Positions 1 to 64,000 of a stretch of 64,000 nt of DNA are shown piece after piece. The stretch comes from Candidatus Baltobacteraceae bacterium (GTDB lineage Bacteria; Vulcanimicrobiota; Vulcanimicrobiia; Vulcanimicrobiales; Vulcanimicrobiaceae): contig DASXEW010000003.1 of NCBI GenBank assembly GCA_036489885.1, forward strand, positions 992,001 through 1,056,000. Reading direction: 5' to 3'. Within the stretch, counting starts at the first letter, position 1, and each line of letters starts with the position of its first letter. The position numbers were made by a program, and so were the translations under genes. The notes beneath the pieces were generated by a model. That model did no database searches, was not told the origin of the DNA, and was given only the letters and a program-made list of their open reading frames with translations.

Positions 1-294
1 GCCGAGCTCGAGGGCCTTGTGCCGAATCTCTTTTTCCTTGGACGACGTGATCATGACGATCGGCACGCCCTTGCTCGTCGGCTGCGAGCGAAATTGCTCG
101 ATAAGCTGCAAACCGTCCAACTCGGGCATCCGGAAGTCGGTGATGACGAGATCCGGCTTATTGTCGAGAAGCCAGGTCATTGCGAGCTTCGATGACGTAA
201 ATCCCACGATCTTCGAGTCTTCGACTTTCGCAAGAATGCGCTCGTAGACTTCGACGTTGATGCGTGCGTCATCGACGACAAGTATGGTTTGCAT
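1..294 (-). CDS. Response regulator receiver domain (partial, cut by window edge)
   Basis: This is the N-terminal 98 residues of a CheY-like receiver domain. Reading leftward from an ATG at 294, the protein begins MQTILVVDDARINVEVY, which carries the acidic pair at residues 8-9. The phosphoacceptor aspartate is D53 in the segment VITDFRMPELDG, and the conserved Thr/Ser switch lies in VMITSSKEKE. The gene runs off the left edge, so it is not possible to say whether an output domain (DNA-binding, GGDEF, HD-GYP) follows or whether it is a stand-alone receiver. It is transcribed divergently from the FAD oxidoreductase gene to its right. Confidence 0.93.
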   Translation of the reverse strand, partial: MQTILVVDDARINVEVYERILAKVEDSKIVGFTSSKLAMTWLLDNKPDLVITDFRMPELDGLQLIEQFRSQPTSKGVPIVMITSSKEKEIRHKALELG

Positions 295-303
295 GCCGCC
301 TCC

Positions 304-326
304 CTTAGGCTACGAGACTTAGGCTA
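304..326. repeat. 9-bp direct repeat in a divergent intergenic region
   Basis: The 9-mer CTTAGGCTA occurs at 304-312 and again at 318-326, a 14-bp period, between the divergently transcribed response-regulator and FAD-oxidoreductase genes. Spaced direct repeats in such a place can be operator half-sites, but nothing else in the sequence identifies a regulator, and chance is possible. Confidence 0.35.
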
Positions 327-357
327 GGACAAGGCGAGAAGCCTTCGAGGCAACGAA

Positions 358-1719
358 GTGAGCCCGCCGATGGAACAATGCGACGTCCTCGTCGTGGGCG
401 GCGGTAATGCGGGCTGCGCCGCGGCGCTGGCAGCGGCGCGTAGCGGCAGCCGCGTACTCTTGGCCGAGCGGTACGGTTTTCTGGGCGGCACGGCGACCGC
501 CTCGATGGTCGGGCCGTGGATGACATTCCATTCCGGACCCGATCGGATTGTCGGCGGCATCGCGCAAGAGATCGTCGAGCGTCTGGTCGCGCTCGGTGCG
601 TCGCCCGGGCACATTCCCGATTCGAGCGACTACGTCGATTCGATCACGCCGTTCGATCCCGAAGTGCACAAGGCGTTGCTCTTTGAGATGATGCGCGAAG
701 CCGGCGTCCGGTTGTTGCTGCACGTTTACTTTCTCGAAGCCGTGCGCGACGAACACGGCCGTGTTCGGGGCGCGCGATTTGCAACAGTCGGAGGGGTACG
801 CGAGATTTTAGCCGGTCGTACGATCGATGCGACGGCGGATGCATTCGTTGCTGCTTCGGCCGGCGTACGAATGCAGGAAACTGCGCTGCGCGGTAACGTT
901 CAACCCGCGACAATGATGTTTCGCTTGAGTCACGTTGACATGGAGGAGCTCTCCATGTACGTGCGCCGTCATCCCGAAGAGATGCGCACGTCGCTCAAAA
1001 CGCACGAACGCACGCCGGAACGCATGACGGCGATCGCGGGACTCTATCGAATTTGGCAAGACGCCATAGAAAGCGGCGAGGTAACCGTCAAGCGCGAGCT
1101 GGTCTCGCTGTTTGCAACTCCGTATCCGGATGAATTGACGGTCAACATGTCACGCGTCGTCGACATCGATCCGCTCGATCCGGACGATCTAACGCGGGCC
1201 GAGATCGAATCGCGCGCGCAAGTTATGGAGCTGTTGCGTTTCTTTCGCGCGCGCGTGCCGGGTTTCAAGAATGCTCGGCTGGCCGCAACCGCAACGCAGA
1301 TCGGGATCCGCGAGTCGCGTCGCATCGTCGGTGAGTACACGCTGACTGCAAACGATGTTCTCGAAGCACGGCAATTTCCGGATGCGATTGCGCGCAGTGC
1401 GTACCCGATCGACATCCACAATCCCAAAGGCTCGGGGACGACCACGGTCCGGTTGCCCAAAGGCAAGGCGTACGAGATTCCTTACCGGTGTCTCGTCCCG
1501 CTCGACGTCGACGATTTGATCGTTGCTGGACGTTGCATCTCGACCTCACATGAAGCGCACGCGACGACGCGTTTGACACCGACAGTCATGACGCTCGGAC
1601 AAGGCGCTGGGACGGCGGCGGCAATTTCCGTGAAAAGCCACGTGCCGTTCCGGCACGTCGACACGAAGATGTTGCGCGACCAGCTTATCGCCTCAGGCGT
1701 TGACTTGCGGCGTTCGTGA
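358..1719 (+). CDS. FAD-dependent oxidoreductase (FAD_oxidored family)
   Basis: A 453-residue flavoprotein. Near the N terminus it has the Rossmann dinucleotide motif VLVVGGGNAGCAAALAAA followed by GFLGGTATASMVG, the pattern typical of the PF12831 FAD_oxidored family. The family motif QIGIRESRRIVGEY lies in the middle, and VAGRCISTSHEAHATTRL near the C terminus completes the FAD fold. The substrate cannot be read from sequence. The GTG start is preferred over the ATG 12 bases downstream because a short AGG stands upstream of the GTG. Its stop codon overlaps the GTG of the next gene (GTGA), so it is probably co-translated with the sugar kinase and NanE that follow. That suggests oxidation of an amino sugar or a derivative, which is inference. 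Confidence 0.9.
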   Translation: MSPPMEQCDVLVVGGGNAGCAAALAAARSGSRVLLAERYGFLGGTATASMVGPWMTFHSGPDRIVGGIAQEIVERLVALGASPGHIPDSSDYVDSITPFDPEVHKALLFEMMREAGVRLLLHVYFLEAVRDEHGRVRGARFATVGGVREILAGRTIDATADAFVAASAGVRMQETALRGNVQPATMMFRLSHVDMEELSMYVRRHPEEMRTSLKTHERTPERMTAIAGLYRIWQDAIESGEVTVKRELVSLFATPYPDELTVNMSRVVDIDPLDPDDLTRAEIESRAQVMELLRFFRARVPGFKNARLAATATQIGIRESRRIVGEYTLTANDVLEARQFPDAIARSAYPIDIHNPKGSGTTTVRLPKGKAYEIPYRCLVPLDVDDLIVAGRCISTSHEAHATTRLTPTVMTLGQGAGTAAAISVKSHVPFRHVDTKMLRDQLIASGVDLRRS

Positions 1720-2624
1720 AGCTCTTTGCCGGAGTCGACGGCGGGCAAAGCTCGACGGTCGCGCTCGTCGCCGACGAAAACAAACAGATCCTCGGCCGCG
1801 GTGTGGCCGGACCGTGCGATCACATCGGTCAAGCGGCGGATTCACCGCGTTTCGCACGCGCCTTGGAAGGAGCCGTCGCTGCGGCGTTGCGGGACGCAAA
1901 GGTCGAACCCGATTCGAGATTCGAAGCAGTTGTCGCCGGCATCAGCGGATACGAAGGAACGATTCACGGCCTCAAGCCGAAGCTGAATGCACGCCGCGTC
2001 ACCTACGTGCACGATGGCCGCATCGCACATGCGGGCGCGTTCGATTTGGGCGACGGCATCGTCGTCATCGCCGGAACCGGTTCGGTCGCGTTCGCGCGCG
2101 ATTCGAAGGGCGAAGATGTCATGGTTGGCGGGTGGGGATTTCTGTTCGGCGACGAGGGGAGCGGATTTGCAATCGCACGCGACGCTCTCGCAAGCGCGAT
2201 GCGTTCTCAGGACGCCGGACGCAGCAGCGAGCTCGGAGATGACGCGCGCCGGCACTTTGAGCTGCCGAGCTTGCGCGCGATCGCGCGGGCATTTTACTTG
2301 GGCAGCATCGATCGCAAGTCGCTCGCATCGTTTGCCGGCCTCGTGCTCGGATCGGCAAAAGAGGGCGAACCCGACGCTGGCGACGTCGCGGTGAGGGCCG
2401 CGCGCGCATTGGCCGAACTGGCCGTCACCTGCGCGGGACGCCTGGGCGTCGCCGGCGGGATCGACGTGGCGCTTTGCGGCGGCACGTTCAACTCCGATTG
2501 GTTCCGCGCACTCACCACCGAGCAGATCGTACTCGCACTGCCGGCGGCCCGGATCGTCGGAGCGTATACCGATCCGGCCGGCGGCGCATTGCTCCTTGCA
2601 TATAAGGAAGGAGCCGGCGTCTGA
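1716..2624 (+). CDS. BadF/BadG/BcrA/BcrD-type sugar kinase (GlcNAc kinase-like)
   Basis: A 302-residue ASKHA-fold kinase. The phosphate-1 loop is GVDGGQSSTVALVAD at the N terminus, phosphate 2 is VIAGTGSVAF, and the segment GWGFLFGDEGSGFAIARDAL is characteristic of the N-acetylglucosamine kinase branch of the BadF/BadG family. A glycine-rich adenosine loop (CGGTFNS) lies near the C terminus. It most likely phosphorylates a hexosamine at O6. It sits between a flavoprotein and NanE, whose substrate is ManNAc-6-phosphate, so ManNAc is a reasonable alternative substrate. It starts with GTG overlapping the upstream stop and ends in a CTGA overlap with the next gene. Confidence 0.88.
   Translation: MKLFAGVDGGQSSTVALVADENKQILGRGVAGPCDHIGQAADSPRFARALEGAVAAALRDAKVEPDSRFEAVVAGISGYEGTIHGLKPKLNARRVTYVHDGRIAHAGAFDLGDGIVVIAGTGSVAFARDSKGEDVMVGGWGFLFGDEGSGFAIARDALASAMRSQDAGRSSELGDDARRHFELPSLRAIARAFYLGSIDRKSLASFAGLVLGSAKEGEPDAGDVAVRAARALAELAVTCAGRLGVAGGIDVALCGGTFNSDWFRALTTEQIVLALPAARIVGAYTDPAGGALLLAYKEGAGV
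2604..2613 (+). promoter_or_regulatory. Shine-Dalgarno sequence that places the nanE start at CTG
   Basis: AAGGAAGGAG ends 7 bases before the CTG at 2621, which is ideal spacing. The only other candidate, TTG at 2636, would be 22 bases away. The site lies inside the last codons of the upstream kinase gene, as expected for translational coupling. Confidence 0.7.
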
Positions 2625-3301
2625 AACTCGATTTTTTGCGCGGGCTGATCGTTTCGATCCAGCCGCCGAGCGGCTCTGCGCTCGATGACCCGGCGATCGT
2701 TGCAGCGATGGCAGCGAGCGCGGCTGGGAACGGCGCAGTCGCCGTGCGCATCGAGGGCGTACAGCGCATCAAAGCGGTGCGTGCCCGCCTTCCTCAGACT
2801 CCGATCGTTGGTTTGATCAAGCACGCCTTCGACGGTTTTGCTCCATATATTACGGCGACGTTGTCTGATGTGGAAAAAGTCTTGAGCTCGGGCGCAAACA
2901 TCGTCGCCGTCGACGCGACAAGCCGTCCGCGCAGCGACGGTAGCACCGTCGCCGATGCGATTGCGGCAATTCATGCGCGCAACGGGATCGTGTTCGCCGA
3001 TTGTGCGCGCATTGATGACGCGCGCGCTTCGCTCGCCGGCGCCGCGGACGTACTCGCCACGACGCTGTGCGGCTATACGGACGATACCCGCGGAGCGGCG
3101 CTCCCGGCGCTTGACCTCGTTGCGGCTATCTCGACCCTCGGCGCGTTCACGGTCTGCGAAGGAGGTGTCGCCTCCCCCGCGCAAGCCGCCAGTGCGTTTG
3201 CTCATGGAGCGAGCGCTGTCGTGGTTGGCACGGCACTTACCAACCTCGATGTTCTCGTCCGCCGCTATGCTGACACGGCTCCTCGCTCCCATGATACCTA
3301 A
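2621..3301 (+). CDS. nanE: N-acylglucosamine-6-phosphate 2-epimerase, NanE family
   Basis: A TIM-barrel epimerase that interconverts ManNAc-6-phosphate and GlcNAc-6-phosphate. Recognisable NanE stretches are GLIVSIQPPSGSALDDP near the N terminus, AVRIEGVQRIKAVRA, VAVDATSRPRSDG and a C-terminal phosphate-binding region GASAVVVGTALTNL. A start at TTG 2636 would delete the first helix. Starting at CTG 2621 gives LKLDFLRGLIVS and 226 residues, close to the usual family length, with a strong Shine-Dalgarno 7 bases upstream and a CTGA overlap with the kinase stop. With the kinase it would feed a phosphorylated amino sugar into GlcNAc-6-P. The deacetylase and deaminase (NagA, NagB) are not in the window. 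Confidence 0.85.
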   Translation: MKLDFLRGLIVSIQPPSGSALDDPAIVAAMAASAAGNGAVAVRIEGVQRIKAVRARLPQTPIVGLIKHAFDGFAPYITATLSDVEKVLSSGANIVAVDATSRPRSDGSTVADAIAAIHARNGIVFADCARIDDARASLAGAADVLATTLCGYTDDTRGAALPALDLVAAISTLGAFTVCEGGVASPAQAASAFAHGASAVVVGTALTNLDVLVRRYADTAPRSHDT

Positions 3302-3345
3302 GTCCACGAGGATGCGTCAGGAAATCGGCACAATAACGGAGGGAA

Positions 3346-4443
3346 ATGGCGCAGCAAGCTCGTCCTAAGCAGGGCCTCGGCCCCGGATTCTGGCCGGTCA
3401 CTATCCTGCTCACCGTTATCACGGTTGTCTGCGACTACTACGTCGTCGTTACACCGATAACGAACTTCCTGCGCGAGGCTGCGACGCCCGCGGATCAAAC
3501 CGACGAGCTCTTCAAGTTTCTGACGTTCTTCGGCGTCATCGTCTTCGTTTATACGATCGGGTATCTCGTCTATTTCGCGATCGTCTGGCGCAAGAAGAAG
3601 AGCGATCCCGAAGATACGCTCGGCATTCAAATCCACGGTAGTTTTCAGCTCGAGCTGTGGTGGACGATTCTCCCAACGCTGCTCGTCATCGCGATCGGCT
3701 GGATCAGCGTCAAAGACTGGACCGGCATCTTTTATGCGCAAGGCGGTCAGCTCGCGGTCGAAGCGATCGGCTATCAGTTCGGATGGGAGTTCCGTTATCA
3801 GGGACTTCCCAATCCGGTTCCCGATGAGCTGCATTTGCCGGTCGGCGTTCCGACCACGATCCACATCAGCTCGCGTGACGTCATTCACGGATTCTGGACG
3901 CCGGAAGTACGGCTCAAGCAGGACGCCGTCCCCGGACTCGTCACGACGATTCATATCACGCCGACCGAAGTTGGAACCTACCGCATCATCTGCAGCGAAT
4001 ATTGCGGCGCGCGGCACGGCTACATGGTCGGCAAGCTCATCATCGAGCCCAAAGCGACGTTCACGGCATTTCTCGACAAAGAGAAATATCTGCAAGCGCA
4101 TGCGCCCAAAGGCCCCGGCGGATTACCGCCCGGCGTGAATCTTGCAAACGGCAACGCGTCAGCCGGTCAGACGCTCTTTGCGCAAAAGTGCAGCGCCTGC
4201 CACTCGCTCGGCGCCTTCTCGCAAAAACTTGTCGGTCCGGGTCTCGGAAAAGTATTTGCCGATCCGGATCATCCCAAACTCGTCGACGGTGCTGCGGCTA
4301 CGCCTGAAGATGCCGCCGGCATCATCAATAGCGGCTTCACCGGTGACATGGGCACAATGCCCAACGCCAAGACCAACGGGCTCTCGAATGACGACATTGC
4401 GAACCTTGTCGTCTATCTCGAGGGCGTCTCAAAGGGACAATAA
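3346..4443 (+). CDS. coxB: Cytochrome c oxidase subunit II fused to cytochrome c (caa3 type)
   Basis: A 365-residue membrane-anchored electron-entry subunit. Two transmembrane helices (about residues 15-38 and 58-81) precede a cupredoxin domain with the CuA ligands H181, C216, C220, H224 and M227 (CSEYCGARHGYM). A C-terminal cytochrome c domain follows with haem-binding C282-S-A-C285-H286 and a later GTMPN segment that may provide the Met ligand. This fusion defines caa3 oxidases, which receive electrons from membrane or soluble cytochrome c. It has a good GGAGGG ribosome-binding site and is the first gene of coxBAC plus two small membrane proteins. Confidence 0.97.
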   Translation: MAQQARPKQGLGPGFWPVTILLTVITVVCDYYVVVTPITNFLREAATPADQTDELFKFLTFFGVIVFVYTIGYLVYFAIVWRKKKSDPEDTLGIQIHGSFQLELWWTILPTLLVIAIGWISVKDWTGIFYAQGGQLAVEAIGYQFGWEFRYQGLPNPVPDELHLPVGVPTTIHISSRDVIHGFWTPEVRLKQDAVPGLVTTIHITPTEVGTYRIICSEYCGARHGYMVGKLIIEPKATFTAFLDKEKYLQAHAPKGPGGLPPGVNLANGNASAGQTLFAQKCSACHSLGAFSQKLVGPGLGKVFADPDHPKLVDGAAATPEDAAGIINSGFTGDMGTMPNAKTNGLSNDDIANLVVYLEGVSKGQ

Positions 4444-4445
4444 GC

Positions 4446-6128
4446 ATGGCAGTTGCGGCCCCACAACATAGCGCGCTTGCGGAGCACGTTCATCACGCTC
4501 CGAAGAATTTCATCAACCGATACATCTTCACGCTCGATCACAAGATCATCGGGCTGCAATACATGATCGTCGGTTCGCTGTTCTTCATCATCTCGGGACT
4601 GTTAGCCGAGCTGATCCGCGTGCAGTTGATGAATTCCGACGGACGCTTCTTGTCGCCGGAACACTTCAACGAACTGTACTCGGTGCACGGCTCGTCGATG
4701 GTGTGGCTCGTGATTATTCCACTGGCCACCGGCGGCTTCGGTAATTTCGTGATGCCGCTGATGATCGGAGCGCGCGACGTTGCGTTTCCGTGGCTCAACG
4801 CGGCAAGCTTCTGGTTGTTCCCGCCTGCGGGCTTGATCTTGTTCAGCTCCTTCTTGGTCGGCGCGCCAGATGCGGGTTGGACGGAATATCCGCCGGTTTC
4901 GCTGCAGGGACCACCCGGCACGTCGATGTGGTGTATAGCGATTTTCTTGATCGGAATATCGTCGACCCTGACCGGCATCAATTTCTTGGTGACGATGCTG
5001 AAGATGCGCGCGCCGGGAATGACGTTCACGCGCATGCCGCTTTTCGTGTGGGCGCAGCTTGCAACCGCCGTTTTGAACATGGTTGCGACGACCGCGCTTG
5101 CAGCCGCGCTGCTGGCGCTCTTCCTCGAGCGCACCTTCGGAATTCCGTTCTACGATCCGTCACACGGCGGAAGCCCGGTCATGTGGCAGCACATGTTCTG
5201 GTTCTATTCGCATCCGGCCGTGTACATCATGATCTTGCCGGCCTTCGGCGTCATCTCCGAAGTGTTGCCGACGTTTGCGCGCAAGCCGATCTTCGGCTAC
5301 AAGATGATCGCGTTCAGCTCGATTGCGATCGCGCTGCTCGGATTCATGGTGTGGGCGCATCACATGTTCACGAGCGGAATGACGCCGTGGCTGGTGTTGC
5401 CGTTCATGATCCTGACCTTCATCATCGCAGTGCCGACCGGCGTCAAGATATTTTCTTGGGTCGCGACCCTGTGGGGCGGCAACATCCGGTATTCGTCCGC
5501 GATGCTCTTCGCAATCGGATTCATCGCGACGTTCACGTTCGGCGGCATCACGGGCATCTTCTTAGCTGCGGTTCCCGCCGACTACCAAGAGCACGGAACG
5601 TACTTCGTCGTCGCGCACATTCACTACGTGCTCTTCGGCGGATCGGTTCTCGGTTTGCTCGCGGGCGCGTACTATTGGTTCCCTAAGATGTCGGGACGCA
5701 TGCTGAACGAGTCTTGGGGTCACATCCACTTCTGGGTCACGTTCATCGCGTTCAACGTGACGTTCTTGCCGATGCACTGGATCGGACTCTTGGGAATGCC
5801 ACGTCGCGTACCGGTCTACGATCCACAGTTCACCGATTGGAACCGCGTCGCGTCGATCGGTTCTTTCTTCCTGGTAATCGGCATGGCGATATTCTTCATC
5901 AACGTCATCTGGAGCATCAAGCACGGCAAGAAGGCCGGGCCGAATCCGTGGGGCGCACGCACGCTCGAGTGGATGACGAGCTCGCCGCCGCCGTATTACA
6001 ACTTCGTCAAGGTGCCGGGCGTGCTGCACGCGCCGTACGAGTTCGATCAGCCGCTGCCCTATGTCGGTTTGGAGCCGCCTGAGACCGTCGTCTCCGGTTA
6101 CAAAGCGCCGATGCCGGCGGGACATTAG
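4446..6128 (+). CDS. coxA: Cytochrome c oxidase subunit I (A2-type haem-copper oxidase)
   Basis: The 560-residue catalytic subunit that reduces O2 and pumps protons, with about twelve transmembrane helices. It has the low-spin haem region HGSSMVWLVIIPLATGGFGN, the CuB and Tyr helix as YSHPAVYIMILPAFG, and HHMFTSGM plus HIHYVLFGG for the remaining haem and CuB histidines. The YSHP form, with no glutamate in the usual HPEVY position, marks the A2 subfamily, as in thermophilic caa3 oxidases. That agrees with the cytochrome c fusion on subunit II. It lies 2 bases after coxB. Confidence 0.97.
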   Translation: MAVAAPQHSALAEHVHHAPKNFINRYIFTLDHKIIGLQYMIVGSLFFIISGLLAELIRVQLMNSDGRFLSPEHFNELYSVHGSSMVWLVIIPLATGGFGNFVMPLMIGARDVAFPWLNAASFWLFPPAGLILFSSFLVGAPDAGWTEYPPVSLQGPPGTSMWCIAIFLIGISSTLTGINFLVTMLKMRAPGMTFTRMPLFVWAQLATAVLNMVATTALAAALLALFLERTFGIPFYDPSHGGSPVMWQHMFWFYSHPAVYIMILPAFGVISEVLPTFARKPIFGYKMIAFSSIAIALLGFMVWAHHMFTSGMTPWLVLPFMILTFIIAVPTGVKIFSWVATLWGGNIRYSSAMLFAIGFIATFTFGGITGIFLAAVPADYQEHGTYFVVAHIHYVLFGGSVLGLLAGAYYWFPKMSGRMLNESWGHIHFWVTFIAFNVTFLPMHWIGLLGMPRRVPVYDPQFTDWNRVASIGSFFLVIGMAIFFINVIWSIKHGKKAGPNPWGARTLEWMTSSPPPYYNFVKVPGVLHAPYEFDQPLPYVGLEPPETVVSGYKAPMPAGH

Positions 6129-6132
6129 GTTC

Positions 6133-6738
6133 ATGGCGGCAGCATCGATCGGTCACGAAGGCCATCACGACGATCACGCGCTAGCGCTGTACCGCGAAGT
6201 CGCAGATATACGGCTGCTCGGGTTCGTCCTGTTCCTGATCAGCGACTGCGTCTTGTTCTCGTCGTTCATCTTCGCGTACATCTATATGCGTGACGCGGCG
6301 CCGGTCTGGCCGCCGACGGGCGTCGGTCTGCCGGATGCGAATCTCGCCGCCGTCAACTCGATCGTCCTGTTCGGTTCCGGCGCAACGATGCACTTCGCGA
6401 TGGAGAACTGGAAGCACGGGACGGAAGTGAAGTTCCGCCGATGGATGGTCGCAACGATCATCCTGGGCGCGCTTTTCTTGTGCGGTCAGGGTTGGGAATA
6501 CACGCACATAAATGCGACATGGAACGGCTCGACGTTCGGTGCGGCGTTCTTCACGTTGACGGGGATGCACGGCTTCCACGTCTTCTGTGGGATTATTTTT
6601 CTGACGGTGCTTTTGAATCAGACGCTTGGCGGCGTCTACAACAAGAAGCAGTATTTCGGCTTGGTCGCGGGGACGCTGTACTGGCACTTCGTCGACGTCA
6701 TTTGGGTGTTCTTGTTCTTCCTGTTCTATGTATGGTGA
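6133..6738 (+). CDS. coxC: Cytochrome c oxidase subunit III
   Basis: A 201-residue integral membrane protein with five predicted helices. Family hallmarks are the histidine-rich N terminus (GHEGHHDDHALAL), WPPTGVGLPD, a helix containing GMHGFHVFCGIIFL, and the C-terminal YWHFVDVIWVFLFFLFYVW. The ATG at 6133, just after the coxA stop, is preferred to upstream in-frame starts inside coxA because it gives the usual short cytoplasmic N terminus. It is part of the caa3 oxidase with the two preceding genes. Confidence 0.95.
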   Translation: MAAASIGHEGHHDDHALALYREVADIRLLGFVLFLISDCVLFSSFIFAYIYMRDAAPVWPPTGVGLPDANLAAVNSIVLFGSGATMHFAMENWKHGTEVKFRRWMVATIILGALFLCGQGWEYTHINATWNGSTFGAAFFTLTGMHGFHVFCGIIFLTVLLNQTLGGVYNKKQYFGLVAGTLYWHFVDVIWVFLFFLFYVW

Positions 6739-6754
6739 AAGAAATGAGAATGTC

Positions 6755-6871
6755 GTTACGAGCCCCCGCGGGGAATAAACACACTATCGTTATGATCCTG
6801 GGCTCGGCGGTTTGGGGGCCCCATGCGAAGCAGGGGGGGCGCGAAGCCTGGGGCGGAGCGCCTTCAAAATG
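6755..6871 (+). repeat. Dispersed repeat family A, copy 1, ending at a start codon
   Basis: This segment closely matches the reverse complement of 24828-24944. Shared blocks are GTTACGAGCCCC, CGGGGAAT, TGGGCTCGGCG, CCCATGCGAAGCA and GCCTGGGGCGGAGCGCCTT; the middle about 22 bases differ. Both copies run straight into AAAATGA, so the ATG of an unrelated gene forms their edge. The interior can fold (CCCATGCGAAGCAGGGG, and GGCGC pairing with GCGCC), which would place the only GGAG ribosome-binding candidate in a stem. It interrupts the cox operon between coxC and the small membrane genes. Confidence 0.8.
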
Positions 6872-7087
6872 ACAGAGCAGACGTTCGCGCATATCCTGCG
6901 TACGATCGCGATCATTGGCGCGATCGTGGTCGGCATCGTTGCCGTTTATCAAGTCCGCAACGATTGGAAAACGCCGGGCCTCGACATTCAAGTCTCCAAG
7001 CTGTTGCTGGGGCTCATGGCATTCGGCTGCGTCATCGTCATCCTGTCGTCAACCGGAGTCATCGGTTGGCAAACGAAGGGTTACTGA
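6869..7087 (+). CDS. Small two-helix membrane protein in the cox operon
   Basis: A 72-residue protein beginning MTEQTFAHILRTIAIIG. It has two hydrophobic segments, about residues 10-28 and 44-66, joined by a polar loop, RNDWKTPGLD. I do not recognise a family, and it lacks clear similarity to the usual prokaryotic CoxD/subunit IV. Its place right after coxC, in the same direction and one base before another small membrane gene, suggests an accessory subunit or assembly factor of the caa3 oxidase. The ATG lies at the very end of a family A repeat, so the ribosome-binding site is supplied by the repeat. Confidence 0.75.
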   Translation: MTEQTFAHILRTIAIIGAIVVGIVAVYQVRNDWKTPGLDIQVSKLLLGLMAFGCVIVILSSTGVIGWQTKGY

Positions 7088-7088
7088 G

Positions 7089-7277
7089 ATGCACGATCAC
7101 GGTAAGTCCGTACAACTCCCCGTCTCGTCCGGTTTTCCCGTCTTCGTACGTGTCTGCGGATGGGTGGGACTCATTGTTATCTTCATCATGGGCGGTATGG
7201 TCGTTGCGAATAGCGGCGGCAATCACGTTTGGCCCGCAAATGACAGCGTTCGAGTTCCGCTCGACTCAGCGAAATAG
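7089..7277 (+). CDS. Small single-helix membrane protein at the end of the cox operon
   Basis: A 62-residue protein starting MHDHGKSVQLPVSSGFP with one strong transmembrane helix (about residues 21-42, VRVCGWVGLIVIFIMGGMVV) and a short polar tail ending VPLDSAK. No family is recognised. It begins one base after the previous small gene and is the last gene of the oxidase operon, ending one base before a convergent gene. Small single-helix subunits are common in haem-copper oxidases, so a structural subunit is plausible but unproven. Confidence 0.7.
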   Translation: MHDHGKSVQLPVSSGFPVFVRVCGWVGLIVIFIMGGMVVANSGGNHVWPANDSVRVPLDSAK

Positions 7278-7278
7278 C

Positions 7279-7866
7279 TTAGTCTTCGAGCTTTCGAATC
7301 CGCGGCGAGCTAAGGCCGATGCTGAGCGTCGTCATACCGGAAGGTAAGACGCCCGTCGATCTTCCGTCGATCTTGTGGATGCCGCCGTATTCGCTGAACT
7401 CGACGTGCACCGGATGCACGGACGCTTCGAGCACCGTCTTGCCGTGTGAAGGCCATTCGAACGCGACGTCCTCTTCCGCAGTCAGCACGGCAACGTAACC
7501 GGCCGAGTCCTCTTCAGAGCGGGCATCGGGTGGACGGGAGCGCAGATAACCATCGACGATGAAGATCGGTTGTGACGTGGAGAGCAGCGCACGCAGCGGT
7601 CCGATCATCAGACCGAAACCATATGCAACGAAACCGAGAAAGCCGAACGAAAAAATCGCCGCGATGCAAATCGACCAAACCATATCATCTGGCGAGCGCA
7701 GCCCGCGAATCAGCATGCCAACCATAAGCACGAGAAAAACCAACGATCCCAGGGCCGGCTCGATCGCGATTGCGGCGCGGCCCCAGAAACCCTGGACGAC
7801 GATATTTCGTTCATCCGGTGTCCATGGACGACGGATTAGGAGCGCTCTGCGCTCGGCTGCAGTCAT
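7279..7866 (-). CDS. Hypothetical two-helix membrane protein
   Basis: A 195-residue protein of unknown function. A basic N terminus (MTAAERRALLIRRPW) is followed by two hydrophobic segments (about 35-56 and 65-90) and a soluble C-terminal half of beta-strand character with acidic patches (ARSEEDSAGYVAVL). I cannot assign a family. Its ATG (complement of 7864-7866) overlaps the ATG of the divergent SCO gene within one CATG; a TTG 18 bases further upstream is possible. At its 3' end it meets the cox operon with a one-base gap. Confidence 0.7.
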   Translation of the reverse strand: MTAAERRALLIRRPWTPDERNIVVQGFWGRAAIAIEPALGSLVFLVLMVGMLIRGLRSPDDMVWSICIAAIFSFGFLGFVAYGFGLMIGPLRALLSTSQPIFIVDGYLRSRPPDARSEEDSAGYVAVLTAEEDVAFEWPSHGKTVLEASVHPVHVEFSEYGGIHKIDGRSTGVLPSGMTTLSIGLSSPRIRKLED

Positions 7867-7867
7867 G
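7864..7867. promoter_or_regulatory. Overlapping divergent start codons sharing CATG
   Basis: The plus-strand SCO-family gene starts with ATG at 7865-7867 and the minus-strand membrane protein with ATG at 7866-7864. Both lie in the same CATG. There is no intergenic space, so each promoter and 5' leader must lie inside the other gene unless one true start is further downstream. Neither start has an obvious Shine-Dalgarno sequence. Confidence 0.6.
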
Positions 7868-8662
7868 TACCGGTTAATACGCAAGGCGGCTCTATTCGCC
7901 GTGTTCTGCGTGATGCTTCTCGCGCTTGCACCGGCGCAAGCGGCCGAAAACGCGCATCCTCAAGTGCTTCCGACGCTCTCGCCGTTCCGCACCGCCCTGC
8001 ACCTCAAGCTCGGCGACCAGCTCCCGTCGACGCCGTTTATCGATCAAACCGGTAAACCGTTCAGGTTTGCGGATTGGCGCGGTAAGTACGTCGTGCTCGC
8101 GTTCATTTACACGCGCTGCAGGGATGCCCGCGAGTGTCCGCTCACATCCGCGAAATTCGGGCAGCTGCAAACGCGACTCGGCGACGAGAGCCGTCTGGCG
8201 GAGGTCACGATCGACCCGGAATACGATCGTCCTGATGTTTTCGCTGCGTACGCCAAGACATTTCACTTCAACCGCGTCGAGCTTCTGACCGGCGATCCGA
8301 ACGCCGTGATGGATTTTTCCGCAGCGCTTGGCGTCAATGCGTTCCAAGATCCGACCTACGGCTTCATTCACAACGAAAATACGGTCATCGCCGATCCCCA
8401 GGGCAGGATCATCGAGATGATCGCGGAGAGCTCATGGTCGCCCGACGAGATCGTATCGGTGATCGCGCACGCCCAAAATCGTCCGAGTAATCCGATCGCG
8501 CGTCTTGACCTCGCGCTCAGCGAAGCGGCCGTTGCGGTTTGCGGCAATTCGGTCGCCGGTTTTTCGGGACTCCTCGACTTGGGCGTCGTGCTTATAATCG
8601 TGGGGGCGGGCGGTTGGATCGTGTTCCGCGTTGCGCGTACGATTGCGCGCGGCAGCACCTAA
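7865..8662 (+). CDS. SCO1/SenC-family copper chaperone with C-terminal membrane anchor
   Basis: A 265-residue thioredoxin-fold protein that would deliver copper or electrons to the CuA site of oxidase subunit II. It has a signal peptide (LFAVFCVMLLALAPAQA), then the fold beginning PFIDQTGKPFRFADWRGKYVVL. The metal/redox cysteines are C85 and C91 in a CX5C arrangement (CRDAREC), not the common CX3C. The conserved histidine lies in YGFIHNENTVIADPQG. A C-terminal hydrophobic segment (SGLLDLGVVLIIVGAGGWIV) should anchor it in the membrane. Its location between the cox operon and cydAB fits oxidase assembly. Confidence 0.88.
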   Translation: MYRLIRKAALFAVFCVMLLALAPAQAAENAHPQVLPTLSPFRTALHLKLGDQLPSTPFIDQTGKPFRFADWRGKYVVLAFIYTRCRDARECPLTSAKFGQLQTRLGDESRLAEVTIDPEYDRPDVFAAYAKTFHFNRVELLTGDPNAVMDFSAALGVNAFQDPTYGFIHNENTVIADPQGRIIEMIAESSWSPDEIVSVIAHAQNRPSNPIARLDLALSEAAVAVCGNSVAGFSGLLDLGVVLIIVGAGGWIVFRVARTIARGST

Positions 8663-9630
8663 GCGCTCAGGCGCCTGACGACGAAGAACGTGTACGTGCT
8701 CACGAGGATGAGTCCGACCAGCGTGGCCGAGATTCCCCAAACCATTGCCTGGGGTGACGCGCTCGCAGCGTAGATCGTGAGGCCGCCCGGGCCTGCGAAG
8801 TCAGGCAAGAGATATGGGTAGATCGTCGCGGCCGCCGCGACGAGCAGACCCGCGATGAATACGGTCGAACAAACGAACGGAGTCTTTTGCGATTCGCTCG
8901 AGAGCCGAATCCGCAAGAGAATGAATGCTGCCAGCGAGATTAGCGCAATTATCGCGAGCCATGGGCGCGAAAAGACAACGGGCCGGATTGCGAGCGTGAG
9001 GATCGTGATGACGATGTAAAGTGCGAGAACGATCCACCAGAGGCGCGCGATCGTATCGCGGCTGCGTACACCAATCTCCCCGCCCGCGACCATCCACAGG
9101 AACGTCGCGCCGTGTTGCGCAAGCGCGGCGACCGCGAACAAACCGACGGCGATTGCGTAGGGATTGAGCAAGAAGGCGAAGGTTCCCATGAAAAATCCGC
9201 TCGCGTGCAGTGGGAGGCCGCGAACGAGATTTCCGATCGTAAGACCGAAAAGCAAAATCAGCAGCGCACTCGCTGCGCTGAACGCGGTGTCCCAGAACGC
9301 ATGCCACAGCTCACTTGGGAAATGCTCGCGGACTTCCATCGCGATTCCACGGAACATCAAGAGCCACAGCACGATCATGAACGGCAAATAGAATCCGGAG
9401 AATGCGGATGCGTACGCCAGGGGAAAGAGCGCGAACGAAACAGCGCCCGCTGCGATCAGCCAGACTTCGTTGCCGTTCCAGTATGGGCCGATCGCATGCA
9501 TGGCGGCGGCGCGATCCTCTTCATTTCGGGAAACGAACGGCGCCAGCGCGCCGACACCAAGATCGTAGCCATCGAGCAGCACGTACACCGCGATCATGAA
9601 GGCGAGGATGGCGAAGGCAAGATCACTCAT
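8659..9630 (-). CDS. cydB: Cytochrome bd ubiquinol oxidase subunit II
   Basis: A 323-residue integral membrane protein with about eight or nine helices. The N terminus FAILAFMIAVYVLLDGYDLGVGALAPF carries the DGYDLG motif diagnostic of CydB, followed by WNGNEVWLIAAGAVSFALFPLAYA. It pairs with CydA to form the quinol-oxidising, high-affinity bd oxidase. Its start overlaps the cydA stop by 8 bases, and its 3' end overlaps the convergent SCO gene by 4 bases. Confidence 0.96.
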   Translation of the reverse strand: MSDLAFAILAFMIAVYVLLDGYDLGVGALAPFVSRNEEDRAAAMHAIGPYWNGNEVWLIAAGAVSFALFPLAYASAFSGFYLPFMIVLWLLMFRGIAMEVREHFPSELWHAFWDTAFSAASALLILLFGLTIGNLVRGLPLHASGFFMGTFAFLLNPYAIAVGLFAVAALAQHGATFLWMVAGGEIGVRSRDTIARLWWIVLALYIVITILTLAIRPVVFSRPWLAIIALISLAAFILLRIRLSSESQKTPFVCSTVFIAGLLVAAAATIYPYLLPDFAGPGGLTIYAASASPQAMVWGISATLVGLILVSTYTFFVVRRLSA

Positions 9631-10936
9631 GCGCGGGACCGAGCCCGATCTCGCGCAACACCAAGTATAAGTAGGTCACGCCCAGCACGAAATACATCCC
9701 GAGAAAACCGATCAGCGTGAAGAGCACTTCGCCCGAGCCGACGTTCGCGGAAACGCCTTCACTCGTGCGCATGACGCCGTAAATGATCCAGGGTTGACGT
9801 CCTACTTCGCTGGTTATCCAGCCCGATTCGATTGCGATATACGGAAAGGGCATCAGCAGCATGAGGATCCAGAGTATCGCGCGCGTCGTATAGAGCCGCT
9901 TGAGCAAGAGAAGCAAGACGGCAAGTCCGCTTGCGGCTAAGAAAATCGTACCGAGCCCGACCATGACGTGATATGCGTAGTACGTCAGCTCGACGGGTGG
10001 CCACAAAACTGTCGCGTAGTTCGTAAGGCCGTCGACGTTTGCATCGAAGTTGCCGTACGCCAAGAAGCTAAGGAAGCGCGGGACGAAGATCGGGTCGATC
10101 AGCGTCTTGTGTGCGACGTCCGGCATGCCGATGATCGCGAGCGGCGCGCCGCGCGTCGTTTCGAACAGCCCTTCCATCGCGGCGAGCTTGACCGGTTGAT
10201 AGACCGTCACGTCGTGCCCGTTGCGGTCGCCGGTCGGAAAAATCACGAGACACGAGGCGACGAAGGCGACGATCGCTCCCGCGCGCACGAAGCGCCGCCC
10301 AATCGGTTCGTCCCGTCGCGCCAGCACGTAATACGAACCGATGCCGGCCAGAATGAAGCCGCCCGCGACAGCCGCGCTGACGATGACGTGCGTGAACTGC
10401 CAAAACGCAAACGGCGATAGAAGAACGGCTGCGATATCATCGAGTACGATCGTGCCCTCAGGTGTGGCGTGGTATCCGACCGGGTGTTGCATCCAGGCAT
10501 TGGCTGCAACGATGAAATAGCCCGAGATCCACGAGCCGATCCAGACGCAGAATGCGGAAGCGACGTACCAACGCGACGAGACGCGCTGCTTACCGTAGAG
10601 CAGAATCCCGAGGAAGACCGACTCCAGGAAGAACGCGTACATGCCTTCCATTGCGAGCGGCTGCCCGACGACGGAACCGCTCTTCGCAGAAAACGTCGCC
10701 CAGTTCGTTCCGAATTGAAATTCCATCGGAATGCCGGTGACGACGCCGGCTGCAAAATTGAAGGTGAAAATCTTCGTGAGAAAGCGGGCGATCGAATCGG
10801 CTTGCGCATCGCCTCGGCTCGCGCGATAGACGTACCACGCGATGAACGGCCCGAGCCCGAGCGTTCCGATCGGGAAAAGATAATGGAACATCACCGTAAA
10901 GGCGAACTGCAGCCGGTCGACGATTACGACGTCCAC
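9623..10936 (-). CDS. cydA: Cytochrome bd ubiquinol oxidase subunit I
   Basis: The 437-residue haem-bearing subunit of cytochrome bd. It starts with GTG and begins VDVVIVDRLQFAFTVMFHYLFPIGTLGLGPF, containing the first haem-ligand histidine. A second ligand region is QFTHVIVSAAVAGGF, the haem b558 and quinol region includes FPTGDRNG, and the GRQPW motif (EVGRQPWIIYGVMRT) near the C terminus is a CydA signature. The length and short Q-loop region suggest the short-loop (CIO-like) subfamily. It is the first gene of a cydAB operon; no CydX-like small subunit was seen downstream. Confidence 0.96.
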   Translation of the reverse strand: MDVVIVDRLQFAFTVMFHYLFPIGTLGLGPFIAWYVYRASRGDAQADSIARFLTKIFTFNFAAGVVTGIPMEFQFGTNWATFSAKSGSVVGQPLAMEGMYAFFLESVFLGILLYGKQRVSSRWYVASAFCVWIGSWISGYFIVAANAWMQHPVGYHATPEGTIVLDDIAAVLLSPFAFWQFTHVIVSAAVAGGFILAGIGSYYVLARRDEPIGRRFVRAGAIVAFVASCLVIFPTGDRNGHDVTVYQPVKLAAMEGLFETTRGAPLAIIGMPDVAHKTLIDPIFVPRFLSFLAYGNFDANVDGLTNYATVLWPPVELTYYAYHVMVGLGTIFLAASGLAVLLLLLKRLYTTRAILWILMLLMPFPYIAIESGWITSEVGRQPWIIYGVMRTSEGVSANVGSGEVLFTLIGFLGMYFVLGVTYLYLVLREIGLGPAHE

Positions 10937-10987
10937 TGCGTTGCCTTAGACGCGGAAAGTGGTGGTCCCGCGGAGCTGGGGTGGTGT

Positions 10988-11593
10988 TTAGCTGCTAGCG
11001 GGCGCGGGTGCGGGTGGCTGTCCCGGAGCTGGAGGACCTTGCATCCCTGGACCGTTGTGGTAGCGCATCATTCCTGGCGGCCCTGGCGGAAACGGCATTC
11101 CACCATGTTCTCCGCCATGACCAGTCGCGACCATCAGGACGATTTCGCCGGCGCTAGGCTTGTGACGGTGGCGGTTCCCCCAGGCGGGCCGTTTCCCGCC
11201 TTGTGCACCTTGCGCGCTTTGGTGTTGCTTCATCATCGCTGACATCGCGTCGTGCATTTGCGTCATCGCCGACGTGTGCGCTGCAAGCACCGCACTCTTT
11301 TCACTTGGGCTGAGCGCAGCATCGAGGCGTGCGGCTGCAGCTTTATGATCGGGGTTCGCTGCAATTGCCATGTTGCCGACAAGGCTTGCGAGCAGCTCGC
11401 GGTGCGCCGGCGACAGCGTTGCGAGCACTTGCGCTCGCTCTGCACGGTGGATCTTCTCCATTTGCTCGAAGCCCTGTCGCCTTCCGGCGATATCAGGGCC
11501 CTGAGGTGGCATCGGCGGCGGTGCGTTTTGCGCCAGGACGGCCGATGGTAAAAGGAGCCCGCACAAAGCGACAAGCCCGAAAAATTGCTTCAT
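10988..11593 (-). CDS. Hypothetical secreted Pro/Gly/Met/His-rich protein
   Basis: A 201-residue protein with a clean signal peptide (MKQFFGLVALCGLLLPSAVLA). The mature part starts with a Pro-rich stretch (APPPMPPQGP), continues with an amphipathic helical region rich in Ala, Glu and Arg (EKIHRAERAQVLATLSPAHR), and ends in a low-complexity tail rich in Gly, Pro, Met and His. The helical region resembles Spy/CpxP-like or heavy-metal-resistance periplasmic proteins in character, but the LTxxQ motif is not evident, so I do not assign it. It lies upstream of cydA on the same strand. Confidence 0.7.
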   Translation of the reverse strand: MKQFFGLVALCGLLLPSAVLAQNAPPPMPPQGPDIAGRRQGFEQMEKIHRAERAQVLATLSPAHRELLASLVGNMAIAANPDHKAAAARLDAALSPSEKSAVLAAHTSAMTQMHDAMSAMMKQHQSAQGAQGGKRPAWGNRHRHKPSAGEIVLMVATGHGGEHGGMPFPPGPPGMMRYHNGPGMQGPPAPGQPPAPAPASS

Positions 11594-11642
11594 GCGCGCA
11601 GAATAGCAACCAATGCTTAAAGGCTGCTCGGAAGCCCCTTGG

Positions 11643-12353
11643 CTATTGTGAGACGAGCGTTAGCGTCGAGGGGTCGAGTTGGTAGTTCCCCGGAGCAACC
11701 ATTGAATTCGGGAACGCGCAGATCACGCTGTTGTCGGGGCCCCAAATGACGACGAGATCGGGTGGTCCGCACGGCGTTTGCTGCAAGCCGTAATCGGCAA
11801 GCAGCTGGGCACCCGCGCTGTCGGGCTCGACTTGATACGATTGATAGACGTCGTTGTTCGCATCGACGAGCGTCCCAAACAAAATCGCCGTCGTATCCGC
11901 GAACGCCCACGGGCCCCAGAATCCACCGCCCCAATAAATCGGAGCCGGTGTCCATGCGACGCCACGATTCCAATACCACGCTCCGCCGTTAGCATGCGGA
12001 TTGCGAACGGACGCCCCATGAAAGCCGCGCGCAACCGGTTGCGGTACGCGAACCGGACGCGCCACCGGCTGCGGCCGCATCTGTGGTTGCGGTCGAGCTT
12101 GGGGCTGCGGTTGTCGAACTTGCGGCTGCGGCTGTCGTACCGGGCGCTGTGGTGCGATGTCGCGATTGAAGTTGAACCCGCCGGTATTCGCGGGCGGAGC
12201 AACGCGCGCTTGTGGTTGCGGTTGCGGGCGGCTGACGGGCGCAGGGCGTGAAACCGGCTGCGGTGCGCGTGCGCCTCCGCCACCGCGGTCACGCTGCGCG
12301 TATGCGATGCTCGGAAGTGCGGCAAGCAGAAGTACGGCGACTATGCGTTTCAC
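11643..12353 (-). CDS. Secreted Pro/Gln/Arg-rich repeat protein of unknown function
   Basis: A 236-residue protein with a signal peptide (MKRIVAVLLLAALPSIAYA), then a long basic low-complexity region (about residues 20-110) built of short PQPQ/RPQP/VRQPQ repeats, then a globular-looking C-terminal domain (about 112-236) rich in aromatic residues (GGAWYWNRGVAWTPAPIYWGGG) with two cysteines. The repeat region may bind polyanions or the cell wall; no family is recognised. Its start overlaps the stop of the upstream secreted-protein gene by 4 bases, so the two are probably co-translated. Confidence 0.72.
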   Translation of the reverse strand: MKRIVAVLLLAALPSIAYAQRDRGGGGARAPQPVSRPAPVSRPQPQPQARVAPPANTGGFNFNRDIAPQRPVRQPQPQVRQPQPQARPQPQMRPQPVARPVRVPQPVARGFHGASVRNPHANGGAWYWNRGVAWTPAPIYWGGGFWGPWAFADTTAILFGTLVDANNDVYQSYQVEPDSAGAQLLADYGLQQTPCGPPDLVVIWGPDNSVICAFPNSMVAPGNYQLDPSTLTLVSQ

Positions 12354-12793
12354 TTGACCGCGTCCAAATGTCCGGTTGCGCTGAAATACGTTCCGCGCGA
12401 CGTATGTAAGAAGACAATGACGGAGTGCGGCGCGACGACCTCACTCGAATGCAAGAGATGGTGCGGTTGCGCGGTCAAATTGACGTAGAAGACGCCGTGC
12501 GTAATCGCGATTTGATGCGTGCGGTCGGGCTTGTGCAGAAATACTTGGAAGGGCAGACATCGTTGCAATTCGTGCGGAAACGAACACGCCGCACTCACGA
12601 TCTGCAAACGGTCTTTTCGATCCGGGCTGCGCAGCCATAGGGTCGTCCCGGACAGCGTCGCGTGAACGTCGCGGTAGACTTGCGTCGAACCGTCGTTCTG
12701 CTGTACGCGCACGACCGCCGTGGCACGAGCAGCGCTCGTTGCGAATAGCGTCATCGCGAATAATGCGCACAGGAGAGCAGCAGCTCGTTTCAT
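12350..12793 (-). CDS. Hypothetical secreted beta-rich protein
   Basis: A 147-residue protein with a signal peptide (MKRAAALLCALFAMTLFATSAARA). The mature part looks beta-rich (AVVRVQQNDGSTQVYRDVHA, TTLWLRSPDRKDRLQIV) with two cysteines (ACSFPHELQRC) and a His-rich segment (AQPHHLLHSSEVVAPHS). I do not recognise a family. The ATG at 12793 is chosen over much longer upstream starts because the signal peptide begins exactly there. It is translationally coupled to the Pro/Gln-rich secreted protein downstream. Confidence 0.7.
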   Translation of the reverse strand: MKRAAALLCALFAMTLFATSAARATAVVRVQQNDGSTQVYRDVHATLSGTTLWLRSPDRKDRLQIVSAACSFPHELQRCLPFQVFLHKPDRTHQIAITHGVFYVNLTAQPHHLLHSSEVVAPHSVIVFLHTSRGTYFSATGHLDAVK

Positions 12794-12842
12794 GCAGCCG
12801 TCTTCGGCGGGACCGGATTCGCATCCCGTAGTACTGAAGGCC

Positions 12843-13283
12843 ATGTTCGGTAACATTCTCGTCGCGATCGACGAGTCGTCGCAGGCCGCGGCCGCGCTTG
12901 ACACGGCGATCGATCTCGCGAAAGCATTGAAATCCGCGGTCACCCTAGTGCACGCACTAGATCCGACCACGATTGCGACCAGCGCCGATGACGCCGGCGC
13001 GACCAGCGTGATCGAGATCGAGCTCGACGAGCTCCAGGCAGCTGCGAAGGAGCTCGTCGAGGCGACGAGCGCTCGCGTCCGCTCGGCCGGCCTCGCGGTC
13101 GAGGCCATCGTTCGCGACGGCCCGCCCGCTCGCGTCATTCTCGATACCGCAGTGCGCAGCAACTGCGACCTGATCGTCATGGGCACACACGGCCGTCACG
13201 GCGTCGCGCGCTTCTTCGTCGGCAGCTGTGCGGAGGCGGTGCTGCGTGAATCGCCAATTCCGGTGCTCGTGAAACGGAGTTGA
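12843..13283 (+). CDS. Universal stress protein (UspA family, ATP-binding type)
   Basis: A 146-residue alpha/beta protein starting MFGNILVAIDESSQAAAALD. The UspA ATP-binding motif Gx2Gx9GS is visible as GTHGRHGVARFFVGSCAEAV, followed by the typical C terminus SPIPVLVKRS. Such proteins bind ATP and are induced under stress; the exact partner is unknown. It starts 49 bases from the divergent secreted-protein gene and is followed after one base by a cytochrome c gene, so the two may be co-transcribed. Confidence 0.9.
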   Translation: MFGNILVAIDESSQAAAALDTAIDLAKALKSAVTLVHALDPTTIATSADDAGATSVIEIELDELQAAAKELVEATSARVRSAGLAVEAIVRDGPPARVILDTAVRSNCDLIVMGTHGRHGVARFFVGSCAEAVLRESPIPVLVKRS

Positions 13284-13284
13284 G

Positions 13285-13767
13285 ATGGTTCGTTATACTC
13301 TGCTCTTGGGTTTGCTTTTGGTATGCGTCGCCGGCGCGGTTGCGAACGCGGCCTCGAGCTCAAGCACGCCGATGATCGAGCGCGGTAAGTACCTCGTCAG
13401 GTTCGGCGCCTGCAACGATTGCCACACGCCGGGGTGGCGGGAGACGTTTGGTAAGGTGCCGGTTTCAAAATGGTTGATCGGATCGAACGTCGGTTTTCGC
13501 GGACCGTGGGGAACGATCTATCCGGCCAACGTACGACAACGCTTCACTCAAATCACCGAAGACGAGTGGCTTGCGATGGTTCGTACGCGCGAAGGTCCGG
13601 CACCGATGATCTGGCACGATCTGCGCGTGCTCTCGCTCAACGACCAGCGCGCAATCTATCGTTTCGTGCGTAGCTTAGGCAGCGCGGGTCCGCCGACGCT
13701 ACAGGACGTGCCGGCGCAAGTCGAACCGAAGACGCCGTATATTACGACGGTGCAGCCGACGAAGTAA
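13285..13767 (+). CDS. Secreted c-type cytochrome, monohaem
   Basis: A 160-residue protein with a signal peptide (YTLLLGLLLVCVAGAVANAA) and one haem-binding site CNDCH within YLVRFGACNDCHTPGW. That context resembles the cytochrome domains of membrane dehydrogenases and some oxidase partners. Possible Met ligands lie in EGPAPMIWHDLR. It would carry electrons in the periplasm, perhaps toward the caa3 oxidase encoded nearby. Its 3' end overlaps the convergent MFS gene by 26 bases. Confidence 0.88.
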   Translation: MVRYTLLLGLLLVCVAGAVANAASSSSTPMIERGKYLVRFGACNDCHTPGWRETFGKVPVSKWLIGSNVGFRGPWGTIYPANVRQRFTQITEDEWLAMVRTREGPAPMIWHDLRVLSLNDQRAIYRFVRSLGSAGPPTLQDVPAQVEPKTPYITTVQPTK

Positions 13768-15097
13768 GTCCGCTTCCGCGAGCTTCCGCTGCACGCGATT
13801 TCAAGAGAAATGTCAGCGTCAGCGTCACGATTGCAACCATCGCGAGCGTTACGTAGAGGTCGACGTAACCCGCCGGGCCCGGATGGCTTCCTGCGATCCC
13901 GCCTGCAAGTCCGGCGCCGACGATCTGTCCGATGATCAGGAATATCGAAAGCAGCCCGACAGCTGTCGCGCGCTGTGTGTCGTCGACTTCGCGCGTCACG
14001 ATGTAGCGCGTCGGTGCGCCGAGCAGCGCGCCGAAACCGATTCCGGCAACCACCATCGACAAAATCGCGCCGAGCAAACTCTGCATCGAGAACGCGAACA
14101 GCAAAAGGCCGGCGCTCGTGACCAACGTTCCGAGCGCGAGAACTGCACGGCTCCCGATTGCATCGAGCGCGCGCCCAGCACTTGGAATCACGAGTACGAA
14201 CATGAAGGCACCGATGGCGGCGATGGCGCCGGCCATGACGAGCGAGATGCCTTGCGCGGCCACGAGCGCGGCCGGGATGAAGAACAAGCCGCCTTCGAGC
14301 GCGCCGATCAAGATTTCGAGACCGTAGGTGATCATGATTTGCCGGTTGCGGAGAAGCGAGGGTGCGATCACCGGTTGTGCGGCGCGGCGTTCGACCGGAA
14401 CCAGCGCGAGAAAGCAAACGACGGCAAGCGCGATCGAAAACGCGGCGGGTGCATTTGCCGTTGCAACCCTTGCGTCAAGCTGCAAGAGTCCGGTCATCGT
14501 CGCGAGCAAACCCACGCCCAGGAGCACGATGCCGGTTGCATCGAGCGGACCGCGTACCGCCGGTGCAATGGCGGGAACGTAACGCTGCGCGAGCACGATC
14601 ACGATAAGCGCAAGCGGGATGTTGGCTACAAAGATCCAGTGCCAGGAAAAAAAGTGCGAGATCGTTCCACCGACGAGTGGTCCGATGATTGCCGCAAGTC
14701 CCCACGTCGCCGCGACGAGGCCGAGCGCAGCGCCACGGCGCTCGGGCGCGATGCGATCGGCGATCGCAGCCGTCGCAACGGGAAAGATCCCGCCCGCGCC
14801 CGCGGCTTGAATCGCGCGCGCAATCAAAAAGACATCGAAGCTGGGAGCGACGATCGCAAGAATGCTGCCGGCGCCGAAAATCGAGACGCACAATATGTAG
14901 ATCGAACGCCGTCCATAGCGATCCGCGAGCTGCGTCATGATCGGGATGGCGACGACGTTTGCGAGCAGGTAAAGCGTGAAGACCCATGCGAGCTGGCGTG
15001 CGCCGATGCCGAACGTCGCGCCGAGTGCCGGGAGCGCCGGCGAGAGTACGCCGAGATCGAGCGCGCCTGCGAAGACGCCGAGCCCGAGCGTTAGCAG
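13742..15097 (-). CDS. MFS multidrug-type transporter (start uncertain, probably CTG)
   Basis: A transporter of about 451 residues with 12-14 helices. Motif A is present as LADRYGRRSIYI, and the N half contains GAGGIFPVATAAIADR and GPLVGGTISHFFSWHWIFVAN, typical of the DHA2/EmrB-like drug exporters. The first ATG, at 14938, would remove the whole first helix, which is clearly encoded upstream (LGVFAGALDLGVLSPALPALG). Between the preceding in-frame stop (near 15128) and that helix there is no ATG, GTG or TTG, only CTG at 15097, and it has no good Shine-Dalgarno sequence. It may be read by coupling to ctaB just upstream. The substrate is unknown. Confidence 0.8.
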   Translation of the reverse strand: MLTLGLGVFAGALDLGVLSPALPALGATFGIGARQLAWVFTLYLLANVVAIPIMTQLADRYGRRSIYILCVSIFGAGSILAIVAPSFDVFLIARAIQAAGAGGIFPVATAAIADRIAPERRGAALGLVAATWGLAAIIGPLVGGTISHFFSWHWIFVANIPLALIVIVLAQRYVPAIAPAVRGPLDATGIVLLGVGLLATMTGLLQLDARVATANAPAAFSIALAVVCFLALVPVERRAAQPVIAPSLLRNRQIMITYGLEILIGALEGGLFFIPAALVAAQGISLVMAGAIAAIGAFMFVLVIPSAGRALDAIGSRAVLALGTLVTSAGLLLFAFSMQSLLGAILSMVVAGIGFGALLGAPTRYIVTREVDDTQRATAVGLLSIFLIIGQIVGAGLAGGIAGSHPGPAGYVDLYVTLAMVAIVTLTLTFLLKSRAAEARGSGLTSSAAPS

Positions 15098-15104
15098 GAG
15101 CGGT

Positions 15105-16028
15105 CTATGCGAGGATTCGATCGATCACCATGGCTGCGCAGATCAGCGCCAAGTAAAGCAACGAGAATTTGAACAGACTACGTGCCCACCGTCGAGTTTC
15201 GTCCTGCGTGAGCTTGATCGCATCGTACACGAAGATGGCACCCAGGATCGTCGCGCAAATGCCGTAGATCGCGCCCATTACGTGCAGATCGACGAGCGTG
15301 AGTGACACCGCGACCAGGACGAGCGTATAGAGCATGATCTCGCGCTTCGTTCGCGTGACGCCGTAAACGTTTGCGAACATCGGTACGCCCGCGCGATCGT
15401 AGTCGGCGTTCGTAATCAACGAAAGCGCCCAAAAATGCGGCGGCGTCCACAAGAAGATGATCGCGAACAAACCCAGCGCCGGGAGTCCGATTTGATGCGT
15501 TACCGCAGCCCAGCCGACGAGCGGCGGAACGGCGCCGGCAGCGCCGCCGATCACGATGTTCTGCGGCGTACGGCGCTTGAGCCACACGGTGTAAACCAGA
15601 ACGTAATAGAGATTACCGGCGAGCGAGAGCGCGGCGGCGAGCCAACCGGCGAATACGAAGAGAATTCCAATCCCGGTGATTCCCGCGAGCGTCGCAGCAA
15701 CGAGCGCATTGCGCACCGAGATGCGGCCGGTTACGACCGGCCGCAACATCGTTCGCCGCATGACGCGATCGATGTCGCGATCGATGACGCAGTTGAAAGC
15801 GCCGGCCGAGGCTGCCGAAAGCGCGCCGCCCATCAGCGTCCAGAACAGTAATTCCGGCGACGGCATGCCATGCGCCGCCATCAGCATGGCCGCGGCCGTC
15901 GTGACCAACAGCAGATAGACGATACGCGGCTTGCCGAGCTCGTAGTAATCGAGAAGCACGCCGCGCCAACCGGCGGCGTATTGTTTTGCTGCGACCGCGC
16001 TGCCGTCGACGCGAGAGAGCGTGTTCAT
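15105..16028 (-). CDS. ctaB: Protoheme IX farnesyltransferase (haem O synthase)
   Basis: A 307-residue UbiA-superfamily prenyltransferase with about nine helices that adds a farnesyl group to haem B. The first Asp-rich motif is NCVIDRDIDRVMRRT and the second region is LITNADYDRAGVPMF, preceded by WTPPHFWALS; all are characteristic of CyoE/CtaB. The ATG at 16028 overlaps the ctaA stop by 4 bases; an upstream extension would be read from within ctaA and is rejected. It supplies haem O to the next enzyme, CtaA, for haem A of the caa3 oxidase. Confidence 0.96.
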   Translation of the reverse strand: MNTLSRVDGSAVAAKQYAAGWRGVLLDYYELGKPRIVYLLLVTTAAAMLMAAHGMPSPELLFWTLMGGALSAASAGAFNCVIDRDIDRVMRRTMLRPVVTGRISVRNALVAATLAGITGIGILFVFAGWLAAALSLAGNLYYVLVYTVWLKRRTPQNIVIGGAAGAVPPLVGWAAVTHQIGLPALGLFAIIFLWTPPHFWALSLITNADYDRAGVPMFANVYGVTRTKREIMLYTLVLVAVSLTLVDLHVMGAIYGICATILGAIFVYDAIKLTQDETRRWARSLFKFSLLYLALICAAMVIDRILA

Positions 16029-16882
16029 GCGGTTTCGAGCGGTGCGCGGACCGCTGCAACCTTCGCGCGGACCGGCGCCACGTCTAAAACGCGTGAGGCA
16101 ACCGCGCAAACACTCACGACGAAGAAGGCGGTCGCATTGATGGCGTGCGCTTCACGCAAAAGCGTCGGAAGTCCAAAGGCGACGTTTGCAAGCCCGAGCA
16201 TGATTTGCACGATCAACAGCGCAAAGGCGCCGAAGACGATGTTGCGCGTTCGTGCCGGCGCAGCAATGGACGCCCACGCCGTCACAAGCGTGCCAAGGAT
16301 AAACGTCGTTCCCGCGATCGCTCGGTGAATCGTCATCGCAAGCGGTCCGTGCAACGTCGCCAACATCGATCCGGCATCCATCGTGCAATAGCCGAACAGA
16401 ACGAGAGCACCGAGTGTCCAGGTCAAACCGTCGGCCTTTTGAGTGCGCGCGATTCCGATTTGCGGCTCGACGATTGAAAGAATTGCAAGCACGACGAGAA
16501 ACGCCAGAAGCGCCATACCCGTCGCCCAGTGAATCGCAACCGAGGGCGGATTATTTGCCAGGCGGACTGTGAGCGCACCCAAGATCACTTGTACGAAGAA
16601 AATCGCGGTCGTCAAGGTCGCAATCGTGCGGACGAACGCAATTCGATTGCGTTCGCGCCATGCTGCGATGAGCGTTGCGACGACAAGTACGGAAAGAATG
16701 AGGGCAATCAAGCGGTGCGTCCATTCCAGGACGACGCCACCGCTCAAAACCGGGATGACCGCGCCTCGGCAAAGCGGCCAATCCGGGCAAGTCAGACCAG
16801 CGCCGTTAATGCGCACCCAACTGCCAATCACGGCCGCAAGGAATGCGGCCGTAGCAGATGCGAGCGAGAGGGCGCGAAACAT
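16025..16882 (-). CDS. ctaA: Haem A synthase (COX15/CtaA family)
   Basis: A 285-residue eight-helix membrane enzyme that oxidises the methyl group of haem O to the formyl of haem A. Family features are GSWVRINGAGLTCPDWPLCRG in the first loop (with the CX6C-type cysteine pair), the His-bearing EWTHRLIA, VAIHWATGMALL, TIHRAIAGTTFI and REAHAINATAFF. It is the first gene of ctaA-ctaB, with the MFS gene following. Its presence agrees with the A-type oxidase encoded at 3.3-6.7 kb. Confidence 0.95.
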   Translation of the reverse strand: MFRALSLASATAAFLAAVIGSWVRINGAGLTCPDWPLCRGAVIPVLSGGVVLEWTHRLIALILSVLVVATLIAAWRERNRIAFVRTIATLTTAIFFVQVILGALTVRLANNPPSVAIHWATGMALLAFLVVLAILSIVEPQIGIARTQKADGLTWTLGALVLFGYCTMDAGSMLATLHGPLAMTIHRAIAGTTFILGTLVTAWASIAAPARTRNIVFGAFALLIVQIMLGLANVAFGLPTLLREAHAINATAFFVVSVCAVASRVLDVAPVRAKVAAVRAPLETA

Positions 16883-16940
16883 CAGGCTAATGCTAGTCTT
16901 CTAGCAACGAGAAAGGCAACGACTCCTCGCGGAGGCTCGT

Positions 16941-17633
16941 CTAGCAGCCGTTGACGGCGCCGACGACGTGATCAGCTGCCTTGGATTCGTCCCCGCTGAT
17001 CAGGGGAACGCGCGTTTCGAGCCACTTGGCTTCGTCAGTTGCCATTTTATTGTAGACCGGCCGTTGAAAATCAGCATCGGCGAAACTAAACGGAGGCGAC
17101 TGATCCTGACGATGCTCGACGGTTCGGTACATGTCGGCAGTCGAGTCGCGGCCGGCAATCCGCGCCAGCATGCCCTGCATCTCACCACCGATGTGCCGCT
17201 GCCGTTCGATTGCGCCACCGAGTGCATCGGCAAACGACTTGAGCTCTTCTTTGCGCACGGGGTCGGTCGAGTCTCTGGCCAGGGCGCGCAGCTCGATGAT
17301 TTGTTTCTTGGCGTGTTCCGCGGACATCCGCAAATCGGTCGCGTATTGCTCGAGCTCGCGCAAGCCTTGGATCTTCGTGATGTGGTTGCTCGAATCGAGA
17401 TCAACGGATCGTAACGCTTGAACGATGACCAATACGGTTTGATCGTTCCGAAGCGCGCTGCTGATCGCGCTATTTGCGCGCGTTGCGATCATCGTGCAGG
17501 CTCCAGTCGCATAGACATGACCGATCTCGCGAAGCCCTTCGGTCGAGGCGCTCGGATCGGGTGTCACATCAGGCGACGGCGCTGGCGCTGCAGCAGCGGC
17601 AATTGCAACCGCGAGAATGAGCGATACAAGCAT
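16941..17633 (-). CDS. Hypothetical secreted helical protein
   Basis: A 230-residue protein with a short signal peptide (MLVSLILAVAIAAAAA) followed by a Pro/Ser linker and a mostly alpha-helical body with charged, coiled-coil-like stretches (LRMSAEHAKKQIIELRALAR, EELKSFADALGGAIERQRH). Two cysteines occur, one at the extreme C terminus (AVNGC). I recognise no family. It is a single gene between ctaA (58 bases away, same strand) and a divergent lipoprotein gene. Confidence 0.7.
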   Translation of the reverse strand: MLVSLILAVAIAAAAAPAPSPDVTPDPSASTEGLREIGHVYATGACTMIATRANSAISSALRNDQTVLVIVQALRSVDLDSSNHITKIQGLRELEQYATDLRMSAEHAKKQIIELRALARDSTDPVRKEELKSFADALGGAIERQRHIGGEMQGMLARIAGRDSTADMYRTVEHRQDQSPPFSFADADFQRPVYNKMATDEAKWLETRVPLISGDESKAADHVVGAVNGC

Positions 17634-17721
17634 CCGGGAGAACCTCGGCTCTTCTAAGGATTACGTGAGTTCTCGGGGGGCAGCCGGGGTATCCTACACC
17701 GGGGACCGAAGCGTCGGGCCG

Positions 17722-18153
17722 ATGCGACGGCTGTTAGCACTCGCCTGCGTCGCGCTCTTGTTGGCTGGGTGTCGTGAGGTACGCGTCAAGTCGTACGCGC
17801 AGGGGGCAACATCAGTCCTCGGGCCGCCTCAGATATTGATCGTTCACGACGCCAAAGAGCTTGCTGAAACCGGCCTGCAGGCGCCGCTGCGGTATAAACA
17901 CGAGTTCGGAGTCGTGCTGCTCATGGGGCCGCACAAAGATTCCGGCTATCATCAAGTCATCGAGTCGATTCGCGCCAACGAGGATCGCGTGCGAATCGTG
18001 GCCTTCGAAAAAGCCTCGCTTGACCCGGAGCCGACGCGCGAATACCGGACGTACACGCTCTGGATCGTCCCGATTTCCGTTTATCGTCCGGGCTCGGTCG
18101 TTGACGTCGTGACCCCCAGCGGTGACCCGATCGCTTCGACGACGCTGAGATAG
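17722..18153 (+). CDS. Hypothetical lipoprotein
   Basis: A 143-residue protein with a lipobox signal peptide: MRRLLALACVALLLAGCREV, with lipid-modified C17. The mature domain (about 125 residues) alternates strands and helices (PQILIVHDAKELAETGL, GVVLLMGPHKDSGYHQVIES) and ends with a beta-rich piece (TLWIVPISVYRPGSVVDV), resembling small protease-inhibitor-like or PrcB-like folds, but this is only an impression. It is the first gene of a long plus-strand run; its TAG shares one base with the GTG of the racemase gene. Confidence 0.75.
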   Translation: MRRLLALACVALLLAGCREVRVKSYAQGATSVLGPPQILIVHDAKELAETGLQAPLRYKHEFGVVLLMGPHKDSGYHQVIESIRANEDRVRIVAFEKASLDPEPTREYRTYTLWIVPISVYRPGSVVDVVTPSGDPIASTTLR

Positions 18154-19151
18154 TGCGTCCACGTATCGAGCTCGACGACGACGTTATCCGCCGTAACGCA
18201 CGCCGCTGGCGCGAACATGCCGGCGCGCCGGTATGGGCCGTCGTCAAAGCCAACGGCTACGGCTGGGGCGCGGGTCGGCTAATGCGAGTCCTCGAGAACG
18301 AGGTCGCCGGGTTCTTTCTTGCCGACGCCGATGAGGCGCGTAAAGTCCGCGGGATCACGCGCCTGCCCGTCGCCCTATTGGCTGAAGCCCCGCTCGATCA
18401 GACGGCCGGCCTGCTCGAGGACGGCGTCATCCCGAACGTTGCGTCGCTCGAATCGCTGGCCGCCGTAGCGGGCTGGGCGAGCGGCCGCGGGCGAAGGGCG
18501 CGCATACGGGTTGGGATCGTTCCGGCGGCGGGCTGGAGCGGTTTGCTGGCGGACGCCATCGAGCCGTTTGCGCGCGCCGCAGCCGCGCTGCCGGTTGACA
18601 TCGAGTTGTGGACGCATCTCACGGTGCCGGAGCTCTGGCCGTCGCAAATGGAGCGCTTCAACGCAGCGCGCGAGCGATTCGCCTCCGCGGGCGTCACCAT
18701 CGCCGGAATTGACGTCTCCGGAAGCCTTGCAGCGGCTGCACGCCCGCACTGCGCCGAGAGTCTGGTGCGGATCGGCATCGGGCTGTTCGGTGCGTTCGGT
18801 GAGGGGCTGGAATGCGCGGTTCGGATCGACTCCCCGGTGACGGGAATCTTCCGTTCGGATTCCGTCCCGTCGGCAGGGTATCGCCTCCCTGAACGCGTCA
18901 GTAAACCATGGCTGGCGATCGTCCGATCGGGGTACTCGGACGGTTTGTCGTTAAGACTCGCCGGTACCAATGATATTGTCTCGATAGGGATGCAGTATGC
19001 GGTCCTGGCGCGAAATGAACCGGAAAGAGTCGGACAGACTCTGCGGCTGCTCGATACGTCGAGCAACTTGTGTATGTTTTTAGAAAATACGGGTGTCACC
19101 CCGCATGAGTTCATTGTAGGCTTGAGGCACACGGAAGCGGAGCGCCTTTAG
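18153..19151 (+). CDS. Alanine racemase-like PLP enzyme (divergent C terminus)
   Basis: A 332-residue fold-type III PLP enzyme. The PLP lysine is K32 in WAVVKANGYGWGAG, the substrate-phosphate region is SLVRIGIGLFGAFG, and the second catalytic tyrosine is Y261 in RSGYSDGLSLR. The C-terminal domain is divergent and short: where alanine racemases have a VSMD segment this protein reads IVSIGMQYAV, with no aspartate at that place. It may therefore be a broad-specificity or different amino-acid racemase. If a true Alr, it makes D-alanine for peptidoglycan. It starts with GTG in a one-base overlap. Confidence 0.78.
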   Translation: MRPRIELDDDVIRRNARRWREHAGAPVWAVVKANGYGWGAGRLMRVLENEVAGFFLADADEARKVRGITRLPVALLAEAPLDQTAGLLEDGVIPNVASLESLAAVAGWASGRGRRARIRVGIVPAAGWSGLLADAIEPFARAAAALPVDIELWTHLTVPELWPSQMERFNAARERFASAGVTIAGIDVSGSLAAAARPHCAESLVRIGIGLFGAFGEGLECAVRIDSPVTGIFRSDSVPSAGYRLPERVSKPWLAIVRSGYSDGLSLRLAGTNDIVSIGMQYAVLARNEPERVGQTLRLLDTSSNLCMFLENTGVTPHEFIVGLRHTEAERL

Positions 19152-19155
19152 AACA

Positions 19156-20220
19156 TTGATCGAGGAATTCGCAACGCGCGTCGTCACTGACGTCAAGCGC
19201 CTAGGGATCGTTATGGAGCCGGACGGATCCGCTCTTGAAATCGAAGGGGTTCTGAATCCCGCACTTACGCGCGGCCGGAACAACGAGCTCATCATGTACG
19301 CACGCGTCGTTGCGCGTGGTAACATGTCACGCGTCGGTCTTGCGCGCGGCATCGAAACGAACGGCAAAGTCGAATTCGAACGGCTTGGCTTTGCGCTCGA
19401 ACCGGAAGCCGATTACGAAGTGCGCAGCGTTCCGGGCGGAATGGGTTGTGAAGATCCGCGCGTGACCTTCGTCCCGGTGCTGGACAAGTACGTGATGACT
19501 TACACGGCCTTCGGTCCGGAAGGTCCGCGAGTCGCGCTGGCGCTTTCCGATGACGGCTACAAGTGGACGCGTCTGGGGCGCATGAAGTTCATCGGTGAGC
19601 TGATGCCCGTTGGCGACGACAAAGACGCGGTGTTTTTCCCCGAGCCCGTCATCTCGCCGTCCGGCATCAAATCGCTCGCGTTCTATCATCGTCCGATGTT
19701 GCACATTAGCTCGATCGATGGTCACGCTGCGATTCCCACGATTTTGGAGATGGATCCGGAAGACCGCGAATGCATTCGCATCGCGTACATTCCGCTCGAG
19801 GCTGCGCTAAAGGATCCCCTCAATTTGCTGGTCGCGACCGAAAGTGTCAAAGTCCTGATCCCCGACGGTCATTGGGGCCGCATCAAAAACGGCGGCGGAA
19901 CGCCTCCGGTACGCACGCCGCATGGTTGGCTCTCGCTCTTTCACGGCGTCGACGCTGTCGAGCACGAGGGCCGCATTACGCTGTGCTACAGCGCTGGGCT
20001 CGTGTTGCACGATCTCGATCAACCGCATCGCATTCTGTATCGCTCGCCGGAGCCGGTCCTCTCACCCGATACGGTTGAAGAGCGCACGGGCATCGTCAAC
20101 AACGTCGTGTTTCCGACGGGCATCGATGCCAAAGGCGACGGCGTCTATGATGTCTACTACGGCGCCGCGGACGCAAAGGTCGCGCGCGCACGCATGGACG
20201 TGGAGTTCGGGTCGGTCTGA
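19156..20220 (+). CDS. GH130-like glycoside phosphorylase / glycosidase-related protein
   Basis: A 354-residue five-bladed beta-propeller-type protein. The segments EGVLNPALTRGRNNELIMYARV, VPGGMGCEDPRVTFVP and YVMTYTAFGPEGPRVALALS match the GH130 family (beta-mannoside phosphorylases and relatives); the ED in GCEDPR is the usual catalytic region. KNGGGTPPVRTPHGWLSLFHGV is another family block. Substrates are probably beta-1,2- or beta-1,4-mannosides, which sequence alone cannot resolve. The start is a TTG 4 bases after the racemase stop; an ATG at 19213 is possible but would trim conserved sequence. Confidence 0.85.
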   Translation: MIEEFATRVVTDVKRLGIVMEPDGSALEIEGVLNPALTRGRNNELIMYARVVARGNMSRVGLARGIETNGKVEFERLGFALEPEADYEVRSVPGGMGCEDPRVTFVPVLDKYVMTYTAFGPEGPRVALALSDDGYKWTRLGRMKFIGELMPVGDDKDAVFFPEPVISPSGIKSLAFYHRPMLHISSIDGHAAIPTILEMDPEDRECIRIAYIPLEAALKDPLNLLVATESVKVLIPDGHWGRIKNGGGTPPVRTPHGWLSLFHGVDAVEHEGRITLCYSAGLVLHDLDQPHRILYRSPEPVLSPDTVEERTGIVNNVVFPTGIDAKGDGVYDVYYGAADAKVARARMDVEFGSV

Positions 20221-20237
20221 AGTCATCCCAGCCACCG

Positions 20238-20708
20238 ATGTGGCGTTTCTTCGCAGCCGCGACCGTGCTCGTCGCGGCTTTTGTTTTCGCGGTCACACTG
20301 CGCAAGATGTCGCCACCGAACCTGCGTGTCTCTGCGCCTGCGACCGGAACGCCGAGCGCTGCGCGCGCGCAGTCGAATCAGGCTGCCGCGAGATCCACGT
20401 CGCTGGGCGGTGATGCACCGTGGGCGCTCTCCGCGCTCCCAGATTGCGCGCGCCAACATTCCGAGGATCACGGCAGCACAGCAAGCGTGCGCGCGAAGAT
20501 TCCCGCAAGCGCGACCGTTGTCGACGGGACCGTGCACGCGGGACCCTGCACGATTGAAATCGGCGCGCACGGAATTCTCGTGCAGCGTGGTAGCGATCGA
20601 CTGCGCATCCCGCCGCCGGCTAGCCTCCTTCACTGGGACGACCGTTACTATCTGTACGAAGAAGACAGGAAAGGCGCAGTGCTCCGCGTCTATAGTTTTT
20701 TACCGTGA
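20238..20708 (+). CDS. Hypothetical membrane-anchored protein
   Basis: A 156-residue protein with one N-terminal helix (MWRFFAAATVLVAAFVFAV) that is either a signal anchor or an uncleaved signal peptide, then a disordered Ser/Ala-rich linker and a small domain with two cysteines (LPDCARQHS and AGPCTIEIG) ending RLRIPPPASLLHWDDRYYLY. I recognise no family. Its stop overlaps the GTG of prfC (GTGA), so the two are translationally coupled. Confidence 0.68.
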   Translation: MWRFFAAATVLVAAFVFAVTLRKMSPPNLRVSAPATGTPSAARAQSNQAAARSTSLGGDAPWALSALPDCARQHSEDHGSTASVRAKIPASATVVDGTVHAGPCTIEIGAHGILVQRGSDRLRIPPPASLLHWDDRYYLYEEDRKGAVLRVYSFLP

Positions 20709-22330
20709 GCTTGGAAACCGAAGTCCAGCGCCGGCGAACGTTTGCGATCATTTCGCATCCCGACGCGGGCAAGACGACGTTGACGGAAAAACTGCTGCTC
20801 TACGGCGGTGCGATTCAAACTGCCGGACAAGTTGCGGCGCGCCGTCGTGCGCGTGCGGTCACTTCCGACTGGATGGCGCTCGAACGCGAACGCGGCATCT
20901 CGATCACGTCGACGGTGTTGCAATTCCCGTACGAAGGTTACGCCATCAATCTGCTCGACACGCCGGGCCATCAAGATTTCGGTGAGGACACGTATCGCAC
21001 GCTCTTGGCCGCCGACGCTGCCGTGATGTTGATCGATGCGGCCAAAGGCGTCGAGCCGCAAACACGTAAGCTTTTTGCGATTTGCCGCGCGCGCGGAATT
21101 CCGCTGTTCACTTTCATGAACAAGATGGATCGTCCCAGCCGTGATCCGCTCGAGCTGCTCGACGAGCTCGAGTCGATTCTCGGCATCGGTGCGTACGCAA
21201 TCAATTGGCCGCTGGGTTCGGGCCCGACGTTTCGGGGCGTGTACGATCGCGCGAGCAAGCAAGTCCATCTTTTCGAACGTACGGAGCACGGTGCGAAGCG
21301 CGCGCCGGTTGAGGTCAGTGGCCTAGGTGACGAACGCTTGCGCGCGCTCGTCGATGAAACCACGTACCAGCAGTTCCGCGACGAGATCGATTTACTCGAA
21401 GGTGCGGGCGAGACATTCGATCGTGGAGCGATGTTAAGCGGCGCGAAGACGCCGGTCTTTTTCGGCAGTGCCGTGACGAACTTCGGCGTTCAGCTGTTTC
21501 TGGATGCATTCGTCGACATGGCGCCGCCGCCGGTCGCGCGCCAAGGAGAACGTCTTCCCGGACACGAGCGCGTTTCGGTTGAGCCCGCGACGGACCGCTT
21601 CAGCGGCTTCGTCTTCAAGATTCAGGCTAACATGGATCCCCGGCATCGGGATCGCGTCGCGTTCGTCCGCATTACGAGCGGACGCTTCGAACGCGATATG
21701 ATGGTGCACAATGCGCGCAGCGGAAAGGACGTGCGTCTGACGCGCGCGATGAAACTCTTTGCTGCCGATCGCGAGGTCGTGGATGAAGCCTACGCGGGCG
21801 ACGTCGTAGGTCTCGCAAATCCCGGCATTTTCGCAATCGGCGATACGCTCTGCACCGGCGATCCTATTGCCCTGGATCCAATTCCGTCGTTCGCGCCGGA
21901 GCATTTCGCGCTCGTGCGCAGTCCCGACACGGCGAGTTACAAGTCGTTCCAAAAGGGAATCGAGCAGCTACGAGAAGAGGGCGCGATTCAGGTATTCTTC
22001 ACCCCCGATCGGACCCGCACCGAACCGATCTTGGCGGCAGTCGGTGAGCTGCAATTCGAGGTGACGAAATACCGGCTCGAAGCCGAATACGGCGTGCGAA
22101 CCGATTGGTCGCGATTGCCGTTTACCTTTGCGCGGCGTGTCATCGGAAACCGCGAGACTATCGCGTCGGCTCAGATGCCCTCGGCCGCGCGGATCGCAGA
22201 AGATGCATCCGGTGAACCGTTGGCGCTATTCGAAAGTGATTGGAGCGTACGTTTGGCCGAAGAATGGAATCCGAGTCTTCGATTTGTCTCGTTTGAAGAT
22301 TCGTCGCAAGTACAAGGAGAGGTAGCGTGA
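20705..22330 (+). CDS. prfC: Peptide chain release factor 3
   Basis: A 541-residue translational GTPase that recycles RF1/RF2 after termination. G1 is SHPDAGKTTLTEK (residues 17-29), G2 is the ERERGISIT switch, G3 is DTPGHQDFGEDTYRTL and G4 is NKMD. RF3-specific features include the GEDTYRTL continuation, and the C-terminal RTEPILAAVGELQFEV and YRLEAEYGV regions distinguish it from EF-G. Its GTG start and its stop both lie in 4-base overlaps with unknown neighbour genes, making it part of the 17.7-23.8 kb plus-strand run. Confidence 0.96.
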   Translation: MSLETEVQRRRTFAIISHPDAGKTTLTEKLLLYGGAIQTAGQVAARRRARAVTSDWMALERERGISITSTVLQFPYEGYAINLLDTPGHQDFGEDTYRTLLAADAAVMLIDAAKGVEPQTRKLFAICRARGIPLFTFMNKMDRPSRDPLELLDELESILGIGAYAINWPLGSGPTFRGVYDRASKQVHLFERTEHGAKRAPVEVSGLGDERLRALVDETTYQQFRDEIDLLEGAGETFDRGAMLSGAKTPVFFGSAVTNFGVQLFLDAFVDMAPPPVARQGERLPGHERVSVEPATDRFSGFVFKIQANMDPRHRDRVAFVRITSGRFERDMMVHNARSGKDVRLTRAMKLFAADREVVDEAYAGDVVGLANPGIFAIGDTLCTGDPIALDPIPSFAPEHFALVRSPDTASYKSFQKGIEQLREEGAIQVFFTPDRTRTEPILAAVGELQFEVTKYRLEAEYGVRTDWSRLPFTFARRVIGNRETIASAQMPSAARIAEDASGEPLALFESDWSVRLAEEWNPSLRFVSFEDSSQVQGEVA

Positions 22331-22782
22331 GCACGAGCGGTCCGACTCCAACTCCCCTCACCGGAACAGTCCGCCGCGGGGGCGGCGGAATCCCGATTTC
22401 GAAGCCCGCCGCATGGTTCATCATCGCTGTGCTGCTCGTTGCGATCGTGATTTCAGTGACGACGCGACACGAGAGCAAGCAAGAACGTCTGGTTACGCGG
22501 ATCATCACCGCGGTCCAGCACAATGACATGACGCCGGTATCCAGTGAATTCGATGCGCAAGCGCGCGAATCGATGACTCACGCCAAGGTCGGCCATCTCG
22601 CCGATTTGCTGGCGCCTATGGGCGCGCTCAAGAACGTCGAGGAAACGACTCCCAAAGATGCCGCGCCGCGCGATCACGAATATCTGGCGCATTTCGAAAA
22701 AGGCAATTGGCAGGTCAAGATGCCTGTCGACATCGACGGAAAGGCGGAAAGTTTCTACATGCGGCGGGCCGGCGAACAATGA
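22327..22782 (+). CDS. Hypothetical single-helix membrane protein
   Basis: A 151-residue protein. A Gly/Thr/Pro-rich cytoplasmic N terminus (about 1-28) is followed by one helix (KPAAWFIIAVLLVAIVISV) and a soluble domain of about 100 residues that begins RHESKQERLVTRIITAVQHN and resembles small alpha+beta domains that sense or bind ligands outside the membrane. I recognise no family. It starts with GTG overlapping the prfC stop, and its own TGA overlaps the ATG of the dehydratase gene. Confidence 0.68.
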   Translation: MSTSGPTPTPLTGTVRRGGGGIPISKPAAWFIIAVLLVAIVISVTTRHESKQERLVTRIITAVQHNDMTPVSSEFDAQARESMTHAKVGHLADLLAPMGALKNVEETTPKDAAPRDHEYLAHFEKGNWQVKMPVDIDGKAESFYMRRAGEQ

Positions 22783-23768
22783 GCGATCCGGCAACGCTTT
22801 CGACCGTGACCTTCGATGACATCGCGGCAGCTGCCGCGCGTATCGAAGGCGTGGCGCATCGCACGCCCGTCATCACCTCACGCACGCTCGACAAGTGGAC
22901 GGGCGCGACGGTCTTCGTCAAGGCCGAAAATTTCCAACGCATGGGCGCTTTCAAATTTCGCGGTGCCTATAACCGGATCTCGCAGCTTACACCGAGCGAG
23001 CGCGAAAGAGGCGTCGTCGCATTTTCGAGCGGCAATCACGCGCAAGGCGTGGCGCTCGCCGCGCAGATCCTGAATACTCCGGCGACGATCGTGATGCCGT
23101 ACAATGCGCCCAAAGCAAAGGTCGCCGCAACGCGTGGCTACGGCGCTGAGATCGTCCAATACGATCGCTTTCGTGAAGATCGTACCGCGATTGCGCGCAA
23201 GCTCGCCGAAGAGCGCGGCGCGACGCTCGTCCCGCCGTACGACGACCCGCATATCATTGCGGGACAAGGAACGGCCGCGCTCGAGCTGTTCGCGACATCG
23301 GGACCGCTCGACATGTTGCTGGTGCCCACCGGTGGCGGCGGATTGCTGTCCGGTTCGACATTGGCGGCGATCGAAAATTCACCGTCGGTTGAGGTCTTCG
23401 GCGTTGAGCCCGAAACCGGCAACGATTGGCAGCAGTCGCTCCAGCGTGGCCAACGCGTGACGATCGACGTTCCGAAGACGATTGCGGACGGCATTCAAAC
23501 GACAGCGCCCGGCGTGCTGCCGTTTGCGATCTTTCAGCGTTACGGCAAGGGCATCGTTACGGTGAGCGACGACGAACTGCGCACCGCGATGCGTTTCGCC
23601 TTCGAGCGTTTGAAGATCGTGATCGAGCCGAGCGGGGCCGCGGGATTGGCAGCGCTGATGCATGCCAAGGTTCAGGCGCGAGGGAAGCGTGTCGGGATCA
23701 TCATCAGTGGCGGCAACGTGGATCCAGCCACTTTCGCCGACGCCATCGCTTCAGTCGCGTCGAGCTAA
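22779..23768 (+). CDS. Threonine/serine dehydratase-like PLP enzyme, catabolic type
   Basis: A 329-residue fold-type II PLP enzyme. The PLP lysine is K59 in ERMGAFKFRGAYN-like context (QRMGAFKFRGAYN). Other family motifs are FSSGNHAQGVALAAQ, the phosphate-binding VPTGGGGLLSG, and a C-terminal IVIEPSGAAGLAALM and IISGGNVDP. It lacks the ACT regulatory domain of biosynthetic IlvA, so it is the short catabolic kind that converts threonine (or serine or hydroxyaspartate) to a 2-oxoacid and ammonia. The ATG lies in an ATGA overlap with the upstream gene. It is the last gene of the run. Confidence 0.9.
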   Translation: MSDPATLSTVTFDDIAAAAARIEGVAHRTPVITSRTLDKWTGATVFVKAENFQRMGAFKFRGAYNRISQLTPSERERGVVAFSSGNHAQGVALAAQILNTPATIVMPYNAPKAKVAATRGYGAEIVQYDRFREDRTAIARKLAEERGATLVPPYDDPHIIAGQGTAALELFATSGPLDMLLVPTGGGGLLSGSTLAAIENSPSVEVFGVEPETGNDWQQSLQRGQRVTIDVPKTIADGIQTTAPGVLPFAIFQRYGKGIVTVSDDELRTAMRFAFERLKIVIEPSGAAGLAALMHAKVQARGKRVGIIISGGNVDPATFADAIASVASS

Positions 23769-23770
23769 AT

Positions 23771-23793
23771 GGGTGCGACCGAGCCTCGCACCC
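23771..23793. terminator. Hairpin between convergent genes, possible bidirectional terminator
   Basis: GGGTGCGA (23771-23778) pairs with TCGCACCC (23786-23793), an 8-bp perfect stem with a 7-base loop, between the dehydratase stop and the convergent secreted-protein stop. The flanks are only mildly T-rich (TTAGTTACTGTTT on the plus side), so intrinsic termination is plausible rather than certain. Confidence 0.55.
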
Positions 23794-23799
23794 GGTTAG

Positions 23800-24216
23800 T
23801 TACTGTTTGATATTGCCGCAGGCGACGTAGGTCCCAACTTCGTTGGGCGACTTGTGAACGTTGACCGCAAATGGTCCGGAGAGCAGCGACGCTAACGAGA
23901 CATTTTCGAGCGTCGTCGACGACGAGCCGCCGTCGAGGGTCATCAGTGGATATTTCGGCTTTGGATTGAGTTTCGCGCAGGTTCCATCATGGATGTGAAC
24001 CGGCTGCTTCGCGGCCGTCGGATTCGTCATGTTGACAGAAACGACGAGGTTCGGACCGCGCTGGAGGAACGTCGCGGTTCCGTATTCGCCGGAACCGTTT
24101 TGTGAGCTCAGAACGATCGTGAGATGATCCGGTGCGGAGGACATTTGGGCGAGGACTGTCGCCGGGACGGCGCCGCACAACACCGCCACCGAAGCGAGCA
24201 TAAGTAAACGCTTCAT
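23800..24216 (-). CDS. Hypothetical secreted beta-sandwich-like protein
   Basis: A 138-residue protein with a signal peptide (MKRLLMLASVAVLCGAVPATVLA). The mature domain contains SGEYGTATFLQRGPNLVVSV, KQPVHIHDGTCAKLNPKP and a C-terminal KSPNEVGTYVACGNIKQ. The alternating strands, the HIHDGTC block and the final ACGNI recall CHRD or Cu/Zn-superoxide-dismutase-like folds, which use such His segments and a disulphide. The catalytic copper ligand set is not complete, so I call it only SOD/CHRD-like in appearance. It is convergent with the dehydratase gene and stands alone. Confidence 0.72.
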   Translation of the reverse strand: MKRLLMLASVAVLCGAVPATVLAQMSSAPDHLTIVLSSQNGSGEYGTATFLQRGPNLVVSVNMTNPTAAKQPVHIHDGTCAKLNPKPKYPLMTLDGGSSSTTLENVSLASLLSGPFAVNVHKSPNEVGTYVACGNIKQ

Positions 24217-24237
24217 GGTCGCGGCCGTTCAGTTAAG

Positions 24238-24257
24238 AGGCGCTCCGCCCCTGGCTC
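24238..24257 (-). repeat. Dispersed repeat family A, terminal fragment
   Basis: AGGCGCTCCGCCCCTGGCTC matches the outer 20 bases of the full copy at 24828-24944, in the same orientation, with one mismatch. It abuts the stop codon of the CMD/AhpD-like gene, so that gene has family A sequence at both ends. Confidence 0.6.
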
Positions 24258-24830
24258 CTAGCGGCCCATTGAGTAAAATTCGGCGTTGGGGCGCATGTCC
24301 ATCAGTCCGGCCATCCGATTCGAGAAGCCGAAAAACGCGGCGATTGCGGCGATATCCCAAATGTCGTCGTCTGAAAAGCCGAGAGTCCGCAGCGCGTCAA
24401 TCTCCTCGTCGGTCGCCGCGAACGACGGCTCGTTCACGCGTGAGGCAAACGTCAAGATCGCGCGCAAACGCGGCTCGAGATCGGCAGTCTTCCAATTGTT
24501 CGCGATCTGCTCGGCCAGAATCGGATTCTTCCCGATCACGCGCAAAGCCGCGCCATGCGCAGTCATGCAATACTGACAGCGGTTCTCGCCCGAGACCGCG
24601 ACGACGATCGCCTCGCGTTCGGCGCGCGATAGTCCGCCCTCGCCGCGCATCAACACGTCGTGGTAGTGCATGAATGCACGAAAGTGTTCGGGACGGCGCG
24701 AGTACGCGCGAAAGACATTCGGAACGAATCCGATTTTGCCGGAATTCTGATCGTAGATCGCGCGAATGTCATCCGGGAGCTCGTTCTCCGGCATCTCGCC
24801 GAATCGTGAGAAACGCTTTTCTGTAATCAT
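24258..24830 (-). CDS. CMD/AhpD-like peroxidase-related protein
   Basis: A 190-residue alpha-helical protein of the carboxymuconolactone decarboxylase/AhpD superfamily. The redox motif is CQYCMTAH with C85, C88 and H92, preceded by EREAIVVAVSGEN as in the peroxidase-related subgroup. The C-terminal half (DDDIWDIAAIAAFFGFSNRM) is also typical of that subgroup. It probably acts as a thiol-dependent reductase of hydroperoxides or a partner in thiol redox, though its substrate is unknown. The ATG stands at the inner edge of a family A repeat, which supplies the leader; a repeat fragment also abuts the stop. Confidence 0.88.
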   Translation of the reverse strand: MITEKRFSRFGEMPENELPDDIRAIYDQNSGKIGFVPNVFRAYSRRPEHFRAFMHYHDVLMRGEGGLSRAEREAIVVAVSGENRCQYCMTAHGAALRVIGKNPILAEQIANNWKTADLEPRLRAILTFASRVNEPSFAATDEEIDALRTLGFSDDDIWDIAAIAAFFGFSNRMAGLMDMRPNAEFYSMGR

Positions 24831-24944
24831 TTTAAAGGCGCTCCGCCCCAGGCTCCGCGCCCCCCATGCTTCGCATGGGGTCCCCCAAACGCCGAGCCCA
24901 TCATCACTGCGGTGGTGCAAACATTCCCCGAGGGGGCTCGTAAC
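24828..24944 (-). repeat. Dispersed repeat family A, copy 2, ending at a start codon
   Basis: Read on the minus strand it runs from GTTACGAGCCCCC to GGAGCGCCTTTAAAATGA and closely matches 6755-6871. It contains a 7-bp stem with a CGAAG loop (CCCCATG..CATGGGG) and a terminal GGCGC/GCGCC pairing that would enclose the GGAG just upstream of the ATG at 24830. In both copies the repeat points into the gene and supplies its 5' leader. Confidence 0.8.
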
Positions 24945-24972
24945 AACATTTCTTGTTCTGTCTCCATTCAAT

Positions 24973-26493
24973 CTATCGTGAGACGGCAGTCTTGAGATCC
25001 GAAAGGACCGCGCGCGCGGCGCGCCGGCCCGGAAAACCGGTGACGCATCCACCCGGATGCGTTCCCGATCCGCACAAATAGAGTCCGCCAAACGGCGTGC
25101 GAACGTTGAAGCGGTCTTCGAAGATCTGACCGGGCAAGAGCTCGCCGTGGAAGATGTGCCCTCCCGAGATGCCGATGCGTGCTTCGATGTCGGCCGGCGA
25201 GAGGATATCCCAATCTTCGATGAGGTCGAGCAGGTTCGGTGCGTATTGCCCGAGCGTTTCGATGATCGTGCGTACGACCGCGCGCTTCTCGTTCGCACTC
25301 CAGCGAACGGCGGTGCTGTAGGGAAAATACTGGGCGAAAATCGAGAGAATGTGCTTGCCTTGCGGCGCGAGTGAATCGTCGGTCGGGGTTTGCATGAAGC
25401 ACTCGAGCATCGGTGCGCGCGAGGCGCCGCGACTGCGCGCATCGTCGTGTGCGCGCTGGAGATAGTCGACGTCCGGGGCGACGTGGATCGTCGCTTTGTG
25501 GTGCGGCTGCAGATTCGTTCCCGGTCGCGCGGTAAAGTCGGGTAATCCGCCGAGCGCGAGATTGATCTTGAACGACACGCCTTCGGCACGCCAGGCTCGC
25601 ACGCGCTCGAGAAAGGTGCTTTCGAATTCATTGCTCGCGCACAAATCGAGGAATGTCGTCTTCGGATCGGCGTTCGAGAGAATTGCACGCGCGCCAAACG
25701 CGCGTCCGTCCGCACATTGGGCTTCCATCCGTCCGTTGCGTGCGATCCGCGTGACTTCGGCGCCGCTGTGGACGTCGACGCCGGCAGAACGCGCCGCCGA
25801 AGCAACGGCGGCGGAAAGTGCGCCCATGCCGCCGCGCACGAATCCCCACGCACCTTGTTCGCCGAGCACGCGTCCCGCGTAATGGTGCGCGAGCACGTAC
25901 GTCGTCCCCGGGTCGCGCGGGCCTGCATAGGTTCCAATCAATCCGTCCGTTGCGAGTGTCGCTTGCAACAGCGGCGTCTCGACGAATTGCTCGACGTACG
26001 CGCTGACCGGAAGATCGAAGAGTTCGCGAGTGGTCGCATCCAGCGCGTCGAGCCGCGGATCATCATCGTCGAGATGATCGAAGAGCTCCGTGCCAAGCGC
26101 TTCGGCGCTCTCGGCAAACGCTTCGAAACCGTCGATGTCGGATTCCGAAAAGCGCCCGATCTCCTCCGCGTTCGCCGTCGCATCCGAACCGAGCAGCAGA
26201 GACCGGCCGTCGAGCAGCGGCGTGAATGAGGCCGGCTCTTTGCGGTACGCGCTGAATCCGTGCTTCTCGAGCTCGAGCTCCCGTACGATGACCGGATCGA
26301 AGAGGCTGCAGACGTACGAGGCGGTCGAGACCGTGTAACCGGGCCAGGTTTCCTCGCAGCGCGCTGCGCCGCCGATCGCGGCCGATTTCTCGAGGACCGC
26401 TACCCGCGCGCCGCCTTGGGCAAGGTATGCGGCGGCGACCAGGCCGTTGTGGCCCGCGCCAATGACTATCGCGTCGTACTCAGCCTCGGCCAT
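24973..26493 (-). CDS. Phytoene desaturase-like NAD(P)/FAD oxidase
   Basis: A 506-residue flavin-dependent amine-oxidase/carotenoid-desaturase-type protein. The dinucleotide motif is AIVIGAGHNGLVAAAYLAQGG followed by VLEKSAAIGGAARCEE. A long middle substrate-binding part contains GTTYVLAHHYAGRVLGEQGAWGFVRGG, and the C-terminal FAD motif is LYLCGSGTHPGGCVTGFPGRRAA. It belongs to the CrtI-like group that includes pyridine-nucleotide-disulphide-like NAD(P)/FAD oxidoreductases of unknown substrate; no carotenoid synthase is seen nearby. The ATG at 26493 overlaps the YkgJ gene by 14 bases. Confidence 0.88.
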   Translation of the reverse strand: MAEAEYDAIVIGAGHNGLVAAAYLAQGGARVAVLEKSAAIGGAARCEETWPGYTVSTASYVCSLFDPVIVRELELEKHGFSAYRKEPASFTPLLDGRSLLLGSDATANAEEIGRFSESDIDGFEAFAESAEALGTELFDHLDDDDPRLDALDATTRELFDLPVSAYVEQFVETPLLQATLATDGLIGTYAGPRDPGTTYVLAHHYAGRVLGEQGAWGFVRGGMGALSAAVASAARSAGVDVHSGAEVTRIARNGRMEAQCADGRAFGARAILSNADPKTTFLDLCASNEFESTFLERVRAWRAEGVSFKINLALGGLPDFTARPGTNLQPHHKATIHVAPDVDYLQRAHDDARSRGASRAPMLECFMQTPTDDSLAPQGKHILSIFAQYFPYSTAVRWSANEKRAVVRTIIETLGQYAPNLLDLIEDWDILSPADIEARIGISGGHIFHGELLPGQIFEDRFNVRTPFGGLYLCGSGTHPGGCVTGFPGRRAARAVLSDLKTAVSR

Positions 26494-27166
26494 TGGGGCG
26501 CGGTTTGAACGGGGCGCCGATCTTGAACTCGCGGTCGTGCCGTAGGTCTCGATCGACGTCATCGCAGCCAATCGGGGAGAAATCCGCGCAGTCGTGCGGC
26601 CGAGCCGGATAGATGCCGCAATAGTACTGGCCGGATTTGGGGCCCATCAGGAATACGCACGCGCTGCCGCTGTCGCTGGGGTCGACTTTCTTGAGCCAGC
26701 CGACTGCGTGATCGTCAGGCGCCGGTCGCGCGTTCACATAGCGCTTCATCGTCATCTTGTACGACAGTCCCAGATGCTTTGCAATCCGTTCGACGTCAGC
26801 TTTGCTGACGAATGGTTCGTACGACTTACAACACTCAGCGCATCCGGGTGGACACGAAACGTTATCGGGCAGATCACGCAGATGTTCGCGCGCAAGCTCG
26901 ACGAGACGTCCGATCGCTGCGACGAATTCCGGATCGTCGTTGTATTTGTACACCCACTCCTTGTGCGTAATTTCATTCGCGTTGTATTTGCGAACGGTCT
27001 TTTCGTTGAACGTGATCGTGACGTGTTCTTCATCGATGTCGATCGAACTGAATTGACGTAACCCCTCGAGATCCAAGAGCTCGATTTTGGTAGGCTGCTT
27101 TGTCTCGCGCGTGAACGTCGAAAGCTCGCGACGTGCACGTAGGGTGATGAGATCGATTGTCTCCAT
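26480..27166 (-). CDS. YkgJ-family cysteine-cluster protein
   Basis: A 228-residue soluble protein. The CxxxCxxCC cluster in VSCPPGCAECCKSYEPF starts the YkgJ (CxxCxxCC) zinc- or iron-binding domain, and further cysteines follow in QYYCGIYPARPHDCADFSPIGC. Such domains likely bind a metal or Fe-S cluster and occur in putative methylation- or oxygenase-associated proteins; the exact role is unknown. An N-terminal 85-residue region (charged, ELLDLEGLRQFSSIDIDEE) is not part of the domain. It is followed directly by the phytoene-desaturase-like gene, suggesting a two-gene operon. Confidence 0.88.
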   Translation of the reverse strand: METIDLITLRARRELSTFTRETKQPTKIELLDLEGLRQFSSIDIDEEHVTITFNEKTVRKYNANEITHKEWVYKYNDDPEFVAAIGRLVELAREHLRDLPDNVSCPPGCAECCKSYEPFVSKADVERIAKHLGLSYKMTMKRYVNARPAPDDHAVGWLKKVDPSDSGSACVFLMGPKSGQYYCGIYPARPHDCADFSPIGCDDVDRDLRHDREFKIGAPFKPRPNGRG

Positions 27167-27194
27167 AGCTCCACGGCCTTACGCTTCGTGCGCA

Positions 27195-27689
27195 ATGCGA
27201 ACCTTTGGACAACGGGAGGGGCCGCGATTGACCGGGGGAAGGGGGTACGAAGACGTGGTGGCGGCACAACGTACGGACGCGGATCGTGTCCTCAACGCGA
27301 GCATCTCTCTTGCCCTGGACAAGCTCGTCCAGCAAGGCGAGTTCTACCCGTTCGGTGTTGCAATAACGCGTGAAGGGCAGATTGCAGTGCTCACCACGCA
27401 AGAAATGGCGCGTCCGACGAGCGACGCATTTCTGGGCGCGCTGCACGATGCGCTGAGCGATGGTGCGCGCTCGGGAAGCTTCAGAGCCACCGCCATCGTT
27501 GCCGACTTCTCGTTTGAGCGGACGCGGCAAACCGGCGAGCACGATGCGGTTCGCGTTGCGGTCGAAAGCGCGGACGGCGAGGCAATGACGTGCTATCTCC
27601 CCTACACGCTCGTTACGCCGGGCGGCACGCGCGACGTACGTCCCGGTCAACCGTTTGCGCAACGGGGCGAGCGGAGCATCTTCACGTAG
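27195..27689 (+). CDS. Hypothetical soluble protein
   Basis: A protein of about 144-164 residues, depending on start: ATG 27195 or, more likely, GTG 27255 beginning VVAAQRTDADRVLNASIS. The sequence reads as an alpha/beta domain with SISLALDKLVQQGEFYPFGVAITREGQIAVLT, an acidic loop and a C-terminal strand pair (MTCYLPYTLVTPGGTRDV). The character is like small immunity or sensor domains that carry a central sheet, but I do not recognise a family. It is transcribed divergently from the YkgJ gene and upstream of a ROK kinase, possibly co-transcribed with it. Confidence 0.68.
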   Translation: MRTFGQREGPRLTGGRGYEDVVAAQRTDADRVLNASISLALDKLVQQGEFYPFGVAITREGQIAVLTTQEMARPTSDAFLGALHDALSDGARSGSFRATAIVADFSFERTRQTGEHDAVRVAVESADGEAMTCYLPYTLVTPGGTRDVRPGQPFAQRGERSIFT

Positions 27690-27722
27690 GGAGTACGTGC
27701 TACGGGCCGAAGCGCGAAAAAC

Positions 27723-28679
27723 GTGAAAGCAATCGGAGTTGACCTCGGCGGGTCACACGTCATGGCGGCGGTCGTCGAAGACGACGGCTCGATTCGCAGC
27801 AAACACGAGATCGACGTCAACGATCGCTCCTTCGACAACGTCATGAAGCTTCTCGAGACGGCGATTGGGGGTGCGCTGAGCGACGCAGGTTCGAACGTCG
27901 TCGGAATCGGCATAGGCTCTCCCGGGAATATCGACCCGGACAGCGGCACGATCCGCTACTCGCCGAACTTCGGATGGAAGGATGTCCCGCTCGGGCCGAG
28001 GCTGCGCGAGCGCTTCGGCATCCCCGTCTTCGTTGGAAACGACGCGCGCTGCGCGACGCTGGGTGAATACACGTACGGCGTCGGACGCGGGACGCAAGAT
28101 TTCGTTCTGATCACGCTCGGTACGGGGATCGGTGGCGGAATCGTCGCCGACGGCAATCTCGTTCTCGGGCACGCGTGGGGCGCCGGCGAAGTCGGGCACC
28201 ATCAGATTCGCCCGACCGACGGGTTCGTGTGCAGCTGCACCAAGATCGGCTGCTTTGAGGCGCAGGCCTCAGGAACCGGACTTATCCGTCACGCGATGGC
28301 GCTCGTTCCGTCCTTTCCACGCAGCACGCTGCTTGCGGGCGCGCCCTCCGATCTCGGTTCGAAACGGATCCGCAAGGCCGCGCAGGCCGGGGACCAGCAT
28401 GCGGTTGCGTCCTGGAAAAACTATGTCTCGGACTTGGCGCTCGGCGTTGCGAACATCGTTGCGTTCATCAATCCCGAGGTCATCGCGCTCGGCGGCGGCG
28501 TCAGCAAAGCGGAAGAGTTCTTACTCGATGCCGTTCGGCCGCTCGTCGACGATCTCGTAACGATGGCGCCGCGCGGTTCGACGCGCATTTGCATCGCACA
28601 ATTCGAGAACGATGCTGGTGCGCTTGGAGCGGCGACGATGGCGATGCGCGGTGGATTGACGACGGGCAAAGTCGCCTAG
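27723..28679 (+). CDS. ROK-family sugar kinase, glucokinase-like
   Basis: A 318-residue ASKHA-fold kinase. The ATP phosphate loop is GVDLGGSHVMAAVVED, the sugar region contains GIGIGSPGNIDPDSG and VFVGNDARCATLGEYTYG, and GTGIGGGIV is the second phosphate motif. The ROK zinc motif is CSCTKIGCFEAQASG, with Thr in the place normally held by Gly (CxCGxxGCxE). The catalytic Asp is in VGNDA. It most likely phosphorylates glucose or an N-acylhexosamine. It starts with GTG and is followed immediately by a cytochrome c gene. Confidence 0.9.
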   Translation: MKAIGVDLGGSHVMAAVVEDDGSIRSKHEIDVNDRSFDNVMKLLETAIGGALSDAGSNVVGIGIGSPGNIDPDSGTIRYSPNFGWKDVPLGPRLRERFGIPVFVGNDARCATLGEYTYGVGRGTQDFVLITLGTGIGGGIVADGNLVLGHAWGAGEVGHHQIRPTDGFVCSCTKIGCFEAQASGTGLIRHAMALVPSFPRSTLLAGAPSDLGSKRIRKAAQAGDQHAVASWKNYVSDLALGVANIVAFINPEVIALGGGVSKAEEFLLDAVRPLVDDLVTMAPRGSTRICIAQFENDAGALGAATMAMRGGLTTGKVA

Positions 28680-29201
28680 GTGAGGGGCTTCGTCCTCGGT
28701 GTCGCGCTGGCGCTCGTCGTCGAAGCGCTAGCGATCTATTTGGTCGTGCAGAACGGGTGGATCGATCCGCGCGCCGACGACGGCTACATGCCGATGGAGA
28801 AGTGGGCGTCGCGCGCCGTTCCGCGCGCGATTCGCAACGACAGCCAACATCTTGCGAGCCCGATCGAAGCGACAAGCGACAATCTCGTCGCGGGCGCGAA
28901 ACTTTATGGTGCGAATTGCGCGGTTTGTCATGGCGCCTCCGACGCCAAAGAGTCGAACGTCGCGAAAGGCCTGTATATCAAGGCGCCTCAGCTCGCTAAG
29001 GATGGCGTCGAAGACGATCCCGTCGGCCAAACGTATTTCAAGATTGCACACGGCTACCGCATGACGCCGATGCCGGCGTTCAGCAAATCATTGGATGACA
29101 CGCAAGTTTGGCAGTTGGCGCTGTTCTTGAAAAACATGGACAAGCTTCCACCCATCGCGGAAGCCGAATTCAAGAAGATTCCGTCACAAGCGGCGCGCTA
29201 A
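28680..29201 (+). CDS. Membrane-anchored c-type cytochrome, monohaem
   Basis: A 173-residue protein with an N-terminal membrane anchor (GFVLGVALALVVEALAIYLVV) and a class I cytochrome c domain. The haem motif is CAVCH in GAKLYGANCAVCHGAS, and a probable Met ligand lies in GYRMTPMPAFSKSL. The pattern WQLALFLKNMDKLPP is common in the C-terminal helix of such cytochromes. It could transfer electrons to a terminal oxidase. It starts with GTG directly after the ROK kinase stop. Confidence 0.9.
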   Translation: MRGFVLGVALALVVEALAIYLVVQNGWIDPRADDGYMPMEKWASRAVPRAIRNDSQHLASPIEATSDNLVAGAKLYGANCAVCHGASDAKESNVAKGLYIKAPQLAKDGVEDDPVGQTYFKIAHGYRMTPMPAFSKSLDDTQVWQLALFLKNMDKLPPIAEAEFKKIPSQAAR

Positions 29202-29214
29202 GCTTCTTCGAACG

Positions 29215-29260
29215 GTCCCTCGACTACGGCGCTCTGCGAGCGCCTACGCTCGGGATGACA
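29215..29260 (+). repeat. Dispersed hairpin repeat family B, copy 1
   Basis: Starts GTCCCTCGACTACGGCGCT and ends CTACGCTCGGGATGACA, with a GGCGCT/AGCGCC stem in the middle. It is nearly identical to the reverse complement of 56079-56120 and to 56186-56227. It lies between a cytochrome c gene and a convergent amidohydrolase gene, where a stem-loop could act as a transcription terminator or mRNA stabiliser. Confidence 0.8.
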
Positions 29261-29272
29261 AAATGAAGCGCC

Positions 29273-30448
29273 TTAGGGCGCGTTGGCTCCCGCGTCGAGG
29301 CCGAGCGCGACCATCATGCGCACGCCGTATTGCAGTGCGCCCTCGTCGATGTCGAAGCGTTCGTGATGATGCGGGAACGATGACCGTTCACTGCCGCGGC
29401 AACCGACTTGGAAGAAACATGCCGGCACGCGTTGCGCGAAGAACGAAAAGTCTTCGGCGCCCATCAGCTTCGGGAACGATGTCACATGCTCGGAGCCGAG
29501 CGCGTTCTCGGCTACGACGCGTGCGTACGCGGTTTGAACCGGGTCATTCTCGGTGACCGGGTACCGCCACAGATAATCGAAATCGTACGTCGCGCCTGAA
29601 GAAGCGCAGACACCCGCGAGGACGCGTTCGATGCGCTCTTTCATGGCCTTGCGAACTTCGGGGTCGAACGCGCGCACGGTACCTTTGAGCTTCGCGCTCG
29701 TCGGAATCACGTTGTACGTGGTTCCCGCATGAAACGCGCCGATCGTCACGACCGCGGGTTCAATGGGATCTATCACGCGGCTGACGACTTGCTGTAAGCT
29801 GACGACAAAATTCGAGGCCACGAAGATCGGATCGATCGAGAGATGCGGCGCCGCGCCGTGCCCGCCTTTACCGTGAATCGCAATGTCGATCGAATCGCTC
29901 GATGCATAGAGCGGTCCAGGCGTGAAGCCGACCATCCCGACCGGATGCTTCGATGCGAGATGTAAACCGTAAGCCCGCTCGATGCCGTATTCCTCGAGGA
30001 TCCCGGCTTCGACCATCGCGCGCGCACCGCCAAGGCCTTCTTCGGCGGGCTGAAAACACAAGACGACCGTTCCCGGAATCTCCGCACGCTTCTGCGCGAG
30101 AATTTGCGCAGCTCCGAGCAGCATCGCGACGTGTCCGTCGTGTCCGCAGGCGTGCATCGTGCCTTCCGATTGCGAACGATAATCGGTTTCATTGAGCTCC
30201 AAAATCGGGAGCCCGTCCATGTCGGCGCGCAGCATGATCGTCTTGCCGGGCCGTCCGCCCTTGATGACGCCGAGCACACCGGTCTGCGCGATGCGTTCGT
30301 GAACTTCGATTCCGAGCTCGCGCAATTTTGCGGCCACGATTCCGCTGGTGCGGACTTCCTTGAACCCAAGCTCGGGATGCGCGTGAAGATCCCGTCGCGT
30401 GGCGACGACGAAGTCGAGCAATCCGCTCGGAAGATCGATCACGCTCAT
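29273..30448 (-). CDS. M20-family amidohydrolase (N-acyl amino acid / hippurate type)
   Basis: A 391-residue metallopeptidase-fold hydrolase. Family motifs are HAHPELGFKEVRTS near the N terminus, MHACGHDGHVAMLLGAA with metal-ligand histidines, FQPAEEGLGGARAMVEAG with the catalytic Glu pair, and a C-terminal FPKLMGAEDFSFF. It would remove an acyl group from an amino acid, but its substrate cannot be fixed; the family includes hippurate and IAA-amino-acid hydrolases. It starts 4 bases after the glycosyltransferase stop, so the two probably form an operon. Confidence 0.92.
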   Translation of the reverse strand: MSVIDLPSGLLDFVVATRRDLHAHPELGFKEVRTSGIVAAKLRELGIEVHERIAQTGVLGVIKGGRPGKTIMLRADMDGLPILELNETDYRSQSEGTMHACGHDGHVAMLLGAAQILAQKRAEIPGTVVLCFQPAEEGLGGARAMVEAGILEEYGIERAYGLHLASKHPVGMVGFTPGPLYASSDSIDIAIHGKGGHGAAPHLSIDPIFVASNFVVSLQQVVSRVIDPIEPAVVTIGAFHAGTTYNVIPTSAKLKGTVRAFDPEVRKAMKERIERVLAGVCASSGATYDFDYLWRYPVTENDPVQTAYARVVAENALGSEHVTSFPKLMGAEDFSFFAQRVPACFFQVGCRGSERSSFPHHHERFDIDEGALQYGVRMMVALGLDAGANAP

Positions 30449-30452
30449 GCGC

Positions 30453-31619
30453 TTAGGAGACGGCTGCGAAAGGCGTGATCGTGGGCAAGCCCGCGTAGGC
30501 CGTTTGAGCGATCAGCTCGGCGATACGCCGCGACGCACCACGCGGTGCAAGCTCGGATTGGCGGCGGCACATCTGCTCGCGCAGCGACGGATTGTCGACG
30601 ATACGGCGCACCGCTTTCACGACGCCCGGCGTCGTGAGCGCCACGAGACCGATACCATTGGAACGCACATACTGCAGATTACCCCGTTCTTGTCCGGGGA
30701 TGTAATCGTAGATAACGACCGGCAGCTCGGAGACGCTTGCTTCCGCGATTGCACCGGGGCCGGCTTTCGTTACGAGCAGGTCGCTCGCGCGCATCAGCTC
30801 CGGAACGTCGTCGCGGAAACCAAGCGCAGTAATCGGCGTAGGCAACGACGGCGCGATATCGTCGAGCCGGCGCTGCAGCGGCGCGTTGCGTCCGCACACG
30901 ACGATGAGATGCAACGGCATTCCTGATTTCGCAAGTGCGAGCGTTGTCGGATAAAGCTTACCGCCGCCTTCGCCGCCCGCCATCAACAGCGCGACGGTTG
31001 CATCTTGCGGAATCCCCAACCGCTCGCGAATCGCCGACTTGCCGGCGGTGACATCTTCAAACTTCGGATGAACCGGATGTCCGAGGCGGAAGAGCCGGTC
31101 GCGCGGGATGCCGCGCTCGAGCGCGCGCTGCAAAACTTCCTGCGCCGGGACGACGACCGCGTCGACGCGCGGACTCAGCCACGATTCGTGCACGCGCCCG
31201 AGATCGGTGACGACCGTAATGATCGGAACGTGCAAGTGCGCATCCGCGCGTGCGCGCGATGATGCGTGATTCAGCAAGGGATGGACCGAGACGATGACGT
31301 CGGGACGATACGACAGGAAGACGTCGCGCAAGCGTTCGCGATACAGCGGCTCACAGACACGCACCAGCGAACGGAAACGGCGCCGTCCGTTCGTGGCATA
31401 AAAAAGCGCCCCGTAGACTGGGGGCGCAAAACGAAGCGCTGCGCTATACGCGGGGCCGAGTTGCGAAAGCGGGAACCCGCAGTGATTGCCGATGTCCTCG
31501 ATTCGCCATTCGAAGGGGTCGCCCGTTTTGATCTCGTCTAAGGCGGCGCCAATCGCCAGTGCACCCGCACGATGGCCACCACCCGTATCGGAGATCAAAA
31601 GCAGAACGCGTTTGGACAT
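30453..31619 (-). CDS. Glycosyltransferase, MGDG synthase-like (GT28)
   Basis: A 388-residue GT-B enzyme. The N-terminal half has the MGDG_synth pattern VLLLISDTGGGHRAGALAIGAAL and TNGRRRFRSLVRVCEPLYR, and the C-terminal half holds the nucleotide-sugar site: MAGGEGGGKLYPTTLA, ALGFRDDVPELMRASDLLVTKAGPGAIAEA and VIYDYIPGQERGNLQYV. The fold resembles diacylglycerol glycosyltransferases and MurG. It likely makes a glycolipid at the inner face of the membrane. It is linked to the M20 gene downstream and the three-His-box hydroxylase gene upstream. Confidence 0.88.
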   Translation of the reverse strand: MSKRVLLLISDTGGGHRAGALAIGAALDEIKTGDPFEWRIEDIGNHCGFPLSQLGPAYSAALRFAPPVYGALFYATNGRRRFRSLVRVCEPLYRERLRDVFLSYRPDVIVSVHPLLNHASSRARADAHLHVPIITVVTDLGRVHESWLSPRVDAVVVPAQEVLQRALERGIPRDRLFRLGHPVHPKFEDVTAGKSAIRERLGIPQDATVALLMAGGEGGGKLYPTTLALAKSGMPLHLIVVCGRNAPLQRRLDDIAPSLPTPITALGFRDDVPELMRASDLLVTKAGPGAIAEASVSELPVVIYDYIPGQERGNLQYVRSNGIGLVALTTPGVVKAVRRIVDNPSLREQMCRRQSELAPRGASRRIAELIAQTAYAGLPTITPFAAVS

Positions 31620-31634
31620 CTACCCCCTCTGAGC

Positions 31635-32213
31635 TTACCCCCGTCCGGGACTTGGCATCGGACCTTTGCGCCGGACGGCAGTACGTCCCGTTTGGCGCCT
31701 GACGGCGGTTCGCAATGCAGCTCGTCGACGACGTGTACCCCGGCTGAAGGCTCGCATGAAGGCGATGAACGCTCGGGCAGGCGCATCGTAAAACCGGAAA
31801 ATGTCGCCGAACTCGATTTCGGGATTTCGGTGATGCCCGTCGTGGTCCTCGGGCAGGACGATTTGGAGGGCTCTTGCGACCGGTACGGCCCAGGCGGGCG
31901 TCTTCCAGCCCAAATCCGAGGTATGCCGCCACCAAACGTGCAGCTGTCCGAGGATCAGGCCGATGACGGCGCCGACCGGCGAGAGCGGCCAGCACAGCAC
32001 CGCGAGCGCGAGGTACGGAAGCGCACCCAGAAGGCCGTCGAGCAAGACGGCCGGATCGCGTGAGAGCACCGCATGATCCCAGTATGACCGGCGCCGGTCG
32101 TGATGCGTCCGTAGATGCAGCTTGAACCAGACATGTTGCGGGACGTGATAGAAGAACGTCGATGCAAAGTCGCCGATTACTAAGACGATCACGAGGCTGA
32201 GAATCGTCGTCAT
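31635..32213 (-). CDS. Fatty acid hydroxylase-like membrane protein (three His boxes)
   Basis: A 192-residue membrane protein with about four helices and histidine boxes of the fatty-acid-hydroxylase/sterol-desaturase class: HVPQH at 23-27, HLRTHH at 33-38, HVWWRH at 92-97 and HDGHH at 124-128. These would hold a di-iron centre for oxygen-dependent hydroxylation of a lipid. The C-terminal 40 residues are very basic (RGTRRRRAALRTAVRRQTG). The substrate is unknown. It lies upstream of the glycolipid transferase gene and on the same strand, so lipid tailoring is a fair inference. Confidence 0.82.
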   Translation of the reverse strand: MTTILSLVIVLVIGDFASTFFYHVPQHVWFKLHLRTHHDRRRSYWDHAVLSRDPAVLLDGLLGALPYLALAVLCWPLSPVGAVIGLILGQLHVWWRHTSDLGWKTPAWAVPVARALQIVLPEDHDGHHRNPEIEFGDIFRFYDAPARAFIAFMRAFSRGTRRRRAALRTAVRRQTGRTAVRRKGPMPSPGRG

Positions 32214-32234
32214 GCTACAACCCGCCGATTACCG

Positions 32235-32972
32235 GTGATCAAGAGGGCTCCTTCGTACAGAGCGGTGCTTATGGGCGCATGTCTGCTCGCAGCTGGGTGC
32301 GCGCCTTCCGAGCCCACGATATCTCATTCCGAACTGTCCCAGAGTGTCAGTCTGCCTGCGGTCCGGGATGCTGTTCTGTCCTGGCATATTCCCCAGGGCG
32401 TTCCGGTGTTTCGCGGAGCACGACTGCTGGCCGACGCGCCGAGGCCCGCGAGCGCTGCAGTTGCCCTTACAAAGTCTATCATCCGAAGCAACCCTCGGTT
32501 AAGCCCCCTGGATGCGCTCCGTCTTGCAATTTTATCGGAGAGGTCGGCACGCCGCTTCGGACTGAATCAAGACTTCTTCGGCGCGACGATTTTGCAAGAG
32601 AGTGGCTTCGATCCATTTGCAATATCATCGGCCGGCGCGCTGGGAATCGCACAGTTCATGCTGGAGACCGCGGACGCGGTTGCGATCGATCCGCTCGACC
32701 CGCGCGACGCGCTTGCCGGTTCTGCACAACTCCTGGCGACATATGTCGCACGCTATCGCTTGCGTTTCGTGCACGCGGATCCGTACGCGCTTGCACTCGC
32801 CGCGTACAACGCCGGCCCGCTTGCCGTTTCACATTATGAAGGGGTGCCGCCCTATCCTGAGACGCGTGATTATATTGGAGACATATACGAGCGTATCGCC
32901 CGTATCGTTAGCGACCAACACCGGCCGCGAGCAGTGGTAGCGGCCGTTTCCCCGTCCCAACATCGTAAGTAG
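32235..32972 (+). CDS. Lipoprotein lytic transglycosylase (SLT domain)
   Basis: A 245-residue protein. The signal peptide ends in a lipobox (VLMGACLLAAGCAPS, lipidated C22). The SLT domain has its catalytic glutamate at E122 in ATILQESGFDPFAISSAGALGIAQFM, then LALAAYNAGPLAV, as in MltC/Slt-type peptidoglycan lyases. It would cleave glycan strands from the outer membrane. It starts with GTG. The last 65 bases overlap the 3' end of the convergent aspartate racemase gene. Confidence 0.92.
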   Translation: MIKRAPSYRAVLMGACLLAAGCAPSEPTISHSELSQSVSLPAVRDAVLSWHIPQGVPVFRGARLLADAPRPASAAVALTKSIIRSNPRLSPLDALRLAILSERSARRFGLNQDFFGATILQESGFDPFAISSAGALGIAQFMLETADAVAIDPLDPRDALAGSAQLLATYVARYRLRFVHADPYALALAAYNAGPLAVSHYEGVPPYPETRDYIGDIYERIARIVSDQHRPRAVVAAVSPSQHRK

Positions 32973-33681
32973 CGCTTGCGAGCGCATCCAGCGGATCGAT
33001 CACCGGCAGCGCCGCATTCGTAACATTCGCAAAAGCAACCGACAGCTCGGTGCAGCCTGCAATTGCGCACACGGTGCCCGGCGTTTTCGTAAGCGCTTGT
33101 TTCGCGAGCGTAACGGCGCGCTCATCGACGCGCGTTCCCGTCGACTTGATGCCGAAATCGTTATCGAAGATCGCGCGCATGACGTCGGCTTGCTCAGGTG
33201 AATCGACATCGAACTCGACCGCTTCGAATCCGGCCTCGCGTAAGCGCGTGCGGTAGAGTCCGGTTTGGAGCGTTCCGCTCGTTGCGAGGACGAGCATGCG
33301 TGAACCGGGTGCAAATCTGCGCGCAAGTTCCTCCGTGGTGACGTCGATCAAGTCCAGCCACGGCAGAGGAACGAGCGCCATCACATCGTCGCGTAATGCG
33401 TGCGCAGTATTGCACGGAACCGCGGCAAAATCGGCGCCCGCTGCAACCAGCCGTCGCGCTGCCCCCGCGATCCGTTCGACCGCTTCACGCGTATCGTTTG
33501 CGAGCAACGCGACGGTGCGCTCCGGTACCTCGGTGGCATTGAAGAGCACCCACGCGAGATAATCCTGATCGGCGCGCGCACCGCGGCGCGCACCTTCGGC
33601 TAAGAGACGCTGCTCGAACTCAACGTGCGCTGCCGGCCCGAGGCCGCCGATGATTCCGGGTAGGCGGACTTGCTGCTTCAC
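32908..33681 (-). CDS. Aspartate/glutamate racemase family protein
   Basis: A 257-residue cofactor-independent racemase. Both catalytic cysteine contexts are visible: AAVPCNTAHALRDDV in the N-terminal half and AIAGCTELSVAF in the C-terminal half, with GIIGGLGPAAHVEFEQ near the start. The pattern is that of the aspartate racemase (RacX/YgeA-like) branch. It starts with GTG and is divergent from the permease gene by 20 bases. The 3' end overlaps the transglycosylase gene by 65 bases. D-aspartate would be a plausible product, perhaps for peptidoglycan. Confidence 0.9.
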   Translation of the reverse strand: MKQQVRLPGIIGGLGPAAHVEFEQRLLAEGARRGARADQDYLAWVLFNATEVPERTVALLANDTREAVERIAGAARRLVAAGADFAAVPCNTAHALRDDVMALVPLPWLDLIDVTTEELARRFAPGSRMLVLATSGTLQTGLYRTRLREAGFEAVEFDVDSPEQADVMRAIFDNDFGIKSTGTRVDERAVTLAKQALTKTPGTVCAIAGCTELSVAFANVTNAALPVIDPLDALASATYDVGTGKRPLPLLAAGVGR

Positions 33682-33701
33682 GAAATGAACGTTCGACGCG
33701 C

Positions 33702-35117
33702 ATGAACCGCGTCTTTCGCCGGCTCTTCATGACGATGCCGCTCGAACGAGCGCGGACCGAAACTCAAGGTGTCACGCTGCGCCGCGTGTTGGGCAAACCG
33801 GGCTTGATCGGCATTGGCCTGGGAACGATGCTGGGCGGAATCTTCACGACGATCGGCGCCGGCGCGAACGCTGCGGGGCCGGGCGTGATCGGCTCGTTCG
33901 TCCTCTCGGGACTGGCGTGCTTGTTCGTCGCGCTCTGCTACTCGGAGCTTGCGTGCATGGTCCCCGTCGCGGGCAGCGCGTACACGTACGCGTACGCGAC
34001 GCTGGGTGAGATCGTCGCGTGGATCATCGGCTGGGATCTGATCCTCGAGTACGGGATCAGCGCGGCGCCCGTGGCGTCGTCGTGGTCGTCGTACGCTCAA
34101 AACGTCCTCGGCGGTTTCGGAGTCACGTTGCCGGTATGGGCACGTACCGCGCATCTTTCATCCGGCGGTTCGAGCGTCGACGTGTTAGCGTTTGCGATCG
34201 TGCTCGGAATCTCGATTTTGCTCGCGATTGGCATCAAAGAATCGTCGTCGACGAATAGCGCGATGGTGTGGCTGCAAATCGGCGCAATCGTCGTCTTCGT
34301 TTTGGCCTGCATCGGAGCGATCCGCGGACAGCTCTTCATTCCGTTCGCGCCGCTTGGCGTAAAAGGGATCGTTACGTCTGCGGCGCTCGTGTTCTTCGCG
34401 TACATTGGTTTCGATACCGTGACGGTCGCCTCTGAGGAGTGCCGCGAGCCGGCACGCGATTTGCCCTTCGGAATCATCGGGTCACTCGTCGTCGGGGTGA
34501 TTCTCTATCTTGCGATCGCCGTCGTGTGCGTTGGGCTCGTCCCGTGGAAGACGATCGACGCCGGCTCGGGGATGCTCGATGCGGCGCGACACGCGGGCGG
34601 GAATCCGATCGTCCTCGCGGCGGTCGCGGCCGGCGCGATTGCCGGAACGACGACGGTCATCTTGACGTCGCTGCTGGGTCAGGCCCGCATTTTTTTCGTC
34701 ATGTCGCGCGATGGGCTATTACCGCCGATCGTCGCAAAGCTTCACCCGCGCACGCGCACGCCGGTGTTCACGACGATGACGACCGGTATCATCGTCGCGA
34801 TCATGGCGGCTGCGATTCCGCTCGACGTGTTGCTCGCGCTCGTCAACATTGGGACGCTCTCGGCCTTTGCGATCGTCTGCGTCGGCGTCGGCGTCCTGCG
34901 AGTAACGCAGCCGAATGCGAACCGGCCATTCCGTGCGCCGTTCGGAATGGCGGTCGCAATTCTCGGTGCGCTGTTGTGCACCGCTCTTGCACTGTTCGGC
35001 TTAGGCGGCGATACGTGGCTGCGCTTTATCGTGTGGTTCGCGGTAGGCGCGGTGATCTACGCGGTGTACGGCTATCGGCGCTCAACGCTGGCCCGCACTA
35101 CCACAACGACGCCTTAA
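33702..35117 (+). CDS. APC-superfamily amino acid permease (CAT/YfnA-like)
   Basis: A 471-residue transporter with about twelve helices. The signature GTMLGGIFTTIGAGANAAGPGV lies in helix 1 and SFVLSGLACLFVALCYSELA follows, as in the cationic-amino-acid-transporter branch of APC. Other family blocks are FFAYIGFDTVTVASEECREP and QARIFFVMSRDGLLPP. It is an importer or exchanger for amino acids; substrate is not readable. The start may instead be the ATG 27 bases downstream. The end overlaps the convergent dienelactone hydrolase gene by 20 bases. Confidence 0.9.
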   Translation: MNRVFRRLFMTMPLERARTETQGVTLRRVLGKPGLIGIGLGTMLGGIFTTIGAGANAAGPGVIGSFVLSGLACLFVALCYSELACMVPVAGSAYTYAYATLGEIVAWIIGWDLILEYGISAAPVASSWSSYAQNVLGGFGVTLPVWARTAHLSSGGSSVDVLAFAIVLGISILLAIGIKESSSTNSAMVWLQIGAIVVFVLACIGAIRGQLFIPFAPLGVKGIVTSAALVFFAYIGFDTVTVASEECREPARDLPFGIIGSLVVGVILYLAIAVVCVGLVPWKTIDAGSGMLDAARHAGGNPIVLAAVAAGAIAGTTTVILTSLLGQARIFFVMSRDGLLPPIVAKLHPRTRTPVFTTMTTGIIVAIMAAAIPLDVLLALVNIGTLSAFAIVCVGVGVLRVTQPNANRPFRAPFGMAVAILGALLCTALALFGLGGDTWLRFIVWFAVGAVIYAVYGYRRSTLARTTTTTP

Positions 35118-35826
35118 GAAATTCCTGAACGCGCGACCACGCGTCCCCCAGATCGGGATTGTCTAGCTCTTTCGAGGACTGACGGAAGAAGCCGTGACCT
35201 TCATCCGGATAGACTTTGAGCGTGAAGCGTTTCTTGTGCGCGCGTAAGCCGCTCTCGATACGCTCGACTTCGTCGGGCGGAATGCCCTGATCTTTGCCGC
35301 CATAGCACATCAGCAGCGGCGCTTTCACGCGCTCGGCTTCCTCGATCAACGGCGCCCCGCCGCTCATCAGCGGTTTGCCGACTTGACCGCCGTAGAAAAC
35401 GATGCCGCCCGATATTCCGCGTAACATCGAGCTGAAGAATGCCATCGATCCGCCGAAGCAAAAACCCCAGGTCGCGATGCGGTTGAAGCGCACGAAATCC
35501 TGAGCATTCAGCCAGTCCATAGCGGCGTTGAGGTCCGATTCGATAGTTTGACGTGTGACTTTTGAGGCAGCCCCGCGGCCTTTGGCGACGCCTTCATCGT
35601 CATAGGCACAGTTGAGCTCGGGGTCGGTCCGGTGATAGTAGTTGATCGCAAGGCCGACGTAGCCGGCCGATGCAACGAGGTCGGTGATGCGGCGCATCTC
35701 GGTGTTCACGCCGAAGATCTCTTGCAGGACGATCACGGCGGGGGCCGGTGCAACCGATTCCGGGCGAGAGAGGTAAGAAGGCATCATCGAGCCCTCGAGG
35801 GGGATCGATAAGTTGCTGGTGCGCAA
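35098..35826 (-). CDS. Dienelactone hydrolase family protein
   Basis: A 242-residue alpha/beta hydrolase. The nucleophile Cys is in the DLH context RIATWGFCFGGSMAFFSS, the Asp in CYGGKDQGIPPDEVER, and the His in YPDEGHGFFR, giving a complete Cys-Asp-His triad. It would hydrolyse a lactone or an ester in aromatic or plant-compound degradation, but neighbours do not show a pathway. The start is a TTG preceded by a strong GGGAGGTG ribosome-binding site, so it is well supported. The 3' end overlaps the permease gene. Confidence 0.92.
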   Translation of the reverse strand: MRTSNLSIPLEGSMMPSYLSRPESVAPAPAVIVLQEIFGVNTEMRRITDLVASAGYVGLAINYYHRTDPELNCAYDDEGVAKGRGAASKVTRQTIESDLNAAMDWLNAQDFVRFNRIATWGFCFGGSMAFFSSMLRGISGGIVFYGGQVGKPLMSGGAPLIEEAERVKAPLLMCYGGKDQGIPPDEVERIESGLRAHKKRFTLKVYPDEGHGFFRQSSKELDNPDLGDAWSRVQEFLKASLW

Positions 35827-35830
35827 TTAG

Positions 35831-35838
35831 CACCTCCC
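35831..35838 (-). promoter_or_regulatory. Strong Shine-Dalgarno site supporting a TTG start
   Basis: On the minus strand GGGAGGTG stands 4-5 bases before the TTG at 35826. It fixes the non-ATG start of the dienelactone hydrolase gene. Confidence 0.65.
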
Positions 35839-35890
35839 AGGGTTTTCAGTGACTTCGGGACCGGGTAAGGAGTCCACGATTAGAACGCAC

Positions 35891-36886
35891 ATGACGACGG
35901 CTCTGGTTACTCAGCGATTGGTCGTGCACGATGACGTCAAGCGTGGTCGCGGCACGACGTTTGCCGACGACGTGCGTCGCGGACTACGCGCGTTGCCCAA
36001 GCGACTCCCCCCGAAGTCGTTTTATGACGATTTGGGTTCGTCTCTGTTCGAGGCGATCACGCATCTCCCCGAATATTATCTGACGCGCGCGGAGAGCGAG
36101 CTGCTCGCAAGATACGCAGGAGACATCATCGATGAAATGGGGACGCCGATCGAGCTGCTCGAGCTCGGTTCCGGCAGCGCAACGAAGACGCGCTATCTGA
36201 TCGAAGCGGTGCTCGAGCGGCAACGGATCTTGCGCTATTCACCGATCGACATCTCTTCTGCGGCGCTGAACGCAAGCGCCCAATCACTCATCGACGAGTA
36301 TCCGAGTCTTTCCGTTGAAGCCTTTGCCGGCGACTATTTCGATCTGCTCGAGGGCCAGAAGCTGCGCTCGCACGGGCGGACGATGGCGTTATTCTTGGGG
36401 TCGAACATCGGTAATTTCGAACCTCAGGAAGCCAGCGCGTTACTGCAAGCCTTGCGGCGGACGCTCAAACCGGGCGACGCGTTGCTGCTCGGCACCGACC
36501 TCAAGAAGTCGATCGATCGTCTGGAGCTTGCCTACGACGATCCGGCCGGCGTGACTGCAGCATTCAACAAGAACGTGCTCGGCCGCATCAACCGCGAGCT
36601 GGGTGGCAACTTCGATCTGCGAGCCTTCGAGCACGACGCGCACTACGATCCCGTCCGCGGCGCGGTCGACATGTTCTTGATTGCGACCTCCGCCCAGAAC
36701 GTGCGCATTCGCGATCTCGACATGCAAGTCGGATTCGCGGAGTTTGAATCGATCCACACCGAATCGTCATACAAGTACGATCCGGAAAGTATTAGCCGAA
36801 TCGCCGAATCCTCAGGCTACCGTCTCGTGCGCTGCTGGTTTGATTCGGGGATCGACTACGCCCTTAGCTTGCTCTCCGTCGCATAA
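35891..36886 (+). CDS. egtD: L-histidine N-alpha-methyltransferase (ergothioneine biosynthesis)
   Basis: A 331-residue SAM-dependent methyltransferase that makes hercynine from histidine. Characteristic EgtD segments are LPPKSFYDDLGSSLFEAITHLPEYYLTRAE, the SAM site ELLELGSGSATKTRYLIEA, ALFLGSNIGNF and RIAESSGYRLVRCWFDSGIDYALSLLSVA at the end. The sulphur-inserting partner EgtB is not in the window. The ATG at 35891 has no well-spaced ribosome-binding site; an AAGGAG sits ideally spaced from an in-frame ATT 12 bases further upstream. The end overlaps the convergent helicase gene by 23 bases. Confidence 0.94.
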   Translation: MTTALVTQRLVVHDDVKRGRGTTFADDVRRGLRALPKRLPPKSFYDDLGSSLFEAITHLPEYYLTRAESELLARYAGDIIDEMGTPIELLELGSGSATKTRYLIEAVLERQRILRYSPIDISSAALNASAQSLIDEYPSLSVEAFAGDYFDLLEGQKLRSHGRTMALFLGSNIGNFEPQEASALLQALRRTLKPGDALLLGTDLKKSIDRLELAYDDPAGVTAAFNKNVLGRINRELGGNFDLRAFEHDAHYDPVRGAVDMFLIATSAQNVRIRDLDMQVGFAEFESIHTESSYKYDPESISRIAESSGYRLVRCWFDSGIDYALSLLSVA

Positions 36887-38654
36887 CCGGCGTTCGGCGA
36901 TGCCGTCGTCGCCGTTGCCCACCGGTTGTACCGCCGCGGCGTTTCGGACGCCGGCCGACTGTTTCGTAGATGTCGCCGCTCGCAACGCGCGCGTCGGCTT
37001 TTCCGATTGCGTCGACGAGCGTTGCTCCCGTGGCGAGATCGCGCGAGGGCTCGTCGCCGACTGCGACCGTCGCAACGAACACGTCACCGCGCGCGCGTAC
37101 GTCGATCGTCGCGCCCTCCTCGCGGATCGAGCGCTTGTCGACGTTGAGTACGCGTAGCGCAAAACCGTCGGCGTCACCGTTCGGATTGATGCGCTTGGCC
37201 TCGGTCACGAGCTTGGCAAATTCTTGCGCGAAGTCGGGGATCAACTTGCCGGTCCGGTCGCGTGCGATTCGCTTGGGAGGTAGCGAGATACGCCAATGAT
37301 TTTCACCGATCGGCTGCCATGTCGAGAGATTGGCGCGCGTGATGGCTGAGGCTTCGAGATCTTGGACGGCTTGCTCGATCGCGCCCGCGGTTCGTACGCG
37401 TGCTGCAATCTTGGGATCGAGGCCGACGAGCTTGTCGTAGAGGCGCGAGACTTCGCCGACGTTGCGGCCTTCGATATCGATCTGTGCGGGCAATCCCCAC
37501 AGCGTCGGCGCCGTGATCAGCTCGTGCCGGCGCGCGATGTCGACGATGTCGAGGACCGTTGCAAACTGTTTGTGGCTTTGGCGGATCAGCGTGCGGCGCA
37601 GCTCGGGATCAGGCGCATCGGAGAGAACGTTCGCGATTTCGTCGACCGGCCGTAAGCCGCGTCCGGTGATCTGCGTGTACAGCGTCTGGCTCTTGGTCGG
37701 ACGCGCGTTGATGATTGTCTCGATCGATGGCACGTCGAAGCCTTCGAGGTAGAGGCCGCAGTTGACGAGCACGCTGGCTTTGCCTTTGCGGAAATCGGAG
37801 ACGACTTTCGCGCGTTCATCCGGCGGCGTGTCGCCGCTCGCAAAGAGCGCCTCGATCCCGCGGGCCTTGAACGCATCGCGCAAATTGCGTGCATGCTGTA
37901 CCGATGCCGCGAAGACGAGCGCTTTGCGTTCGGGAACGCGCTCGAGATACGCGTCGATGACCTGCCCGTTGCGTTCCGGGTTGTCGACGGCGTCGGCCAG
38001 CTCGCCGACCACGAAGTCGCCGGCCCGCGAGTTGACCTGATCGAGACTCGTCTGCGTATGAATCATGAACGCGTGCACCGGGACGAGGTAACCGGCCTCA
38101 ACTGCTTCGGCCGTGTCCATCGAGTACACGATTTTTTGGAAGATATCGCCAAGCCCGACTTTGTCGGCGCGCCGCGGCGTTGCCGTAAAGCCCATGATCA
38201 TTGCGTCGTCGCGACGCCAGCGGATAGCGGTGACGATCGCGCGATACGTCGGCGCCGCCGCGTGATGCGCTTCGTCGATGACGAAGAGTCCGATGCGGCC
38301 GCCGAAACGGCGCATGAATTCTTCGAGCCGTTTGCCGGTGAGGCTCTGCACGGTGGCGACGATGATCTGGCAGTCTTCGCCCGCGCGTTTCGCGGCTTTC
38401 TCGATCCCGACTTTGCGATCGGGATTGAGGAACTTCATTTTCTCGACGGTTTGCTCGATCAGCTCATCGCGATGAGCGATCACGAGCGTTACGTCATTGT
38501 CGCGCAAACCGAGCAGCTCCGGCAGCGTCGCAATGATGATCGTCTTGCCGAGCCCGGTCGCACAGACAATCATCTGCGAGCGCACGCCGAGATCGCGTTC
38601 GCGAAGGATAGCCTCTTGCGCATCCCGTTGATACGGGCGCAAGCGGAACATCAT
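36864..38654 (-). CDS. DEAD/DEAH-box helicase (SSL2/RecQ-like superfamily 2)
   Basis: A 596-residue SF2 helicase. The Q-motif-like start is LRPYQRDAQEAIL, motif I (Walker A) is CATGLGKT (residues 31-38), motif II is VIDEAHHAAAPTY, motif III is GFTATPRRAD and motif VI is QITGRGLRP. A C-terminal region of about 200 residues without recognised domains ends in a very basic tail (RRPKRRGGTTGGQRRRRHRR). It resembles type III restriction/SSL2-type helicases but has no nuclease domain. It lies downstream of the osmoprotectant transporter genes on the same strand. The ATG at 38654 is chosen because further upstream sequence is not protein-like. Confidence 0.88.
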   Translation of the reverse strand: MMFRLRPYQRDAQEAILRERDLGVRSQMIVCATGLGKTIIIATLPELLGLRDNDVTLVIAHRDELIEQTVEKMKFLNPDRKVGIEKAAKRAGEDCQIIVATVQSLTGKRLEEFMRRFGGRIGLFVIDEAHHAAAPTYRAIVTAIRWRRDDAMIMGFTATPRRADKVGLGDIFQKIVYSMDTAEAVEAGYLVPVHAFMIHTQTSLDQVNSRAGDFVVGELADAVDNPERNGQVIDAYLERVPERKALVFAASVQHARNLRDAFKARGIEALFASGDTPPDERAKVVSDFRKGKASVLVNCGLYLEGFDVPSIETIINARPTKSQTLYTQITGRGLRPVDEIANVLSDAPDPELRRTLIRQSHKQFATVLDIVDIARRHELITAPTLWGLPAQIDIEGRNVGEVSRLYDKLVGLDPKIAARVRTAGAIEQAVQDLEASAITRANLSTWQPIGENHWRISLPPKRIARDRTGKLIPDFAQEFAKLVTEAKRINPNGDADGFALRVLNVDKRSIREEGATIDVRARGDVFVATVAVGDEPSRDLATGATLVDAIGKADARVASGDIYETVGRRPKRRGGTTGGQRRRRHRRTPVMRRRAS

Positions 38655-38701
38655 CGTTTCCGTAAGTGTCTCCGAGGTTTTCGAGTTACTGGCTTCGCCG
38701 G

Positions 38702-39313
38702 TTAAGTACGCACAACGCGTTCGATACCACGCAAAAGCGCATCCGCGATGACTGCCAATACAGCCGACGCAATGCTGCCCGCGACGATCTTCTGCACATC
38801 GTTTCGATGAATGCCGTCGAAGAACAGCACCCCGAGCCCCCCGGCATTGATCCATGCCGCGACGCTCGCTATAGCGATGAGCGCTACCGTCGCGATCCGC
38901 ACGCCCCCGAGGATAACGGGGAGGGCGAGCGGCAATTCGACGCGCCATAATTGTTGCGCACGGGTCATCCCAAGTCCCGCTGCGGCCTCCAGTTGGGCGG
39001 GATCAATTCCCCCAAAGCCTGCGGCGGTATTCCGGATCAGAATCATCTGCGCGTACGCAGCCAAAGCAACGACGGCCGTCCAGAAACCCAGGCCCAGGAC
39101 GGGTACCAAGAGCGCCAAAAGCGCGAGGCTCGGGATTGTATAGATTGCGCCAAAGATGCCATAAATCGGTCCTGTGGCCGCCGGACGGCGGGCCGCCAAG
39201 TAGCCGAGCGGGAGCGCTATTACCAGCGCCGCGAGGAGCGCGGTGCCGACAATCGCAAGGTGCTGTTCGAGGAGCTCCGCGAGCTCGAACGGGTGCGTCG
39301 CCAGCCAGTTCAT
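38702..39313 (-). CDS. Osmoprotectant ABC transporter permease (second)
   Basis: A 203-residue permease with about five or six helices. The EAA-type loop is GIDPAQLEAAAGLGMTRAQQLWRVELPLALPVILGG, matching the OpuCB/ProW-type permeases of glycine betaine/carnitine/choline importers. It is the fourth gene of a four-gene transporter operon and has a 4-base ATGA overlap with the ATPase gene. A helicase gene follows on the same strand. Confidence 0.9.
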   Translation of the reverse strand: MNWLATHPFELAELLEQHLAIVGTALLAALVIALPLGYLAARRPAATGPIYGIFGAIYTIPSLALLALLVPVLGLGFWTAVVALAAYAQMILIRNTAAGFGGIDPAQLEAAAGLGMTRAQQLWRVELPLALPVILGGVRIATVALIAIASVAAWINAGGLGVLFFDGIHRNDVQKIVAGSIASAVLAVIADALLRGIERVVRT

Positions 39314-40263
39314 TGTCGTAAGGCCGCGGCGATCGTCGCGAATCGCAGAACACCGCGCGCGCGTCCGTCCTCGACGACGAGAAGCGGTTCGCCGGCGAGC
39401 AACATCTGCCCGAGAGCGTCGCGCAACGTCGACCGGGCGTCGACGCGGGGTGCAGTCTCCTCGACACCCGCCGGTACCTCGGCGGTTGCGGCGTCTGCCA
39501 CGCGCATTACGCTGAGGCGCCGCAGCACGTCCGACGCGTCGGTTAACTCCGCGACGTACGGATCCGCGGGATGCGTGAGCAAACGGAGCGGTACGTCGAC
39601 TTGCAGCAGACGTCCGTCGTGAAAAACAGCGATCCGGTCGGCGAGCCGTAAGGCTTCATCGATGTCGTGGGTGACGAAGACGATCGTCGTGCCGAGATCG
39701 CGATGTATCCGCAGCATCTCCGCACCGAGCTCGGAGCGGACGATCGCGTCGAGCGCACCGAACGGCTCATCCATTAACAGGAGCGGCGGCTCTGCGGCAA
39801 GCGCGCGCGCAACGCCGACGCGCTGCTGCTCGCCGCCCGAAAGCTCGCGCGGCAGTCGCGTGCGATACGAACGATCGAGCCGCACCATTTTGAGCAGCTC
39901 GTCGATGCGCGCAGCGATGCGCGCCTTTTCCCAACCTAAGAGCTCCGGCACGATCGCGATGTTTCCTCCGACGCTCAGATGCGGAAGCAATCCGACGGCT
40001 TGAATCACGTAACCGATGCCGCGTCGCAGCTCGGGTGCCGGTCGCGACGCAGCGTCCACTCCGTCGATGAAAACGCTTCCGGCGCTCGGAACGACGAGCC
40101 GGTTGATCGTGCGCAACAGCGTGCTCTTCCCCGAACCCGATGCGCCGAGAAACACCAAGAATTCACCCGGCGCGACCTTGAGATCGATGCTCGTGACCGC
40201 GTCGCGCTGTCCTCCGGAATAGCGGACGCCGACGCCCCGCAGCTCGAGGCTCGCGCTCTTCAC
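39310..40263 (-). CDS. Osmoprotectant ABC transporter ATP-binding protein
   Basis: A 317-residue ATPase. Walker A is FLGASGSGKSTLL, the signature is LSGGEQQRVGVARAL and Walker B is LLLMDEPFGALDAIV, with the switch histidine in VTHDIDEALRLADRIA. A C-terminal extension (about 240-317: TLRDALGQMLLAGEPLLVVEDGRARGVL) resembles a CBS pair, as found in OpuCA/ProV osmoprotectant transporters, where it senses ionic strength. It starts with GTG in a GTGA overlap with the substrate-binding protein gene. Confidence 0.92.
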   Translation of the reverse strand: MKSASLELRGVGVRYSGGQRDAVTSIDLKVAPGEFLVFLGASGSGKSTLLRTINRLVVPSAGSVFIDGVDAASRPAPELRRGIGYVIQAVGLLPHLSVGGNIAIVPELLGWEKARIAARIDELLKMVRLDRSYRTRLPRELSGGEQQRVGVARALAAEPPLLLMDEPFGALDAIVRSELGAEMLRIHRDLGTTIVFVTHDIDEALRLADRIAVFHDGRLLQVDVPLRLLTHPADPYVAELTDASDVLRRLSVMRVADAATAEVPAGVEETAPRVDARSTLRDALGQMLLAGEPLLVVEDGRARGVLRFATIAAALRQ

Positions 40264-41153
40264 GCGAGCTGATGCTTCTGCAAGAAGTCGTGTACGACGT
40301 CCGCGGGTTCGAGTTTTTTCGGGCCGTTGATTGCGAAATTGACGCCGCGAATCGTTGCGTCGTCGAGCAGGGGTGCGATCTTATTGAGCGCCGGCGCAAT
40401 CGACGGATATTTCCCGAGCGCCGCATCTCGGACGATCGGCGCCGCCTGGTAGGGCGGAAAAGCGTGCTTGTCGTCCGCGAAGACGGTCAGATCGTATTCG
40501 GCGATTTCGCCGTCGGTCGAGAAGGCGACCGCGATGTCCGCGCGCCGATCGAGCAAGGCTTGATAGCGAAGACCGATGTCGACCTGGACGATTTGTTTGA
40601 ACGCGAAGCCGCCATACGCGCGACGAAGACCGGGTAAACCATCGGGGCGGTTCAGAAACTCCGCGGTGACGGCGATTCGCAATTGCGGCGCCGCGCGGCT
40701 CACATCGGAAAGCGTCCGCAGCGCCAAGCGTTGCGCCACGTCGCGCGTCGAAGCGAGCGCTTGCGAATCATTGAAGGGCGACGGGTCGAGCCACGTGATC
40801 GCGTAACGCTGTTCGTATTCGCGCTTCACGGTCGCGTAGACGGCATGCGGATCCACAGCCAGCGGCAATTTCAAAACGACGAGGAGCGCAGTTCCGGTGT
40901 ATTCGGGATAGAGATCGATCTCGCCGCGACGCATCGCCTCCATTGCGATCTGGGTCGAGCCAAGGTAGGGTTTGCGCTCGACGTGCAGGCCGGCTTTTTC
41001 GAGCAGCTGCGCATACAGCTCGCCGAGAAAAAGTTCTTCCGAGAAGTTCTTCCAACCAACGCGGACCATGTCGCGCCGCGCGCATCCGAGGACACTCATC
41101 GCGGCAAATTTTCCGCCTGCGCGCAAAAGATTCGCGCGCGTCAGAAGACTCAC
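40260..41153 (-). CDS. Osmoprotectant ABC transporter substrate-binding lipoprotein
   Basis: A 297-residue extracytoplasmic binding protein of the OpuAC/ProX-like family. The lipobox is SVLGCARRD with C24, so it should be membrane-anchored. The segments GWKNFSEELFLGELYAQLLE, GEIDLYPEYTGTALL and DIAVAFSTDGEIAEYDL are typical of glycine-betaine/choline-binding proteins of this class. It starts with GTG and overlaps neighbours on both sides by 4 bases. Confidence 0.92.
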   Translation of the reverse strand: MSLLTRANLLRAGGKFAAMSVLGCARRDMVRVGWKNFSEELFLGELYAQLLEKAGLHVERKPYLGSTQIAMEAMRRGEIDLYPEYTGTALLVVLKLPLAVDPHAVYATVKREYEQRYAITWLDPSPFNDSQALASTRDVAQRLALRTLSDVSRAAPQLRIAVTAEFLNRPDGLPGLRRAYGGFAFKQIVQVDIGLRYQALLDRRADIAVAFSTDGEIAEYDLTVFADDKHAFPPYQAAPIVRDAALGKYPSIAPALNKIAPLLDDATIRGVNFAINGPKKLEPADVVHDFLQKHQLA

Positions 41154-41764
41154 GTTCGTACCGTTATCTTACGCGCAATCGCGGTGAGCGCAACGTCGAC
41201 GCCGAGCGCGAGCACGGCAACCGAAAGCGACCCGAGCAGCAACTGCGTCGTGTCGTCTGTCGACAGACCGGCCGTAATGTATTCACCGAGACCGCCTCCA
41301 CCGATGAATGCGGCAAGCGTTGCGCTTGCGATCACCTCGACGCTTGCGGTGCGAATACCCGCGAACGCAACCGGAAACGCAAGCGGCCACTCGACGCGCC
41401 TCGCGAGCTCGAAGCGTGTCATACCCATCCCGCGCGCCGCATCGACGAGCGCAAATGGAACGCCGCGCAACGCGAGGTCGGTGTTCACGACGATCGGCGG
41501 GATCGCGAGCACGACGAGCGCGACGAGCGCCGGGCCGAAACCGAGCCCCATTAAGGGCAGCATTAACATCAAAATTGCAAGGCTCGGGACAACGCGAAAT
41601 GTGTTAACAACCCCTAGGACCGCAGGGCGGATCAGGTTTGTGCGCGCGATAGTGGCACCGAGCGGAAGGGCGATGATAGCCGCCATAGCCAAGGCGGAAG
41701 CCGCCAGGGCGACGTGGGTTCGTACGTGGACCCAGTAGTCGGGCCCAAAGAGGTCCGCGTTCAT
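41150..41764 (-). CDS. Osmoprotectant ABC transporter permease (first)
   Basis: A 204-residue permease with about six helices. It contains VALVVLAIPPIVVNTDLALRGVP and the loop VDAARGMGMTRFELARRVEWPLAFPVAFAGI, the same type as the second permease in this operon (38702-39313). Two related but different permeases with one ATPase and one binding protein is the OpuC plan. Its start lies only 19 bases from the divergent ppk start, so promoters must overlap. Confidence 0.9.
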   Translation of the reverse strand: MNADLFGPDYWVHVRTHVALAASALAMAAIIALPLGATIARTNLIRPAVLGVVNTFRVVPSLAILMLMLPLMGLGFGPALVALVVLAIPPIVVNTDLALRGVPFALVDAARGMGMTRFELARRVEWPLAFPVAFAGIRTASVEVIASATLAAFIGGGGLGEYITAGLSTDDTTQLLLGSLSVAVLALGVDVALTAIARKITVRT

Positions 41765-41783
41765 TCGGAGAAGGCTTACTTCT

Positions 41784-43907
41784 ATGGCATCGCAGACGAT
41801 CGCTGTTGCGGTCGAAGCACCGCCGCTCGATCATCCATCGCTGTATATCAATCGCGAGCTGTCGTGGTTGGAGTTCAACAATCGCGTCCTCGAAGAGGCG
41901 TTCGATCGCACGAACCCGTTGCTGGAACGCTTGAAGTTCATCGCGATCTGCACTACTAACCTGGATGAGTTTTTCATGATTCGGGTTGCGGCGCTCAAGC
42001 AGCAAGTCGAAGCCGAGGTCATACGGCGCTCCGATGACGGGTTAACGCCGGCTGAAACGCTGGCTGCAATCTCGGAGAAGCTGCGGGTCGCGCTCAAACG
42101 CCAAACGGCGTGTCTACAAGAGATGATTTTGCCGGAGATGGCGGGATACGGTATCCGAGTTCTGCGGATCGGGGAGCTCAATGCCGATCAACGCTCTGCG
42201 CTGCGCGTGCTTTTCGAGGAGCGCGTCTATCCGGTTCTAACGCCGCTCGCGGTCGACTCCGGACATCCATTCCCGTACATTTCGAACCTGTCGCTTTCGC
42301 TTGCCGTCGAGATGATCGAACACACCGACGAAGGCGAGCTGCTCCATTTCGCGCGTGTGAAAGTCCCGCCGAGTCTCCCGCGCTTCATCCCGGTCGAGGG
42401 TGCGCCCGAAGGCGAGCACTGGTTCGTCACGCTCGAAGATGTGATCGCCTACAATCTCGACGATCTCTTCCCCGGCATGATCGTGAGCGCGTCGCATCTC
42501 TTCCGCGTCACGCGCGATGCCGATCTCGATTTGCAGGAAGATGAAGCCGACGATTTGCTGCGCGCGATCGAATCCGAGCTGCGCCGCCGCCGTTTCGGCG
42601 AGCCGGTGCGCTTGGAAGTCTCAGCCGACATGCCGCCGCATTTGATCGAACGGTTGCTCGAAGCACTGCAGCTCGAAGAGCAAGATCTCTACAAGTGCGA
42701 GGGACTCCTCGGACTTTCGGATTTGATGTCGCTCTCCGGCATCGAGATCCCAAACCTGCACTACGAGCCGTTTACGCCGTCGATACCGCGTCGTTTCATC
42801 GACAATCCGGACATCTTCGCGGTAATGCGCGAAGGCGACATCCTTTTGCATCACCCCTACGACTCGTTCGAGCCGGTCGTCCATTTCGTGCGCGAAGCTG
42901 CGGACGATCCGCAAGTGCTCGCGATCAAGATGACACTCTACCGGACCTCGGGCAGTAACTCGCCGATAGTCACCGCCCTAATGCAAGCCGCAGAAAACGG
43001 TAAGCAAGTTGCGGTGCTGATCGAGCTCAAAGCGCGCTTCGATGAAGAGAACAACATCAACTGGGCACGGCACCTGGAGCGCGTTGGCGCGCACGTTGTG
43101 TATGGTTTCGCGGGGTTGAAGACGCACGGCAAAGTTACGCTCGTCGTGCGCAGCGAGCCCGACGGCCTGCGGCGCTACATGCACTTCGGCACCGGTAACT
43201 ACAACGAGCGAACCGGGCGGCTGTACGCCGACCTTTCGCTTTTCACGTGCCGCCCGGAGCTGGGTGGAGATGCGACGGAGCTGTTCAATTCGCTGACCGG
43301 CTTCTCGAAGGTCGACACGTACGATGAATTGCTGGTCGCACCGGTTGCTCTACGCAAAGAGTTCTCGGCGATGATCGATCGCGAGCGCGAACACGCGCTT
43401 GCCGGACGCCCGAGCGGGATTCGCGCCAAGATCAATTCGCTCACTGACGAGCGTATGGTCGCCGAGCTCTATCGCGCTTCACAAGCCGGGGTACCTATTC
43501 AGCTGAACGTGCGCGGAATGTGCAAGCTTCGTCCGGGCCTTCCCGGCGTCAGCGAAACAATCAGCGTCCAGAGCATCGTCGGGCGCTTTCTCGAGCACTC
43601 GCGCATCTATATCTTCGAGAATGCCGGCAATCGCGAAGTCTACATCGGCAGCGCCGATTTAATGGGCCGTAATCTCGATCGTCGCGTCGAGACGATCGTG
43701 CCGGTTCTGGATCAGACGATTCAAGCTACGATTTGCGATGAGATTTGGGCGACGTTTGCCGCCGACAATCAGAAGTCGCGAATACTACGCGCCGACGGCA
43801 CGTACGTACGCCGTCAGCCGCGTGCGGGCGAAGCGCCGGTCAACTCCCAGCGCCTATTTCTGGAGCGCGCGCAAGCAAAAGAATCGTCTCCCATTCTTGC
43901 GGGCTGA
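41784..43907 (+). CDS. ppk1: Polyphosphate kinase 1
   Basis: A 707-residue enzyme that reversibly polymerises the gamma phosphate of ATP into polyphosphate. It begins with the Ppk1 N domain INRELSWLEFNNRVLEEAFD and has LDEFFMIRVAALKQQVE, FRVTRDADLDLQEDEAD and the phospholipase-D-like core ALIELKARFDEENNINWARHLE. The phosphorylated histidine is H448 in GLKTHGKVTLVVR, and RYMHFGTGNYNERTGRLYADL is a strong family block. A good GGAGAAGG ribosome-binding site precedes the ATG. The 3' end overlaps the convergent EVE gene by 68 bases. Confidence 0.97.
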   Translation: MASQTIAVAVEAPPLDHPSLYINRELSWLEFNNRVLEEAFDRTNPLLERLKFIAICTTNLDEFFMIRVAALKQQVEAEVIRRSDDGLTPAETLAAISEKLRVALKRQTACLQEMILPEMAGYGIRVLRIGELNADQRSALRVLFEERVYPVLTPLAVDSGHPFPYISNLSLSLAVEMIEHTDEGELLHFARVKVPPSLPRFIPVEGAPEGEHWFVTLEDVIAYNLDDLFPGMIVSASHLFRVTRDADLDLQEDEADDLLRAIESELRRRRFGEPVRLEVSADMPPHLIERLLEALQLEEQDLYKCEGLLGLSDLMSLSGIEIPNLHYEPFTPSIPRRFIDNPDIFAVMREGDILLHHPYDSFEPVVHFVREAADDPQVLAIKMTLYRTSGSNSPIVTALMQAAENGKQVAVLIELKARFDEENNINWARHLERVGAHVVYGFAGLKTHGKVTLVVRSEPDGLRRYMHFGTGNYNERTGRLYADLSLFTCRPELGGDATELFNSLTGFSKVDTYDELLVAPVALRKEFSAMIDREREHALAGRPSGIRAKINSLTDERMVAELYRASQAGVPIQLNVRGMCKLRPGLPGVSETISVQSIVGRFLEHSRIYIFENAGNREVYIGSADLMGRNLDRRVETIVPVLDQTIQATICDEIWATFAADNQKSRILRADGTYVRRQPRAGEAPVNSQRLFLERAQAKESSPILAG

Positions 43908-44316
43908 CGGGCTGAACCGAGAGCCGCTGCCCCTTTTGTAGCAGCGGCATGTAGGCGAGCCGTGGCGCGGCGCGCATCTCCGCGAGCGTGACCGGTCGCG
44001 GAATGTCGGCCTCCGGCGCGACCTCGACCATCTGCCAAAGGGGTTTCTTCTCGGTCGAGCGAGGGTCGTAGTAGTCGCTCCTCTTGTCCCATGCGGTTGA
44101 ATCTGGAAAAGCCTCGCGAATGACTTTGACGATGCCGGCGACCTGTGGCACAGCAATCGAACTGTGATAGAAAAAGCCAAGGTCTCCGAGCTTCATTTCC
44201 ATCATATTGTTGCGGGCTTGAAAACTACGAACGCCGCTCCATACGGTCTTGCCCTCGCGCAGCAAACGCTCCCACGAGTACTCGCTGGGCTCGCTCTTGA
44301 AAAGCCAGTATCGCAC
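43840..44316 (-). CDS. EVE domain-containing protein
   Basis: A 158-residue single-domain PUA-like protein. It begins RYWLFKSEPSEYSWERLL and has TVWSGVRSFQARNNM (the EVE W-GVR-QARN pattern), LGDLGFFYHSS, ADIPRPVTLAEMRAAPRLAYMPLL and a C-terminal VSPQEWETILLLA. Related domains bind modified nucleobases such as 5-methylcytosine derivatives, so a role in modified-DNA or RNA recognition is possible. It starts with GTG and overlaps the ppk1 3' end by 68 bases. Not clearly part of a defence cluster here. Confidence 0.9.
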   Translation of the reverse strand: MRYWLFKSEPSEYSWERLLREGKTVWSGVRSFQARNNMMEMKLGDLGFFYHSSIAVPQVAGIVKVIREAFPDSTAWDKRSDYYDPRSTEKKPLWQMVEVAPEADIPRPVTLAEMRAAPRLAYMPLLQKGQRLSVQPVSPQEWETILLLARAPEIGAGS

Positions 44317-44345
44317 GCCGGCGTATTTCTCGGAAAGGATCGAAT

Positions 44346-45095
44346 GTGCCGCTAGAGTCCCTGATCGTCACGGGGGGTAGCCGTGGAATAGGTGCCGCCG
44401 TTTGCAAGCTCGCCGCCAAGCGGGGCTACGCGATTACGGTCACCTACGCCGAGGATCGCGCCGCGGCCGAGGGCGTGGTCCGCGAGATCGCGGCCGGCGG
44501 GGGTCAAGCCATCGCAGTCGGCGGAGACGTTGCGCGCGAGGACGACGTCAAGCGCATCTTCGATACGGCCAGCAAGCAATTTGGGTCGCTGCGCGGGCTC
44601 GTCAACAATGCGGGCATCACGGGCGGATTTTCGAAGGTCGAGGATATCAAGCTTGCGGCGCTCGAGCGCGTCTTCGACGTCAACGTCATCGGCGTGTTTT
44701 TGTGCGGACGCGAAGCGGTACGTCGCATGTCGACGAAACGCGGCGGAACCGGCGGCGCCATCGTTAACGTGTCGTCGCTTGCGGCGAAATATGGCGGTTC
44801 GGGAGATTACGTCCACTACGCGGCGACGAAAGCCGCGGTTGACACTTTTACGATCGGTCTTTCGCGCGAAGTCGCAGCGGACGGGATTCGCGTCAATGCG
44901 GTTGCACCCGGATTCGTCGACACGGAAATTCACGCGCGCAACGGCGCGCCCGATCGTCTCAAGAAAGTCGCACCGCAGATTCCGATGCATCGCGCCGGGA
45001 CAGCGCAAGAGATTGCCGAGGGCATCATCTGGCTGCTGTCGCCCGCAGCGTCCTACGTGACGGGCTCGATCTTAGCTATTGGAGGCGGCCGCTAA
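44346..45095 (+). CDS. Short-chain dehydrogenase/reductase (SDR), classical
   Basis: A 249-residue Rossmann oxidoreductase. The cofactor motif is VTGGSRGIGAAVCKLAA and the catalytic YxxxK is VHYAATKAAVDTF, with upstream Ser in NVSSLAAKYGGSGDYV. The NNAG equivalent is LVNNAGITGGF. The C-terminal region (HRAGTAQEIAEGIIWLLSPAASYVTGSI) resembles glucose 1-dehydrogenase and 3-oxoacyl-ACP reductase-like SDRs. The substrate is unknown. It starts with GTG 29 bases from the divergent EVE gene; its TAA overlaps the convergent ABC ATPase by 4 bases. Confidence 0.92.
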   Translation: MPLESLIVTGGSRGIGAAVCKLAAKRGYAITVTYAEDRAAAEGVVREIAAGGGQAIAVGGDVAREDDVKRIFDTASKQFGSLRGLVNNAGITGGFSKVEDIKLAALERVFDVNVIGVFLCGREAVRRMSTKRGGTGGAIVNVSSLAAKYGGSGDYVHYAATKAAVDTFTIGLSREVAADGIRVNAVAPGFVDTEIHARNGAPDRLKKVAPQIPMHRAGTAQEIAEGIIWLLSPAASYVTGSILAIGGGR

Positions 45096-45871
45096 GCCGT
45101 CTCGCGTAGCAACTTCCAGATCGACGTCCGCAAGTGAACGAAGGATTCGAGGTCCATCGTCTCTTCGACGTGCCTTTCGCTCCAACGCTCGCGTGAACGG
45201 ATCTCGGCGATATCAATGACTTCGCGAATGCGTCCGGGCCGTTTGGTCATGACCGCAACGCGATCCGCGAGGTAGACTGCCTCTTCAACGCTGTGCGTGA
45301 TGAACATGACCGTACGCGGACTGACGCGCGCGAGCTTGATGAGCTCTTCCTGCATGACGACGCGCGTTTGCGCATCGAGCGCACCAAAGGGCTCATCCAT
45401 CAAGAGAACGTCCGGATCGAGCACGTAGCTGCGCGCGATCGCGACGCGTTGCTGCATTCCGCCTGATAGCTGATGCGGGAAGGCATCCTCGCGTCCTTCG
45501 AGTCCCATGAGCTCGACATAGCGTTTAACGGCCGCATCGCGCTCGTCACGGCTTTTGTGCGCGCAAATCAATCCGAACTCGATATTCTGCCGGACCGTTT
45601 TCCACGGAAAGAGTGCAAATTGCTGAAAGACGAGCGTGCGATCGGGTCCCGGGCCGCGCACGACCTCGCCGCCGACGCGAACGGTACCCCGCGTTGGGAA
45701 ATCGAGACCAGCAGCCATCCGCAACAGCGTCGTCTTGCCGCATCCCGACGGACCCACGACCGCAACGAACTCACGATCCCGGATCGTGAAGTCGATCGCA
45801 TCAAGGGCGACGACCGCGCTCGCGTTTTGATCGAAGACGCGGCCGACGCCCTGGAAAACGATGTCGCTCAA
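45092..45871 (-). CDS. ABC transporter ATP-binding protein (nitrate/sulfonate/taurine type)
   Basis: A 259-residue ATPase. Walker A is VVGPSGCGKTTLLRM, the signature is LSGGMQQRVAIARS and Walker B is VLLMDEPFGALDAQT. The C-terminal EAVYLADRVAVMTKRPGRIREVIDI is typical of the TauB/SsuB/NrtD group. The start is TTG in a TTGA overlap with the binding protein; longer upstream starts are shadow sequence. It is the last of the four transporter genes. Confidence 0.93.
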   Translation of the reverse strand: MSDIVFQGVGRVFDQNASAVVALDAIDFTIRDREFVAVVGPSGCGKTTLLRMAAGLDFPTRGTVRVGGEVVRGPGPDRTLVFQQFALFPWKTVRQNIEFGLICAHKSRDERDAAVKRYVELMGLEGREDAFPHQLSGGMQQRVAIARSYVLDPDVLLMDEPFGALDAQTRVVMQEELIKLARVSPRTVMFITHSVEEAVYLADRVAVMTKRPGRIREVIDIAEIRSRERWSERHVEETMDLESFVHLRTSIWKLLRETA

Positions 45872-46929
45872 TCGCTGCTGTTCGCGAACGCCCGCAGCTT
45901 GGGATCGTTCTGCACCATTTGCATGTATTGATCGGTGATGAACGAGCGAGTGTCGGGTGCGGCTTGGATCGAGCCTTTGTCTTTCATGAACGTGATGATG
46001 CCGTCGAACCACTTGTCGGCATCCGATTGACCGCCGGAGCGATGCATGGCGCGCAGCTGCTGCGAGAGATCGTAGATCGGACGCAAGTCCATCTCGGCTT
46101 TCGCCGACGCGGCCGTGATCTCGGTGCCGCCTTCTTTGTCGGCTGCAATCAAGGCTTGCTGCGCCTCGGCAGGGTGTGCGCGCTCCCAACGAATGGAGTG
46201 CTCGTACACAGCCAGAAACTTTGCGACCATATCGGGATGCTCTTTGGCATACGCGCTACGCGCGATCAGCGCACCCGGGATCACCGTGTTTGCATCCTTC
46301 CCCGAGCAGAAGAGCTTGCCGTGCAACTTCTCTTCAAACGTGTAGATGTTCGGAGCCCAAAGCGCGCCGAGATTCGCACTTCCGCTCGTGAGCGCTGAAA
46401 GAATCTGCGCTTGTCCCATGTTGACGGGCGTTACGTCGCTTTCACTCATGCCGTATTTGTGCAAGCACGCGACGACAGCATACTCGCCGGTTGAGTTTGC
46501 GGTCAGCAGAATTTGCTGACCCTTGACGTCTTTCGGCGTTTTCGAATACTGACCCGACTTTGCGTCGGTGACCATCAGCGCGTTCGTCGCCGACTCGTCG
46601 TTGGATATTCCGATCGTTAAGATGTCGTAGCGTGCGGCGCCGAGGACGGCCGGAACGGATCCGGTCGAGCCGACGTCCCACGAGCCTGCGGCTGCTGCCG
46701 CGACTTGTGGCGCGCCTGCGGGGAAGGTGCTGAAGCTCGGCTTGAGACCAACCTTTTCCCACCAACCTTTTTGCGTTGCGAGATAGAACGGAAGTGCCCA
46801 GTAATTCGTGGGCTGATAGCTGATGTTGATCGGTTGCGGTGCGTCTGCGCGCGCACCGGCGTTGACTGCGAACAGTGCAGTCGATCCGAGCAACGCGAAC
46901 GCTAGTAAGACAAGAAAGCGCTGGTGCAT
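45868..46929 (-). CDS. ABC transporter substrate-binding protein (TauA/SsuA/NMT1-like)
   Basis: A 353-residue periplasmic binding protein with a signal peptide (FLVLLAFALLGSTALFAVNAG). The N-domain pattern ALPFYLATQKGWWEKVGLKPSFSTFPAG and the later PAVLGAARYDILTIGISNDE and GEYAVVACLHKYGM match the NMT1/THI5-like and taurine/sulfonate-binding proteins. A TPP precursor, a sulfonate or a nitrogenous acid are all possible ligands; the sequence does not decide. It is followed by the ATPase gene via a TTGA overlap and preceded by two permease genes. Confidence 0.9.
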   Translation of the reverse strand: MHQRFLVLLAFALLGSTALFAVNAGARADAPQPINISYQPTNYWALPFYLATQKGWWEKVGLKPSFSTFPAGAPQVAAAAAGSWDVGSTGSVPAVLGAARYDILTIGISNDESATNALMVTDAKSGQYSKTPKDVKGQQILLTANSTGEYAVVACLHKYGMSESDVTPVNMGQAQILSALTSGSANLGALWAPNIYTFEEKLHGKLFCSGKDANTVIPGALIARSAYAKEHPDMVAKFLAVYEHSIRWERAHPAEAQQALIAADKEGGTEITAASAKAEMDLRPIYDLSQQLRAMHRSGGQSDADKWFDGIITFMKDKGSIQAAPDTRSFITDQYMQMVQNDPKLRAFANSSD

Positions 46930-46981
46930 TAAACGACCCCTCTTTGTCCGATTTGTGAGGTCGAAATTCGCAGTCGGCCGG

Positions 46982-47743
46982 CTATGTCCGCCCGCGCGCC
47001 ACGAGACGTTCGAGCGAGCGCAGCGCAACGTCGATGATGATGCCGATGATTCCGATCGCGATCATCCCGGACATCACGACGGCTGTATTCAAATTGCTCT
47101 GACCCTGAACCATGAGATAGCCGACGCCGGCCGAGACGACGATCAGCTCGGCGCCGATAAGCGATTGCCAACCGAGACCGGCGCTGACTCGCAAACCCGC
47201 CACGATCGAGGGCAACGATGCGGGGAGCAGCACTTCGAAGATAATGCGCCGGTCATCGGCGCCCAGCGTTTGCGCGGCTTCGATCAAGTGACGGTCGACG
47301 TAGCGCGCTCCGCGATACGCGTTGATCAAGCAAGGTGGAAATGCGCCTGCGAAGATGATCAGCACCGGGCCGCCGATTCCGGTCCCGAACCACAACGCGG
47401 CAAACGGAACCCACGCAATCGGGGCAACGAAGCGAACTGCTTCGAAGAGCGGCGAGACGATGTAGTCGAGCCAGCGAAACCAGCCCATCGCAAGTCCAAG
47501 CGGAACCCCGACGACGGCGGCCAGCACGAATCCGTCGAGAAAACGCAGCAGGCTCGACGCCAGATGCGCTTGGATCGTGTAGCCGGCAAACCTGTGTTGC
47601 GTCAGGCTAGCGAACGTACGAACCACGTCGGCCGGACCCGGCAAGATGATCGGGTTGATGCGTCCGCTCGCTGCGAGCAGCCACCAGGCACCAACGAAGA
47701 GCACGACACCGGCAATCGAGTAGGGAGCGTAACGCGATCTCAT
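46982..47743 (-). CDS. ABC transporter permease (nitrate/sulfonate/taurine type, second)
   Basis: A 253-residue permease with about six helices. It contains INPIILPGPADVVRTFASLT and the EAA loop RHLIEAAQTLGADDRRIIFEVLLPASLPSIVAGLRV of the SsuC/TauC family. It is clearly related to, but different from, the permease just upstream (47740-48504), sharing a 4-base ATGA overlap with it. Two distinct permeases of this class in one operon is unusual, since most relatives use one permease as a homodimer. Confidence 0.92.
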   Translation of the reverse strand: MRSRYAPYSIAGVVLFVGAWWLLAASGRINPIILPGPADVVRTFASLTQHRFAGYTIQAHLASSLLRFLDGFVLAAVVGVPLGLAMGWFRWLDYIVSPLFEAVRFVAPIAWVPFAALWFGTGIGGPVLIIFAGAFPPCLINAYRGARYVDRHLIEAAQTLGADDRRIIFEVLLPASLPSIVAGLRVSAGLGWQSLIGAELIVVSAGVGYLMVQGQSNLNTAVVMSGMIAIGIIGIIIDVALRSLERLVARGRT

Positions 47744-48504
47744 CGCAACCACGGCATTGCAACCCGTTCCAGACGTCCGAGGACCAGCGTCATGATTGCG
47801 CCGAGCAACGCGACCCAGGCCATCCCGTACAAGATCATCCCGGGATAGATGTCGAGCGACGCGACGATCAGGACGTGACCGATACCGGCGACGGCGCCGA
47901 CAAGCTCGGCTGCGATCAGCGTCGTCCACGAGGCTTGTAGCGAGAGCCGCAAGCCCGTGAAGATGTGCGGAAGCGAAGCTGGTATGACGACTTCGCGAAT
48001 GATGCGGTAGTGGCTCGCACCATGGACGCGTGCGGCGTCTATCAGCGTGTTATCGACCGTGCGCACGCCGGTGTACGTGTTGATCAACGCAGGAACGAAG
48101 GCCGCAAACCACACGACGAAAATCTTGGCTTGAATTCCGAGACCGAACCACACGACGGCGAGCGGAATCCATGCGAGCGGCGGTATCGGCCGGATTGCAA
48201 GAAAAATCGGATTGACGAATGCTTCGAAACGCCGGTCGAGTCCCATACCAAGACCCAGCGGGACGCCCGTTACGGTTGCAGCCAGAAATCCGAAGAAGAC
48301 GAGCTCGAGGCTGATGATGACGTGGTGCGCGAGCGTCGCTCCCGCGTAACCCGGCGGCGTTCCGATCTGCACCGCCGCCTTGTAGACGTCGAGCGGGCTC
48401 GGAAATCGTCCCGGTGAGACGAGGTGCGCGACTTGCGTCGTCGCAAACCACAGCGCCACGACGATGAGCATCGTGACCAGGCCGGCAAGGGCGCGTTTCG
48501 TCAA
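47740..48504 (-). CDS. ABC transporter permease (nitrate/sulfonate/taurine type, first)
   Basis: A 254-residue permease with about six helices. It begins RALAGLVTMLIVVALWFATT and contains VSPGRFPSPLDVYKAAVQIG and the loop NTLIDAARVHGASHYRIIREVVIPASLPHIFTGLRL. It starts with TTG directly after the TAA of the lipoyl-domain gene (no spacer), so it is very likely co-transcribed with the 2-oxoacid dehydrogenase genes upstream. Confidence 0.92.
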   Translation of the reverse strand: MTKRALAGLVTMLIVVALWFATTQVAHLVSPGRFPSPLDVYKAAVQIGTPPGYAGATLAHHVIISLELVFFGFLAATVTGVPLGLGMGLDRRFEAFVNPIFLAIRPIPPLAWIPLAVVWFGLGIQAKIFVVWFAAFVPALINTYTGVRTVDNTLIDAARVHGASHYRIIREVVIPASLPHIFTGLRLSLQASWTTLIAAELVGAVAGIGHVLIVASLDIYPGMILYGMAWVALLGAIMTLVLGRLERVAMPWLR

Positions 48505-48738
48505 TTAGGTAGCGAGACGCGCTATCGGGACGCCGATTGCAACTGTCTGGCCTTCATTGACGAGCAATGCGTCAACGGTTCCCGCGTGCTCGGATTCGAC
48601 GTCGACGCTGGCTTTGTCGGTCTCGACTTCGCACAAGACGTCGCCGACCGCGACGCTTTGTCCGGGTTGGACCCGCCATGTTGCAACGGTTCCTTCGGTC
48701 ATCGTTGCACCCATTTTCGGCATTATCACTTCAACCAC
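48505..48738 (-). CDS. Free-standing lipoyl domain protein
   Basis: A 77-residue single biotinyl/lipoyl domain. The lipoylated residue is K42 in VETDKASVDVES, the ETDKA context of E2 lipoyl domains (a biotin carrier would have MKM). The protein stops right after one domain: there is no peripheral-subunit-binding domain and no acyltransferase domain. It starts with GTG, overlapping E1 beta by 13 bases, and is followed immediately by ABC permease genes. It presumably accepts the acyl or reducing equivalents formed by the E1 enzyme encoded upstream. Confidence 0.92.
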   Translation of the reverse strand: MVEVIMPKMGATMTEGTVATWRVQPGQSVAVGDVLCEVETDKASVDVESEHAGTVDALLVNEGQTVAIGVPIARLAT

Positions 48739-49718
48739 GCACGCAGCTCCGATTCGATGTGCTCGACTGACGGCAGTACGTACGACTCGAGCGGTGGACT
48801 ATACGGTACCGGCGATTCTTTCGCGCCGATGCGCAAGACGGGCCCTTTCAACTTCGAGAATGCTTTGCTCCCGCAAACTTGTGCGATGATGTCGCCGCCG
48901 ATGCCGCCGCGAACGACGGCTTCATGCGAGACGGCGAGACGTCCGGTCCGTTCGACCGATGCGATCACCGTCCCGATATCGAGGGGATACAGCGTACGAA
49001 GGTCGATCACTTCGAGATCGATGCCGCTTGCTGCGAGCTTCTCTGCGGCTTCGAGCGTCTTATGCATCGCGAACGAATAGGAGACGACCGTCGCGTCTTT
49101 GCCAGGACGCCTAACGACGGCTTTGCCCAGCGGAATGCGCTCGATCGATTCGTGCATCGGGCCCTTGACCGAATAAAGCAGCTTGTGTTCGAAGAAGATG
49201 ACGGGATTCGGATCGTCGATCGATGCGAACAGTAATCCGCGTGCATCATCGGGCGTCGAGGGCGCGACGACTTTGAGTCCCGGCACGTGATAGAACCAGG
49301 CTTCGAGTGATTGTGAGTGTTGCGCTGCGAGACCTACGCCGCCGCCGAACGGCGTGCGAATGACAATCGGGACGTTGACGTTGCCGCCGAACATGAAATG
49401 CACTTTCGCAGCTTGGTTCACGATCTGATCCATCGCGTTGACCAGAAAATCCGAGAACTGAATCTCGACGATCGGACGCATCCCCATCATCGCCGCGCCG
49501 ACGCCGACGCCGACGAGCCCCGCTTCGGAGATCGGCGTATCGAGGACGCGCGGCTTGCCGAATTTCTCGACCAGCCCTTTCGTTATGCCGAAGGCGCCGC
49601 CGAATTGACCGATGTCTTCGCCGATGATGAAGACGTTCGGATCGGTCTCCATGGCGGTTGCGATCGTCCAGTTGAGTGCTTTGCCGAAGAGTGTCTCGGC
49701 CGTCGTCGTCTGGATCAT
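48726..49718 (-). CDS. 2-oxoacid (acetoin/pyruvate-type) dehydrogenase E1 beta subunit
   Basis: A 330-residue transketolase-like C-terminal half. It has NVFIIGEDIGQFGGAFGITKGL, a strong E1 beta motif, LDTPISEAGLVGVGVGAAMMGMRPIVEIQF, and RTPFGGGVGLAAQHSQSLEAWF. The C-terminal half contains IDLRTLYPLDIGTVIASVERTGRL. With E1 alpha it decarboxylates a 2-oxoacid using TPP. The close relation to acetoin dehydrogenase E1 is an impression from the motifs. It overlaps E1 alpha by 4 bases and the lipoyl gene by 13. Confidence 0.94.
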   Translation of the reverse strand: MIQTTTAETLFGKALNWTIATAMETDPNVFIIGEDIGQFGGAFGITKGLVEKFGKPRVLDTPISEAGLVGVGVGAAMMGMRPIVEIQFSDFLVNAMDQIVNQAAKVHFMFGGNVNVPIVIRTPFGGGVGLAAQHSQSLEAWFYHVPGLKVVAPSTPDDARGLLFASIDDPNPVIFFEHKLLYSVKGPMHESIERIPLGKAVVRRPGKDATVVSYSFAMHKTLEAAEKLAASGIDLEVIDLRTLYPLDIGTVIASVERTGRLAVSHEAVVRGGIGGDIIAQVCGSKAFSKLKGPVLRIGAKESPVPYSPPLESYVLPSVEHIESELRAWLK

Positions 49719-50665
49719 GCATATACCTTCGGGAGGACGTCTTTCGGATCGGGGAACGGACCGGCTTCGCCGAATGCGACGGCTGCGGTGATCGCCGCCT
49801 CGGCTTCCGCGGTGATCTCGGCGAGGCGTGCTTCGCTCGCGCCATCTTGCAACAGACGAGCACGCACGATTTCGATCGGATCGCGTGCCTTCCACGCATC
49901 CAGCTCTCCGGCTGGGCGATAGCGCGCCGGATCGTTGCGCGAATGCCCTTTGTAGCGGTAGGTTATCATCTCGAGCAGAGTCGGTCCGCCGCCCGAGCGC
50001 GCGCGATCGATCGCACGGCGTGCGGCCTCGACGACTTTGAAAATATCTTGTCCGTCGATGCTTTCGCCCGGCATTCCGTAGGCGACCGCCCGTTCAGAAA
50101 GGCGTTCGATCGCGTAGGTGTCTTTGACGGGCGCGCTCATGCCGTACTGGTTGTTCTCGATCACGAAAACGATCGGCAATTTCCAAATCGCGGCGATGTT
50201 GAGCGACTCGTGCACGCAGCCTTCGTTCGGTGCGCCGTCACCCATGAACGATACGGCCACGTACGGCAGCTCGCGAATCTTGAACGAAAGCGCCGCACCC
50301 GTCGCGAGCGGTACGCCGCCCCCCACGATCCCATTCGCGCCCAGATTCCCCAGCTTCTGATCGGCGATGTGCATCGAGCCGCCGAATCCATGGCACAATC
50401 CCGTCACACGCCCCAGCAGCTCGGCCATCATCGCGCCCGGATCGCTTCCCATCGCAACGTTGTGCCCGTGTCCGCGATGCGTCGACGCGATCACGTCACC
50501 GTGCTGCAGCTCGCCGCAGATTCCGGCGCCGATCGCTTCCTGTCCGATGTAGAGATGGATCGTTCCATACAATTTCCCGGCGGCGTAAAGCCGGTCGACC
50601 GTCTCATCGAAGCGGCGCATCAAGAGCATCATCTTGAAACGCGCGAGCAACACTTCCGTTTTCAT
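49715..50665 (-). CDS. 2-oxoacid (acetoin/pyruvate-type) dehydrogenase E1 alpha subunit
   Basis: A 316-residue TPP-binding half of E1. The motif GDG...NN that binds TPP is visible as MGDGAPNEGCVHESLN ... VIENNQYGMS, and the N-terminal RRFDETVDRLYAAGKLYGTIHLYIGQEAIGAGI and STHRGHGHNVAMG patterns are typical of E1 alpha of acetoin/pyruvate dehydrogenases. YRYKGHSRNDPARYR holds the phosphorylation-loop region. Start ATG at 50665, 4 bases after the methyltransferase stop. It is the first gene of the E1/lipoyl set. Confidence 0.94.
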   Translation of the reverse strand: MKTEVLLARFKMMLLMRRFDETVDRLYAAGKLYGTIHLYIGQEAIGAGICGELQHGDVIASTHRGHGHNVAMGSDPGAMMAELLGRVTGLCHGFGGSMHIADQKLGNLGANGIVGGGVPLATGAALSFKIRELPYVAVSFMGDGAPNEGCVHESLNIAAIWKLPIVFVIENNQYGMSAPVKDTYAIERLSERAVAYGMPGESIDGQDIFKVVEAARRAIDRARSGGGPTLLEMITYRYKGHSRNDPARYRPAGELDAWKARDPIEIVRARLLQDGASEARLAEITAEAEAAITAAVAFGEAGPFPDPKDVLPKVYA

Positions 50666-50669
50666 GCCA

Positions 50670-51485
50670 TTACCCCACAATTGTAAGCAGCATTGACGTT
50701 GCGACGAACCCGTCGAAAAACAACTTGATGTGCTGTTGTCCCGGCGTCGCGAGCGGCTGGTACGGCAACTTATCGTAGTAGCGGTCGTACTCGTGCTCGC
50801 CCGGATCGAAATCCATAGCCGCCAGACAACGTTTATCGTACCGTAGGCGTCGATCGATCTCTTCGATATCACGGCGGCGATAGATAACGCCTTTACCGCG
50901 CGTGACCGTTTTCGTGTTGGAGGTGACGTTGTACTCGGTCGTGTGAACGGCGATGCCGCCCTTCTTGAGCAACTTCGATGAGCGCAACAAGAACTGCACG
51001 CCATGCTCGAGACTGCCGAGATGTTCGAAGGCGCAGCAGCTCCATACGAAATCGAGCGAGCCGTCTTCAACGAAGGGCCACTCGCGATTCATGTCTGCAT
51101 ATTGGAGCGTCATGCGCTTGTCGAATGTCGGGCGGTCGAGAATCTTTTCGACGTACAGGTCGTCCGGTGAGCGCGGGTGCTGGCCTACGCGCCCCCACAC
51201 TTTCCCCATCCGGCTGCGCGGCTCGATATCGGTCGCGATGACGTCGACGCCGTGCGCTGCAAACAGCGACGGAAGCGGTTCGATTCCGACCGCAAATCCG
51301 AGCGCTCGCATCCCCGGCTGTAGCTTCCCACGCTCCCACAGCGATTGTGCGACCGCGCAGTACTCCCACAGCTTGCGGTGATACGGCGGATCTTCGGGGC
51401 GTGGCGCAAGATGCATCGCTTCGTACCAACGCCGGTACCAATCGGAGTTGAAATGCTCGAAACGGCAAACGAGCGAGCCTAGCAT
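50670..51485 (-). CDS. SAM-dependent methyltransferase (class I, type 11-like)
   Basis: A 271-residue enzyme. The SAM-binding region is RALGFAVGIEPLPSLFAAHGVDVIATDIEP, with a variant glycine loop, and SLDFVWSCCAFEHLGSLEHGVQF is the motif-IV-like block. The N terminus (FEHFNSDWYRRWYEAMHLAP) and the C-terminal half (PGEHEYDRYYDKLPYQPLA) have no assigned function. Its substrate is unknown. Its ATG overlaps the acyl-CoA synthetase stop by 7 bases (ATGCTAG), so it belongs to the same transcription unit. Confidence 0.82.
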   Translation of the reverse strand: MLGSLVCRFEHFNSDWYRRWYEAMHLAPRPEDPPYHRKLWEYCAVAQSLWERGKLQPGMRALGFAVGIEPLPSLFAAHGVDVIATDIEPRSRMGKVWGRVGQHPRSPDDLYVEKILDRPTFDKRMTLQYADMNREWPFVEDGSLDFVWSCCAFEHLGSLEHGVQFLLRSSKLLKKGGIAVHTTEYNVTSNTKTVTRGKGVIYRRRDIEEIDRRLRYDKRCLAAMDFDPGEHEYDRYYDKLPYQPLATPGQQHIKLFFDGFVATSMLLTIVG

Positions 51486-53563
51486 GTGACGATCAATGCG
51501 TCGGCGGCGACGGCGCCTCCCGGTTTCGCGCGCACGAAAATCGGGTTCAAATCGGCTTCGGCCAGCCGGCCGGCGCTGTCCGCGGCGAACCACGAGAGGG
51601 CGACCAAGAGATCGGCGAGCGATTCGAGATCGTAGCTGATCCCCGTTCGCGCGCCGCGCAGAATCGGGGCTGCGCGCAGCTCGTCGATCATCTCGAATGC
51701 TGTCGCGCGATCGAATGGCGCGAAGCGCCGGCTAACGTCACGAAGCGTTTCCGTAAAGATGCCGCCGAGGCCGAAGACGACGAGCGGGCCGAAGACGCGG
51801 TCGTTGACGACGCCGGCCAGCGCTTCGATGCCGGTGAGCGTCTCCGCGACGAGCACGCCCTCAGCGCGGCCGTCGACGCGCTCGAGCATTTCTTTCGCAG
51901 CTCCGCGCAACGAAGGCAGATCGGAGATACCTGTGCGAACGCCGCCGACTTCCGTTTTGTGCGCGATCTGCGGTGCATCGATCTTGACGACGACCGGGAA
52001 CTCGAATGGTAATCGTTCGATGTCGTTTATTGCGGCGCGCGGGACGACGATCGAGCGCGCAAACCGAATCCCGTAGGCTTCCAGTAATGCTTGCGACGCG
52101 CGTTCGCCGAGTTGTCGCGCATCAGCCGGCAGCGCAGCCGGTCCGAGATTCGTGGGACGCTGTGCGTTCTTAGAAACTCCGCGACGCGCTTTCCTCGCAA
52201 ACGTGCTGATTGACGCTGCTGCGAATGCGGCGCGAACGGGTGTCGGGTAGATTGCGATGCCTGCATCGCGCATGATGCCCATCCCGCGCACGGCGCGTTC
52301 GGGCGGCGCGGACCAGGCGACGAAGACCGGTTTTCTTGACGCGGCGATTATCGGTGCAATCGCCGTCGTAACACGCTCGGCTGCCGGATCGGGAACCGAC
52401 GCAAGATAGAGGATGAGTTGATCGACGTTCGGATCGTCGCGCACGACTTCGAGCGTGCGCGAGAAGACGTCGAGCTGATTGAAGACTTGTGCCGTGACGT
52501 CGATCGGATTCGCGAGGGATCCGAAGTCGGGCAGAATCGAACCCAGCTCGTGTGAGCTCGCTTCCGTGAGCTGCGGCAGCTGCAGACCCGAGGTCTCGCA
52601 ATGATCGGCCATGAGAACGCCGGCACCGCCAGAGATCGAGATCACGCCGGCCCGGTCGCCTTCCGCCCAGCGTTGCATCGCGACGCCGCGGGCAACGTCG
52701 ACCATCTCGTCGAGATCGTCGACCTCGATGAAGCCGCCGCTGCGAAACGCTTCTTTATACAAGTCGAAGTCGCCGGTGAGATTGCCGGTGTGCGACGCGG
52801 CTGCGCGCCTTCCCGTCGTCGTATTGCCGACCTTCCAAATCATAATCGGCTTGCGCAGCTCGAGCGCGCGTTGTCCCAGCGCGACGAGCTTGCGGCCGTC
52901 GCGAATTCCTTCGAGATAGGTGGCGATCATCGAAACGTCGTCGCGTTCGAGCGAGTATTCGATCAGATCGAGCAGCGTGACGTCCGTTTCGTTGCCGGTG
53001 GACACGACATAATTGAAGCCGACGCCGGCGCGCGCCGCCATCTGCGCCATGCCGTATCCGAATCCGCCGCTTTGCGTAATCATTGCGATCGAACCGGAGC
53101 CGAGCTCGCCGTCCTGAAAGATCGAGCCGAACCCGCCATAGAATTTCTCGCAGAAATTCAGGATGCCCTGACAGTTCGGTCCGATGACGCGCACGCCGCT
53201 CGATGCGATCGCATCGCGCAGACCGGCTTCGAGCTCGCCGCCGCGCTCGCCGACTTCACCAAAGCCTGCAGCCAGCACGATTGCGAATGGAATCTTCGCA
53301 TCACCGCAGGCGCGAATCGTGTTCGCAACGTGCGGCGCCGCGACGGCGATCAGCGCAACGTCGCAGGGCTGCGGAACCGATGCGATGTCCGGATAGCAAC
53401 GAAGCCCCGCAATCTCGTCATACTTTGGGTTGACGGGATAGACGTGGCCTCGGAAACCAAACTGCGTATTGGCGCGCACGGGTTGTCCCCCGATGCGCGA
53501 GAGATCGGCCGACGCGCCGACGATCGCAAACGCTTTCGGCGAGATCAGCCGATCGAAGTTCAC
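51479..53563 (-). CDS. Acetate--CoA ligase family protein (ADP-forming, fused alpha-beta)
   Basis: A 694-residue ADP-forming acyl-CoA synthetase. Domains in order: CoA-binding (ISPKAFAIVGASADLSRIGGQP, residues about 8-100), succinyl-CoA-synthetase-like middle (MITQSGGFGYGMAQMAAR), the phosphohistidine H258 in AASHTGNLTG, and a C-terminal ATP-grasp (VVKIDAPQIAHKTEVGGVRTGI). It converts acyl-CoA, ADP and phosphate into acid, CoA and ATP, or the reverse. It starts with GTG. It stands between Grx and the methyltransferase/E1 genes, so it might use acyl-CoA from the E1 system; this is inference. Confidence 0.92.
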   Translation of the reverse strand: MNFDRLISPKAFAIVGASADLSRIGGQPVRANTQFGFRGHVYPVNPKYDEIAGLRCYPDIASVPQPCDVALIAVAAPHVANTIRACGDAKIPFAIVLAAGFGEVGERGGELEAGLRDAIASSGVRVIGPNCQGILNFCEKFYGGFGSIFQDGELGSGSIAMITQSGGFGYGMAQMAARAGVGFNYVVSTGNETDVTLLDLIEYSLERDDVSMIATYLEGIRDGRKLVALGQRALELRKPIMIWKVGNTTTGRRAAASHTGNLTGDFDLYKEAFRSGGFIEVDDLDEMVDVARGVAMQRWAEGDRAGVISISGGAGVLMADHCETSGLQLPQLTEASSHELGSILPDFGSLANPIDVTAQVFNQLDVFSRTLEVVRDDPNVDQLILYLASVPDPAAERVTTAIAPIIAASRKPVFVAWSAPPERAVRGMGIMRDAGIAIYPTPVRAAFAAASISTFARKARRGVSKNAQRPTNLGPAALPADARQLGERASQALLEAYGIRFARSIVVPRAAINDIERLPFEFPVVVKIDAPQIAHKTEVGGVRTGISDLPSLRGAAKEMLERVDGRAEGVLVAETLTGIEALAGVVNDRVFGPLVVFGLGGIFTETLRDVSRRFAPFDRATAFEMIDELRAAPILRGARTGISYDLESLADLLVALSWFAADSAGRLAEADLNPIFVRAKPGGAVAADALIVTC

Positions 53564-53569
53564 GCTAGG

Positions 53570-53926
53570 CTATAAGACGACGCTCGGCTTGACGCCTTTC
53601 TTCTCGAACGCCTTGCTCAGCAGCGTGGTGAGCTCGCCGTTTTGCGCCATCGGCCCCAGGATGTCGGTATCGCCGTAAAACTGTCCGTCGATGAAAACCT
53701 TCGGTAGCGTCGGCCATTCCGTCATCTGTGCGAGCGCTTCGCGCTTCGGCATATTCTCGAGCACGTCGACCACTTCGAACGGATAGCCAAAGTGATTGAA
53801 AAATTGGATCGTTTCGAGTGTGAAGCCGCAACGCGGCGCGTCCTTCGTCCCTTTTCCGTAGACGAGAATCGTATTGGCGGCGACTTCGCGCGTAATTTCC
53901 TCGCGCAGTGAGTCAGAGTCAGGCAC
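53570..53926 (-). CDS. Monothiol glutaredoxin (Grx4/GrxD family) with variant active site
   Basis: A 118-residue thioredoxin-fold protein. It aligns with GrxD-type proteins: NTILVYGKGTKDAPRCGF with active-site Cys C33, then TEWPTLPKVFIDGQFYGDTDI. The usual CGFS reads CGFT, and the usual GGCD reads GDTD. GrxD carries Fe-S clusters with BolA. GTG at 53926 is preferred since a GGAGGT site stands at the right distance; it overlaps the bolA stop by 8 bases. The acyl-CoA synthetase gene follows after 6 bases. Confidence 0.9.
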   Translation of the reverse strand: MPDSDSLREEITREVAANTILVYGKGTKDAPRCGFTLETIQFFNHFGYPFEVVDVLENMPKREALAQMTEWPTLPKVFIDGQFYGDTDILGPMAQNGELTTLLSKAFEKKGVKPSVVL

Positions 53927-54155
53927 TGGGGACCTCCGTCTTGAGTTGAAGCGCGTGAATGCGTCCGTCTTGACGCGCAGCTTCGAGAGCTGCATACACC
54001 ATGCGATGTTGATCGAGTAGCGACTTTCCGCTGAAGGCGTTGGAGCGAACGCGAATGTCGTAGTGGTCCATCGTCCCCGTCATGTCGGTGACGACCACAT
54101 CTGCATCAGGCATCTGCGCGCGTATGAGCGCGACTACTCCATCTCTATCAATCAT
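53919..54155 (-). CDS. BolA family protein
   Basis: A 78-residue BolA-like protein: VVALIRAQMPDADVVVTDMTGTMDHYDIRV, then SLLDQHRMVYAALEAAR with the conserved His, and GRIHALQLKTEVP at the C terminus. BolA binds monothiol glutaredoxin and a shared [2Fe-2S] cluster; the neighbouring gene encodes just such a glutaredoxin. The overlaps (8 bases on each side) suggest a single transcription unit. Confidence 0.93.
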   Translation of the reverse strand: MIDRDGVVALIRAQMPDADVVVTDMTGTMDHYDIRVRSNAFSGKSLLDQHRMVYAALEAARQDGRIHALQLKTEVPSA

Positions 54156-54387
54156 TGCCGGTCAATTGCGGCGGAGCATCCCCGCGCAACACACCCACAA
54201 ACCGGGTCGCCTCGCGGATCGTTTCGGTAAGCGCCGTCGGGTTGTTGGCGAGCAAGCGGGCAAGGCCCGCCGACGCCACGATCGCCGCTGAGCCGAGCAG
54301 GATGGCCGGAACGCCACGCGCCTTGAGTGGCCCGAGCTCCAGCCGAAACGTCTTCGTCACCCGCGAGAGATCTCGAAAGTTGAACAT
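54148..54387 (-). CDS. Hypothetical small protein upstream of bolA
   Basis: A 79-residue protein starting MFNFRDLSRVTKTFRLELGP. A hydrophobic stretch (VPAILLGSAAIVASAGLARLLA, about residues 26-47) could be a transmembrane or membrane-associated helix, followed by a soluble C-terminal region (PTALTETIREATRFVGVLRG). I recognise no family. Its 3' end overlaps bolA by 8 bases, so it is probably the first gene of the bolA-grx-acyl-CoA synthetase operon. Confidence 0.65.
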   Translation of the reverse strand: MFNFRDLSRVTKTFRLELGPLKARGVPAILLGSAAIVASAGLARLLANNPTALTETIREATRFVGVLRGDAPPQLTGND

Positions 54388-54419
54388 AGTCCGGGCCCAT
54401 TTGGAGAAGCGGGTCCCCT

Positions 54420-54440
54420 TGTCATCCCGAGCGTAGGGAC
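54420..54440. repeat. Family B repeat, half copy beside a start codon
   Basis: TGTCATCCCGAGCGTAGGGAC equals the outer arm of family B (compare 56079-56098). It ends 4 bases before the ATG of the AMP-forming acyl-CoA synthetase gene, and its AGGGA could act as the ribosome-binding site. Confidence 0.7.
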
Positions 54441-54444
54441 CCGG

Positions 54445-56067
54445 ATGAAGATCGACTCGTTTGAATGGCAGGTTCCGGCGGAGTTCAACTTCGCGCGCGA
54501 CGTGATCGATGCGCTCGCCAAATCCGACGGGGCGCGGACGGGCCTCATGTTCCTGGATGGGGCGAAGAACCGCACGAACTTCACCTTCGGCGAGATTTCG
54601 GCGATCTCGCAGCGCTACGCGCGCGCCCTCAGCGACCTCGGCATCAAGAAAGGCGATCGCGTGATCGTCTTGCTGCCGAAGATTCCAGGCTGGCTGTTCT
54701 CGATGCTTGCGCTGGACCGCATCGGTGCGGTCGTGATTCCGTGCTCGGAGCAGCTGCGTGCAAAGGATCTGTTGTTCCGCGCGACCCACAGCGAAGCGAG
54801 CGCGATCGTCGCGCACGTCAGCAATGCAGCCGAAGTCGATCAGATGCGCGGCGACGCCACATTGCTTCAGCGCTTTGCCGTCCTCGGCGGCGAGCGTGCG
54901 AATTGGACGGCGCTCGAGCCACTCGCCGAGCGCGCCAAACCGGAAGCGGGCGTCAAGACGCTGCCCTCCGATCTCGCGTACATCGTCTACACGAGCGGCA
55001 CGACCAAAGATCCAAAGGGCGTCGTGCACGATCACGCCTACACGTTTGCGAAGCGGATGCAAGCCGCGTTTTGGCTCGACGCGAAGCCTAGCGATCTCTT
55101 GTGGTGCACGGCCGGTACGGGCTGGGCAAAATCGCTATGGAACGTGCTGCTCGGACCATGGTCGTGCGGTTCGACGATCGTCTTGCACGAGGGCGCCTTC
55201 ATTCCGGAAGAGCGCATGGACTTGTTGCGCGATCTCGGCGTCACGGTGCTTTGTCAGGCACCGACCGAATATCGTCTCGAGGCGAAGCTGGAGAAGCTCG
55301 GCGAGCGTTGGAAATTCCCGAAGCTGCGGCACTGCGTCTCGGCCGGCGAGCCGCTGAATCCCGAGGTGATTGCACGCTGGCGTGATGCCTTTGGTCTTTC
55401 GATTCTCGACGGTTACGGACAAACCGAGAATTCGTTGCTCGTTGCAAACCTGCCGGGGATGGAAGTGCGTCCCGGTTCGATGGGCAAGCCGACGCCCGGC
55501 CACACCGTCGGTGTGATCGACGAGAACGGCAACGAGCTTGAAGCCGGCGAGGTAGGCGACATCGCGGTGCGCACCTCGCCGCGCCCGCCGACGCTTTTCA
55601 AAGGCTACTATAAGAATGAAGAAGAGACGTCGCGCTCTTATCGTGGCGGCTGGTACCTCACCGGCGATCGCGCGCAGCTCGACGATGACGGATATTTTTG
55701 GTTCGTTGGGCGCGCGGACGACGTAATCTCATCGGCTGGATACCGCATCGGGCCGTTCGAGGTCGAGAGCGCATTGCTCGAGCATCCGGCCGTCGCAGAA
55801 TCTGCCGTCGTCGGGAGTCCTGACGCCGAGCGCGGCAACGTGGTCAAAGCCTTTATCGTGCTGCGTCCCGGTCACGAAGCCAGCGATGCGCTCGCGCGGG
55901 AGCTGCAAGAGCATTGCAAACGCGTGACCGCGCCCTACAAATATCCGCGCGAGATCGAGTTCATCGCCGAGCTGCCGAAAACGCGCTCCGGAAAGATTCG
56001 GCGCGTCGAGCTGCGTCAGGCCGAGCTGCGCAAGAAAGGCGCCACGGCCGCAAGCGGCTACGTGTAG
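54445..56067 (+). CDS. AMP-forming acyl-CoA synthetase (medium-chain/acetyl-CoA synthetase-like)
   Basis: A 540-residue ANL-superfamily enzyme. The P-loop-like motif is YIVYTSGTTKDPKGVVH, the core motif is LDGYGQTENSLLVAN, and YLTGDRAQLDDDGYFWFVGRADDVISSAGYRIGPFEVE is the hinge region; the adenylating lysine is in LPKTRSGKIRR. The overall pattern is like acyl-coenzyme A synthetases of the ACSM/medium-chain type. It activates a carboxylic acid to its CoA ester. Start ATG next to a family B half repeat. It is divergent from the bolA operon. Confidence 0.94.
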   Translation: MKIDSFEWQVPAEFNFARDVIDALAKSDGARTGLMFLDGAKNRTNFTFGEISAISQRYARALSDLGIKKGDRVIVLLPKIPGWLFSMLALDRIGAVVIPCSEQLRAKDLLFRATHSEASAIVAHVSNAAEVDQMRGDATLLQRFAVLGGERANWTALEPLAERAKPEAGVKTLPSDLAYIVYTSGTTKDPKGVVHDHAYTFAKRMQAAFWLDAKPSDLLWCTAGTGWAKSLWNVLLGPWSCGSTIVLHEGAFIPEERMDLLRDLGVTVLCQAPTEYRLEAKLEKLGERWKFPKLRHCVSAGEPLNPEVIARWRDAFGLSILDGYGQTENSLLVANLPGMEVRPGSMGKPTPGHTVGVIDENGNELEAGEVGDIAVRTSPRPPTLFKGYYKNEEETSRSYRGGWYLTGDRAQLDDDGYFWFVGRADDVISSAGYRIGPFEVESALLEHPAVAESAVVGSPDAERGNVVKAFIVLRPGHEASDALARELQEHCKRVTAPYKYPREIEFIAELPKTRSGKIRRVELRQAELRKKGATAASGYV

Positions 56068-56078
56068 CAGCCTCGCCT

Positions 56079-56120
56079 TGTCATCCCGAGCGTAGGCGCG
56101 AAGCGCCGTAGTCGAGGGAC
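56079..56120 (-). repeat. Dispersed hairpin repeat family B, copy 2
   Basis: TGTCATCCCGAGCGTAG then GCGCGAAGCGC then CGTAGTCGAGGGAC. It lies 12 bases after the acyl-CoA synthetase stop, inverted relative to the copies at 29215 and 56186. Together with 56186-56227 it forms an inverted pair about 65 bases apart. Confidence 0.85.
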
Positions 56121-56185
56121 AGCCTTTATCTTGCTAAGCGCGACTTCATTATTTTCCTCGAACTCGCAGACAAACGATCACCACT

Positions 56186-56227
56186 GTCCCTCGACTACGC
56201 GCCTGCGGCGCTACGCTCGGGATGACA
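56186..56227 (+). repeat. Dispersed hairpin repeat family B, copy 3
   Basis: GTCCCTCGACTACG-CGCCTGCGGCG-CTACGCTCGGGATGACA, the mirror of the copy at 56079-56120 across an AT-richer spacer. The two can pair to form a long hairpin of roughly 35-40 bp between the acyl-CoA synthetase gene and the quinone oxidoreductase gene. Confidence 0.85.
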
Positions 56228-56232
56228 AGTGT

Positions 56233-56253
56233 GGCGCTACGCTCGGGATGACA
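56233..56253 (+). repeat. Family B repeat, half copy
   Basis: GGCGCTACGCTCGGGATGACA repeats the last 21 bases of copy 3 after a 5-base gap, a short tandem duplication of one arm. Confidence 0.75.
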
Positions 56254-56282
56254 AGAGCGGCCTCGCGGGTAAAGGGCGCGGC

Positions 56283-57293
56283 ATGAAGGCCGTACGACTC
56301 AACGAGCTCGGTGGACCCGAGAAACTTCACGTCGAGGATATTCCGAAACCAAAACCTGCGGCGGGCGAGATTCTCGTCAACATCAAGCGCGCGGCGTTGA
56401 ACCGGCGTGACGTGTTTATCACGCAAGGGCTCTATCCGGGGATCGAGTTACCGAAGACGCTCGGTTCCGACGGAACGGGAACGGTCGCGGAGCTCGGTGA
56501 GGGCGTGAGCGGGCCGAAAGCCGGGACGCGTGTCCTCATCGATCCGACGATGAATTGGGGCGAGGACGAGCGCGTGTGGCAGCGTAACGGCGGCGTGCTC
56601 GGCATGCCTCGCGAAGGCACGTTTGCGGAATTCATCGCTGTGCCGGCTGCGAACGTGCATCCCGTACCCGAACACTTGAGTGACGACGAAGCCGCAGCAG
56701 TTCCGTTGGCCGGCGTCACCGCCTATCGTGCGTGCTTCTCACGCGGCGAGCTAACGAAAGACGATGTCGTTTTGGTTACCGGCGTCGGCGGCGGCGTGCA
56801 AAGCTTCGTATTGCTCTATGCGAAAGCGTGCGGCGCTAAGGCCATCGTCACCTCAGGCAGCGAGGATAAGCTTGCGCGCGCGAAAGCAATGGGCGCCGAT
56901 GTCTGCGTCAACTACAAGACGTCCGAGAATTGGTCGAAAGAAGTGCGTGAAGCCGCAGGCGGCGGCGGTCCGTCGCTGATCGTCGACTCGGTGGGCGGTG
57001 ATACGCTCGGTAAAGCCATCGATATCGCGCGGCCGGCTGCGCGCGTCGTCATCTACGGCGGCACAAACGGCGATGCGAAGATTCGTCCGTTCTCGATCTT
57101 TTGGAAACAGCTCGACATTCGCGGAACGTCGATGGGCAGTCCGGAAGATTTCCGGCACATGCTCCGGCTTTTCACCAAACACAAGCTTCGGCCGGCGGTC
57201 GATAAAGTGTACCCGATGAGCGAAGCCGCGAAAGCCGCAGAGCGCTTAGCCGGACACGATCAATTCGGGAAAGTCGTTCTCGAGATTACTTAA
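56283..57293 (+). CDS. Quinone oxidoreductase-like MDR dehydrogenase
   Basis: A 336-residue medium-chain dehydrogenase/reductase. It has GPEKLHVEDIPKPKPAAGEILVNIKRAALNRRDVFI (no zinc Cys), LGSDGTGTVAELGEGV, and the cofactor motif VLVTGVGGGVQSFVLLYAKA. ARVVIYGGTNGDAKIRPFSIFWKQL belongs to the C-terminal part of QOR-like enzymes. It would reduce a quinone or an alpha,beta-unsaturated carbonyl with NADPH. The ATG at 56283 is chosen since the preceding in-frame sequence is repeat-derived. The 3' end overlaps the convergent cytochrome gene by 8 bases. Confidence 0.9.
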   Translation: MKAVRLNELGGPEKLHVEDIPKPKPAAGEILVNIKRAALNRRDVFITQGLYPGIELPKTLGSDGTGTVAELGEGVSGPKAGTRVLIDPTMNWGEDERVWQRNGGVLGMPREGTFAEFIAVPAANVHPVPEHLSDDEAAAVPLAGVTAYRACFSRGELTKDDVVLVTGVGGGVQSFVLLYAKACGAKAIVTSGSEDKLARAKAMGADVCVNYKTSENWSKEVREAAGGGGPSLIVDSVGGDTLGKAIDIARPAARVVIYGGTNGDAKIRPFSIFWKQLDIRGTSMGSPEDFRHMLRLFTKHKLRPAVDKVYPMSEAAKAAERLAGHDQFGKVVLEIT

Positions 57294-57687
57294 CCGCCGA
57301 GACCATCTTTTCGGTGACCGCGGGTGCATCGTTGCCCCACGAGCTGCGCACGTACGTCAGCACCGCCGCGATGTCGGCGCTCGAGAGCGTGCCTTTCCAC
57401 GACGGCATGCCGCCGCTATACTCTTTTCCGTTGACCGTGATCGGCGTGTTCAAGCCGTGCAAGACGATTCCGATGACTTTGGCCGGATCTTTTGCCGTCA
57501 CGTCTTTGTTGCCGGCGAGCGGCGGAAAGACGCCGGGAGATCCCATACCATTCTGTTGATGACACGTCGCGCAATTCGTATTGAAGATGCTCTTACCGTC
57601 GGAGGCAGCGTTCGCAACTGAGCGTTCACCGGCGTGCGTAGCGACTAGTAGCAAGACGAATACAGCCGCGAATCCGATCGATCTCAT
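57286..57687 (-). CDS. Secreted c-type cytochrome, monohaem
   Basis: A 133-residue protein with a signal peptide (IGFAAVFVLLLVATHAG) and one haem site CATCH in SIFNTNCATCHQQNGMGSPGVFPPLAGN. The Met ligand is probably in YSGGMPSWKG. The sequence is close to cytochrome c domains fused to oxidase subunits and to those of cbb3/caa3 partners. It is a likely soluble electron carrier. It is followed downstream by a convergent quinone oxidoreductase gene with an 8-base overlap. Confidence 0.92.
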   Translation of the reverse strand: MRSIGFAAVFVLLLVATHAGERSVANAASDGKSIFNTNCATCHQQNGMGSPGVFPPLAGNKDVTAKDPAKVIGIVLHGLNTPITVNGKEYSGGMPSWKGTLSSADIAAVLTYVRSSWGNDAPAVTEKMVSAVK

Positions 57688-57701
57688 GCAACGACTCCCG
57701 C

Positions 57702-58628
57702 TTAAGCGACGCGATATTCAATCAGGGGAAGTTCGACGGAACTCCCGAGCTCTTCGCGGGCTACAGCCGCAGCTTCGGGGTCGGCGATGCGCTGAAGATT
57801 GGGGTTGAGGATTGCGGCTTCCTCCGGCGTCGGTTTTGTCGGCAGAATCCGCGGAACGACGCGATTCTCTTCCTCGAGCGCGATAAGGTACGCGAGTATT
57901 TGTCGTGCTGCGGCAGGCCACAGACGTTGATCGATGCCGGCATAGATATTTTCGACGAGCTTGGGGATCGTTGTTGGACCTTTTTGCAGCTCGGCAATCA
58001 GTTGAAGCTCGCGCATCTTACGATGCTCGATGTATTCGATCAGCTTGGCTTTCGGATCGTCGACACGTTCACCGTGTCCGCCGTAAATGGCGGCGGAGTC
58101 ACTGTGTTCGTTCAGCAATCGATCCAGAGTACGTTGGTACGGACGCATCGCGCCGCCCGGCGGCGCGACGACGACGGTTCCCGCTCCGAGTACGACGTCA
58201 CCGGTAAAGAGCGTGCGCTCTTGCGCGAGCGCGAAGACCAGATGGTCGACCGCGTGTCCTGGTGCGTCGACAACGTCGATCGTCGCGTCGTCGAATTCGA
58301 GCCGCTCGGCGTCTTCGAGCGTCCGGTCGGTGGGAAATTTCGCGTACGCGTGCGCCCAGACCGGCGCACCGGTGCGACGCGAAAGGGGCGCCGCGGCGGG
58401 TGCGTGATCCGGGTGACCGTGCGTAACGAGGATCGTACCGATCCTCGCGCTCAGCTGATCGGCGGTCGCCACGATGGCGTCGACATGTTTCTCGATCAAC
58501 GGGCCGGGATCGATCACGAGTACGGAATCGCGTGAGGTACGGACCAAATACGTGTTCGTTCCGGTCAGCGTCATCGGCGAGGGATTCGGCGCGCGCAACC
58601 GTGTAACGCGCTCGGAAAGCGTTACCAT
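57702..58628 (-). CDS. Metallo-beta-lactamase-fold hydrolase (LACTB2-like)
   Basis: A 308-residue MBL-fold protein. The metal motif HxHxDH is VTHGHPDHAPAAAPL, further ligands are in VDAPGHAVDHLVFAL and AIYGGHGERVDDPKAKL, and the N terminus is NPSPMTLTGTNTYLVR as in LACTB2-type nucleases/hydrolases. A C-terminal winged-helix-like region of about 90 residues (RQILAYLIALEEENRVV) fits that group. The substrate is uncertain (RNA or thioester). Its start overlaps the NUDIX gene stop by 7 bases. Confidence 0.92.
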   Translation of the reverse strand: MVTLSERVTRLRAPNPSPMTLTGTNTYLVRTSRDSVLVIDPGPLIEKHVDAIVATADQLSARIGTILVTHGHPDHAPAAAPLSRRTGAPVWAHAYAKFPTDRTLEDAERLEFDDATIDVVDAPGHAVDHLVFALAQERTLFTGDVVLGAGTVVVAPPGGAMRPYQRTLDRLLNEHSDSAAIYGGHGERVDDPKAKLIEYIEHRKMRELQLIAELQKGPTTIPKLVENIYAGIDQRLWPAAARQILAYLIALEEENRVVPRILPTKPTPEEAAILNPNLQRIADPEAAAVAREELGSSVELPLIEYRVA

Positions 58629-59389
58629 CGACCGTCCAGACCGTCCGGCAACATGAAGCGGCGTGGTTCGGCTTGCACGGGTTCGACCGGGTAGATCGAC
58701 TTCGTCATCGCAAAGCCGTGCATCGCATCCAGCGTCGTGTACGGTGCGAGCCGTTGCAAGTGCATGATCGTCGGAAAGATCATCGGAAAATTTCCGTCGG
58801 CGTTACGCCGCAACGCGTCGGCGGGTGAAATCCAAAGCCCCGCGTGCGTTTCGATCTCGTCGCTGCTTGCGGCTTGTCCGGGTGGCGCGAACGCAAGATA
58901 GAAATGCGTATCAAAGCGGTGGGATTCCGTGGGTGGAGTGATCCAGTGCGAGAAGTGCCAAAGCCGGCGCGAATCGAGTACCACGCCGAAGGCTTCGAGA
59001 ATCGCGTTGAGGGTCGTCGTGCCGGCGTGCAACGCAGTCCGCTGCTTGCGCAGCTGCGCGTCGTCGAGTATCGCCGGGTACCCGGAAGAATCTGCGGTGA
59101 GCAAAATGCCGGCTTCTTCGAAAGCTTCGCGGAGCGCCGCGACTTCGAACGCCGGATCGGCAGATTCGCGCTCGGAATTCGGCGCTTCGGCGTTGCGTAA
59201 CAGGCGTGAGCGCGCCAACTCGGCATCGAGCGCGTCGACTGCGCCGCCCGGAAAGACGAACACCTCGGGAAGAAATGCGCTGCTTGGGCTACGGCGCAGC
59301 ATGTAGATCTCAGGCACGTTTCCGGAATCGCGCGCCAGCATTACCGTCGCTGCCGGGCGTATCTTGACCGCTGGTTCGGTTCGGTCCAT
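58622..59389 (-). CDS. NUDIX hydrolase (NUDT19/CoA-diphosphatase-like)
   Basis: A 255-residue protein with a NUDIX domain. The Nudix box is recognisable as FVFPGGAVD ... FEVAALREAFEEAGILL, with a longer insertion between G and REUxEE than the minimal box, like the NUDT19 branch. It begins PAVKIRPAATVMLARDSGNVPEIYMLRRS, and the C-terminal part contains WITPPTESHRFDTHFYLAFAPPGQ. It likely cleaves a nucleoside diphosphate derivative such as an acyl-CoA. It is upstream of and overlapping the MBL gene by 7 bases. Confidence 0.9.
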   Translation of the reverse strand: MDRTEPAVKIRPAATVMLARDSGNVPEIYMLRRSPSSAFLPEVFVFPGGAVDALDAELARSRLLRNAEAPNSERESADPAFEVAALREAFEEAGILLTADSSGYPAILDDAQLRKQRTALHAGTTTLNAILEAFGVVLDSRRLWHFSHWITPPTESHRFDTHFYLAFAPPGQAASSDEIETHAGLWISPADALRRNADGNFPMIFPTIMHLQRLAPYTTLDAMHGFAMTKSIYPVEPVQAEPRRFMLPDGLDGRW

Positions 59390-59919
59390 AGTCTGAGCGT
59401 TGCCGGATGAGGAGGTCCCAGTTCCTGCAAATGCGAGTCGCAATCGGAGCCGCAGGTCGGTCGCGCAGTCGGGGAAGCCGTCGCCTCGGGACGCGCTGAG
59501 TGCGGCGTCGTGATGTGTTGGACGGCGACGGGCGTAACGATTGCCGCAAACAAGGTACGTGGCGTTCGCGCAGCGCTTTGCGCCGACGCCGCGGAATTAA
59601 AAGACTAGGGGCTCGCGTATGGCGAGCCCCTATGTTGCCTTTTCGGCGTGCCGCTCAGAGCAGCACTTATCTTTGCGGTGGATCGGCATTTGAACTCGAG
59701 TTCGAGCTCACACGAACCTCCAGCAATTACTTTGCGCTGACGAATCGTACCTTATCGGTGTGCCGGATTGATTACCGGCTGCGAGTCCCCAGGTGGATCT
59801 TGCGGTGTCATCCGCCCTCCACGTCAGCAGTAAGTTCCCTGATCAAGGTTTGTCCACCGTAACGCTACTGGAGCGAAATAGCAATACGTGTGTTTCACAT
59901 TTAGGAATTTCGACTGGTG
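59390..59919. other. 530-bp region without a confident gene
   Basis: No convincing coding sequence is present on either strand between the NUDIX gene start and the 3' end of the VKOR-like gene. The only clear structure is a perfect 11-bp hairpin (59606-59632). Open frames here are short or have improbable composition. On the minus strand a GGAGG-preceded GTG opens a 14-codon frame (about 59690-59650) before the hairpin, but nothing supports a function. A small RNA or a degraded gene is possible. Confidence 0.5.
59606..59632. terminator. Perfect 11-bp hairpin, likely bidirectional terminator
   Basis: TAGGGGCTCGC (59606-59616) pairs with GCGAGCCCCTA (59622-59632) around a 5-base loop, GTATG. 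On the plus side it is followed by TGTTGCCTTTT; on the minus side by GTCTTTTAATT. Both are acceptable U-tracts, so it can end transcription in both directions. Confidence 0.75.
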
Positions 59920-60303
59920 CTAGTGATTCTCAATCCAAAGCAAAAATGGAAGCATCCAGTTGATTACATGTGCAGTCCAACAATAAGGGCACGGTTGTTT
60001 GGTGCGAAACAGCAAGCTGTATGCCAAAGCAAATGACATCGCTGCGGCAAGCAAGCTTGCAAGCAAAGCGAGCCGGCGTCCCGGGCCCAGGGGGAGTGCG
60101 ACAGCGAGGGCGACGGACGGGTAGTAAATGAGGCCGAAGACGGCATTGGGAACTCGTCCGACTAGGCGAGCTGCGGGGGTTTGGACGACGCTCGGCTCAG
60201 TCAGCTCTCCGCGCGCAGCGCGGCGAGCCTTGATGGCCATGAATGCGGAGGCGTAGAAACCCACGGCGCAAAGAAGAAAGACCGTGAGCACGGGTACTGG
60301 CAT
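59920..60303 (-). CDS. VKOR-like membrane protein with CxxC motif
   Basis: A 127-residue protein with four helices (about 3-24, 53-71, 76-97 and 109-124). The active-site pair is C105-P-Y-C108 in KQPCPYCWTAHVINWMLP, as in vitamin K epoxide reductase-type oxidoreductases, which pass electrons to quinone. The loop between helices 1 and 2, which normally carries a second cysteine pair, here has none: the only other Cys is C12. It may therefore use a separate thiol partner, or be MauE-like. It starts 20 bases inside the divergent VTT gene. Confidence 0.78.
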   Translation of the reverse strand: MPVPVLTVFLLCAVGFYASAFMAIKARRAARGELTEPSVVQTPAARLVGRVPNAVFGLIYYPSVALAVALPLGPGRRLALLASLLAAAMSFALAYSLLFRTKQPCPYCWTAHVINWMLPFLLWIENH

Positions 60304-60982
60304 TTCGGTACGCTTTGGGCTAGGCGCGTTTTGGCGCAAGCTCGAGGCGGCCGCTATAATGGCCGGCTCGTTTGCTCTCGCAACCTTCGTCGTTTACCAC
60401 CGCGGGGACATTCAGGATCTCTTATGGGACCTCGGCTGGATTTCATATCCGTGCGCGCTCGTCTTGATGACGGTCGTAGCGTCCGCGCCGTTTTCGGTGA
60501 CGGACGCGCTTGCCCTCATGAACGGTGTGGTTTTCGGCCCGCTCGCCGGCTCGGTCATCAATGCAGGTGGTCTCATCATTGCGGCCGTCATCGCCTATAT
60601 GATCGCGCTGCGTACCAACAAGCTGCTCGACGTCGAGCAGCGTCTCGAGCGTTTGCCGGCCTGGATCAAGCGCTGGCCCGTGGCATCGCCGATGTTCTTG
60701 ATTCTCGTTCGTCTCTTGCCGGGAGTCGGCGGGACGGTCGCCACTCAGGTCGCGGCAGCCTATCGCGTCTCGCTGTGGACGCAGATTTGGACGAAATGTG
60801 TCGTCGCCATTCCGATCGCGACGGTTTTGGCGGTCTTCGGTGACAGCGCCGCCGACTACGTTCATCAGATTACGCAGCCGGTGAAGACGTACGTCATCGA
60901 GCACAGTAAGACCGTGCATCTGCCGAAGATCCGTCTGCGGCACACGCCGCCGGCCGCGCCCGTTCCGGAGCGAACGCCCTGA
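60284..60982 (+). CDS. VTT-domain (DedA/SNARE-associated) membrane protein
   Basis: A 232-residue membrane protein with a VTT domain. Hydrophobic segments start with AAAIMAGSFALATFVVYH. The VTT-typical part contains ALALMNGVVFGPLAGSVINAGGLIIAAVIAY and FLILVRLLPGVGGTVATQVAAAYRVSLW, near TVATQV with an inner re-entrant loop. These proteins transport undecaprenyl phosphate or other lipids, or affect membrane potential. GTG 60284 is the likely start; ATG at 60359 is an alternative. The TGA overlaps the next gene's CTG (CTGA). Confidence 0.88.
   Translation: MSTGTGISVRFGLGAFWRKLEAAAIMAGSFALATFVVYHRGDIQDLLWDLGWISYPCALVLMTVVASAPFSVTDALALMNGVVFGPLAGSVINAGGLIIAAVIAYMIALRTNKLLDVEQRLERLPAWIKRWPVASPMFLILVRLLPGVGGTVATQVAAAYRVSLWTQIWTKCVVAIPIATVLAVFGDSAADYVHQITQPVKTYVIEHSKTVHLPKIRLRHTPPAAPVPERTP
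60967..60970 (+). promoter_or_regulatory. GGAG ribosome-binding site for the CTG-started RNase D gene
   Basis: GGAG ends 8 bases before the CTG at 60979, a normal spacing, and lies inside the end of the upstream gene. No ATG, GTG or TTG is in frame between the upstream stop (TAA 60907-60909) and the essential DTE motif. Confidence 0.6.
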
Positions 60983-62175
60983 ACGTCAACATCGTCTCCG
61001 ACACGAGCGCACTCGCATCGCTTTGCGCGCGAATTGCGGATGCGCCGCGCGTCGGTCTCGATACGGAATTTCATGCGGAGCGTTCGTACACTGCCAACTT
61101 GATGGTCGTTCAGGTCGCGATTCCCAAAGGCAACAACGGTGGGATCAACGAGGTTGCGATCATCGATCCGCTCGCGGTTCGCAATCTGCGTCACCTCGTC
61201 GACGCACTGCACGCGACGACCGTCGTCGGTCACGCGCTCACCAGCGATCTCAAGATTTTCGCCGATCAGTTCGAGATGCTGCCCGCGGCGGTTTTCGATA
61301 CGCAGCTCGCCGCGGCGTTTTGCGGCTACGGTCTCTCGATCTCGTTGCTCGATCTCGTGCGCGATCTCACCAAAGTCCAGCTTCGCAAATCGCAGACGGT
61401 CAGCGATTGGTCGACTCGGCCGCTTTCCGTCAAACAGGTCGACTATCTCGTCGACGACGTCCGTTATCTGTTCTCGCTGCAAGACGCTTTGATCGAGCGT
61501 TTGCGCGAGCGTGGGCGCCTAGAGTGGGTCATCGAGGAATGCCGCGGGCTTGCCGATGCAACGCGGTATCGTCCGGACCAAAGCCGTCTCTATCTGAAGA
61601 TTCCTGGCAATTCGCGGCTCAACCGGCGTGAGCTCGGCGTGCTCAAAGAGCTTGCGGTTGCGCGCGATCATGCGGCGCGCGAGCGCAACATTCCGCTCAA
61701 GTACGTGATTCCGGACGATGCTATGGTCGGCATCGCACAAATCCGTCCGAAAACGACCGAAGATCTGGCACAGCTTCGCCGTCTGGACAATGGCATTCGC
61801 CGAACATTCGGCAAGATGATCGTCGATGCAGTGAAGCGCGGCGAAGAGATTCCTGAGAACGATCTGCCGGCCAAACCGATTCGCTCACTTACTCCGCAGC
61901 GCGAGTCCTTGGTTTCGACGATGAACGTGCTCGTCAACGCGATCGCCGCCGAAAACGATCTGCCTGCGACTTTACTCGCTCCGCGTTCAGCGCTCGAGCG
62001 CGTTGCTCGCGAGCTGCCGCAAACGTATGACGCTTTCGTCGCGACGCTCGGTCTTGCGCCTTGGCGGCGGGAGCTCATCGTGGAGCCGCTGTGGCGCTTC
62101 TTAAGCGGGCGAGTTCCCCTGCGAATCGAGGGCTACGGGGAGGGAGTGCCGCGCACCATCGTCGGCGAACCCTGA
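60979..62175 (+). CDS. rnd: Ribonuclease D (DEDD exonuclease with HRDC domain)
   Basis: A 398-residue 3'-5' exoribonuclease. ExoI is [23 protein letters not shown], ExoII is [13 protein letters not shown], and ExoIII is [17 protein letters not shown]-terminal HRDC-like region begins [24 protein letters not shown]. The first ATG (61099) would delete ExoI, so the start must be further upstream. The frame offers no ATG, GTG or TTG there; CTG at 60979 lies in a CTGA overlap with the VTT gene stop and has GGAG 8 bases upstream. The enzyme trims tRNA precursors. Confidence 0.92.
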
Positions 62176-62182
62176 GCGCCCT

Positions 62183-64000
62183 ATGCCGAAAATCGACTCA
62201 TTCAAAGCCGCTGACACGCTTCGAGTCGGAAACCGTTCGTACCGATACGTTCGCCTCGATGCACTAGAGCGCGCAGGCGTTGCGCGACTCGCAGAGCTTC
62301 CCTACTCGATAAAAGTTCTGCTCGAGAATCTGCTGCGTTACGAAGACGGCAACACCGTCAAACGCGACGACATCGAAGCGCTTGCGAAGTACAGACCGGG
62401 CGGCGAGCAACGCGAGATCGCATTTCGACCGGCCCGTGTGTTGCTGCAAGATTTCACCGGCGTCCCCGCCGTCGTCGATCTCGCCGTCATGCGGGACGCA
62501 ATTGCGAAGATGGGTGGCGATCCGAAGAAGATCAATCCGCTGCAGCCCGTCGAGCTGGTCATCGATCACTCGGTGCAAGTCGACGCGTTTGGTTCGGCCG
62601 GCGCCTTCGCGCGCAACGGGGAGCTCGAATTCGAACGCAACCGCGAACGCTATCTCTTTTTGAAATGGGGGCAAGGCGCGTTTTCGAATTTCCGCGCCGT
62701 TCCGCCCGACACGGGTATCGTCCATCAGGTCAACATCGAGTTCCTAGCGCGCGTCGTCTTCGGCGCGGGCGGTGCAGGCTCGCCGGCACCCGCGGGTGAG
62801 ACCGACGCGTATCCGGACACGGTCGTCGGCACCGATTCGCACACGACCATGGTGAACGGACTCGGCGTCGTAGCTTGGGGCGTCGGAGGTATCGAAGCCG
62901 AAGCCGCAATGCTGGGTCAGCCGATCACGATGTTGATTCCGGAAGTCATCGGCTTCAGGCTGACCGGCAATTTGAAGGAAGGCGTCACGGCAACCGACTT
63001 GGTGCTGACCGTCACCGAGATGCTTCGCAAGAAGGGCGTGGTCGGTAAGTTCGTCGAGTTTTACGGCAAGGGACTTTCGAATCTCGCGGTCGCCGATCGC
63101 ACGACGCTCGGTAACATGTCGCCGGAATACGGTTCGACGATCGCCGTCTTTCCGGTCGATCATCGCACGCTCGAATATTTGCGGCTCACAGGACGTTCCG
63201 ACGATCAAGTCGCGCTCGTCGAAGCCTACGCCAAGGCGCAAGGTTTGTACCGGACCGACGAAACGCCGGACGCAACCTACGCGGATACGCTCTCGCTCGA
63301 TCTCGGTGAGGTCGTTCCGAATCTCGCCGGACCGCGCCGTCCGCAAGATCGCGTCGCGCTCAGCAATGTGAAGTCGTCGTTTTCCTCGGCGCTTGCCGAA
63401 TGGCAAAAAGCCCGCGGTGGAAACGGTAAGCCCACGAACGGCGCGCTGGGTGACGGCGCTGTCGTCATCGCGGCGATCACGAGCTGCACGAACACCTCGA
63501 ATCCATCGGTTATGATCGGCGCCGGGCTCGTCGCAAAGAAAGCCGTCGAACGCGGAATCAAACCAAAACCGTGGGTGAAGACGAGCCTTGCACCCGGCTC
63601 GCAAGTCGTCACCGATTATTTGGAACGCGCGGGCTTGTGGCCGTATCTCAACGAGATGGGGTTCAATCTAGTCGCTTACGGCTGCACGACCTGCATTGGA
63701 AATTCCGGTCCGCTGCCCGACGAGGTCGCAAAGAAAGTCTCCGACGAAGATTTGATCGTAGCTGCGGTGCTTTCGGGAAATCGCAATTTCGAAGGCCGTA
63801 TCCATCCCCAAGTGCGCGCGAATTATCTCGCGTCGCCGATGCTCGTCGTCGCGTATGCGCTCGCGGGCCGGATGGACGTCGATCTTACGACCGAACCGCT
63901 CGGCACGGACAAGAACGGCAAGCCCGTGTTTCTGCGCGAGATCTGGCCGTCGAACGAAGAGATTGGAAAAGCGGTTGCCGACGCCGTGCAATCCGCGATG
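62183..64000 (+). CDS. acnA: Aconitate hydratase (partial, cut by window edge)
   Basis: The first 606 codons of an aconitase of the AcnA/IRP type, interconverting citrate and isocitrate in the TCA cycle. It begins [27 protein letters not shown] and contains [33 protein letters not shown]. The [4Fe-4S] ligands lie in [13 protein letters not shown] (one Cys) and [15 protein letters not shown] (two Cys). The domain 4 swivel is beyond the window. It starts 7 bases after the rnd stop and may be read from the same transcript. Confidence 0.97.

Follow-up and report, generated by a model that had tools for sequence, protein, structure and literature searches.

Operon junctions in one family of the Candidatus Eremiobacterota harbour a repeat that we interpret, with moderate rather than high confidence, as a short, non-coding, probably mobile structured element, which lies in sense orientation and places its own GGAG some 10 nt ahead of the start codon of the gene that follows. 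This reading is based on dispersed homologous copies, on their position and orientation, on covariation and on junctions that are empty in relatives.

The window, that is, the whole analysed stretch of 64,000 nt (C3:992001-1056000 of a 3.48-Mb genome in four contigs), contains two copies. As the earlier note had claimed, they share about 115 bases ending at the start codons of two unrelated genes: BLAST aligns 6755-6871 (+) with 24828-24944 (-) at 84% identity across all 117 nt (E = 4.8e-30), and ungapped likeness reaches 144 nt at 81% (6729-6872 versus 24827-24970). AAAATGA terminates both copies, and the ATG within it is the gene start in each. Copy 1 (6750-6868, +; 5' edge approximate) lies between the cyoC stop codon (6736-6738) and the ATG (6869-6871) of a 72-aa protein encoded at 6869-7087 (+), which gave no NCBIfam match and is called cyoD-like solely from its position after cyoC in the cytochrome oxidase operon. 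Copy 2 (24831-24949, -; 5' edge approximate) separates an upstream ORF (24973-26571) from the gene of a 190-aa peroxidase-related enzyme (TIGR01926; 24258-24830, -), whose ATG is at 24830.

Across the genome of origin, 31 matches were found by BLAST and 37 copies by the covariance model R1 at E up to 0.1, so that the dispersed family is far larger than first noted. R1, which comprises 42 cores, covers hairpins 2 and 3 and ends at GCGCC; the start codon thus lies outside the model. The core of copy 1 (6814-6862, +) scores 70.7 bits and that of copy 2 (24837-24885, -) 75.8 bits. A possible third copy, badly decayed, is located at 24239-24294 (-), 22 nt before a gene starting at 24216, and matches R1 weakly (16.3 bits, E 0.42). 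For the family as a whole, 251 R1 matches were taken; 40 were duplicates, leaving 211 distinct copies from about 35 genomes among the matches listed. Elsewhere in the window, 56077-56122 and 56184-56229 form a 46-nt inverted repeat (85% complementary, 61 nt apart), in which R1 finds no match.

Structure of the element

The element is about 110-120 nt long and consists, from 5' to 3', of an edge, which is frequently ATG-KTG, the helix P1, GGGGG, hairpin 2, hairpin 3 and about six A/T-rich nt that lead to the start codon. P1 encloses a conserved CCTCGGGGAAT just inside the helix, plus a variable loop. Its strands CGAGCCC and GGGCTCG are located at 6759-6765 and 6800-6806 in copy 1 (+) and at 24934-24940 and 24893-24899 in copy 2 (-), and the helix is backed by the partner-swap test described below. 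Hairpin 2, most commonly CCCCATGC-GAA-GCATGGGG in the genome of origin, reads CCCCATGC-GAA-GCAGGGGG with one imperfect pair in copy 1 (6819-6837, +). Hairpin 3 follows the scheme GGCGC-GNA-GCC-NNN-GGC-GGA-GCGCC with a symmetric GNA/GRA internal loop, and in copy 1 is GGCGC-GAA-GCC-TGG-GGC-GGA-GCGCC (6838-6862, +); the closing strand of the element ends in GGAGCGCC. The candidate Shine-Dalgarno (SD) motif GGAG had been proposed to lie within a GGCGC/GCGCC stem, and this stem is indeed present in both window copies, with GGAG at 6855-6858 (+), 10 nt before the ATG, and at 24844-24841 (-). Throughout the family, GGAG is part of the last strand of hairpin 3 in 194/211 copies.

Both window copies are of type I. 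In 46/211 copies the 5' domain is circularly permuted: the P1 strands are swapped, with GACCGAGCGC first and TTGCGAGGTC second. The GAG/A internal loop of the permuted form is, by inspection, present in some non-permuted copies too, and 48/211 copies fit neither type.

As judged from compensatory changes, for which the stems had been put forward as a test, the structure of the element is under selection. In a MAFFT alignment of the cores, 95.8% of cells pair and seven pairs are changed on both sides; none of 500 shuffles matched these pairing values, and controls with slid partners gave 35-62%. The R1-fitted alignment (104 matches, 96 distinct rows), which is biased towards the structure, yields 98.6% pairing and eight doubly changed pairs. 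Of 117 type I copies, 82% form a P1 of 6 bp or more, compared with 21% if the partner strand is taken from other copies, and type I contains 48 distinct duplex strings of 5 bp or longer. Among the permuted copies (n=46), GACC/GGTC is found in 28 and GAGC/GCTC in 18, with no mixed pair, although the pattern selecting these copies, which demands C or G at the positions concerned in both strands, permits mixed combinations. The case for structure is built on this covariation and not on the folding stability of single copies, which are not unusually stable compared with shuffles (z -0.40 and -1.14). GGAG has a mean predicted P(unpaired) of 0.57; hence neither complete masking nor complete exposure of the motif is predicted.

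Position at operon junctions

The proposal that copies abut start codons holds for a majority of the family. A start codon follows the last hairpin by 5-8 nt in 129/211 copies, at exactly +6 in 91 of these; in the genome of origin, a start codon with an ORF is found 5-8 nt past the core in 27/37 copies and at exactly +6 in 21. ORFs of at least 80 aa start at +6 in 82/201 copies (the 10/211 copies without downstream sequence being left out), compared with 0-17 at every other offset from 0 to 60, and an antisense control at the 5' edge has no start-codon peak, with a maximum of 7 per offset. The start-adjacent share varies by genome, from 27/37 in the genome of origin and 16/24 in G111 to 2/9 in G115 and 1/10 in G026. 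The remaining 82/211 copies are not positioned 5-8 nt before a start, and some copies precede what looks like a native SD (L074 and L082 are examples).

Upstream, 166/195 copies have a co-directional ORF of 100 aa or more whose end is no further than 200 nt away, and in 97/195 the position of the upstream stop relative to the core is -85 to -50, corresponding to the 5' edge of the element (16/211 copies without upstream sequence are left out of both counts). As upstream stops cluster at the 5' edge and starts at the 3' end, the element tends to fill the stop/start junctions of operons. Arrangements of more than one copy were observed as well. Before glmS, locus L237 (G117) has tandem copies at 858-906 and 985-1033, 127 nt apart; a near-repeat of the opening codons of glmS lies between the two. 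L218 (G111) has a partial second copy at glmS. At L031 (G001:C75) a copy at 118-171 is directly followed by the inverted 5' part of the element in head-to-head orientation.

Downstream proteins of the genome of origin were scanned against NCBIfam for 30 out of the 37 copies, and 27/30 matched at E up to 1e-8; the three without a match include the small cyo-operon protein of the window. Targets include alaS, valS, atpA, fabZ, nadD, rimI, minD, trxB, yvcK, ureC, tkt, yebC, idi type 2 and a methylmalonyl-CoA mutase domain protein. Several best matches fall under the curated cut-off (for example the first nadD, the succinate-CoA ligase and the transketolase models), and these names are therefore approximate. 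No common pathway is visible among the NCBIfam names in this genome. At L232, the target is one that we take, by its sequence, to be rpmJ.

Distribution, inheritance and mobility

R1 matches 47/99 genomes of the host family and 22/38 of its genera, whereas 50 genomes representing other families of the phylum gave no match (47/149 in total, all in family f1). Copy number is patchy, ranging from 0 to 34 per family genome and likewise from 0 to 34 within a single genus. The exact pattern of the element occurs in 115 stretches across named genomes; the listed records are assigned to Candidatus Eremiobacterota, Eremiobacteria or WPS-2, apart from one Polyangiaceae contig, which has no R1 match, and the host is accordingly assigned to this phylum. 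None of the listed exact matches is mycobacterial, although diverged relatives would escape an exact pattern. Viral contigs, plasmids and phages gave no match, and carriage by phage or plasmid is accordingly without support.

Comparison of individual junctions revealed many empty sites. At the cyoC-cyoD junction, the element is absent from 28/30 loci, most of them with short spacers, and present in the genome of origin and G094; a separate analysis shows copies before the same gene in G119 and G120. At atpA, R1 matches 2/30 loci (the genome of origin and G008), where the empty-site comparison covers the 30 loci apart from two starts that could not be located and one that is masked by N. Further atpA copies, from a separate analysis, occur in G035 and G095, and G092 retains a remnant including GGAGCGCC at a site that is empty in its genus mate G091. 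At the peroxidase gene, the element is found in 1/30 loci, that of the genome of origin; the R1 search took in all 30 loci, and 13/30 starts were not located in the comparison. G001, from the same genus as the genome of origin, is empty at both atpA and the peroxidase gene. At L275 (G026), what is left upstream of atpA is the 5' part of the element alone (ATGTGTCGGCGCCCTCGGG), and a native-looking SD lies closer to the gene.

In genus g8, same-gene copies exceed their mean likeness to other copies in 12/13 pairs; by this measure of sequence likeness, such copies are inherited in that genus. For cross-genus pairs at shared targets (n=46), the 5' domains are no closer than those of other copies (mean rank 0.51). 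Genera nevertheless share targets in 54 pairs, compared with an expectation of 7-17 if targets were drawn at random from 2500 or 1000 genes. This comparison covers copies among the matches listed, uses assumed gene numbers and admits any ORF whose start is no more than 60 nt away; a few links may therefore be overlapping-frame artefacts, as the G008 copy L058 in the cyo group appears to be. Such sharing may reflect either favoured sites that are hit repeatedly or old copies that persist and diverge.

Taken together, the dispersed copies, the empty sites in relatives and the patchy copy number suggest that the element is mobile, as had been surmised from the two window copies, and we infer that copies move; neither a mobilising enzyme nor a target-site duplication was established. 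Terminal inverted repeats, as found in MITEs, are absent from the element: in 162 copies, the longest run is 3.67 within copies and 3.67 with swapped partners. Long target-site duplications gave no signal; an ATG at the 5' edge goes with start-adjacent insertion among permuted copies only (15/21 at starts versus 4/18 away from starts, compared with 15/31 versus 8/18 in type I). Spread by reverse transcriptase was rejected, as RVT_1 was detected in just 3/21 genomes, the genome of origin not among them. REP/RAYT elements are dispersed hairpin repeats, and the present family resembles them in its hairpins, its high copy number and its intergenic position. We considered whether it might be an element of this or of the IS200 type, with the hairpins serving as single-strand DNA substrates of a Y1 transposase. 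However, Y1_Tnp occurs in 4/99 genomes (G020, G027, G105 and G116), none of which is among those with the highest copy number or is the genome of origin. Membership of this class was thus rejected; the idea is largely refuted and highly improbable.

Proposed function and alternatives

In the mechanism that we favour, the element would insert in sense orientation where one gene stops and another starts, parting the latter from its old ribosome-binding site, and as RNA it would fold into P1, hairpin 2 and hairpin 3. Because the element ends in GGAGCGCC and about six A/T-rich nt before the start codon, the old ribosome site would be displaced and a replacement supplied, with GGAG 10 nt ahead of the start, at working distance. 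GGAG would then initiate translation. Ribosomes would either load directly at GGAG or arrive via a leader ORF, in which case they may translate across the leader and reinitiate at the start of the gene, in the manner of a bicistronic leader. Several findings speak against this proposal: the 82/211 copies away from starts, G026 in particular, and those before a native-looking SD; the lack of a transposase from the two families tried, of terminal inverted repeats and of long target duplications; the intermediate accessibility of GGAG and the ordinary folding of single copies; and the cross-genus reuse of targets, which is unlike the prediction of random insertion.

The last point would be accommodated if the element were instead a cis-regulatory RNA, a protein- or ligand-sensing leader copied before a large regulon and kept for regulation, with the SD of hairpin 3 as its output. 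The strong covariation in three helices, the conserved internal loop and the circular permutation are typical of functional RNA, and the retention of same-gene copies within genus g8 agrees with this view, as does target sharing above random. However, a regulon is hard to reconcile with targets that have no pathway in common, with a range of 0 to 34 copies within one genus, with R1 matches in only two of 30 loci at either atpA or cyoC-cyoD, and with the numerous copies away from starts, and we regard this explanation as rather unlikely. Also rather unlikely, in our view, is a MIRU-like coupling mechanism in which a small ORF running from the 5' edge stops on the ATGA of the gene and thereby delivers ribosomes, its peptide being irrelevant. 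An ORF able to couple in this way is present in 91/128 start-adjacent copies, compared with 62.2 +/- 4.2 or 67.8 +/- 4.1 in shuffles and with 32/82 copies away from starts, and ATGA is found in 75/128, while 22/58 control ORFs have an A after the first ATG. Yet kinship of the copies, which are not independent, inflates the shuffle test, and 37/128 start-adjacent copies are without such an ORF. Nor is the reading frame conserved: the distance from anchor to start, modulo 3, is distributed 28/23/23 in type I, and substitutions are even over codon positions (423:413:385 pairwise differences, in 10 type I copies of the genome of origin picked for lack of indels). The same values, together with a frame openness that is similar on both strands (210 copies), led us to reject a protein-coding reading at the peptide level.

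It also speaks against such coupling that an SD just upstream of the 5' edge is enriched in some classes only. Enrichment is seen among permuted start-adjacent copies (12/21) and among those type I copies that lie away from starts (20/42); type I copies at starts show none (23/72, with 21 and 18 for the control windows). The border used for type I is approximate.

The idea raised by the earlier note, of a mobile 5' leader bringing regulated translation to the gene it enters, is thus partly supported. The support concerns position and mobility; regulation through the SD that the element carries in a conserved hairpin would be a further step. Possible, though less likely than not, is the wider proposal that a lineage-specific mobile RNA leader with three covarying helices, one of them also permuted, acts as a portable translation-initiation module. 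It would enter between the ribosome site of a gene and the start codon and replace the native signal of essential genes (such as atpA, alaS and valS), much as bicistronic leaders do in synthetic constructs. Were this so, essential genes in one bacterial family would have had their initiation region captured by a dispersed element. The case would illustrate how a repeat can occupy the most sensitive part of a gene and leave it functional, and would provide a natural, structure-based, portable ribosome-binding leader. Nine copies are present in Vulcanimicrobium alpinum WC8-2 (G008), described as a cultured strain (PMC9758169), which makes the question directly testable.

Among known systems, the closest functional analogue appears to be the mycobacterial MIRUs. 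These are summarized in a 2025 review (PMC12548453, citing Supply et al. 1997) as apparently mobile short repeats that carry a coupled ORF and enter at start codons while hardly impairing the gene. The present element is likewise a short dispersed repeat at start codons inside operons, as its +5 to +8 spacing and the upstream stops at its 5' edge attest. As far as that account goes, MIRUs couple their ORF at -4 nt, whereas here frame, codon pattern and peptide are not conserved and three helices covary; moreover, the exact pattern of the element has no mycobacterial counterpart among the matches listed. The pneumococcal BOX, RUP and SPRITE repeats are portrayed in PMC3049150 as dispersed, predicted to fold, transcribed, able to extend operon leaders and carrying small ORFs. 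They resemble the element as foldable dispersed repeats in transcribed regions, but the passages considered do not mention a fixed spacing to start codons. The TAACTGA direct repeats of Beggiatoaceae, according to the excerpts of PMC4679880 considered, lie a few nt upstream of the starts of functionally unrelated genes, with a proposed translational role; these are heptamer arrays, in contrast to a 110-nt covarying structure with an SD. Unlike a riboswitch or leader described in Rfam, the element is matched by no curated model at the gathering threshold in the window, where the best sub-threshold hit was a 12.8-bit lncRNA model. A literature search on repeats and structured RNAs in the phylum and on mobile ribosome-site elements, with subscription papers mostly outside its scope, returned no description of this family. 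Finally, the cyoC-cyoD junctions at L312 (G088) and L325 (G069), from two other genera, contain a different leader of about 95 nt with the inverted repeat GATTTTG...CAAAATC, which may represent a second family of junction elements.
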